A stretch of DNA of 30,544 nucleotides from a virus. The position numbers and the translations under genes were made by a program. Every line of letters starts with the position of its first letter. Position 1 is the stretch's first letter. The stretch covers positions 1 through 30,544 of the IMG/VR virus record IMGVR_UViG_3300047476_000884; one strand, given 5' to 3'. Below, piece by piece: positions 1 to 30,544 of the stretch. The notes below the pieces were generated by a model. It searched no databases. It saw only the letters and a program-made list of their open reading frames with translations, and was not told the DNA's origin.

Positions 1-1
1 T

Positions 2-160
2 CATGATAAAAGTTGGGAAAGCTATATGCGCGAGTGCATTGCCGCGCTAGTTACTTGCGATGAAATATTTATGCTAAAAAATTGGGAAACCTCCAAAGGC
101 GCTAAAATTGAATTTTACATTGCAGATGAAATGGGCATGAAAATTATATTTGAAAAATAA
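2..160 (+). CDS. DUF4406-like protein, C-terminal fragment
   Basis: The window opens inside this gene; 52 codons are visible before TAA. The readable part contains a DEIFMLKNWETSKGAKIE-type stretch followed by a short alpha/beta end. This strongly resembles the C-terminus of DUF4406 proteins, which have a nucleoside 2-deoxyribosyltransferase-like fold and are common small phage genes. The N-terminal half lies outside the window, so catalytic residues cannot be checked. It is read in the same direction as the next gene, but a promoter-like element follows it, so the next gene may have its own transcript. The family call rests on motif memory only. Confidence 0.65.
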   Translation, partial: HDKSWESYMRECIAALVTCDEIFMLKNWETSKGAKIEFYIADEMGMKIIFEK

Positions 161-166
161 ACCAAC

Positions 167-190
167 TATAAATAATTATACCTATATTTA
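167..190 (+). promoter_or_regulatory. Promoter with palindrome-like operator, copy 1
   Basis: TATAAATAATTATA (167-180) is followed two bases later by TATATTTA (183-190), a one-mismatch form of the Bacteroidota -7 box TAnnTTTG. No good -33 TTTG is seen at the right distance. The predicted RNA start is near 196, about 20 bases before the ATG at 216. The 14-bp element recurs at 2535 and 26357, each time at a promoter, so it is likely a shared operator. Confidence 0.5.
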
Positions 191-215
191 CACCCAAAAC
201 CAATATACAACAACA

Positions 216-2147
216 ATGAAATATCTATTTTTAAGCAAGTTGCACATCCGCGACTTTAAGAAAATCAATGATTTAGAGATTGATTTTGCACAACAAACAA
301 CCATTGCTGGCACCAACGGCGTAGGTAAATCGACCATTTTTGACGCTTACACGTGGTTGCTTTACGGCAAGAACTCGCATGACCAGCAGGATTTCAGCAT
401 CAAGCGCCTAGATGAAAACGGCAAAGTGATTCACAACCTAGTTGCAAGCGTGCGTGGTGTGTTTATCCTAGACGGTCAAGTAATCGAACTTGAGCGCCGT
501 TACAAAGAGAAATGGCAAAAGAAGCGCGGTAACGAGCATGAAGAGCTTACAGGCCATATAACCGAGTATTTCATTGACCAAATACCAAAGAGCAAGGCAG
601 AGTTTGACACCTACGTCAAAGGCATGATTTCCGACACTATTGCAAAGGTCATCAGCTCGCCGCTTTATTTCAATGAAAAAATGAAATGGCAGGAGCGCCG
701 CGAGATTTTAACTTCCATTGCAGGTGATACAACGCCCGAAGACGTGCTAAATTTTGCGCCTGACGAATTTAAATCCGCAAACGAACTACTTGCTTTACTC
801 GAGGCAAGAAAGTCGCTTACAGACGAAAAAACGCGCATTGCATCGGAACGCAAAAGATTGAAGGAGCAACTAGACGGCATTGCGCCAAAGATTGAGGAGC
901 TTACAAGCATGACCGTAACCGATTTGGATGCTACCGAGCTAAACGCCAAGAAAGCCGAGCTAAACGCAGCTAAAGAGCAAATCAACACACAGCTTGAAAG
1001 CATCGCCGAGCAAAACAAAGCCGAACAACAAAAGGTTATTGATAGCAACAACCAGCTTTACAAATGGCAAGATGAGTACACAAAAGCGAAACGCGACTTA
1101 CTCAAAGACCACAACGACCGCGCACAGGCGTATGAAAAACGCAAAGCGGAGCTGCGCCTAGAAATCCAAAAGATTGAATTTGCACTAAGCGAAAACGGCA
1201 GCGCTCAGAATCAAAACGAGGCGAATTTTCGAGTGCTTACGGAGTTGCACGCTAAGCTGAAAAAAACATACGAAGCCGAGAAAGCTAAGGAATTTACTTT
1301 TGTGGCTGAAAACTGCCCATGCTGCCAGCGTCCTATGGAAAGTAACGAGCAAGAGCAACTCGAGAAATATAACCTAGCTAAAGCCAACGCGATAAAACAA
1401 ATAGTTGCCGAGGCGCAGGATGTTAAAGTCAAGATGACTGAGTGTGTCGCAGTGCTTGATGCTTGCACAAAAAAACAAGCTGACCTTGCGGCACAACTAA
1501 CCGCAAAAGAAACCTACCTCAAAGAAGTACAGACCTCATTTATAGTCGAGCAAGAGCCAAGCGACACGCCTGACATGGTTGCATTGAAAAACGCCATCGA
1601 CAACCACAAGCCTTACACACCTGAGGCGGTTTGTAACAACGCATTGAAGCAAGAGCGCGAGCAACTAGATGAGCAAATCAAAGAGGTCGAGGCATCGTTG
1701 GTCAAGCTAGGCCACATTACCGAGATTAACACCCGCATTAATGTGCTATCAGAAAACAAGCGCGCACTTGCCCAGCAAATCGCAAGCCTGGAGCGCGTAG
1801 CCTTTCAAATTGACGCATACGAAAAAGCACACATTGAGCTAGTTGAAAGCCGAGTAAACGCGAAGTTTGCTATTGTAAAGTGGAAAATGTTTGATGAGCA
1901 AATAAACGGAGGTTTGGCGCCAACGTGCGAGGCAACGGTAAACGGAACGCCTTACAACGATTTAAACACCGCCATGAAAATCAATGCTGGTCTTGACGTA
2001 ATCAATGCGCTTAACTACCATTTCGGCATGTTTGCGCCTGTATTCATTGACGCACGCGAAAGCATTGTTGAGATAATCGAAACGGACTGCCAAGTAATTA
2101 GCTTGCAAGTTGACAAGGCGTTTAGTGAATTGACTGTAATTGTGTAG
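216..2147 (+). CDS. SbcC/Rad50-like AAA ATPase with zinc hook
   Basis: A 643-residue SMC-type ATPase. Walker A is GTNGVGKST (residues 32-40). Long coiled coils flank a CPCC zinc hook (residues 367-370), and a Walker B-like PVFID lies at 608-612. Proteins of this class use ATP to open and close around DNA ends, normally with an Mre11/SbcD nuclease. No SbcD-like gene is visible in this window. A longer open frame reaches back to 150, but I chose the ATG at 216. The family motif (LSKLHIRDFKK) begins there, the extra 22 residues look non-coding, and the predicted transcript starts near 196. Its position upstream of recT fits phage recombination or replication. SMC-type ATPase is near certain; the exact role is inferred. 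Confidence 0.85.
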   Translation: MKYLFLSKLHIRDFKKINDLEIDFAQQTTIAGTNGVGKSTIFDAYTWLLYGKNSHDQQDFSIKRLDENGKVIHNLVASVRGVFILDGQVIELERRYKEKWQKKRGNEHEELTGHITEYFIDQIPKSKAEFDTYVKGMISDTIAKVISSPLYFNEKMKWQERREILTSIAGDTTPEDVLNFAPDEFKSANELLALLEARKSLTDEKTRIASERKRLKEQLDGIAPKIEELTSMTVTDLDATELNAKKAELNAAKEQINTQLESIAEQNKAEQQKVIDSNNQLYKWQDEYTKAKRDLLKDHNDRAQAYEKRKAELRLEIQKIEFALSENGSAQNQNEANFRVLTELHAKLKKTYEAEKAKEFTFVAENCPCCQRPMESNEQEQLEKYNLAKANAIKQIVAEAQDVKVKMTECVAVLDACTKKQADLAAQLTAKETYLKEVQTSFIVEQEPSDTPDMVALKNAIDNHKPYTPEAVCNNALKQEREQLDEQIKEVEASLVKLGHITEINTRINVLSENKRALAQQIASLERVAFQIDAYEKAHIELVESRVNAKFAIVKWKMFDEQINGGLAPTCEATVNGTPYNDLNTAMKINAGLDVINALNYHFGMFAPVFIDARESIVEIIETDCQVISLQVDKAFSELTVIV

Positions 2148-2149
2148 CC

Positions 2150-2344
2150 ATGAAATACGAACTACACGTCAAATCCGACCATTGGCGAAGCTGTTACACT
2201 ATCCGCTTAAAGTACGCGTCAGGAGTGGAAAAGTACCGAACTAACCGACTGCCTAAGGATGAATTTGAAAAGATGCGAAATTACACCCGTGAGGATTGGG
2301 AGAAATACCTCGACACATCAGACAATTATAACCTAGTAAAATGA
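2150..2344 (+). CDS. Small hypothetical protein, 64 aa
   Basis: I do not recognise this protein. It is polar, rich in K, R, Y and D, with no membrane segment or signal peptide. It starts two bases after the stop of the SbcC-like gene and its end overlaps the next start in an ATGA, so the three genes are probably translationally coupled. The aromatic and charged composition suggests a small soluble early protein. No function is proposed. Confidence 0.7.
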   Translation: MKYELHVKSDHWRSCYTIRLKYASGVEKYRTNRLPKDEFEKMRNYTREDWEKYLDTSDNYNLVK

Positions 2345-2529
2345 AAATACAAACTGAATACCTAGACAACGAAAGAGGAATCACGCACTTTACGCAGCGT
2401 TTTGAGACTGAGAGCATGAAAAAAATAAGCGCTGAAGATTATTGTAAGGCAAAGGATGTTTTGCAATACTTAATTGATATGCTAAGTGATGGTGAAAAAG
2501 TGGAGTTGTGCGTTAGAAAAATAGAATAA
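2341..2529 (+). CDS. Small hypothetical protein, 62 aa
   Basis: An unrecognised soluble protein with an N-terminal beta-like half and a C-terminal helix-like segment (KDVLQYLIDMLSDGEKVEL). It overlaps the previous gene by four bases (ATGA) and is the last gene before a roughly 300-base non-coding stretch, so it probably closes the first operon. No function is proposed. Confidence 0.7.
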   Translation: MKIQTEYLDNERGITHFTQRFETESMKKISAEDYCKAKDVLQYLIDMLSDGEKVELCVRKIE

Positions 2530-2534
2530 TCCAC

Positions 2535-2552
2535 TATAAATACTTATATTTG
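2535..2552 (+). promoter_or_regulatory. Promoter with palindrome-like operator, copy 2
   Basis: TATAAATACTTATA (2535-2548) overlaps a perfect -7 box TATATTTG (2545-2552). No clear -33 TTTG is seen. The predicted RNA start is near 2558, about five bases before the tRNA-like acceptor strand at 2563, so the promoter appears to drive that RNA and probably recT. Here the operator overlaps the -7 box, whereas at 26357 it lies in the spacer. Confidence 0.6.
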
Positions 2553-2562
2553 TTAAAATTTT

Positions 2563-2681
2563 AGTCAGGTGGCGGAAATATAAGAGACGCTAATACCTAA
2601 GAGCTTCACCTATTCGTCCTTGTTGATGAGCACAGGTTAAGGCAAAATGAAGCTCATGCGGGGGTAGTTCCCGTCCTGACT
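2563..2681 (+). ncRNA. tRNA-like structured RNA
   Basis: AGTCAGG (2563-2569) pairs perfectly with CCTGACT (2675-2681) to form a 7-bp acceptor-like stem. It is directly followed inward by a 5-bp arm (2658-2662 with 2670-2674) with a 7-base loop, as in the acceptor/T-arm stack of a tRNA. The 5' side continues TG-GCGG...GACGC, like the D-arm of a class II leucine tRNA. In place of a normal anticodon arm there is an 8-bp perfect stem, GAGCTTCA (2601-2608) with TGAAGCTC (2648-2655), closing 39 bases. The T-loop is not TTCGANT and no CCA follows. It may be a degenerate tRNA, a tRNA mimic or another structured phage RNA. Placement just after a promoter supports a transcribed RNA. Confidence 0.5.
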
Positions 2682-2686
2682 ACTAA

Positions 2687-2760
2687 TGCAGTTCGATTCT
2701 GCTCGGTTGTTGAGATTTGGTAAGTAAATGGGGTTCGATTCCCCCTCGCGTGTCGAGATT
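2687..2760 (+). repeat. Diverged tandem repeat, each unit with a T-arm-like hairpin
   Basis: Two units about 42 bases apart share the pattern TG..GTTCGATT....C.TCG..TGT.GAGATT. Each forms a hairpin with the canonical tRNA T-loop TTCGATT: GCAG/CTGC at 2688-2702 and GGGG/CCCC at 2730-2744. I could not find 5' acceptor strands matching the bases after either arm, so neither closes into a cloverleaf. A D-arm-like TAGCTTATGGTAGAAG follows the second unit. They may be relics of a tRNA array, or arms of one larger RNA with the structure at 2563-2681. The 2530-2835 stretch has no convincing open frame on either strand. Confidence 0.5.
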
Positions 2761-2789
2761 AGTAGCTTATGGTAGAAGTCAACATGACA

Positions 2790-2813
2790 GCTCGGAAAGA
2801 CGAGCATCTTTTG
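2790..2813 (+). terminator. Weak hairpin at end of the non-coding stretch
   Basis: GCTCG (2790-2794) pairs with CGAGC (2801-2805) around GAAAGA, followed by ATCTTTTGT. The T-tract is short and interrupted, so it could be a weak terminator, an RNA 3' end or simply leader structure for recT, which starts 22 bases later. Confidence 0.3.
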
Positions 2814-2835
2814 TAACCAATTAAATTCATATACA

Positions 2836-3687
2836 ATGAACACAACAACGCAGCCAGCAGTGGCAGAAAAGGACATCACTACACAGGTGCTCCAAAAAGT
2901 GCAAGCCTTTGAGAAATCAGGCGAGCTAAGAATTCCAAAAGACTACTCACCAGAGAACGCGCTAAAAGGCGCAATGCTAGTCTTGAATGAGTTGAAAACC
3001 AAAGACGGAAGTAATGCTTTGCAGTATTGCTCAAAGACAAGCGTCGCACAGGCGCTTTTAAAAATGGTTGTCGAGGGTCTAAGCGTGCTTAAAAAGCAAG
3101 GGTATTTTATTCCTTACGATAAAGAGCTAACTTGGATTCGTAGCTATCAGGGGTCAATCGCTTTAGCTAAGCGAGTAGCTGAGGTCAAAGAAGTAAACGC
3201 GGTTGTCGTTTACCAAAATGATTTGTTTGAGTACGGCATCGACGTGAAAACGGGACGCCAAGTAATTTACAAGCACGATCAGAAACTCGGCAACATTGCT
3301 AACGATAAGATTATCGCGGCTTACGCAATTGTGATTTACAAAGATAGCTCAACCGATGCGACTATCATGAGCATGGACGAAATCCGCACAGCATGGAACC
3401 AAGGCGTGCCAAAGGGAAATTCACCAGCTCACAAGAATTTCACGCAGGAAATGGCAAAAAAGACGGTCATTAACCGCGCTTGCAAAACCCCTATCAATAG
3501 CTCTACCGATGTTATCTTGGTGGGCGGTTACGATGAGGAAAACGACGAAGCGCCAACGATTGACATTAATCATGAAATTGTTGAGGACACAGCAAGCCAA
3601 CCGATTGTATTTGAAATCGGAGAAGCGCCTGCAACGCCTTTGACAAGTGCGCGCCCGAGTGTTGAACCTATGGACTTCCCTGAGTAA
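2836..3687 (+). CDS. recT: RecT-family single-strand annealing protein
   Basis: A 283-residue protein with the RecT core: a SVAQALLKMVVEGLSV-type helix, the KQGYFIPYDKELTWIRSYQG strand pair, and the AKKTVINRACKTPINSS helix. RecT proteins bind single-stranded DNA and anneal complementary strands during phage recombination and replication. The acidic, proline-containing tail after about residue 235 is usual for the family. A RecE/YqaJ-type exonuclease partner is not visible in this window; the upstream SbcC-like ATPase and the downstream MBL-fold protein are the available partners. The stop overlaps the start of the next gene by one base. Confidence 0.95.
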   Translation: MNTTTQPAVAEKDITTQVLQKVQAFEKSGELRIPKDYSPENALKGAMLVLNELKTKDGSNALQYCSKTSVAQALLKMVVEGLSVLKKQGYFIPYDKELTWIRSYQGSIALAKRVAEVKEVNAVVVYQNDLFEYGIDVKTGRQVIYKHDQKLGNIANDKIIAAYAIVIYKDSSTDATIMSMDEIRTAWNQGVPKGNSPAHKNFTQEMAKKTVINRACKTPINSSTDVILVGGYDEENDEAPTIDINHEIVEDTASQPIVFEIGEAPATPLTSARPSVEPMDFPE

Positions 3688-4394
3688 TGAAAATCAACAT
3701 TATTTCATCCGGAAGCAAGGGCAACGCCTACATTATTGAGAAGAACAACACCGCGCTCTTAGTTGAGTGCGGTGTAAAGTTCTCCGAGATACAAAAGGCA
3801 GTAAATTTTAACCTCTTAAAAATAAAAGCAGTGCTCGTGTCTCACGAGCACCAGTGACAAGACCACTCGAAAGCATGGAGGCAAGCAGTAGGCGCAGGAA
3901 TACCAATGTATGCAAGCACAGGTACTTACGATGCGCTTAAGGTTGGTCCAGAGGATAGGATAGGCCGTTTAAATCAAGGCTATTTAAGGGAGGTTTTCGG
4001 TTTTCTTGTTGGTTCATTCAAAGCCAATCACGACGCAAAAGAGCCGCTTAACTTCATTATTGACCGCGTTCTTTTCATTACCGACAACTACAAACTGCAA
4101 TTTGATTTGTCATCTTTCAAGCTAACCTGCGTAATGATTGAAGCAAACTATTGCGAGGAGCTCATCAAAGGCAAGGCCGATGACTTTGTAAACAAGCGCC
4201 GCTTTCGCTCACACATGAGTTTTCAAACGGCTTTATTAACCCTAAAAACACTCGATTTAAGCGAGTGCAAACAAATCATTTTAATTCACCTTAGCGATGG
4301 GTATACGGATGAAAAACGCTTCATTCAGGACGCTGAAAAGGCTTTTGGGATTCCCGCCATTTGCGCTGATAAAAACCAAATTATTGAGTTATGA
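3687..4394 (+). CDS. MBL-fold hydrolase interrupted by an in-frame TGA (hop or pseudogene)
   Basis: The frame starts with ATG at 3687, overlapping the recT stop. It encodes an SSGSKGNAYII strand and LLVECG, then reaches SHEHQ followed by TGA (3855-3857). The same frame resumes as QDHSKAW and stays open to 4394. It carries the later MBL features: ANHDAKEPLNF (metal-binding HD) and ILIHLSDGYTDEKRF (last His). The expected HxHxDH motif is thus HEHQ-stop-QDH, six bases too long. Skipping TGACAA gives exactly HEHQDH and a protein of about 233 residues. Both halves look like good family members, so inactivation, if real, is recent. Without skipping, an ATG at 3906 gives a 162-residue fragment lacking the metal motif. 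MBL proteins beside recT are common in phages and are often assumed to be nucleases. Confidence 0.75.
3831..3860 (+). other. Hairpin plus CAG-TGA-CAA: candidate stop-hop signal
   Basis: GTGCTCGTG (3831-3839) and CACGAGCAC (3843-3851) form a perfect 9-bp stem with a TCT loop. The stem ends exactly at a CAG codon (3852-3854), then TGA (3855-3857), then CAA (3858-3860). CAG and CAA are both glutamine, so a peptidyl-tRNA could re-pair after the stop. Caution: the motif VLVSHEH tends to give near-palindromes, because GTG pairs with CAC and CTC with GAG. Confidence 0.5.
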
Positions 4395-4771
4395 AAGACC
4401 ATATAACGGTAAGCATTGATATTAACGGTAAGCGCGGAAAGCTGGCGCTTCCAAAAGAGCATTTACTGCGCGAATTTAAATCCGCTCAATTTTTCACAAA
4501 CACAAACAATCCTGATTATTGGCTGACCATACGCGAGTTTATACGATGGAAAGTAATACAAGATGTGTATAAGGGAAGGATGTATAAAGAGCTGCGAGAC
4601 ATAACCGATTCACGTTTAAAAAACGATATAAAAATACTTACTGACTGGCTTAAGGCCGAAAAGTTAGAAAAGCAATTATTTATCGGTAAAGTAATAGAAA
4701 TCATTGGATTTGATAAAGCTAATGAATTATTAAAAGAAGCAAAAGAAGCAATACAAAAACTACCAAAATGA
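4391..4771 (+). CDS. Hypothetical protein, 126 aa
   Basis: Not recognised. A short beta-like N-terminus (HITVSIDINGKRGKLALP) is followed by a long helical, lysine-rich region with several aromatic residues. No membrane segment or metal motif is visible. It overlaps the MBL-fold gene by four bases (ATGA) and the next gene by four bases, so it is translated as part of this early operon. The charged helical C-terminus would fit a small DNA- or protein-binding factor, but that is a guess. Confidence 0.75.
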   Translation: MKDHITVSIDINGKRGKLALPKEHLLREFKSAQFFTNTNNPDYWLTIREFIRWKVIQDVYKGRMYKELRDITDSRLKNDIKILTDWLKAEKLEKQLFIGKVIEIIGFDKANELLKEAKEAIQKLPK

Positions 4772-5052
4772 AAAACAAAATAAAGATTTTCGCAATTTTC
4801 GTAATGATGTTTTTTGCGTCATTCGTTGCGGAATCAAATCACGAGCTTTTTGGAGACTGGAGATGCAAAGGCGGCCATGTGATTTATCATGAGTACAAAT
4901 CGAATGAATACATAGGATGTCAATACGGAGTAGATGACCACCATTCCTCTACATGGCATTGGGGTGCGCGTCATTGGATTTGGCTGCTTACAGGCATTAC
5001 ATTCACCGCGTGGACAATAGTAGAAATTATTAACAAAGAAATAAATAAGTAA
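4768..5052 (+). CDS. Small membrane or exported protein, 94 aa
   Basis: A hydrophobic N-terminal segment after MKNKIK (about residues 7-20) looks like a signal sequence or membrane anchor. A second hydrophobic segment runs over about residues 70-86, preceded by an unusual His/Trp-rich stretch (DDHHSSTWHWGARHWIW). Two cysteines lie in the central part (WRCKGG, YIGCQYG). It may span the inner membrane twice or have a periplasmic centre. It sits between soluble early genes and overlaps the upstream gene by four bases. No family is recognised; a role in superinfection exclusion or host-envelope change is possible but unsupported. Confidence 0.7.
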   Translation: MKNKIKIFAIFVMMFFASFVAESNHELFGDWRCKGGHVIYHEYKSNEYIGCQYGVDDHHSSTWHWGARHWIWLLTGITFTAWTIVEIINKEINK

Positions 5053-5053
5053 A

Positions 5054-5488
5054 ATGAAACAAACATTTTTAACCAAAGTAAGCTACACCAAGCAATTTGA
5101 TAACGGCACATTTAAGCGCGTTGTTGAACAATATTTATTCGATGGCCACACATTCATTGACTGCGAGGCTAACGTTTACACCCATTTAGGGGAGCGCATT
5201 CGTGGAGAGTTCACGATTATTAAGATGGATAGGCTTTCGGTTGATTCAATTGTTGGTCAAATACAAGCCAGCTACGATAAATTTTTCCTAGTGAAGCAAG
5301 AATTCTTATCCGCTGAAGATGCTTTAATCAAAGAAAAAGTATTGGTAATTGCTTCGGATATGGATGAGGCAAAACAAGTTTTGATTTCCAAAAACGAGCG
5401 ATGGGATGATTTTCACCCCGAAATCAAATCCATAGTAGAAACCAAAATTTTGGACTATTTCCAAAGTGAACAAACAATTGAGGAATGA
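5054..5488 (+). CDS. DUF4494 family protein
   Basis: The pattern KVSYTKQFDNGTFKRVVEQY, then a GHTFIDCEANV segment and RGEFTIIKMDR, matches DUF4494, a small family common in Bacteroidota phages and mobile elements with no known activity. The 144-residue length is in the expected range. The C-terminal part, with VLVIASDMDEAKQVL, is also typical. It starts one base after the preceding stop and overlaps the next gene by four bases. It supports the host-phylum call more than it explains function. Confidence 0.8.
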   Translation: MKQTFLTKVSYTKQFDNGTFKRVVEQYLFDGHTFIDCEANVYTHLGERIRGEFTIIKMDRLSVDSIVGQIQASYDKFFLVKQEFLSAEDALIKEKVLVIASDMDEAKQVLISKNERWDDFHPEIKSIVETKILDYFQSEQTIEE

Positions 5489-5685
5489 CCCAAACAAAAC
5501 TCGAAAAGCGATTCGCCAAAAAAGTGGAGCGCTATTGCTTACAAAAGCAAACAACCCCGTGGATAATTTGCAGCTCATTTGGCTACACCAATATGCAAGC
5601 CATTGGCCGATTCCTTACAGGTGAGGGTACTATCAGCGCGCAAACAATGGGGTTGATTGATGAGTACATGAAAAAGAATAAATAA
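5485..5685 (+). CDS. Small helix-turn-helix-like protein, 66 aa
   Basis: A basic N-terminal helix is followed by a segment resembling a compact XRE-like helix-turn-helix: SSFGYTNMQAIGRFLTGEGT and then ISAQTMGLIDEYM. In such proteins the segment before RFLTGEGT would contact DNA. At 66 residues it could be a Cro-sized regulator and is the only gene in the window that looks like a candidate binder of the repeated TATAAATAnTTATA element. The motif is weak and not scored. ATGA overlap with the DUF4494 gene places it in the same operon. Confidence 0.55.
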   Translation: MTQTKLEKRFAKKVERYCLQKQTTPWIICSSFGYTNMQAIGRFLTGEGTISAQTMGLIDEYMKKNK

Positions 5686-5703
5686 CCTAAAAACAACAAC
5701 AAA

Positions 5704-6114
5704 ATGCGTAATTCAACAGAATCACAAGAAGGAAAAAAAGCAAGTCAAATATTTGAAGAGCAAAGCAAAGCAAAAAGCAAAGACTGCCATGAAAAGTTGT
5801 GCGGAATGGATGGATTGAGGTTCAATCGCGGTTTTCAAGCTGATACTTTCACCCCAACTTACAACCAAGTAATTGAAGCGGGCTTTAGGCGTCAAGCGCC
5901 AAAGTCAAGAGATGACGTATTTAATGAGGCTCACGGCTACCCGTATTTCCTAGTCAATTACGAAGCAGATAACTTCATAATTGAATGGGACATCTTAACG
6001 CATGAGCTGACAATAAGCGTGTGCGATGTCCTGATAGGCAAAATTAGCTTTGAGAAAGCGAAAGAAATAATCGAGGCGAGTGAGCCGCAAAGTAGTAACA
6101 CTAAACAAGACTAA
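5704..6114 (+). CDS. Hypothetical protein, 136 aa
   Basis: Not recognised. A polar N-terminus rich in S, K, E and Q (about residues 1-30) is likely disordered. The remainder has alternating hydrophobic and charged residues, with an YPYFLVNYEADNFIIEWD stretch suggesting beta strands and a final helix (SFEKAKEIIEA). The ATG follows an A-rich leader (AAAAACAACAACAAA), typical of Bacteroidota translation starts without Shine-Dalgarno. No function is proposed. Confidence 0.7.
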   Translation: MRNSTESQEGKKASQIFEEQSKAKSKDCHEKLCGMDGLRFNRGFQADTFTPTYNQVIEAGFRRQAPKSRDDVFNEAHGYPYFLVNYEADNFIIEWDILTHELTISVCDVLIGKISFEKAKEIIEASEPQSSNTKQD

Positions 6115-6115
6115 C

Positions 6116-6280
6116 ATGAAAACACCTTTAATTATTTTGATTATCCTGTGGTCAACAGGGCTGCTAATCGAAGCGCACATGCATGGAAAGCCAAAGAATG
6201 AAGAATATAACATTTTTTACAGAGTAGCCGCAATGGCTATCTACATATCATTGCTATATTGGGCAGGTCTATTCGATTAA
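6116..6280 (+). CDS. Small membrane protein, 54 aa
   Basis: I chose the ATG at 6116 because it starts just after the preceding stop and directly precedes the hydrophobic helix KTPLIILIILWSTGLLI. A longer frame from 6080 would overlap the upstream gene and add an unrelated polar leader. A second hydrophobic segment (VAAMAIYISLLYWAGLF) ends the protein, giving a two-pass hairpin topology. It is the last gene before a strong terminator. Function unknown. Confidence 0.65.
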   Translation: MKTPLIILIILWSTGLLIEAHMHGKPKNEEYNIFYRVAAMAIYISLLYWAGLFD

Positions 6281-6303
6281 CCATATTCAAAAACTAACAA
6301 TCT

Positions 6304-6332
6304 AAAAGCCAACTCAATCAGTTGGCTTTTTT
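6304..6332 (+). terminator. Intrinsic terminator of the early operon
   Basis: AAAAGCCAACT (6304-6314) pairs with AGTTGGCTTTT (6320-6330) around a CAATC loop, an 11-bp perfect stem ending in a T-run. It lies 24 bases after the last early gene, so it closes the upstream transcription unit. Confidence 0.9.
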
Positions 6333-6335
6333 ATT

Positions 6336-6343
6336 TACCTTTG
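6336..6343 (+). promoter_or_regulatory. Promoter -7 box TACCTTTG abutting a start codon
   Basis: TACCTTTG matches the Bacteroidota -7 consensus TAnnTTTG and begins four bases after the terminator. No clear -33 TTTG is visible. RNA would begin near 6349, so the GTG at 6347 would be translated from a leaderless or nearly leaderless transcript. The arrangement is repeated at 19745. Confidence 0.5.
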
Positions 6344-6346
6344 AGT

Positions 6347-6865
6347 GTGGAATTTTGGAACAGGGAGGCGTATACGATAGCTCGGAAGATAACAAGCGAC
6401 CGAGATATTCACCGCGACCTTGTAGCTTTCGTCTATATTTTACTACATGACAAAGGCATAGTGCCGCAATCCCTGCCTGCGACATTTGCTCGCTGGGCTT
6501 ATCAGCAATACAATTGGAAAGATAGCGCGTTCAATAAGCAATACGCCAACTATCACCTCGACATTGACTCAATTGATTACGATAAAATCGATGAAAAATA
6601 CCAAGAAAGCAAGTACGGCCGATTGATTGACGAATACTTTGACCAAGAAAGCGAAAGCGAAAACGAGTTTTTTTGCAAAGAAATCGCTAAACTTGTCTTT
6701 CAATCAATGAGTTATCGCGAAATTGAACGTTTAACAGGCATCAGGCACGACATTGTGTGCAATGCTATAAAGCAATTTAGGAATGATTTTAGGGATTTTT
6801 GCAGCAATCGGAGCGGCGCTACCGATATTCAATTGGGTAAGGACAACAGGGAAGCTGAATTTTAA
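6347..6865 (+). CDS. Sigma-factor-like transcription regulator
   Basis: I place the start at GTG 6347 (172 residues); the only other choice nearby is TTG 6341, inside the promoter box. An N-terminal segment (HRDLVAFVYILLHDKG) resembles sigma region 2 helices. The C-terminal FQSMSYREIERLTGIRHDIV (about 119-138) resembles a sigma region 4 helix-turn-helix, followed by an amphipathic helix. The middle is acidic. It heads the late region just after the terminator and promoter, where a phage-coded sigma factor or late activator would be expected. The sigma relation is motif-based and the protein is short, so a simple DNA-binding activator is possible. Its 3' end overlaps the next gene by 83 bases. 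Confidence 0.6.
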   Translation: MEFWNREAYTIARKITSDRDIHRDLVAFVYILLHDKGIVPQSLPATFARWAYQQYNWKDSAFNKQYANYHLDIDSIDYDKIDEKYQESKYGRLIDEYFDQESESENEFFCKEIAKLVFQSMSYREIERLTGIRHDIVCNAIKQFRNDFRDFCSNRSGATDIQLGKDNREAEF

Positions 6866-7031
6866 GCCGTTTTCCTGCTTGCCTTGCCTTTCGTTTTGGA
6901 TGGCCGTGATTTACTATCTTTGCTATTATCTTTTTATTGACGCCAACGAAATGATATTTTTTAACGCATTCGCCGCCTATTTTGGCGCTGCATTATACTT
7001 GATTTATGAAGAGACTTCGTTTAATAATTAA
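6783..7031 (+). CDS. Small membrane protein with CxxC, 82 aa
   Basis: Hydrophobic segments at about 1-18, 38-52 and 59-77 flank the motif FSCLPCLSFW, which carries a C-L-P-C pair next to a membrane helix. This is seen in small phage and bacterial membrane proteins of the DUF1360 type. It starts inside the sigma-like gene with an 83-base overlap in another frame; the strong family-like motif shows that the overlap is genuine. It overlaps the next gene by 26 bases. Function unknown. Confidence 0.7.
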   Translation: MILGIFAAIGAALPIFNWVRTTGKLNFKPFSCLPCLSFWMAVIYYLCYYLFIDANEMIFFNAFAAYFGAALYLIYEETSFNN

Positions 7032-7194
7032 AGGGCTTCGCGTGTTGATGCGACGAAATCGCCGTATAACCGACCAAGACCGTATCATGTCATCAATTGG
7101 GGCAATCCTAATAATTGAGCTAAAAAACGACAGAGCCTTGCGTCGTAAAATCAGAGGCACAAATCTTGAAGTAAAACTAAAAAAGTACATTTAA
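7006..7194 (+). CDS. Small basic protein, 62 aa
   Basis: Very rich in arginine, lysine and isoleucine (LMRRNRRITDQDR, ALRRKIRGTN), which suggests nucleic-acid binding. It overlaps the membrane protein by 26 bases and ends three bases before the next ATG, filling an otherwise empty interval between the two. No family recognised. The composition could also reflect an out-of-frame reading, so confidence is moderate. Confidence 0.5.
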   Translation: MKRLRLIIKGLRVLMRRNRRITDQDRIMSSIGAILIIELKNDRALRRKIRGTNLEVKLKKYI

Positions 7195-7196
7195 CC

Positions 7197-7616
7197 ATGA
7201 AAGTAACTATTTCCCTATCGCCTGAGCTACTCGAAAAGCTCGAATTTTTCCGCAAGTTTGGCAGCGCCAATATGTCTCGGCCTCTCAAACAAGAGCTGGC
7301 AATCCATTACAAAGCACTCACGGGCTCAACACTCAACATCGACTGCGGCACCTGTGTTATTCAAGCAATGCACCGTGTCAATGCGGCTACAAAAACAAAA
7401 AAAGCTGCCAAGAAAAAAGCTGAAACCATGATCGTGCAAACCGAGTTTGATGGCATGAATTTCATGAAGCTCAAAAGCCTTGCAAATGCAAAAGCAAAAG
7501 AGCTTGGGATTGAGTTAGCGAAAGACGCGAAAAAAGATGAGTTAATCAAAATCTTGACGGATGGCCAAAGCGCAAACAACAACGAAAGCGAAGGCAACGA
7601 CCAAGCCAGCGAGTAA
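7197..7616 (+). CDS. Protein with C-terminal SAP/HeH-like domain
   Basis: 139 residues. The N-terminal 60 residues (VTISLSPELLEKLEFFRKFG) are not recognised. After a lysine/alanine linker, FMKLKSLANAKAKELGIELA followed by KDAKKDELIKIL matches the SAP/HeH helix-extension-helix pattern used to bind DNA, often seen in phage packaging and head genes. It lies immediately upstream of the small terminase and overlaps it by 56 bases in another frame. An accessory role in packaging or DNA binding is inferred from domain and position. Confidence 0.65.
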   Translation: MKVTISLSPELLEKLEFFRKFGSANMSRPLKQELAIHYKALTGSTLNIDCGTCVIQAMHRVNAATKTKKAAKKKAETMIVQTEFDGMNFMKLKSLANAKAKELGIELAKDAKKDELIKILTDGQSANNNESEGNDQASE

Positions 7617-8127
7617 AGTAAGAGCGGTTAAAAAGCCTGCAAGAAAACCCGTTGCAAAAAAAGAAGAGCCTAGCAGCTTTCAATGGCTTGTTGGAAACAA
7701 AGCACAGGGAAGACCTCGACAAATCAAACACGCTGAGGACCTTTGGAAATTGTTTTTGGACTACAAGTTATATTGCAAGCAAAACCCTAAATTGATTTAT
7801 ACCGCTAGTTTAGGTAAGTTGGTTCAAGTTCCTCATGAAAAACCGCTTACCTTAGAGGGATTTGAGACCTATTGCCATACGCTTGGCATTTCGATTTGCA
7901 ATTATATGGAGCAGCGAAATGGCGACGCTTACGCAGATTTTTACGAAGTTGTAACATATATAAGGATGCAAATTCGAGGCGAGCAAATCGAAGGCGCGAT
8001 GATTGGCCAATATAACGGCAACATTGTGGCGCGTGTGAATCAATTAGCTGAGCGTTCCGAAAACATAAATACAAACGTAGAAGTACCACTATTCCCAGAT
8101 GTTCAAGAGGACAACGGCAATCAATAA
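7561..8127 (+). CDS. terS: Terminase small subunit
   Basis: 188 residues. A lysine/alanine-rich tail (about 1-36) precedes a helical domain with QWLVGNKAQGRPRQIKHAED and a LTLEGFETYCHTLGIS segment typical of Bacteroidota phage small terminases, which recognise the packaging site on concatemeric DNA. It is immediately followed by, and overlaps by 29 bases, the large subunit. The start at 7561 is the only ATG before residue 116, and it puts the first 56 bases inside the upstream gene. Confidence 0.8.
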   Translation: MAKAQTTTKAKATTKPASKVRAVKKPARKPVAKKEEPSSFQWLVGNKAQGRPRQIKHAEDLWKLFLDYKLYCKQNPKLIYTASLGKLVQVPHEKPLTLEGFETYCHTLGISICNYMEQRNGDAYADFYEVVTYIRMQIRGEQIEGAMIGQYNGNIVARVNQLAERSENINTNVEVPLFPDVQEDNGNQ

Positions 8128-9265
8128 GATTCTTGCAATGAAAGCCCGTAAGCGGGTCATTCAAGGCGGCACATCAGCGGGAAAGACTTACGCGGTCATT
8201 CCTATTCTTATCGACCGAGCGCTCAAAACACCCCGCTTAAAAATAACCGTTGTTGCCGAGACCATTCCCGCGGTGCGAGATGGAGCCGTCGATATTTTCA
8301 AACAAGTTATGTTTGATACGGGCCGATGGATTGACGCGCAATGGATAGCCAACCCGATGGAGTATAAATTTGGCAACGGCTCACGTATTCAGTTTAAAGC
8401 ATTCGACACAGAGGGTAAAGCAAAGGCAGCAGGTAAGCGCGAAATATTATTCCTTAACGAAGCAAATCACATTCCCTTTATCATTGCTGACGCGCTCATG
8501 ATTCGCTCTAAAGAGACGTACATCGACTTCAATCCAAACAATGAATTTTGGGCGCACACGGAGGTATTGCCCGAGCCAAACAGCGAATTTCTCTTACTTA
8601 CCTACCTAGACAATGAGGCGCTGCCTTCCGAGACCTTAGAGGATATGCTAATCAAAAAGGAAAAGGCAAAGACCTCAAAGTATTGGGAAAATTGGTGGAA
8701 AGTTTACGGCGAAGGGCAAATCGGAATGTTGCAGGGAGTTGTATTTGACAATTACAATATAATACCCGAGCTTCCGAAAGATGCTAAGTTTTTAGGCTAT
8801 GGCCTTGACTTTGGTTTTACCAATGACCCTACCGCACTCGGGCAGATTTGGGAGCTAAACGGCATTAAGATTTGGCACGAGGTCATTTATAGCACAGGGC
8901 TACTTAACAATGACATTTACAACCGCGTCAAAGATACCATGAGTGCCAACGCTGTGGGCTACGCTGATAGCGCCGACCCGAAAAGCATCGCCGAGCTGCA
9001 ACGAATGGGCATGAGAGGACTGCAACCCGCAACCAAAGGACCTGATTCAATCCTTTACGGAATCCAAAAGATACAAAGTGAGCGCTTTCAAGTAACCGCA
9101 CAAAGCACTAATCTGATTAAAGAGCTGCGAGGGTACACATGGGCCCAAGACAAAGAGGGTAACGCGCTAAATTCACCGATTGATTTTAACAACCACATGA
9201 TAGATGCGATTCGATATTGGTATCTTAGCCAACGAAAGAACCGTGCCAAATACGTATTTGCATGA
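8099..9265 (+). CDS. terL: Terminase large subunit
   Basis: 388 residues with an ATPase half and a nuclease half. Walker A is GGTSAGKT (23-30). Walker B-like ILFLNE (116-121) ends in the catalytic Glu. RNase H-like nuclease acidic residues are expected at GLDFGF (Asp237), YADSADP (Asp290/Asp293) and HMIDA (Asp369). It packages genomic DNA into the prohead through the portal. An alternative ATG lies at 8138, but the upstream FKRTTAINKIL segment belongs to the family's N-terminus, so 8099 is kept despite overlapping terS. The layout fits the PBSX/Terminase_3 group. Confidence 0.95.
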   Translation: MFKRTTAINKILAMKARKRVIQGGTSAGKTYAVIPILIDRALKTPRLKITVVAETIPAVRDGAVDIFKQVMFDTGRWIDAQWIANPMEYKFGNGSRIQFKAFDTEGKAKAAGKREILFLNEANHIPFIIADALMIRSKETYIDFNPNNEFWAHTEVLPEPNSEFLLLTYLDNEALPSETLEDMLIKKEKAKTSKYWENWWKVYGEGQIGMLQGVVFDNYNIIPELPKDAKFLGYGLDFGFTNDPTALGQIWELNGIKIWHEVIYSTGLLNNDIYNRVKDTMSANAVGYADSADPKSIAELQRMGMRGLQPATKGPDSILYGIQKIQSERFQVTAQSTNLIKELRGYTWAQDKEGNALNSPIDFNNHMIDAIRYWYLSQRKNRAKYVFA

Positions 9266-10061
9266 CACACCAATTTAAAACCAGCATTTCTCAAATCAAA
9301 ATCGGACAAGTCGCGATGTGGCTCAAATTGCTTGAGGGATTCGATGACCGAAAGTTTACGGCATTGCTGCAAAACCTAGAATTTCGCACCCAAGTTGTTG
9401 CAATCATGCTTGAAATACCAATGAACCAAGCGCGGCGCATTGACGTTGACGACGTGCTGCAAATTTCGGATCATTATATTTCGCTCCTATCGACCTACAA
9501 ATACAAAGAGCCGCGCGAGTTAATCGAGGTCAAAGGCCAAAAGTTCAAGTTTACACCCAACTTTGGCGCATGGTCAACGGGTCAAATCATTGACGCGAAG
9601 CTACTCGATATTGAAAGCCTGTATGCACACCCTGAGCGGCTAGTCGCTATCATGTACGTTGAGCAAGGCATGAGCTACCACCAAGAGGATGTGCACCAAC
9701 AGGTCATAAATCCAAACGAAAGGCGTGAGAAGCTATTTGCGGAGCATTTCGATGGCAAGGAATTTTGGAATTTCTACAATTTTTTTTTGTCGAATTACGA
9801 AAGTTGGAAGCTCGCTATTTCGGGGATTCAGATAGCGAGAATGAGGATAGCAGCGAAGACGACGGAGAAGCTCCTAAAGAAGAGGCAAAGGGCAACGAAG
9901 ATGCGTGGTATCATTTCACGACTGCGTTTGTCTTGGTGGCGCAAGAACTGAATATACCCGTCGCAGAAATCGGCGCCATGCCTTACCAAAAGTTCCTTTT
10001 TTGGCAAAACTACCTACGTGTCAAACAACAGCGCAGCACTATAATAAATGGTCAATCTTAG
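9262..10061 (+). CDS. Candidate tail assembly chaperone, -1 frameshift fusion
   Basis: The zero frame runs 9262-9951 (229 aa). Its first 175 residues look normal, but after a T-run its tail is very basic and resembles an out-of-frame reading (KLLKKRQRATKMRG). The -1 frame from the same place is open to 10061 and gives an acidic linker (GDSDSENEDSSEDDGEAPKE) and then a folded-looking end (WYHFTTAFVLVAQELNIPV, FLFWQNYLRV). A -1 slip at the T-run would give about 266 residues. Tail chaperones upstream of tape measures commonly work this way; here three genes intervene. A one-base sequencing error (nine versus ten T) would also explain it. Confidence 0.6.
9780..9789 (+). promoter_or_regulatory. 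Slippery T9G frameshift site
   Basis: Nine T residues then G. In the zero frame the codons are AAT TTT TTT TTG, so T-TTT-TTT fits the heptamer X-XXY-YYZ and lets both tRNAs re-pair after a -1 slip. RNA-polymerase slippage on T9 is an alternative mechanism. Confidence 0.6.
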
Positions 10062-10584
10062 CGATTTAGGTATAACAGGCAACGCAGCTCCACAAAGTGA
10101 GTATGAAGCCCTGATACTCGGAATCGCCAATAACGTAACGCAACAGCTGCGCGAGGCCATACTAGCCAAAGCAAGCAACTCAGGTGCGCTCGCTCAATCG
10201 GTTGCCTACTTCCCGACGGGCGTATTGTCTTTTCAAATCCAAGCCGATAGCTACTATAATTTTGTTGATGAGGGTGTCAATGCCTTGCCTACAAAAGAGG
10301 GCTACACGTATCGCAGGCCTCAGATGAGCGGCTCGCCTTATTCCTTTCGTTATGCTGGCGTGAGCTCCACAATGGCGAAAGCTATTCAAGGGTGGAAAGG
10401 TGGCGACATGCGCCAAGCATACGCAACAGCTTACAGCATAAAGCGACACGGCTTACAGGCGAAGCGCATTACTGAAATGGTTTTTACTGATGAGCTGCTG
10501 AATAGCATAGGCGATGACCTTACCGCGCTTACAGGCTTACAATTCGACGTTAAATTTGAACGAAACACAAATACATGGCAATAA
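10048..10584 (+). CDS. HK97 gp10-like tail completion protein
   Basis: 178 residues. The N-terminal helical part (NVTQQLREAILAKASNSG) is followed by ALAQSVAYFPTGVLSFQIQA and YYNFVDEGVNA, a pattern of gp10-like proteins in which the SG.L..S motif and a FVDEG-type strand recur. Such proteins complete the tail-side interface. It overlaps the preceding fused frame by 14 bases and the next gene by 10. Position next to tail genes supports the call, but the similarity is recognised by eye. Confidence 0.5.
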   Translation: MVNLSDLGITGNAAPQSEYEALILGIANNVTQQLREAILAKASNSGALAQSVAYFPTGVLSFQIQADSYYNFVDEGVNALPTKEGYTYRRPQMSGSPYSFRYAGVSSTMAKAIQGWKGGDMRQAYATAYSIKRHGLQAKRITEMVFTDELLNSIGDDLTALTGLQFDVKFERNTNTWQ

Positions 10585-11780
10585 CATTAACGAAAAGCCC
10601 GCAGCGAGTAGCGCCCGGGTGCAATCCTTACGAATGGGCATTTAGCAGCACGGAAGCCGCACAGCCTAATTTTAGCTTCATTGTTAAGCTCTACATCAAC
10701 AGCGTGTATCATTCGACGCATGAAACATTTTTAGAGACAACCGATAGCGGTAAGTTTAATGCCGAGGGTGTATTGCGCAGCTATTTAAGTTCTGACTTGA
10801 TAACTAACGGCGCATTGATTACCAATTACGTGAACGCATTTGCAAAGGTATACATTGAGGTATTTGAGAAATACGGCACACCTCCAGAGCTTAGAGATGT
10901 CGCAAACTCGCTGAACTACACAGCAATAAACGCAGCGCTTACGCATGTTGATTTCATCAATTGGGAATATCGCCTTTACGACGCATCGCGAAGCAACCCG
11001 TTTACGGCATTTCCGAATACAGCTGATTTCTTGACCTATTGGCCGCGCAGCAAAAAGGCATTTGTAGGGCTAGACCAAAGAGCGTTTTTAGGGGTGCTTT
11101 CCTTAGCCAAAAACATTGACTTTGTATTTACGCTTTATGACCTTGCAAATAGTGTTGTGGCAACTGATACAATCAACATAATTACAAATGAGCTGGTTGT
11201 CATCGACTGCTCACCTGCTACAATTGTGGCAAATACCACCATCACAACGCCTGATTTTGAAAACTCGGCTTACTACACGGTGCAAGCACAGGGCTTAGGC
11301 ACAGGAACAAATACGGGCTTTAGTGAGGAGTTTGCCTTTTGGCTAGATTTCGACTGCAAGCGGTACCCGATTAGACGCCTGCATTGGCTCAATAAGTTTG
11401 GCGTGTGGGATTCTTTCAGCTTTGAAATGGATAGCGTAGAAAGCGCTGAAATTACGGCTCAAGACTACGAAAGAAACAAAGGCGCGTGGATTGAGCAAGG
11501 ACACGTGTACCCACTTTATCAAGGGCAACAAGTAACGGCATCCAAACAATCAGTGGGGCAAATGGTACTCAATAGCGACTGGATAGCGCCCGAGGTGCAA
11601 CAATGGTTAGTTGCTTCATTATTTGAAAGCCCAAAGGTTTACCTTGAAACCGAAAGCGGATTTGAACCCGTCAAAGTAACCAATACAAGCTATCAACTCA
11701 AAACGCGTAAACGAAACGGATTGATTCAAGAGCAAGTAACACTCGAGCGCACTTACACTTATCAAAGCCAATTGAACTAA
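10575..11780 (+). CDS. Tail tip/baseplate structural protein
   Basis: 401 residues, beta-rich. The start (SPQRVAPGCNPYEWAFSSTE) and a later WLNKFGVWDSFSFEMD motif recur in a family found in Bacteroidota phages between terminase and tape-measure genes, presumed to form the distal tail. No membrane or signal segment is seen. It overlaps the next gene by one base. Exact role (distal tail protein, hub or upper baseplate) cannot be set from sequence. Confidence 0.6.
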   Translation: MAITLTKSPQRVAPGCNPYEWAFSSTEAAQPNFSFIVKLYINSVYHSTHETFLETTDSGKFNAEGVLRSYLSSDLITNGALITNYVNAFAKVYIEVFEKYGTPPELRDVANSLNYTAINAALTHVDFINWEYRLYDASRSNPFTAFPNTADFLTYWPRSKKAFVGLDQRAFLGVLSLAKNIDFVFTLYDLANSVVATDTINIITNELVVIDCSPATIVANTTITTPDFENSAYYTVQAQGLGTGTNTGFSEEFAFWLDFDCKRYPIRRLHWLNKFGVWDSFSFEMDSVESAEITAQDYERNKGAWIEQGHVYPLYQGQQVTASKQSVGQMVLNSDWIAPEVQQWLVASLFESPKVYLETESGFEPVKVTNTSYQLKTRKRNGLIQEQVTLERTYTYQSQLN

Positions 11781-14053
11781 TGGATACCGAACTCTACATA
11801 AATGGACAGCTTGTCCAATTAGCGGAGCGGCCGACGTTTCCTTTTTCCTTTAGCGTTACAGAACTAGCCGACTTATCAAAGCGTAGTGGTGCGAGCTCCA
11901 AAACCATAACCCTGCCCGGCACGGCAATAAATCAGGCTCTTTTTAACAGCATCTTTCAAATGACCTCGGCGGCCGACCCAAATGGGCAACAAAGCACGCT
12001 CATTGATTTTGACCCTACAATTAAAGCGCCTGCACAGGTGTACCAAAAAGGCTTGCTGCAATTCAACGGCACAGCTCAGCTACTTTCATGCAAACGAAAC
12101 GGCGGCTTTTGGACATTTGAGGTGTCGCTAGTTAGCGAAGTTATCGACTACATTTCACGCTTACAGCAAATCAAAGTAAATGAGCTCTATTTTTCGGAGT
12201 TCGACCACCCTTTGGTGTTGGCTCGAGTCACGGAGACATGGGCAGGTTACAACTACATAAACGGGGTAACCACACCAATAAACACGGGCGGCGATTGGGA
12301 GGGCATCGGCTACTATTATGGCCTTATAGATTACGGATTCCCACGCAACCAACCCGAGAAATTTGACATCGACCAAATCCCTTTACAAGTATTTTTATAC
12401 GGCATCCTGCAAAAGCTATTCATAAAAGCGGGCCTTACATGGGATAGCGAATTTTTAGAAAGCGCGTTCTTTAAACGCAGGGCATTGGCTTATCAGGGTG
12501 GGCAAAAGCCAGCAATCACCCCAGCGCAGGCCTTGAATGATAGCGCGCTCAATGTTGAGATAACAGCGGGCAGTTACATTATTGAGGCGCAGCAAGCGGG
12601 CACGGTTGTACTTGTATTTGATAACGGCACTGAAAACTATTTGCCTTCATTTGGCACAGCTACTTTTGCCGATGCGATTGATATTTTTGTGGTGCAGGAT
12701 TTGCGATCACAAATGGTCGGTGAGGTACCCGCATTATTTCGCGCGGCGGTTCGCGGCTTGTTCAATTTCCACTACTTTGGCCGCCACACTTTGGATGTTG
12801 ATTTTGATTTAGGGGGCGCTACAATAACTAGCATAAATGGCACTTACACGCTGCGCGCAGTCATCTACAAGAATAACGCTGTGTTGGCTATTGAGGACGT
12901 TTATACGGGTCCTATTACATCGACGGCACTAAGTCAATCATTTACAATTAATTTCGATTACGCGCGTCAATTCAATGTAGAAATAAACGACGAAATAAGG
13001 GTATCGCTTCGCCTTGTCATGGCGTTTACAGGCATGGACCTCGCGGGCTACTCGGGGCAAAGCATTAATTACAATGTAAGTGTCTCGAGCAATGACACTC
13101 AAGTAAACTTTGAAAAGCAAGCCGCCGAGCTCACAGCAGGCAGCACCGTCTACTTATCCGCTTTGCTTCCTGACTTGACGGGTGCCGAGTTCTTCAATGG
13201 CCTTTGTAAAATGTATAATTTATTGGTATCGCCTGATAAGTTCGAGCCAACTAAGCTCATGATTGAGCCGTTTACCGATTACTACAAGCCAAGCAATGAG
13301 GCGATAAAGGTAACGGCCAAGCTCGACGAAAAAGAGCAAGTTGAAATCGTGCCATCAGTCAACTTCGCGTCAAAACGTTACTTGTTCAATTTTGCGCCTT
13401 CATCTGATTTCTACAATCAAAAATACAAAGATGAGCAAGGCGGCCAATACGGCGCTTTTGAGCTCATCAATGAAGCGCAGTTAGTCAACAGCGAAACCAA
13501 ATACCTATTGCCATTTCAACAAGTGCCGCTTGCTGACATTCCGCAAAACGAAACGAGCTTCACTGGGCTAATTGTACCGCGCTTATTTTCAGCCAAAACG
13601 GATGAGTTCGGCGTTACAACCGTGCAGCCCTACAAGGGCAAGCCTTTTATTGTGCAAGTCGGCAAACTTCGTGAAAAACACTTTAAGATAAGCGATGAGA
13701 ATGGCAGTAGTCACCACTTTCATTACTACCCTTATGTTGGTCATTTAGATGACATCGACGAACCTACGTTTGACGATAATTTTGGAGTTCCCGAGGTAGT
13801 TTATTGGGCAGGTGCTACGTTGCCGCAATCTAACCTATACCAATATCATGAGCAATTCATTAAAGAACTTGTTTCGCGTTACGGCAGGCTTGTAAAATGC
13901 TCAATGCGATGGAATGAAGCGGATATTTACGCGCTAGATTTCCGCTATTTACTCAATATTGACGGCGTTATTTATCGCCTTCAAAAGATACAGGACTACA
14001 ATCCAACAAATGACAACTCAACAAAAACAGAATTACTCAAATACATAGGATAA
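11780..14053 (+). CDS. Large tail hub/baseplate protein
   Basis: 757 residues. The N-terminus has LADLSKRSGASSKTITLPGT, which matches a motif common in large tail proteins of Bacteroidota phages (DI.KR.G..SKTI.LPGT). A long beta-rich middle follows, then a C-terminal region with YRLQKIQDYNPTNDNSTKTE. Together with the upstream gene it precedes the tape measure and probably builds the tail tip through which DNA exits. Stop and start codons overlap by one base at both ends. Assignment rests on motif and position. Confidence 0.6.
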   Translation: MDTELYINGQLVQLAERPTFPFSFSVTELADLSKRSGASSKTITLPGTAINQALFNSIFQMTSAADPNGQQSTLIDFDPTIKAPAQVYQKGLLQFNGTAQLLSCKRNGGFWTFEVSLVSEVIDYISRLQQIKVNELYFSEFDHPLVLARVTETWAGYNYINGVTTPINTGGDWEGIGYYYGLIDYGFPRNQPEKFDIDQIPLQVFLYGILQKLFIKAGLTWDSEFLESAFFKRRALAYQGGQKPAITPAQALNDSALNVEITAGSYIIEAQQAGTVVLVFDNGTENYLPSFGTATFADAIDIFVVQDLRSQMVGEVPALFRAAVRGLFNFHYFGRHTLDVDFDLGGATITSINGTYTLRAVIYKNNAVLAIEDVYTGPITSTALSQSFTINFDYARQFNVEINDEIRVSLRLVMAFTGMDLAGYSGQSINYNVSVSSNDTQVNFEKQAAELTAGSTVYLSALLPDLTGAEFFNGLCKMYNLLVSPDKFEPTKLMIEPFTDYYKPSNEAIKVTAKLDEKEQVEIVPSVNFASKRYLFNFAPSSDFYNQKYKDEQGGQYGAFELINEAQLVNSETKYLLPFQQVPLADIPQNETSFTGLIVPRLFSAKTDEFGVTTVQPYKGKPFIVQVGKLREKHFKISDENGSSHHFHYYPYVGHLDDIDEPTFDDNFGVPEVVYWAGATLPQSNLYQYHEQFIKELVSRYGRLVKCSMRWNEADIYALDFRYLLNIDGVIYRLQKIQDYNPTNDNSTKTELLKYIG

Positions 14054-16560
14054 TGGCAGACAAGCAAGCAGTTTACACGGTCCGAGTGGACACGGGAAAC
14101 ACGATAAACGACATCAATTCATTTGATAAGGCTTTAAACAATCTCAATAAGGATGTAGATAAGACGCAAACGAACCTATCCGACAGCAAGGCAAACGATG
14201 ATTTTGCCCAACAGCTTGATGCACTTAACAAAAAGGTAGAGGCGGGCGGCCTTTCCATGCGTCAACTCGGCAAGGTGGTACGCGAATACCAATCTATTGC
14301 CTTGGCCGCAGGGGATAGCTCGCCAATTGGCCAAAGCGCCATTAAGGCAGCGGGTGCTCTTACCGATAGAATGGGTGATGTAAAGAGCCAAACTAAGGCT
14401 TTGAGCTCTGATTTTGTTGGTCTCGACACAGCAGTTCAAGGTGTGCAAACGGGTGTAGCCGTTTTTGAGGGCGTTCAAAGCGCTATTGCCTTAACGGGTG
14501 TGGAAAATGAGAACCTCATGAAAACAATGGTAAAGCTGCAAGCTGTGCAGGGAGTAGCCAACTCAATAAATACCATCGCTGTGGCACTCAACAAAGAGAG
14601 CGTGCTCGGCTTGCAATTACGGACAGCTTGGGAAAGGCTTTACACAATCGCAGTAGGGCAATCAACGGGCGCCATGAAAATACTTCGCATTGCCATGTTG
14701 TCCACAGGCATCGGCGCGCTAGTTGTGGGCGTTGGTTTGTTAATTACAAACTTTGACAAAATTGTCAAGTTCGGGCAAATGGTTTACCAAAAATTTCAAC
14801 AGCTCGCAAATGCAGGCGGTGTTCTTGGCGCCATCTTAAAACCAATCTCAGGCATATTTTGGGGCATCGGTAAGGCGATGGAATATTTCGGAGTTGTGGA
14901 TTCAGCAACTGAAAAGAAAGCCAAGCGTAACGCTCAGGCTCGCAGCGCTCACGCTAAGAAAGAAGCCGACTTGAATATCAAAGAGCTACAACGTCAACAG
15001 GATAAAATCGGCGCGCGTTACGACCATGAAATAAATATGGCCAAAGCGGCAGGAAAAGACACAACAGCGCTCGAGCAAAAGAAACGCACTGAGATGCTTA
15101 AAACAGGTCGGGCCATCCTAGCGGAGCTCAAAGTAAAGCAAGACGCTTACAGAGCAGAACTTGACCTACTGATTAAATTAGGTGATGCCGACAGCAAGCG
15201 CGCAAAGGACTTGAAAAAGCAAATCAGCGAAGGTAATAAAGACATTAAAGACCAGCATAAAGCAAACACTGATAACGCCAATGCTATTGAGGTAACCAAT
15301 GCCGAGGCAGTTAAAAAGGCTAATGATCGTGCAAGTGAGCGTAAAAAGAAACGCGACGAAGAACTTGCGCAAATCAAAGGCTTCTTGGCCGATGCGCAAA
15401 CGCTTACCATGACATCAGAAGAAAAGGAGTTCAAAGCTATTCAAGATAAATACACCGCAGAAATCGCCTTGGCCACTAAGCACCACGGCGCGCAATCCGA
15501 ACAGGTTAAAACGCTGCAAATTGCTCGAATGAATGCCGAGAACGACCTTAATTTAAAATATCAAAATGAAGCCTACGCCAAGCAAAAAGAGGCCGATGAT
15601 AAAAAGCTCAAAGAAACTGAAGAAACGGAAAAAGAACGCCTTGCCTTAGTGGCTCAATACGAGAAATTAATAATGGACGAATACCAATTAGAGCTACGCA
15701 ACTTCGAAGACGCGCAAGCTGAAGAACGAAAGGCACTTGACAAGGCATTAAAGGATAAAATACTAACGGAAGACGAGCACAAAAAAGGCATCGAGGTGCT
15801 TGAGGCGCAGCATGCAAAAAAGGTTGAGGAAATCAATAAGAAAAAGAACGAAGCTATAAAAGCACAAGATAAAAAGACTCTAGAGGAAAAACTCGCGTCG
15901 ATTCAAAACATGCTCGACATCGCGCAAAAAGCGCTCGACCAATTAGGCGCATTAAATGACCTTGTTAAAGTCGCTGAAGAAAACCGATTGAATGACATTA
16001 AGCAAACAGCCGAGCAACAAAACGCTGTACTTGCTCAACAGCAAGAAAATGAGCTATCGCGCCAAGGATTGACTGAGCAACAAAAGCAAGCTATTAATGA
16101 CAAGTACGCACGCCTTAAATACCAAACCGATTTACGCGCATTTCAAGAGGAAGACAAAATTAAGCGCTCGCAGTTCCAACGAGACAAGGCGCTGCGTATT
16201 GCTCAAATCGCAATGGACACAGCAAGCGCAATCGTCAAAGCGGTGGCAACTTCTCCCGCAACATTCGGGCAGCCATTCAGTGGATTTGCGGCGGTATTAG
16301 GAGTAACCCAAGCGGCAGCCGTGGCAGCTCAACAATATCAAGGCGGCTCAATGCCTCAAATGCCGAACTTATCAGGCGGCGTCGGAGCGGGCGCGTCTAG
16401 CTTTAGCGTTGGCACCAATACCCAAACAACAACAACCAACACCCAAACCAATACACAAACCACGCCAATGGTTACGCCTGTGGTTGTGCTCGAGGTCAAT
16501 GACTTTAACGAGGTGGCCAACAAAGTGGCTGTGCAAGAGGCTAAATCAATGTTCGGATAA
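14053..16560 (+). CDS. Tape measure protein
   Basis: 835 residues, long and mostly helical, with a hydrophobic stretch (ILRIAMLSTGIGALVVGVGL, about residues 216-235) and a second weakly hydrophobic region (GVLGAILKPISGIFWGIGKA). Extensive charged coiled coil follows (about 290-700). The tail end is rich in Thr, Asn and Gln before a final VVVLEVNDFNEVANKV segment. These are the usual features of siphophage tape measures, which set tail length and pass through the host membrane. At about 0.15 nm per residue the tail would be about 125 nm (a general rule, not a measurement). Confidence 0.9.
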   Translation: MADKQAVYTVRVDTGNTINDINSFDKALNNLNKDVDKTQTNLSDSKANDDFAQQLDALNKKVEAGGLSMRQLGKVVREYQSIALAAGDSSPIGQSAIKAAGALTDRMGDVKSQTKALSSDFVGLDTAVQGVQTGVAVFEGVQSAIALTGVENENLMKTMVKLQAVQGVANSINTIAVALNKESVLGLQLRTAWERLYTIAVGQSTGAMKILRIAMLSTGIGALVVGVGLLITNFDKIVKFGQMVYQKFQQLANAGGVLGAILKPISGIFWGIGKAMEYFGVVDSATEKKAKRNAQARSAHAKKEADLNIKELQRQQDKIGARYDHEINMAKAAGKDTTALEQKKRTEMLKTGRAILAELKVKQDAYRAELDLLIKLGDADSKRAKDLKKQISEGNKDIKDQHKANTDNANAIEVTNAEAVKKANDRASERKKKRDEELAQIKGFLADAQTLTMTSEEKEFKAIQDKYTAEIALATKHHGAQSEQVKTLQIARMNAENDLNLKYQNEAYAKQKEADDKKLKETEETEKERLALVAQYEKLIMDEYQLELRNFEDAQAEERKALDKALKDKILTEDEHKKGIEVLEAQHAKKVEEINKKKNEAIKAQDKKTLEEKLASIQNMLDIAQKALDQLGALNDLVKVAEENRLNDIKQTAEQQNAVLAQQQENELSRQGLTEQQKQAINDKYARLKYQTDLRAFQEEDKIKRSQFQRDKALRIAQIAMDTASAIVKAVATSPATFGQPFSGFAAVLGVTQAAAVAAQQYQGGSMPQMPNLSGGVGAGASSFSVGTNTQTTTTNTQTNTQTTPMVTPVVVLEVNDFNEVANKVAVQEAKSMFG

Positions 16561-16561
16561 C

Positions 16562-16624
16562 AACAGCAAACTAAAATAAAAACTTTATGCTGTTACAATA
16601 CCTGGATTAAAACAGCATTGTAAC
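16562..16624 (+). promoter_or_regulatory. Competing inverted repeats between tape measure and protease
   Basis: AACAGCA (16562-16568) and AACAGCA (16611-16617) can each pair with TGCTGTT (16588-16594) between them. GTTACAAT (16592-16599) can also pair with ATTGTAAC (16617-16624), overlapping both. These pairings exclude each other, so the RNA could switch shape. No promoter box or T-run is seen; the 94-base gap has no gene. Confidence 0.4.
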
Positions 16625-16654
16625 CGACCTTAACAACAATAAAGCACAATAAGT

Positions 16655-17284
16655 ATGAAAAGAGACCTACCACTTTACGACATAGGCATCGACCTAAACG
16701 ACCCCGAAACAACGGTATCATTCAACAGCCTTGTCAAGTCGCCTGCGCATGAAAAGCAGTTCGAAACGTTCAGCGCAAAACAACACTATCAGTTTAACGA
16801 CGATGAGCAAAGCATTACAGGTGTAATGATAGCAGCCGACACGCCAATTTATCGCTACGATTCAAAGACCAAAGAGGAGTATTACGTGCAATTTGGAAAG
16901 CAAGCGATTAAAGATATTGTCTTTGATTACGCCCGCCGTGGCAATTTCAACAACGTAAACATAGAGCACGACGGCAAGCAGGTTGTTGAGGGTATTTTTA
17001 TGACCATGCTGTACACTATCGACGAGGCAAAGGGTTTCACGGCTCCCGAGAGGTTCAAAGATGAGACCGACGGCACGGTCATTTGCAGCTACAAAATCAC
17101 TGATGCAGATGTTTATCAGCGCGCTAAAGATGGTGAGTTCAAAGGCTTCTCAATTGAGGGCGTTTTTGCCCTATATGACAGCGGTAAAACGTCGGATGGA
17201 TTCAGCAACCATGAAACCGAAATAGATGCGTTTATCAGCAGCTTAGAGCAAATTGTAAAACAGCTTAGCACAATAGGTAAATAG
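16655..17284 (+). CDS. XkdF-like prohead protease
   Basis: 209 residues with the XkdF pattern: SITGVMIAADTPIYRYDS, then VNIEHDGKQVVEG (His105) and DGEFKGFSIEGVFALYDSG (Ser166). XkdF proteins are serine proteases that mature the prohead by removing scaffold. The motifs GFSIEG and the upstream His are the likely catalytic pair by family resemblance. It lies just before the scaffold-like and capsid genes, which is the expected position for a maturation protease. Confidence 0.85.
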   Translation: MKRDLPLYDIGIDLNDPETTVSFNSLVKSPAHEKQFETFSAKQHYQFNDDEQSITGVMIAADTPIYRYDSKTKEEYYVQFGKQAIKDIVFDYARRGNFNNVNIEHDGKQVVEGIFMTMLYTIDEAKGFTAPERFKDETDGTVICSYKITDADVYQRAKDGEFKGFSIEGVFALYDSGKTSDGFSNHETEIDAFISSLEQIVKQLSTIGK

Positions 17285-17291
17285 AAAGTAT

Positions 17292-18113
17292 ATGAAAGAG
17301 AAATTTGAAAAAATCAAAGCATTATTTGCCACCATCACTAAAATGATTGGCAAATTTTTTGAGACCACCCTAGAGGATGGCACATTGCTAAAATGGGAAG
17401 GCGACCTAACGGTTGGCACACCTGTTTTTGTTGTTGATGGCGAGAATGAAGTACCTGCACCCGAGGGAACGCACGTGCTTGTAGAAATGGATAACATGAG
17501 CATTGTATTAGATGCTGACGGCGTTGTCATTGAAATCATTGAAGCGGTTAGCCAAAGCGCAGACGAAAACGCCGAAGGCTCTGAGGTATTCAGCAAAAAA
17601 GCAGTTGAGCATTTCGCGGAGATTTCACAGGTGTCAATGTGGTCCATGAAGGTAGACCAAGAAAGCATCGAGGTCGGCACCAAACTTACCTATTCTTATA
17701 CATACAGCGAAACAACCGATGTTTACACAATATCCGCAGGTGAATACCAAGACGCAAACGGCCGTCGTTTCTTGGTTGACGCTAACGGAGTAGTACAAAT
17801 GTTCCTAGAGGCATCGACAGGGGCACAAGCTCAAAGCTCTGATGAGCAAATGAGCGCGGCCATTGAAGAGCTTAAAGCGACTAACTCAAACCTTTTTGCA
17901 GCCGCCAAGGAATTGCAAAGCGTTGTTGAGTTGATGAGCGCTGAAAACGGAACATTGAAAGAGGAGTTGAGCACTCTTACAACTCGCTTCAATGCACTTG
18001 CAAGCAAGCCATCTGATAAAGGCAGCGAAACGCAACGCATCACACGTGAAGAGAGCAAGTTTACAGCTCAACAAAAAAGGCTACTTGATGCCGCAAAACA
18101 AGAACGTAAATAA
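17292..18113 (+). CDS. Capsid scaffold/decoration-like protein
   Basis: 273 residues. The N-terminal third has a GTLLKWEGDLTVGTPVFVVD and EVPAPEGTHVLVE pattern frequent in Bacteroidota phages next to the major capsid gene. Residues about 180-240 form a coiled coil (IEELKATNSNLFAAAKELQS and following), and the end is basic. A beta-rich module joined to a coiled coil fits a scaffold, possibly with a retained decoration part. It lies between protease and capsid, separated by seven bases upstream and 27 downstream. Confidence 0.65.
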   Translation: MKEKFEKIKALFATITKMIGKFFETTLEDGTLLKWEGDLTVGTPVFVVDGENEVPAPEGTHVLVEMDNMSIVLDADGVVIEIIEAVSQSADENAEGSEVFSKKAVEHFAEISQVSMWSMKVDQESIEVGTKLTYSYTYSETTDVYTISAGEYQDANGRRFLVDANGVVQMFLEASTGAQAQSSDEQMSAAIEELKATNSNLFAAAKELQSVVELMSAENGTLKEELSTLTTRFNALASKPSDKGSETQRITREESKFTAQQKRLLDAAKQERK

Positions 18114-18140
18114 TTTTTAAACCCCAAAAAACAAACAAAA

Positions 18141-19109
18141 ATGGCTTCTTTAAAATCCATCATTAAATCTAAGTTTGATTACGACGTATCAGACTTAACG
18201 GCTTACGTTGACGACCAACAAGCTGAACTCGTTACACGCTCAGTAAGCGAAGCGGTAACATTGAACTACATCCGCACTCAAGAGGGTGTTAAAGGTTCGC
18301 AAGATATTAAATTGCTCAACGACGAAGTAATTTATCAGGCAGCTGACTGCGAAATGACTGACCAAGGCGACACGGTCTTTTCTGATCGCAAAATAACAAC
18401 GGTTGCAATCGGTTTCAAGAAAGGCTTTTGTAACAAAGACCTTGACGGATTCTGGACGCAATTAGCGCTTCGCCCGGGCGCAATGGCTGAGGATAAAGAA
18501 CTTCCTTTCGAGCAAGCAATCACTGACTATTTGATGCGCTTAAATGCGGTTCAATTGGATAAATTGATTTGGCAAGGTAACACCTCAACGGGCACAAGCA
18601 ACCTTCAATGGTTCAACGGCTTCAAAACCATCTTGACCGTTGCAAATGGCTGTGTTGATTTGAACCCTTCTGACATCACTACGATTACCAACTCAAACGC
18701 TTACGACATTTTTTACGGCTGTTACTCTAACATGTCCGACGCTATCATGGAAAGCGACGAGAAAATTGCGTTTACTTCACGTGGTAACTTTGACAAATTG
18801 ATGAAGAACTTAGTTGACCTTAACTTTTTCCATTACTCACCTGCGGCTATCGCTGCAATGAATGAGGTAATTATCCCAGGTACTGACTTGACGGTTGTTA
18901 AAACACCAGGTCTTGCAGGCACAACTGAAATCTTTGTAGGTAAGCGTTCACACTTCGTATTCGGTACTGACTTAGCTACTGATTCTGCATCATACGAATT
19001 GTGGTACTCACAAGATGACGATAAGCTCTACATCCGCTCTAAAATGCGTGGTGGTGTACAGGTTCCGTTTACAAACGAAATCGGCGTCTTCAAATTACAC
19101 ACAGCCTAA
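18141..19109 (+). CDS. Major capsid protein
   Basis: 322 residues. Position after protease and scaffold, a fitting length, and the layout of an N-terminal helical arm (MASLKSIIKSKFDYDVSDL) followed by an alpha/beta body (ITDYLMRLNAVQLDKLIWQG, VKTPGLAGTTEIFVGKRSHF) support an HK97-fold capsid protein. It has an A-rich leader (CAAAAAACAAACAAAA) just before ATG and is followed by a strong hairpin. The codon use looks somewhat more uniform than in its neighbours, as expected for a highly expressed gene. The HK97 fold is inferred, not tested. Confidence 0.8.
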   Translation: MASLKSIIKSKFDYDVSDLTAYVDDQQAELVTRSVSEAVTLNYIRTQEGVKGSQDIKLLNDEVIYQAADCEMTDQGDTVFSDRKITTVAIGFKKGFCNKDLDGFWTQLALRPGAMAEDKELPFEQAITDYLMRLNAVQLDKLIWQGNTSTGTSNLQWFNGFKTILTVANGCVDLNPSDITTITNSNAYDIFYGCYSNMSDAIMESDEKIAFTSRGNFDKLMKNLVDLNFFHYSPAAIAAMNEVIIPGTDLTVVKTPGLAGTTEIFVGKRSHFVFGTDLATDSASYELWYSQDDDKLYIRSKMRGGVQVPFTNEIGVFKLHTA

Positions 19110-19121
19110 TCATTGAAATTC

Positions 19122-19143
19122 AAAGGGGAGGCAACTCCCCTTT
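19122..19143 (+). terminator. Hairpin after the capsid gene
   Basis: AAAGGGGAG (19122-19130) pairs with CTCCCCTTT (19135-19143) around a GCAA tetraloop of the GNRA type. The T-run is short (TTTATTTA). Probably a partial terminator or mRNA-stabilising end that sets the capsid-to-tail-tube ratio. Confidence 0.75.
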
Positions 19144-19170
19144 ATTTACTCACTTAAAAATTAAATAATT

Positions 19171-19692
19171 ATGTCTTGTGGACTTACAGCAGGTTGGAAT
19201 GATAGGATTTGCACCAATGGAAAAGGTGGTATTGAATCCGTTTTGTTTTTCACCAAAGACCAAATAGCAAGCCTTCAAATGGGTACAGGCAACGAGGTTG
19301 GCACCTTGACAATTACAGGCGAAACGTACTTGTATAAGCTCAAACGCGACCTTTCAAGCGCTACTTATCCACCACGTGTTAATGACAACGGCGCGTTGTA
19401 TTATGAAGAAACGCTTACAATCGTCTTGAATAACGACACTAAAGAGTTGCGCGCTGAAATCAACTTGCTTGCTCAAAACGAGCTTGTAGCAGTTGTTAAG
19501 AAACGTAATGGCGCTATCATTATGTTAGGCATGGACCAAGGACTCCAAATGCGTGAAGCATCTGAGGCGGGTACAGGCGTAGCGGTAAGCGACCGAAATG
19601 GCCATACTTTGGTGTTTACCTCTATGGAGGATAATCCAGTGCCAGACGTGTCATCATCAATTTACACTTATCTGCTTAACCTAGCAGCTTAA
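19171..19692 (+). CDS. Major tail (tube) protein
   Basis: 173 residues, beta-rich, with an N-terminal half of alternating strands and loops (GTLTITGETYLYKLKR) and a C-terminal MLGMDQGLQMREASEAGTGV / AVSDRNGHTLVFTSME section that resembles tail-tube proteins of Bacteroidota siphophages. No membrane segment or signal. It follows the capsid gene after a hairpin and precedes a strong terminator, so it is expected to be abundantly expressed. Placement right after the capsid gene, rather than with the other tail genes, is unusual. Confidence 0.7.
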   Translation: MSCGLTAGWNDRICTNGKGGIESVLFFTKDQIASLQMGTGNEVGTLTITGETYLYKLKRDLSSATYPPRVNDNGALYYEETLTIVLNNDTKELRAEINLLAQNELVAVVKKRNGAIIMLGMDQGLQMREASEAGTGVAVSDRNGHTLVFTSMEDNPVPDVSSSIYTYLLNLAA

Positions 19693-19711
19693 TCAATCTG
19701 ATTCACTAATC

Positions 19712-19743
19712 AAAAAGGCAAGGTTCACGCTTTGCCTTTTTTT
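19712..19743 (+). terminator. Intrinsic terminator after the tail tube gene
   Basis: A 12-bp stem pairs 19712-19723 (AAAAAGGCAAGG) with 19730-19741 (CTTTGCCTTTTT, one G-T pair) around a 6-base loop, and runs into a T-rich tract. It closes the head/tail-tube transcript. Confidence 0.85.
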
Positions 19744-19744
19744 A

Positions 19745-19752
19745 TACCTTTG
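19745..19752 (+). promoter_or_regulatory. Promoter -7 box TACCTTTG before a start codon
   Basis: TACCTTTG begins two bases after the terminator T-run. The ATG at 19758 lies five bases after the box, near the expected RNA start, so the transcript would be leaderless or nearly so. No -33 box is clear. It is the same box and arrangement as at 6336. Confidence 0.5.
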
Positions 19753-19757
19753 AAATC

Positions 19758-19967
19758 ATGGCAAAAATTAGAAAGGAGTGCATAGGCATTCAAATCAAAT
19801 CAATAAAGCTAAACAAGTGGTTTACCATTCAAGTTGGTGAAGAATCTCTTTACAAGCAGCTAGGATTTGACGTATTCGAAACAAAGAAAAAACCCGCGAA
19901 AAATGCTGATAGTTTACAAGGGGCAACCCAACCAAATAGTGGTAACAGCGACGGAGCTGGCAACTGA
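19758..19967 (+). CDS. Small protein upstream of portal, 69 aa
   Basis: A basic, beta-like first half (RKECIGIQIKSIKLNKWF) is followed by a low-complexity tail rich in N, S, G and K. It starts five bases after a -7 box and overlaps the next gene by 65 bases in another frame. The folded-looking N-terminus and unordered C-terminus suggest a small structural accessory. No family is recognised. Confidence 0.6.
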   Translation: MAKIRKECIGIQIKSIKLNKWFTIQVGEESLYKQLGFDVFETKKKPAKNADSLQGATQPNSGNSDGAGN

Positions 19968-20262
19968 AATCGACCCGATTTTTGTTTTTGAGTTTACTCA
20001 CCATCAAAGCACCGAGCAAGTCGGACCCGTTGTACTTAGCAACGAAAGCATTTCGCCTGAGCGTTACGATGAGTTTATCATTGATGAGGGCGTAAACGTT
20101 ACCTTTCCTTACACAGGCGACTACACTTATCGGGTCATTGAACAACAGACAAGCACATTATTAGAGGTGGGCAGGCTAATTGTAAAAGCAGCACAGGCAG
20201 CCGATGATATTTATCAAAACGACATAACCAGCACCATATACGATGGAGAGCAAACCAATTAA
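19903..20262 (+). CDS. Putative virion protein, 119 aa
   Basis: I chose the ATG at 19903, since the family-like start LIVYKGQPNQIVVTATELAT begins there; a longer frame from 19867 adds a basic leader already used by the upstream gene in another frame. A beta pattern continues (DPIFVFEFTHHQ, YTYRVIEQQ), resembling an Ig-like or fibre-base domain common near portal genes of Bacteroidota phages. It overlaps the portal start by 20 bases. Confidence 0.6.
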   Translation: MLIVYKGQPNQIVVTATELATEIDPIFVFEFTHHQSTEQVGPVVLSNESISPERYDEFIIDEGVNVTFPYTGDYTYRVIEQQTSTLLEVGRLIVKAAQAADDIYQNDITSTIYDGEQTN

Positions 20263-22231
20263 GAATGTGATTGAAAAGGTCAATTTTGCCAAGCAAATGG
20301 CCAAGCCCACGGAAGAAAAAGACAAGGGCGGCTTTGTGAAATGGGGTAAAAAAAACGACTGGCCTTTTTTCATTAACGAACTTCGCGAGGGCTCGCCTGT
20401 GCATGGTGGTATCATAAAGAATAAGATTCGCTACATTTCAGGCGGTGGCATTGAAATCGTTAGCGGCAACTTGCAGGAGTTTCTTGACAATGCAAACAGC
20501 GACTTTACAATTGAAGAGGTTGCCGATGCAATGACCGAAGATTACGAAGGATTTGGCGGTTTCATTGTCAAAGGCACGTGGGACATGGAAGGCACTAAGG
20601 TTGTGAAATGGGAAGCCTTACCAATTGATAGCTGCCGTTTTTCTGAGAAGATTGATCGTGTTTATTTATCGAATGATTGGAATGCTCAAAATCAAAGCCT
20701 AGAAAAAACAGGTTACCGCGACTATCCGATTTACAACCCTGAAAACAAAAGCGGTTCTTTTTTCTTGTTCTACAAAGACCCCGTAAAGAAGAACAAAAAA
20801 GAGTTAGGCATCTATCCCAAGCCGCCGTATTTCTCAGGCATTTATGCAATCGAAACGGACTACCTACTCAATCGATACAACAATAGCCTTGTACAAAACA
20901 GCTTTTCAAGTGGCACGCTTATCACCATGACCGACGGTGTGCCCGAAACGCAAGAGGAAATCAATAAGGCGGTTGCACAAATCAAAGAGAAAAGCGCGGG
21001 CGTTGATAATGCTGGCGACATTATTGTAACATTTGCAGAAAGCAAAGAGCGCGCGCCATTGGTGCAGAACCTTAACGGCAATGACCTAGACAAGCGCTAC
21101 GACCAAACGGGCAAAACTTGCCTACAAAACATTTTAATTGCTCACGGGGTAGTTAGCCCTACTTTGTTTGGCGTAATGCAGCAGGGCTCGTTTAACGCGG
21201 CTGAATCAGCGCAGTTATTCGAGGTGTTCAAAAAGACATACGTAATGCAGCGCCAAGAGCGTTTAAATTGGATGCTTAACTACATGGCAGAATTGAGCGG
21301 CTACGTCGGTGAATTAAGGTTAGTTGAAATACAGCCAATTGAAGATGCTACAAATGCGGCGGCAGTTGGCCCAACCGTTGTGGTAAATAACCCAAATACA
21401 ACGGAATCAGCGCAAAGCAAAGACGTAGAGCCTGTGGCGCTAAGTGGCGACCAAATAAGCACCCTTATAAGCATTTGCGAAAAGGTAAAAGAATCTAAGA
21501 TGAGCGCCGACAGCGCCGCCGAAATAATCATAGCTTCATTCCCGTCAATTGATGAGGCCACAGCTAAGAAAATGGTCGGTATTGAAACAGCAACGTTCTC
21601 AAGTTGCAAGCATTCGCATACATTCAGCAAAGAAGACCTTGAGGTATTCGGCGAATTTGGCGAATCATTCGCGGATTTCCAAGAGTTTGCACGTTTACCA
21701 ATTGAATGGGATAGCCTAGCGACTGACGTATTTGCCAAACATGATGAGGTTTTCGCTACAATTGGCGAGATTTCAGCCGAAATGAAAGACATTGACAAGC
21801 AAATTTTGAGCTTGTTAAACAATGGAGAGGATTCAAACGCTATTGCCGAGGCTACAAATACCACAATCAAAGACGTTGCCTTATCTATTGCGCGCCTCAA
21901 TGATTGGGGATTGATTAAAAATGGCGAGCTTTCAGCGCTTGCCGAGCGTTTAATTGACTCGGCAGAGGGCGAAATTCCCGAGTTTGAAATACGATACAGC
22001 TATCAGGTGCGCTCAGACGTTCCCGAGGCTAAAAGCGGAAGCCGTGAATTTTGCACGCAGCTCATCGCTTTAAACAAAGCCTACACACGCGACGAAATAA
22101 ACACCATTTCAAGCCGTGTTGACCGCGATGTGTGGAAATATCGCGGCGGTTTCTACACCAACCCTGACACGCAGGTAACTACTCCATGGTGCCGCCACCT
22201 TTGGTTTCAATCAATCGTAACAAAGAAATAA
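20243..22231 (+). CDS. Portal protein with C-terminal head-morphogenesis extension
   Basis: 662 residues. Residues about 1-400 form a portal-like body: KWGKKNDWPFFINELREGSP, then GGIIKNKIRYISGGGIEI, and an ILIAHGVVSPTLFGVMQQGS segment as in Bacteroidota phage portals. A helical linker and a winged-helix-like stretch (ILSLLNNGEDSNAIAEATNT) follow. The end has SREFCTQLIALNKAYTRDEI and TTPWCRHLWFQSI, resembling the C-terminal end of MuF-like head-morphogenesis proteins, including the Cys-Arg-His. So this appears to be a portal fused to a minor-head module. The portal is well supported; the fusion is inferred from motif. Confidence 0.8.
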   Translation: MESKPIKNVIEKVNFAKQMAKPTEEKDKGGFVKWGKKNDWPFFINELREGSPVHGGIIKNKIRYISGGGIEIVSGNLQEFLDNANSDFTIEEVADAMTEDYEGFGGFIVKGTWDMEGTKVVKWEALPIDSCRFSEKIDRVYLSNDWNAQNQSLEKTGYRDYPIYNPENKSGSFFLFYKDPVKKNKKELGIYPKPPYFSGIYAIETDYLLNRYNNSLVQNSFSSGTLITMTDGVPETQEEINKAVAQIKEKSAGVDNAGDIIVTFAESKERAPLVQNLNGNDLDKRYDQTGKTCLQNILIAHGVVSPTLFGVMQQGSFNAAESAQLFEVFKKTYVMQRQERLNWMLNYMAELSGYVGELRLVEIQPIEDATNAAAVGPTVVVNNPNTTESAQSKDVEPVALSGDQISTLISICEKVKESKMSADSAAEIIIASFPSIDEATAKKMVGIETATFSSCKHSHTFSKEDLEVFGEFGESFADFQEFARLPIEWDSLATDVFAKHDEVFATIGEISAEMKDIDKQILSLLNNGEDSNAIAEATNTTIKDVALSIARLNDWGLIKNGELSALAERLIDSAEGEIPEFEIRYSYQVRSDVPEAKSGSREFCTQLIALNKAYTRDEINTISSRVDRDVWKYRGGFYTNPDTQVTTPWCRHLWFQSIVTKK

Positions 22232-22232
22232 G

Positions 22233-22733
22233 ATGAATTTTTTAGTATCAGTCGACGAGGTTAAGCGCCGAGGTATTGTGCATCAAAATGTAGACACAAA
22301 GCTAATCAGCATTGCAATCATGCGAGCGCAAGACATCAACGTGCAACCTGCACTTAATACGTGCCTTTACAAAGAGCTATTGCGCCGTGTTGAGGATAAT
22401 GATTGGAACGCCAACTATCGCGAGCTAATGGATGAGTATGTGTTGCCATGCCTCATTGCATTTGTTGATTATCGCGCGTGTGATTTGGTAACTGATCGTG
22501 TGATGAATCGCGGCACAGGTACTTTGCAGGACGCAAACTTTAACGCCATGTCGGACACGGAGCGCAACCCTTTACGCGACCGCTTACGAAAAGATGCTTA
22601 TTTTTACAAAGAGCGCCTTATCGGCTATTTAAAAGATGACAACGGCGTCAAATTTCCATTGTATACTAACTGCGAATGCAAGGACGAGAACGTAAAGCAA
22701 GAGAAGACGAGCTACCGCACGAATTGGCACTAA
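22233..22733 (+). CDS. Head-tail connector (DUF6712-like)
   Basis: 166 residues, helical. It has LYKELLRRVEDNDWNANYRE followed by LMDEYVLPCLIAFVDYRA and a RLRKDAYFYKERLIGYLKD helix, typical of phage connector proteins next to the portal in Bacteroidota. Connectors form a ring between portal and tail. It begins one base after the portal stop. The last 20 residues are polar and carry an ECK pair. No unusual feature is seen in the main domain. Confidence 0.7.
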   Translation: MNFLVSVDEVKRRGIVHQNVDTKLISIAIMRAQDINVQPALNTCLYKELLRRVEDNDWNANYRELMDEYVLPCLIAFVDYRACDLVTDRVMNRGTGTLQDANFNAMSDTERNPLRDRLRKDAYFYKERLIGYLKDDNGVKFPLYTNCECKDENVKQEKTSYRTNWH

Positions 22734-22843
22734 AGACATTTAGAGCATCGCCGCGTAACATTGAAAAATTAAAGAAGTACCTGCATGGAAATGACAATAA
22801 ACCAACTAGCAAAGCAGCTCGAAATAATAGCAGTCGAGCATAA
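22676..22843 (+). CDS. Possible small overlapping basic protein, 55 aa
   Basis: An open frame runs through the 3' end of the connector gene, the 51-base gap and the start of the next gene, overlapping both. The product is very basic and polar (MQGRERKAREDELPHELALK and following). It would fill the gap, but it has no recognised family and its length is within what chance allows. Listed as possible only. Confidence 0.3.
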   Translation: MQGRERKAREDELPHELALKTFRASPRNIEKLKKYLHGNDNKPTSKAARNNSSRA

Positions 22844-23441
22844 GCAAATTAACGGCTTTTTTTTTGGTGAGTTTTTCCAAGCATTTGCGCAAGACACCCC
22901 GGCAAGCTACCCGCTTATGGTTGTTACTTTACTTCCGGGCAGCATTTCAGAAAAAAGCGTCAACGTTTCGGCGGCAATCACCATTTGCGACAAATACATA
23001 ACCGATGACAATCGAAGCGTGCGCGAAACACACAGCGACTGCCTCCAAATCCTGCGCGACATCGACATCACATTGCGCCAAGAACGTTTCGAGGATTTAA
23101 CAATCACAACCTCGCCAGCAACTGAGCCATTTGTTGAGCGCCAAGCCGACATTATCGCAGGATGGACAATGAACCTTACGCTTAACATCTTTGACCTGCA
23201 AGATTGGTGCGCAATTCCTTACTATAATTATGATTTTGAAAATGGCGGCGGCTCACACGTTGACCCTTGCCCACCTGCTTTGGTTGTAAATAGCGACGAA
23301 ACTTATAGCGAGCAGGTTTTACCCGGTCAAACACTTATCTTGCCTGACACGGAAATAAGCGTAAGCGTTGACGGCGGCACACCCGTAACACAACAAGTAA
23401 GCACATTAAGTAACGCGACAATAAATATTGTATGGCAATAG
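22785..23441 (+). CDS. Tail terminator/completion-like protein
   Basis: 218 residues. The first 130 contain NQLAKQLEIIAVEHKQINGF and a FGEFFQAFAQDTPASYPLMV segment with a following beta-rich body, as seen in tail-completion proteins after the connector. Residues about 165-218 form a separate beta module (QVLPGQTLILPDTEISVSVD) rich in Thr and Val, like small domains appended to virion proteins. It overlaps the fibre gene by ten bases. Role inferred from position and shape. Confidence 0.5.
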   Translation: MEMTINQLAKQLEIIAVEHKQINGFFFGEFFQAFAQDTPASYPLMVVTLLPGSISEKSVNVSAAITICDKYITDDNRSVRETHSDCLQILRDIDITLRQERFEDLTITTSPATEPFVERQADIIAGWTMNLTLNIFDLQDWCAIPYYNYDFENGGGSHVDPCPPALVVNSDETYSEQVLPGQTLILPDTEISVSVDGGTPVTQQVSTLSNATINIVWQ

Positions 23442-24499
23442 AAATAAACATAGAATCCCAAATACAACCATTCGACAACGTTGCGGAATTTCCTGCCGCG
23501 GGTGCCGAAAAGACTATTTATATTGCCAAAGACATAAACGCGGCTTACTATTGGAATGGCTCGGCTTATATTTTGATAGTTGACCCGACCGAGGTGATTT
23601 GGGGAGACATTACAGGCGACTTACTCAATCAAACTGATTTGATTGGTGCACTCGATTTAAAGGTAGATAAGGTAGCGGGCAAAGGACTAAGCGAAGAAGA
23701 CTACACCACAGCGGAAAAAAGCAAGCTCGCAGGAATTGAGGCAGGCGCTGAGGTCAATGTTAACGCCGATTGGAATGCAGTAAGTGGTGATGCTCAAATT
23801 TTAAACAAACCTGACCTAAGCACATATGCAACGGATTCAGAACTTGTAGCAGGATTGGCAACAAAAGAAAACATTATCACAGCAGGCACAACCTCGCAGT
23901 ATTTTAGAGGGGACAAGACCTTTCAAACATTAGATAAAACTGCAGTAGGCCTTGAAAATGTAGATAACACATCAGACGCAAATAAGCCTATCTCTACGGC
24001 AACACTAACGGCATTGAATGCCAAGCAAAACAATGCCATAATTCACCGCAACTTTACACAGGGCGCAAATGTCACTGGCACAACGTCAGAAGTGCAGGTG
24101 TTTCAACTGCTTATTCCTGCGAACACATTCAGCGCAACTGACAAGCTCGCGTTCTTCGCTGTGCTCAGCCGAGTAACTGCATCAACACTTGTATCACTAA
24201 GAGCTAAGATAAGCACGTCGGCAACCATGCCAAGCGGTGCAACGGGAATGATAGCGCGACTTAACCCTGCAGTTCTTAACGTTTACGCGAAGATAAGCCG
24301 CGAGATGATTATAAGCGGCGGAAACGTACGAGGAGTAAACAATAACACGCCTTTGACATTTGACACAACAACCTCAACTTCACTAATGTCATCGCAAGCA
24401 ATGGACGTAACCGTCGACAATTACTTTTATTTGTCCGTTCAGCTAACCGCTGCAACTGACGACGTGCGACTTGAAGCTGTTGAAATCAAAACAATATAG
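23432..24499 (+). CDS. Tail fibre / receptor-binding protein
   Basis: 355 residues. The centre has LSEEDYTTAEKSKLAGIEAG and TAVGLENVDNTSDANKPIST, which are well-known repeats of phage tail fibres. QYFRGDKTFQTL is another fibre-typical string. The C-terminal 140 residues are beta-rich and probably include the host-contacting part. The fibre pattern is clear; the host receptor cannot be read from the sequence. Confidence 0.8.
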   Translation: MAIEINIESQIQPFDNVAEFPAAGAEKTIYIAKDINAAYYWNGSAYILIVDPTEVIWGDITGDLLNQTDLIGALDLKVDKVAGKGLSEEDYTTAEKSKLAGIEAGAEVNVNADWNAVSGDAQILNKPDLSTYATDSELVAGLATKENIITAGTTSQYFRGDKTFQTLDKTAVGLENVDNTSDANKPISTATLTALNAKQNNAIIHRNFTQGANVTGTTSEVQVFQLLIPANTFSATDKLAFFAVLSRVTASTLVSLRAKISTSATMPSGATGMIARLNPAVLNVYAKISREMIISGGNVRGVNNNTPLTFDTTTSTSLMSSQAMDVTVDNYFYLSVQLTAATDDVRLEAVEIKTI

Positions 24500-24501
24500 C
24501 T

Positions 24502-24663
24502 ATGATTTACACGATAATTGAAGAATCCACAGGCAAGGAGCTATTCGCCAAGTTCGACAATGAAGTCGAAGCGGGCCAAGTGGCAGTCACTGAGCTGCGC
24601 ACTCAGGACATGGCGAACCCTCACTTTGATTTTGAAACACGTACTTTTTTTGATAAGCAATGA
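24502..24663 (+). CDS. Small protein, 53 aa
   Basis: A small acidic-hydrophobic protein starting MIYTIIEESTGKELFAKFD and ending RTFFDKQ, with no membrane segment. It starts two bases after the fibre stop and its TGA overlaps the next start (ATGA), so it is part of the operon. Its short compact beta-like pattern resembles small fibre-associated proteins. A longer frame across this region in another phase is a shadow. Confidence 0.6.
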   Translation: MIYTIIEESTGKELFAKFDNEVEAGQVAVTELRTQDMANPHFDFETRTFFDKQ

Positions 24664-24884
24664 CCGAGATAGTTACAATCATAAAAAAATACGGCGTTAC
24701 AGGGCTGCTTGTTGTATGGGTGTACACCTTGCAAGAAGAGGTAAAAGAAATGCGCGCCATGTTAGTTGACTGCTACGAGGTTCGGTTGCGAGCTGATAAC
24801 GCAAAAGACTCCATTTGCATTCCTGAGAAACTTATAGCCATTGCCCCCGATGAGGAAGATTATAAACGATACACTCAAGCCTAG
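24660..24884 (+). CDS. Small membrane-anchored protein in lysis cassette, 74 aa
   Basis: After MTEIVTIIKKYG comes a hydrophobic helix (VTGLLVVWVYTL), then a polar helical tail (EEVKEMRAMLVDCYEVRLRA). This anchor-plus-tail shape is common for small proteins directly upstream of phage holins. It overlaps the previous gene by four bases and the next by 35. Likely lysis-associated, but function not known. Confidence 0.6.
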   Translation: MTEIVTIIKKYGVTGLLVVWVYTLQEEVKEMRAMLVDCYEVRLRADNAKDSICIPEKLIAIAPDEEDYKRYTQA

Positions 24885-25077
24885 CGGCAAATGGTCCATA
24901 AAAAGACTTGGCGCGTTTACTTCGTTTTGGGCGGCTATTCTTTACGCTTTATTACCTTTGTATGGCAAGCAATTTGAAGTGCATGAATTTGTCTTTGTAG
25001 GCTTGCTTACTTATTCAGCAACCGCCATCGGCATGACCGTATGGAATAAATCAATTAAAAGCGATGAAACCAATTAA
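24850..25077 (+). CDS. Holin-like membrane protein, 75 aa
   Basis: Start chosen at ATG 24850 rather than the TTG nine bases upstream. The product has a basic N-terminus (RKIINDTLKPSGKWSIKR) and two hydrophobic segments, AFTSFWAAILYALLPLYG and FVFVGLLTYSATAIGMTVW, giving a two-helix topology. Bacteroidota phage holins have this KPSGKWS-type start. Holins form holes in the inner membrane that trigger lysis. It overlaps the downstream spanin-like gene by 14 bases. Confidence 0.65.
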   Translation: MRKIINDTLKPSGKWSIKRLGAFTSFWAAILYALLPLYGKQFEVHEFVFVGLLTYSATAIGMTVWNKSIKSDETN

Positions 25078-25603
25078 AACCGCTTTAGTTTACTTTGCAA
25101 TTTACGCAGCATTCGTTATGCTGTGGAGCTTCTTAATGTACGGATGCTCAGCCACTCGCTTGCATGATAAAGCGGTGCAAAAAGGCTACACACACGCCAT
25201 CCATGTGGACACCTTACGCGTGCCTGTGCTCGATACGCTTATAATTGAGGGTAAACCCTATCCGATTATCACCTACAAAGATTCCTTGATTTACCAACTG
25301 CAAACGGAGTACATCCCAAAGTGGCGCTATCGCTTCGATAACAAGCGATTTGCCGATAGTTTAGCGCACATACGTGTAATGTATGAAGATAGCCTAAGAT
25401 ATGCCCGTATAATGGCTAAAATTGACAAGGCAATTAAGAAAAGCGCCAATAAGCAGGAAACCAAAAGAACCCAAAGCGAGAATAAAAATGGTTTTGCGGA
25501 TGGCATGAAATGGCTTGCAATCTTTGCAATCATTCTTTTCGCATGGTTTATAAGCATCAAAATACACAAATACATAGCAATTAACGACATTACAAATGGT
25601 TAG
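25064..25603 (+). CDS. Unimolecular spanin (u-spanin)-like lipoprotein
   Basis: 179 residues with a hydrophobic N-terminal segment (about 7-25) ending in a lipobox-like MYGC (Cys28), so the mature protein would be an outer-membrane lipoprotein. A periplasmic helical middle follows (about 45-145), rich in Lys and Arg. A C-terminal membrane helix, KWLAIFAIILFAWFISI (about 149-165), would lie in the inner membrane. One polypeptide linking both membranes is the u-spanin topology known from phage T1 gp11. Spanins fuse the membranes as the last lysis step. Neighbours (holin-like and endolysin-like) fit. Lipobox is imperfect (Tyr at -2). Confidence 0.7.
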   Translation: MKPIKTALVYFAIYAAFVMLWSFLMYGCSATRLHDKAVQKGYTHAIHVDTLRVPVLDTLIIEGKPYPIITYKDSLIYQLQTEYIPKWRYRFDNKRFADSLAHIRVMYEDSLRYARIMAKIDKAIKKSANKQETKRTQSENKNGFADGMKWLAIFAIILFAWFISIKIHKYIAINDITNG

Positions 25604-26174
25604 AAACTACACAACAGCGCAGCTCTTAGAGAAAGTGCGCGAAATCGAAGGCTTTAAAGTAATTCCACAGGAATACTGGTTACTTGGGGTCCGCTCAAAT
25701 GAAGACACCGCAAACCGATTTGACGACAAATTCTATTTGTTTTTAGGTGAGCAGTTCGTTTTGGTAACATCAGGCACAACCAACCCGGGCACACCTGTAC
25801 TCAAAAACCATGAAAAATTCAACAAAGCAGGAGCCGCCGTGCTCAATGCCGACAAGTGGTATTATAATGTGTGGCACTATGGAAAACACCAAGGCAAGGT
25901 CGAGGCTTTACTCCAGCTCGGCGCTGAAGTCGAGGTTTACCGAGATGCAGACAAAGACGATAATAGCGAGGAGCAAGGCACCCTTCAAAAAGGTTATTTT
26001 GGGATCAATTTCCATCCGAACACTTACAACTTAAGCAAAGCAAGCGGAACAGCCATCAATGGATGGAGCGCTGGATGCCAAGTAGTCAACGACGTAAACA
26101 CATATAAGCGCATTATAACCATGTGTAAGCCACAAAAAAAGGTGAGCTATTGTTTAATCAATGAATTTGAGTAA
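25596..26174 (+). CDS. Predicted endolysin with L,D-transpeptidase-like motif
   Basis: 192 residues. The end contains GYFGINFHPNTY and GWSAGCQVVND, with a His followed by S-x-G-C, like the catalytic His and SxGC of the YkuD L,D-transpeptidase fold. Similar proteins sit at the end of lysis cassettes of Bacteroidota phages, where they are predicted to cut peptidoglycan. No signal peptide is visible, so it would need the holin for export. It overlaps the spanin by eight bases. Activity (hydrolase or transpeptidase-like) is inferred. Confidence 0.65.
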   Translation: MVRNYTTAQLLEKVREIEGFKVIPQEYWLLGVRSNEDTANRFDDKFYLFLGEQFVLVTSGTTNPGTPVLKNHEKFNKAGAAVLNADKWYYNVWHYGKHQGKVEALLQLGAEVEVYRDADKDDNSEEQGTLQKGYFGINFHPNTYNLSKASGTAINGWSAGCQVVNDVNTYKRIITMCKPQKKVSYCLINEFE

Positions 26175-26193
26175 ATTTAACCTGTTGTTGTAT

Positions 26194-26234
26194 ATGAGCG
26201 CGCATGGTAGGTGAAAGCATCAGGCGCGCTTCAT
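26194..26234 (+). other. Structured 3' region hairpin
   Basis: ATGA-GCGCGC (26194-26203) pairs with GCGCGC-T-TCAT (26224-26234) with one bulged T, a 10-bp stem with a 20-base loop. No T-run follows it, so it is not itself a terminator. It lies between the endolysin stop and the terminator at 26258 and might protect the lysis mRNA or be part of a small RNA. Confidence 0.5.
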
Positions 26235-26257
26235 TGCATAGCATTGGTTTTAGCAGG

Positions 26258-26286
26258 AAAGGCACCCAAACGAGGGTGCCTTTTTT
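26258..26286 (+). terminator. Strong intrinsic terminator after the lysis genes
   Basis: GGCACCC (26261-26267) pairs with GGGTGCC (26274-26280) around AAACGA, with flanking A/T pairs and six T residues. It ends the long late transcript before a new promoter. Confidence 0.95.
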
Positions 26287-26348
26287 GCGTTCATACAAGT
26301 CAAATAAACCACACGACAAAAAATATTTTCACTTTTTTTAAATAAATA

Positions 26349-26379
26349 TTTGCAACTATAAATATTTATAGTACATTTG
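26349..26379 (+). promoter_or_regulatory. Consensus promoter with palindromic operator in the spacer, copy 3
   Basis: TTTG (26349-26352), 19 bases, then TACATTTG (26372-26379) is an exact Bacteroidota promoter. The spacer holds TATAAATATTTATA (26357-26370), a perfect 14-bp palindrome. A protein bound there would block RNA polymerase. RNA start is expected near 26385, before the ATG at 26419. The 244 bases between 26175 and 26418 carry only this promoter, the terminator and the hairpin. Confidence 0.85.
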
Positions 26380-26418
26380 TGAGGTCAAAGAGACACAACA
26401 ACGCTAAAAACCAACAAG

Positions 26419-26628
26419 ATGACAACAACAACATTAACAAAATCAATTGAAGAAAAAGCTATCGACTTAATCATTTCGGGAGTTGACGCAATCGAAGCTG
26501 TAGAGCAAGCAATTATTGAAGAGCAAAAATTGATTTCTGAAATGATTGAGCAAAGAACTGAAAGAAGTCAAAAGGCAAAAGCTCAAATTTGTAAAAATAC
26601 TTACCACCTTATTAATCTATTTTCGTAA
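26419..26628 (+). CDS. Small acidic helical protein, 69 aa
   Basis: A Thr-rich start (MTTTTLTKS) is followed by a long amphipathic helix (about 10-55) rich in Glu and Ile. First gene of the operon driven by the operator-containing promoter. The length and helical shape resemble small phage regulators or inhibitors but no family is recognised. Its TAA overlaps the next ATG by one base. Confidence 0.65.
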   Translation: MTTTTLTKSIEEKAIDLIISGVDAIEAVEQAIIEEQKLISEMIEQRTERSQKAKAQICKNTYHLINLFS

Positions 26629-27011
26629 TGGGATGGTTTACTCACTATTGGAAATGCAAAGAGTGTAATTACGAAACCATTTACACTAGCAGGCAGCCGC
26701 ACCCAAGTTTAAAACATAAATGTAAAACCAAAAACATGATTAACGCCAACACCATGTGGAACGAGCTCAAAGAGCTTTCAATCTACACGCAGGAAAGAAT
26801 GGAGCAACTGCCATCAATAGACCGCGTAAAGCCGCTAATTGATTCGGCCAGCTACTTAATTCGCCAAGTCGAAATCTGCGACAATGAGCTAAGTAAAATC
26901 AACGCTTTGCCTTTGCTGTTTCGCGAGCGCATGAAAGACGAGGTTCGCGATTGGCAGCGACAAAAAACGCAGTATCTTAGAAGTTTAAACCAAGTAATAA
27001 ACGAACTATGA
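26628..27011 (+). CDS. Zinc-ribbon-like protein with helical C-terminus, 127 aa
   Basis: The first 35 residues carry YWKCKECNYET and LKHKCKT: two cysteines as CxxC and a later His/Cys, as in a short zinc-binding knuckle. The remainder (MINANTMWNELKELSIYTQE onward) is a helical domain that could also start at an internal ATG (26736), so the zinc part might be an added module. Next to small membrane proteins in an operon of otherwise unrecognised genes. Function unknown. Confidence 0.6.
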   Translation: MGWFTHYWKCKECNYETIYTSRQPHPSLKHKCKTKNMINANTMWNELKELSIYTQERMEQLPSIDRVKPLIDSASYLIRQVEICDNELSKINALPLLFRERMKDEVRDWQRQKTQYLRSLNQVINEL

Positions 27012-27109
27012 GCAAACAAGACGATAAAGAAATGCTTGCCGCATGGAGTGCAGGCGCATTAATAATCATGGTAATAATCACTCTAATCTATTCAATATGT
27101 CAAAAATAA
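27008..27109 (+). CDS. Very small membrane protein, 33 aa
   Basis: A 33-residue frame: MSKQDDKEMLAAWSAG followed by ALIIMVIITLIYSIC and QK. It overlaps the previous stop (ATGA) and ends inside the next gene. A short polar start plus a single hydrophobic helix is typical of phage-coded membrane peptides. Confidence 0.55.
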   Translation: MSKQDDKEMLAAWSAGALIIMVIITLIYSICQK

Positions 27110-27315
27110 CAACAACCCAAGAAACCATCGCAGGAGGCCTAATCATGGCGCTAGGGCTTGCATTCCTTGTTTACCTACAATCAACCAACACACCGCCTGT
27201 AATTGATGCGAGCGCAATTGATTATCAGGTTTACCACAAGAAAAGCTACCAGCTAGGCAAGTCATTTGACAAGTACATGGAGCACGTTTATAATGATAAA
27301 TTCGGGAAGCAATGA
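27097..27315 (+). CDS. Small membrane protein, 72 aa
   Basis: Start chosen at ATG 27097, since the longer frame from 27043 runs through the preceding small gene. A hydrophobic helix (GGLIMALGLAFLVYL, about 13-27) is followed by a polar, tyrosine-rich tail. Single-pass anchor topology. It overlaps the 33-residue gene by 13 bases and the next gene by four. No family recognised. Confidence 0.6.
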   Translation: MSKITTTQETIAGGLIMALGLAFLVYLQSTNTPPVIDASAIDYQVYHKKSYQLGKSFDKYMEHVYNDKFGKQ

Positions 27316-27686
27316 AAGCAAGAGAATTGAGAATAGGGAACTATTTTAAACATAGTTTATTCCAAGGTGATTTAGAAATACAAGCAATCAACAAGAGTGG
27401 CCTTTGTTCTGCTAAAGGAGTGTCTGGAGGCTTTGAAATTGAACACATAAAACCAATCCCTCTAACCGAAGCATGGCTGTTGAAGTTTGGGTTTAGCTGT
27501 GAGGCAAAAATTGGTGGTGATGGGATAGAATTTAGGGTTTATCATTTTGATGTACTCACATTCAACACAAATCACGGGTGGTGGTATAAATGTCAACCCA
27601 TGAATGACACCCCGTTAGAATACGTACACCAATTACAAAACTTCTATTTTGCGCTAACCGGTAAAGAACTAACACTAAAGCCATGA
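27312..27686 (+). CDS. Widespread Bacteroidota phage/mobile-element protein, 124 aa
   Basis: The start MKARELRIGNYFKHSLFQGD and the KPIPLTEAWLLKFGF motif (about 48-62) plus a YVHQLQNFYFALTGKELTL ending are characteristic of a family repeatedly met in Bacteroidota phages, plasmids and conjugative elements. Its activity is unknown. It is the best host-phylum marker in this small-gene block. It overlaps both neighbours by four bases. Confidence 0.85.
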   Translation: MKARELRIGNYFKHSLFQGDLEIQAINKSGLCSAKGVSGGFEIEHIKPIPLTEAWLLKFGFSCEAKIGGDGIEFRVYHFDVLTFNTNHGWWYKCQPMNDTPLEYVHQLQNFYFALTGKELTLKP

Positions 27687-27856
27687 AAAATAGAATCCCT
27701 CGCAAGCTAAAAAAGAAATTCAAAAAGCAATGGCAAAATTATTACAGATTTACCGTGTACATTAGAAAACGCTCTATTGAGCACAAAGTGTGGCCTGTAA
27801 GCAATGGTAAAAAAGTTTGGGGCTGCGAAACTTATTTTAAATTCAGGAACAAATGA
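27683..27856 (+). CDS. Small basic protein, 57 aa
   Basis: Start MKNRIPRKLKKKFKKQWQNY is strongly basic, followed by a beta-like stretch (RFTVYIRKRS) and KKVWGCETYFKFRNK. It would bind nucleic acid or membranes. ATGA overlaps on both sides (27683 and 27853) argue that it is translated. No family recognised. Confidence 0.6.
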   Translation: MKNRIPRKLKKKFKKQWQNYYRFTVYIRKRSIEHKVWPVSNGKKVWGCETYFKFRNK

Positions 27857-27942
27857 AACCAATAGAACGCCACCGCCTTACATTTTGGGGCAGCATCCTG
27901 CTACTTGCAACACTACTCATCATAAAACTCGCATCATGTTAG
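27853..27942 (+). CDS. Very small membrane peptide, 29 aa
   Basis: MKPIERHRLTFWGS followed by a single hydrophobic helix ILLLATLLIIKLASC. It overlaps the previous stop by four bases and the next start by seven. The final Cys at the membrane edge is notable. The tight overlaps on both sides favour a real gene over chance. Confidence 0.5.
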   Translation: MKPIERHRLTFWGSILLLATLLIIKLASC

Positions 27943-28229
27943 AGCACATCGTTAGAAAACGCGCCGAGCGCCTCGAACCTTACCGCATTGTTGATGCGCA
28001 ATTTACTTACGGGCCCAAATGGTTCAAAGCGGATAACTACGAACTGCACGGCTATTTAGCAGGTGAACGCGTCGACATGATTGAAGGGCTTACGCTGGAG
28101 CATTTCGATGAGCTGCATTACATAAGTCGCAGCCGTAACGCAAAGAATGATCGTGAGTTTGTTCACGTAGTCGGCACGCGTTACAAAGACAAAAAACAAA
28201 CAGTACTTATTTTAAAAGTGAAGTTATGA
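27936..28229 (+). CDS. Hypothetical protein, 97 aa
   Basis: Start at ATG 27936, chosen because upstream sequence is already used by the small genes in other frames. The product is charged (LEHIVRKRAERLEPYRIVDA) with a central GPKWFKADNYELHGYLAG segment and a beta-like end (VHVVGTRYKDKKQTVLILKV). No membrane segment. Not recognised. Confidence 0.65.
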   Translation: MLEHIVRKRAERLEPYRIVDAQFTYGPKWFKADNYELHGYLAGERVDMIEGLTLEHFDELHYISRSRNAKNDREFVHVVGTRYKDKKQTVLILKVKL

Positions 28230-28444
28230 GCGCAGAAAAAGAAGCAAAAAAATTATTTGGAAAGTATTACATTATTTGCCAAGAATACACCGAAGAGATA
28301 CAATGCAGTATACAGGCTAAGCATTGCGCGCTTATTGCAATTGACCAAAAACTAGAAACGCTAAATAGAATCAAATTTGTCGTGGATTGCATATCCTTAA
28401 GAAATCATTATTTACAAGTTAAAAAAGAAATTGAAAAGCTATGA
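28226..28444 (+). CDS. Small helical protein, 72 aa
   Basis: A helical, charged protein (MSAEKEAKKLFGKYYIICQE start, KEIEKL end) with five cysteines for its size. ATGA overlaps join it to both neighbours. It could dimerise through its helices. No family recognised. Confidence 0.6.
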   Translation: MSAEKEAKKLFGKYYIICQEYTEEIQCSIQAKHCALIAIDQKLETLNRIKFVVDCISLRNHYLQVKKEIEKL

Positions 28445-28623
28445 AACCAGAAAAAGCAAGAAAATATTTAGAAGAATATTTGAAGAATAACAAATGTAAA
28501 TTACCAGTTACCGACGAAATAGTAATGAGATTAAATACCCCATTTGTTATTTCTGATATAACATTTTTAGGTTTGATTTGCATCGCATATGATTTACGAC
28601 CAACACCAAAAGATGAATTATGA
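28441..28623 (+). CDS. Small protein, 60 aa
   Basis: A basic helical N-terminus (PEKARKYLEEYLKNNKCK) is followed by a hydrophobic stretch (VISDITFLGLICIAYDL), which might be a weak membrane helix. The gene is more AT-rich than its neighbours. Coupled by ATGA overlaps on both sides. Function unknown. Confidence 0.55.
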   Translation: MKPEKARKYLEEYLKNNKCKLPVTDEIVMRLNTPFVISDITFLGLICIAYDLRPTPKDEL

Positions 28624-28880
28624 GCCGCAAACAACCCCCAAAAATCCGCCGCGCCTACATTACACTAGAGTTCTATAATACACCTAGCCTCGACAGGGCG
28701 CTGTCTAAGCTACGTTCGGAGTTACTCGAAGGTGTAGAGGCCAACCGAAAGATAATCATTCATGACACCAAGGGTTTAGAATTTGAGTTTAAGCAGATTT
28801 TTGCAAACCCAGCCGAGCGTGAAAACCTAATCGCTTTAATCGACGGCAGAAAATGTGAGCTTGTTAGGAGTGTGATTTAG
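28620..28880 (+). CDS. Small alpha/beta-like protein, 86 aa
   Basis: Pattern: basic start (SRKQPPKIRRAYITLEFYN), helix (SLDRALSKLRSELLEG), strand-turn (NRKIIIHDTKGLEFEFKQI) and helix. This resembles a small alpha/beta fold, perhaps an RRM-like shape, though nothing specific is recognised. It is the last gene of the operator-controlled operon and ends eight bases before a new promoter box. Confidence 0.6.
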   Translation: MSRKQPPKIRRAYITLEFYNTPSLDRALSKLRSELLEGVEANRKIIIHDTKGLEFEFKQIFANPAERENLIALIDGRKCELVRSVI

Positions 28881-28888
28881 ATTATTTG

Positions 28889-28896
28889 TATATTTG
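28889..28896 (+). promoter_or_regulatory. Promoter -7 box TATATTTG before the structured RNA
   Basis: A full match to TAnnTTTG. RNA would begin about 28902, at the start of the first hairpin of the structured RNA. No -33 TTTG is seen at 19-21 bases. Confidence 0.55.
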
Positions 28897-28900
28897 TACC

Positions 28901-28983
28901 TGAGCAGGCAGGCTCATGGAAAACATTATTTAAGCTCTTTTGGTTAGTAACGCTGCCTCGCGAACGCCAAAGGGGCTTTTTTT
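28901..28983 (+). ncRNA. Structured short RNA or attenuating leader, about 82 nt
   Basis: Hairpin 1: TGAGC/GCTCA (28901-28905, 28912-28916) with loop AGGCAG. Hairpin 2: 28932-28943 with 28967-28978, a 12-bp stem including two G-U pairs, followed by seven T residues (28977-28983). The loop of hairpin 2 contains CTGCCT (28953-28958), the exact complement of AGGCAG, so the two loops could pair. The transcript would start at hairpin 1 and end at the T-run, 16 bases before the next ATG. Could be a small RNA or a transcription-attenuation leader for the replication genes. Confidence 0.6.
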
Positions 28984-28999
28984 ATTTTAAGGCAGTAAA

Positions 29000-29659
29000 A
29001 TGGCAAAAGACAAAAAATCATTTATCCTATACAGTGATGCGATTCACACGGTAGAAAAGCTATCTGATACGGATGCAGGGCAATTGCTAAAGCACTTGCT
29101 GAGATACGTAAACGACCAAAATCCAACCACTGAAAATCCTTTAGTTGAGATTGCTTTTGAACCTATTAAACAGCAACTTAAGCGCGACCTTGTGAAGTTT
29201 AATGAAGTCAAGGTAAAACGAAGTGAAGCAGGTAAGGCGGGGGCTAGCAAAAGATGGCAAGAAATAGCAAATGCTAGCAAAGGCATACAAACGATAGCAA
29301 GTATAGCTGTAAATGATAATGATAATGATAGTGTAATAGATAATAATATTAACTATCAAGCGTTGCTTGATTTTGTAAATGAAACTTTTGGACGAAAATT
29401 CAAAGTGATTACTGATAAGGTTAAAAAATCATACAAGGCGCGACTAAAGGAAGGCTACAGGAAAGAAGATATTTTTGAGGCTATCAAGAATTGCAAAAAC
29501 GTAAAATACCACATAGAGAATAATTACCAATATTGCACCCCTGAATTTTTCAGTAGGTCTGAAACTTTGGACAAGTATGCCGACCGAACTATCGTAACGG
29601 AAAGCGATGCTATTGTAAAACATTTAAGAGCTTACGCCAATGCTTCTAAAACAAGGTGA
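29000..29659 (+). CDS. Replication-initiation / helicase-loader-like protein
   Basis: 219 residues. The first 75 resemble DUF6291-type N-termini (FILYSDAIHTVEKLSDTDAG). A charged linker holds an Asn/Asp run (VNDNDNDSVIDNNIN). The C-terminal FVNETFGRKFKVITDKVKKS and YRKEDIFEAIKNCKNVKYH plus TPEFFSRSETLDKYAD match the conserved C-terminal domain of phage replication proteins (Phg_2220_C type). It probably recruits the helicase encoded just after it, with which it overlaps by 20 bases. Confidence 0.75.
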   Translation: MAKDKKSFILYSDAIHTVEKLSDTDAGQLLKHLLRYVNDQNPTTENPLVEIAFEPIKQQLKRDLVKFNEVKVKRSEAGKAGASKRWQEIANASKGIQTIASIAVNDNDNDSVIDNNINYQALLDFVNETFGRKFKVITDKVKKSYKARLKEGYRKEDIFEAIKNCKNVKYHIENNYQYCTPEFFSRSETLDKYADRTIVTESDAIVKHLRAYANASKTR

Positions 29660-30544
29660 TTCCCTGCAATACTTGCTAGATGTCCGAGATGGCAAAATAA
29701 AGCAAGGTCTTGGCATAGGATGCCAATTAGATGAGTATTTAAAATTCAAGCCAAAGCAACTCAATATCATTCTAGGCCATGACAACGTAGGTAAGTCTTA
29801 TTGGATTAATTGGTACTTTCTTACGCTGGCATTAAAGCACGGTCTTACGTTTTGTATTTGGTCAGGTGAAAACCACAAAGGGCAAATCCTGCGCGACATG
29901 GTACAAATGTACAGAGGTAAGCATTTCCATAAATTGAGCCATTCGCAAATCATGGCCGACGTTGGATATTTGGAACAGTATTTTGTGTTCATTGACAACG
30001 CAAATATGTACAAGCCTGAGCAGATTTTAGAGTTGTTTAAGGAAAGCGGTGCCAATGTCGGGCTAATCGACCCATTCACAGGTTTGCACAGGGAGATGTC
30101 ATACTCGGGCAATTACGACTTCATGAATAAAGCACGTCAGTTTGCAAATCAAACAGGCATGACAATTTACATAAATACCCACCCAAATACTGAAAGTGGC
30201 CGAAGCAGTAACCTGTATGCAGAAGGTGAGTTGAAAGGACATTTGAAAGCCCCCTTAAAGGATGGAATTGAGGGTGGCAAGGCCTTTTTGAATCGCTGTG
30301 ATGATATGATCGTGATACACCGACTTGTTAAACACCCTGAACATAAATACAATACTTGGGTAATGGTTGAAAAAGTCAAGGACATGGAGACGGGAGGCAA
30401 GCACACCGAACTAGAAAGCCCTGTTGTCTTTGATTTCAATAAAGGATTAGGTTTTGAGGTCATGGCAGTAGACCCATTAAAGGCATTTAGGCCACAGGAA
30501 GTACAGCAACAAATACCAATACAAAGCGAAATGCTTTCAACATC
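29640..30544 (+). CDS. DnaB-like replicative helicase, partial
   Basis: At least 301 residues to the window end, without a stop. Walker A is GHDNVGKS (46-53). A Walker B-like VGLIDPFTGL and a later YINTHPNTESGR (a His after beta strand, as in RecA/DnaB folds) are visible. DnaB-family helicases unwind DNA at the phage fork. Start ATG 29640 overlaps the loader gene by 20 bases. The N-terminal helical domain of a full-length DnaB is short or missing, so this is a compact phage version. The 3' end is outside the window. Confidence 0.8.
   Translation, partial: MLLKQGDSLQYLLDVRDGKIKQGLGIGCQLDEYLKFKPKQLNIILGHDNVGKSYWINWYFLTLALKHGLTFCIWSGENHKGQILRDMVQMYRGKHFHKLSHSQIMADVGYLEQYFVFIDNANMYKPEQILELFKESGANVGLIDPFTGLHREMSYSGNYDFMNKARQFANQTGMTIYINTHPNTESGRSSNLYAEGELKGHLKAPLKDGIEGGKAFLNRCDDMIVIHRLVKHPEHKYNTWVMVEKVKDMETGGKHTELESPVVFDFNKGLGFEVMAVDPLKAFRPQEVQQQIPIQSEMLST

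Follow-up and report, generated by a model that had tools for sequence, protein, structure and literature searches.

The closest described case of a ribosome passing over a stop codon to a matching codon is gene 60 of phage T4. There, the ribosome quits a GGA codon that precedes a stop and resumes at a matching GGA, and the refolding of a 5' stem-loop behind the ribosome drives the movement (PMC5009743; PMC11194080). The 50-nt insert of T4 is thought to have given protection against a homing endonuclease (PMC5009743), and homing entails the co-conversion of flanks (PMC2988022). Short translationally skipped inserts called byps, proposed to be mobile, are known from the mitochondria of Magnusiomyces capitatus (PMC5009743). 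Besides, stop hops have been obtained in E. coli with synthetic sequences (Weiss et al. 1987), as noted by a 2016 review of recoding, according to which no natural occurrences of in-frame stop hopping were known (PMC5009743).

We have analyzed a stretch of viral DNA of 30,544 nucleotides (hereafter the window) in which a gene for a metal-dependent hydrolase of the MBL fold is interrupted by one in-frame stop, within the HxHxDH motif that binds two Zn in the Apyc1/YhfI/RNase Z fold group (PMC9117128). The relevant features of the window are the following:

150..2147, + strand: AAA/SbcC-like ATPase gene, the first in the recombination cluster
2836..3687, + strand: gene for a RecT ssDNA-annealing protein, overlapping the hydrolase gene start at TAATG
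3687..4394, + strand: interrupted MBL-fold metal-dependent hydrolase gene with one in-frame stop, assigned to the PHROG 392 family via intact relatives
3795..3866, + strand: allelic cassette (hairpin, stop and landing codon), delimited by identity classes among relatives
3831..3851, + strand: 5' hairpin GTGCTCGTG-TCT-CACGAGCAC, 9 bp, flush with the take-off codon
3852..3854, + strand: putative take-off codon CAG (Gln), from the reading of the frame
3855..3857, + strand: in-frame stop TGA, next base C (TGAC), from the reading of the frame
3858..3860, + strand: putative landing codon CAA (Gln, synonymous with the take-off CAG), from the reading of the frame
3861..3866, + strand: GAC CAC, which immediately follow the landing codon and encode the Asp-His of HxHxDH, the metal-binding motif

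The site shares with T4 gene 60 the matched codon pair, the stop and a 5' stem-loop upstream of the take-off codon. It differs in that its gap spans 6 nt and keeps the frame, whereas that of T4 spans 50 nt and changes it, and in that it is found in many lineages, with neither a nascent-peptide signal nor a 3' stem-loop known for it. The stop hops of Weiss et al. 1987 were made in artificial constructs, while the phage site is a natural candidate; and while byps are mitochondrial, with 81 sites in 12 genes, here we find a single site in a single phage gene family. Comparative sequence data support the programmed stop-codon hop proposed in the initial annotation, and we consider that programmed 6-nt in-frame ribosome bypassing is quite probably the best explanation of the expression of this gene.

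The frame from 3687 to 4394 is open save for the TGA at 3855-3857, and we confirmed the codon order CAC GAG CAC CAG TGA CAA GAC CAC, the perfect 9-bp stem (3831-3839 with 3843-3851, loop TCT at 3840-3842, ending one base before CAG) and the CAGTG direct repeat (3829-3833 and 3852-3856). Within the window, this TGA is alone in forming an X-stop-synonymous-X site amid a long open frame. The MBL-fold identity was also borne out, with the N-half matching Pfam Lactamase_B, HxHxDH present in the intact relatives, and all 14 intact relatives matching the phrog_392 profile. An AlphaFold2 model of the intact relative L007 (pLDDT 89) matched YhfI (6kns/6knt), Apyc1 (7u2r) and RNase Z (1y44). Hence, the gene resembles RNase Z and the class II phosphodiesterases Apyc1 and YhfI in its MBL fold and HxHxDH motif, but differs from them in its low identity (14-17%) and in adjoining recT. 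For Apyc1, the fold comparison of the model gave a TM of 0.62 and the sequence comparison an E of 0.95; two homologues from Porphyromonas phages are annotated as Apyc1-like. Profile matches identified the upstream genes as RecT and an AAA/SbcC-like ATPase. recT was present in 19/19 records checked, an adjacency that also fits a role of the hydrolase in recombination.

When the part beyond the stop was used as query, 13 phage loci emerged as close relatives. Five of them (L001, L002, L004, L005 and L008) have the identical stop, while L003, L006, L007, L009, L011 and L012, plus the partial locus L010, present an intact HEHGDH or HEHLDH. The pattern HEH-x-stop-x-DH-x-K retrieved five more genes, four with Leu-stop-Leu (L100, L101, L103 and L104) and one with Gly-stop-Ser (L102). 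Two further patterns, which demanded synonymous flanks, added L121, L123, L127/L166, L149 and L165, and a faecal phage scaffold in GenBank gave L170, with HKHL-TGA-LDH. Tblastn against GenBank phages detected HGHQ-TGA-QDH (CAA TGA CAG) in phi46:3 and phi18:3, two cultured Cellulophaga phages whose annotation splits the gene into two CDS; the stop-free Cellulophaga phages phi19:3 and phi13:2 read HGHQDH. Matches L105-L107 were discarded as chance hits with no open frame, and so were most matches to the Leu pattern. Assembly error was ruled out by the independent samples and the two cultured phages. The search of related phages for the insert that the initial annotation had proposed has thus returned the same stop at an identical codon of the HxHxDH motif in at least 12 lineages and about 20 phage records, counted from searches that cover part of the hydrolase family. 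We found no earlier report of this site in the open-access literature.

The layout of the insert is a take-off codon X, the stop, a synonymous codon X' and then DH, either of a Gln type (CAG/CAA-TGA-CAA/CAG) or of a Leu type (CTT/CTC-TGA/TAA-CTT/CTA). Synonymous codons flank the stop in 11 of the 12 lineages, the exception being L102, whose GGT-TAA-AGT has an unmatched landing codon. Among lineages found without requiring synonymy, five out of six are matched (the window clade, Cellulophaga, L100/L104, L101 and L103; not L102). As a control, we looked at other in-frame stops of the same contigs, and only 3 of about 46 had synonymous flanks. The stop-free sisters phi19:3 (HGHQDH) and L110 (HEHLDH) encode the exact motif predicted from the hop. 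The base 3' of the stop is C in 11/12 lineages. TGAC and TAAC are reportedly weak termination contexts in E. coli, as described by Poole et al. in 1995, and they may account for the restriction to Gln and Leu codons. The CAGTG repeat, suggested at the outset as the source of a small insertion, could account for the window clade only, leaving the Leu-type and Cellulophaga cases unexplained. The motif position taken by Gly in nearly all other stop-free genes is Leu or Gln in L006 (2943), L110 (3991) and L116 (1659), and these genes may descend from hop alleles by loss of the six bases.

A stem ends at or beside the take-off codon in seven lineages with quite different sequences. It is flush in the window clade, L165, L103, L100/L104, phi46:3 and L121, and within one base in L123, where a long interrupted stem reaches one base into the take-off codon. 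The arms are GTGCTCGTG/CACGAGCAC in the window, ATGCTCGTG/CACGAGCAT in L100, L103 and L104, ATGCTCGTG/CACGGGCAT in L165, GTGGCCG/CGGCCAC in phi46:3 and GTGCGAGTGT/ACACTCGCAC in L121. A change of the outer pair from G-C to A-T turns Val into Met in the protein and is compensated on the opposite arm; in the stop-free sister L110, two synonymous changes shorten the stem. Flush-stem scores had a median of 23 in the stop-bearing group and of 0 in the stop-free group (P about 2e-5), and a score of 23 was reached at 0.4% of other codon boundaries of the same genes. The two groups were not told apart by an earlier energy scan with long arms (P 0.08), because its constraint left the flush stem unforced. 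The 18-mer hairpin of the window occurs eight times in 2.9 million viral contigs, always in stop-bearing copies of the hydrolase gene. One could argue, as the initial annotation did, that VLVSHEH tends to form palindromes by itself, but just 6 of 4608 synonymous recodings (0.13%) fold as stably. Conservation of the hairpin among relatives held for the seven lineages above, but not for the five in which the stem is weak or missing (L101, L102, L127 and L149, as well as L170, where none was visible by eye). Since the stem is missing in some stop-bearing lineages and kept in phi19:3, which has no stop, it seems to be a common aid and not a universal requirement. Folding of the stop-bearing genes revealed nothing special 3' of the landing codon, and the stop site matched no known RNA family.

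In the proposed mechanism, the ribosome would read up to CAG (Gln56) and meet TGA in the weak termination context TGAC. The peptidyl-tRNA-Gln would then release CAG, the mRNA would shift by six bases and the tRNA would re-pair on CAA; the pull for this shift would probably come from the hairpin as it refolds behind the ribosome. Decoding would restart at GAC CAC to give HEHQDH, with a complete metal site, while ribosomes that do not hop would finish a short inactive peptide. We infer the hop, its efficiency and the pulling role of the hairpin from these comparisons.

Regarding selection, 83 distinct relatives were retrieved by searches that did not require a stop, and all have full C-parts (169-197 aa). 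Seven of them have in-frame stops, every one at this codon. The metal ligands encoded after the stop do not vary, and the N-part is conserved in the stop-free relatives too. The dN/dS of the 3' part was 0.07 (dS 1.36) for the stop-bearing pair L100-L104 and 0.086 for the pair formed by the window and L002, within the range of stop-free pairs, although the test is weakened since the cassette has been exchanged and the 3' divergence may partly predate the arrival of the stop. According to these alignments, the part 3' of the stop is evolving under purifying selection.

A broken gene, in which an inactivating insert hitch-hiked or became fixed since the gene is dispensable, could be argued from the downstream ATGs in the 3' ORF of some phages and from the patchy distribution of alleles. 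However, the confinement of stops to one codon among the 83 relatives, the selection past the stop, the synonymous flanks and the recurrence in 12 lineages, cultured phages among them, make this very unlikely. Together with the hairpins in seven lineages, they also disfavour the 'very recent gene break' raised as an option by the initial annotation, which had expected such a break to show a relaxed 3' half and an insert lacking in all relatives; we found instead purifying selection (dN/dS 0.07-0.09) and the 12-lineage recurrence. No intact second copy was found in any stop-bearing record, the complete phi46:3 and phi18:3 included. The annotation of two genes in these two phages could also be taken as a sign of a split enzyme, made as two polypeptides by termination and re-initiation and then assembled. 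We regard this as the least probable of the alternatives, given that Asp-His directly follows the stop, with no start codon ahead of the pair, and that downstream start codons are missing or differently placed among phages.

Ordinary readthrough of the stop would give HEHQ-x-QDH, perhaps with a different function, and the C after the stop in 11/12 lineages, in contexts reportedly weak in E. coli, speaks in its favour. Nevertheless, it would insert two extra residues into the zinc motif and requires neither synonymous flanks nor a 5' hairpin. Besides, the stop type is not fixed (TGA or TAA), and no suppressor tRNA was found in the window or in the stop-bearing relatives checked, so that readthrough appears slightly less probable than a broken gene. 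An altered genetic code was rejected, as TGA or TAA serve as ordinary stops elsewhere in the stop-bearing contigs; in the window, TGA terminates 11 of 37 long ORFs, and the hydrolase gene itself. The stop-bearing relative L099 has a tRNA-Trp (CCA) gene upstream of recT (12510-12582, - strand). Switching at the DNA or RNA level (phase variation), with six bases gained or lost via slippage and the gene on only when they are deleted, would be consistent with stop-free sisters that retain a Q or L codon (phi19:3, phi13:2 and L110). But the direct repeats comprise just 2-3 identical bases, in the sisters 60-120 nt have been replaced instead of six bases being cleanly deleted, and the 3' part is under selection in stop-bearing pairs; we give switching the same low likelihood as readthrough.

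Turning back to the proposed stop hop, we compared the sequence around it among alleles. Over the 57 nt that precede the take-off codon, stop alleles share 95-100% identity with each other and 61-74% with stop-free alleles, while the 99 nt further upstream are 87-98% identical whichever the allele class. Therefore, the short tract with the hairpin, the stop and the landing codon has been swapped among phage backgrounds. The C-part tree shows stop and stop-free genes interleaved, and parsimony gives 12 changes family-wide, at least six of them forced by well-supported branches. Identity between L100 (stop) and L110 (no stop) is about 97% over 5 kb but falls to 60-67% for 120 nt from the motif; a local replacement likewise distinguishes phi46:3 from phi19:3. 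Two quite different types of recT lie beside close hydrolase genes, those of L002 and L165 being longer than and divergent from that of the window (2836-3687), so whole neighbouring genes have been exchanged too.

In two lineages, recT and the hydrolase gene are separated by a gene for an HNH_3 endonuclease, recalling the homing endonuclease of T4 gene 60. In L123 (5840-6409, + strand), it has a NUMOD4 and immediately precedes the interrupted gene; in L101, it occupies 6629-7189 (- strand). These are 2 of about 12 stop-bearing lineages, vs 0 of 50 stop-free records with such a gene within 1 kb by coordinates, an association that is suggestive only; no HNH or GIY-YIG gene was found in the window. 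We infer a likely origin or spread of the site as a small bypass element that homing endonucleases have favoured, and RecT-driven recombination could be an alternative source of such mosaics. A fuller scenario is more tentative, and we hold it to be possible though somewhat doubtful: a natural, conserved stop hop in which a mobile bypass element of ~70 bp shields the metal-motif site from homing endonucleases, with the insert hidden from the protein by the ribosome and the enzyme maybe dependent on slow termination.

This site is a conserved candidate for the kind of natural in-frame stop hop that was unknown to the 2016 review (PMC5009743). Natural controls exist in cultured sister phages that either have or lack the six bases and whose hydrolase genes are nearly identical. 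The site would permit tests of why ribosomes release at a stop codon and of the spread of bypass elements as homing-resistant alleles. Similar cases may hide elsewhere, since gene prediction programs split or omit genes of this kind, as in phi46:3 and phi18:3.

Upstream of recT, positions 2683-2821 of the window (+ strand) are noncoding and 83-86% identical to noncoding DNA of phi19:3 and phi13:2. This stretch had no match in Rfam or by ARAGORN. It contains two tandem hairpins resembling tRNA T-arms (GCAG-TTCGATT-CTGC and GGGG-TTCGATT-CCCC), and its distribution, present in L001 and L011 and missing from L002, L005 and L008, is unlinked to the stop allele.
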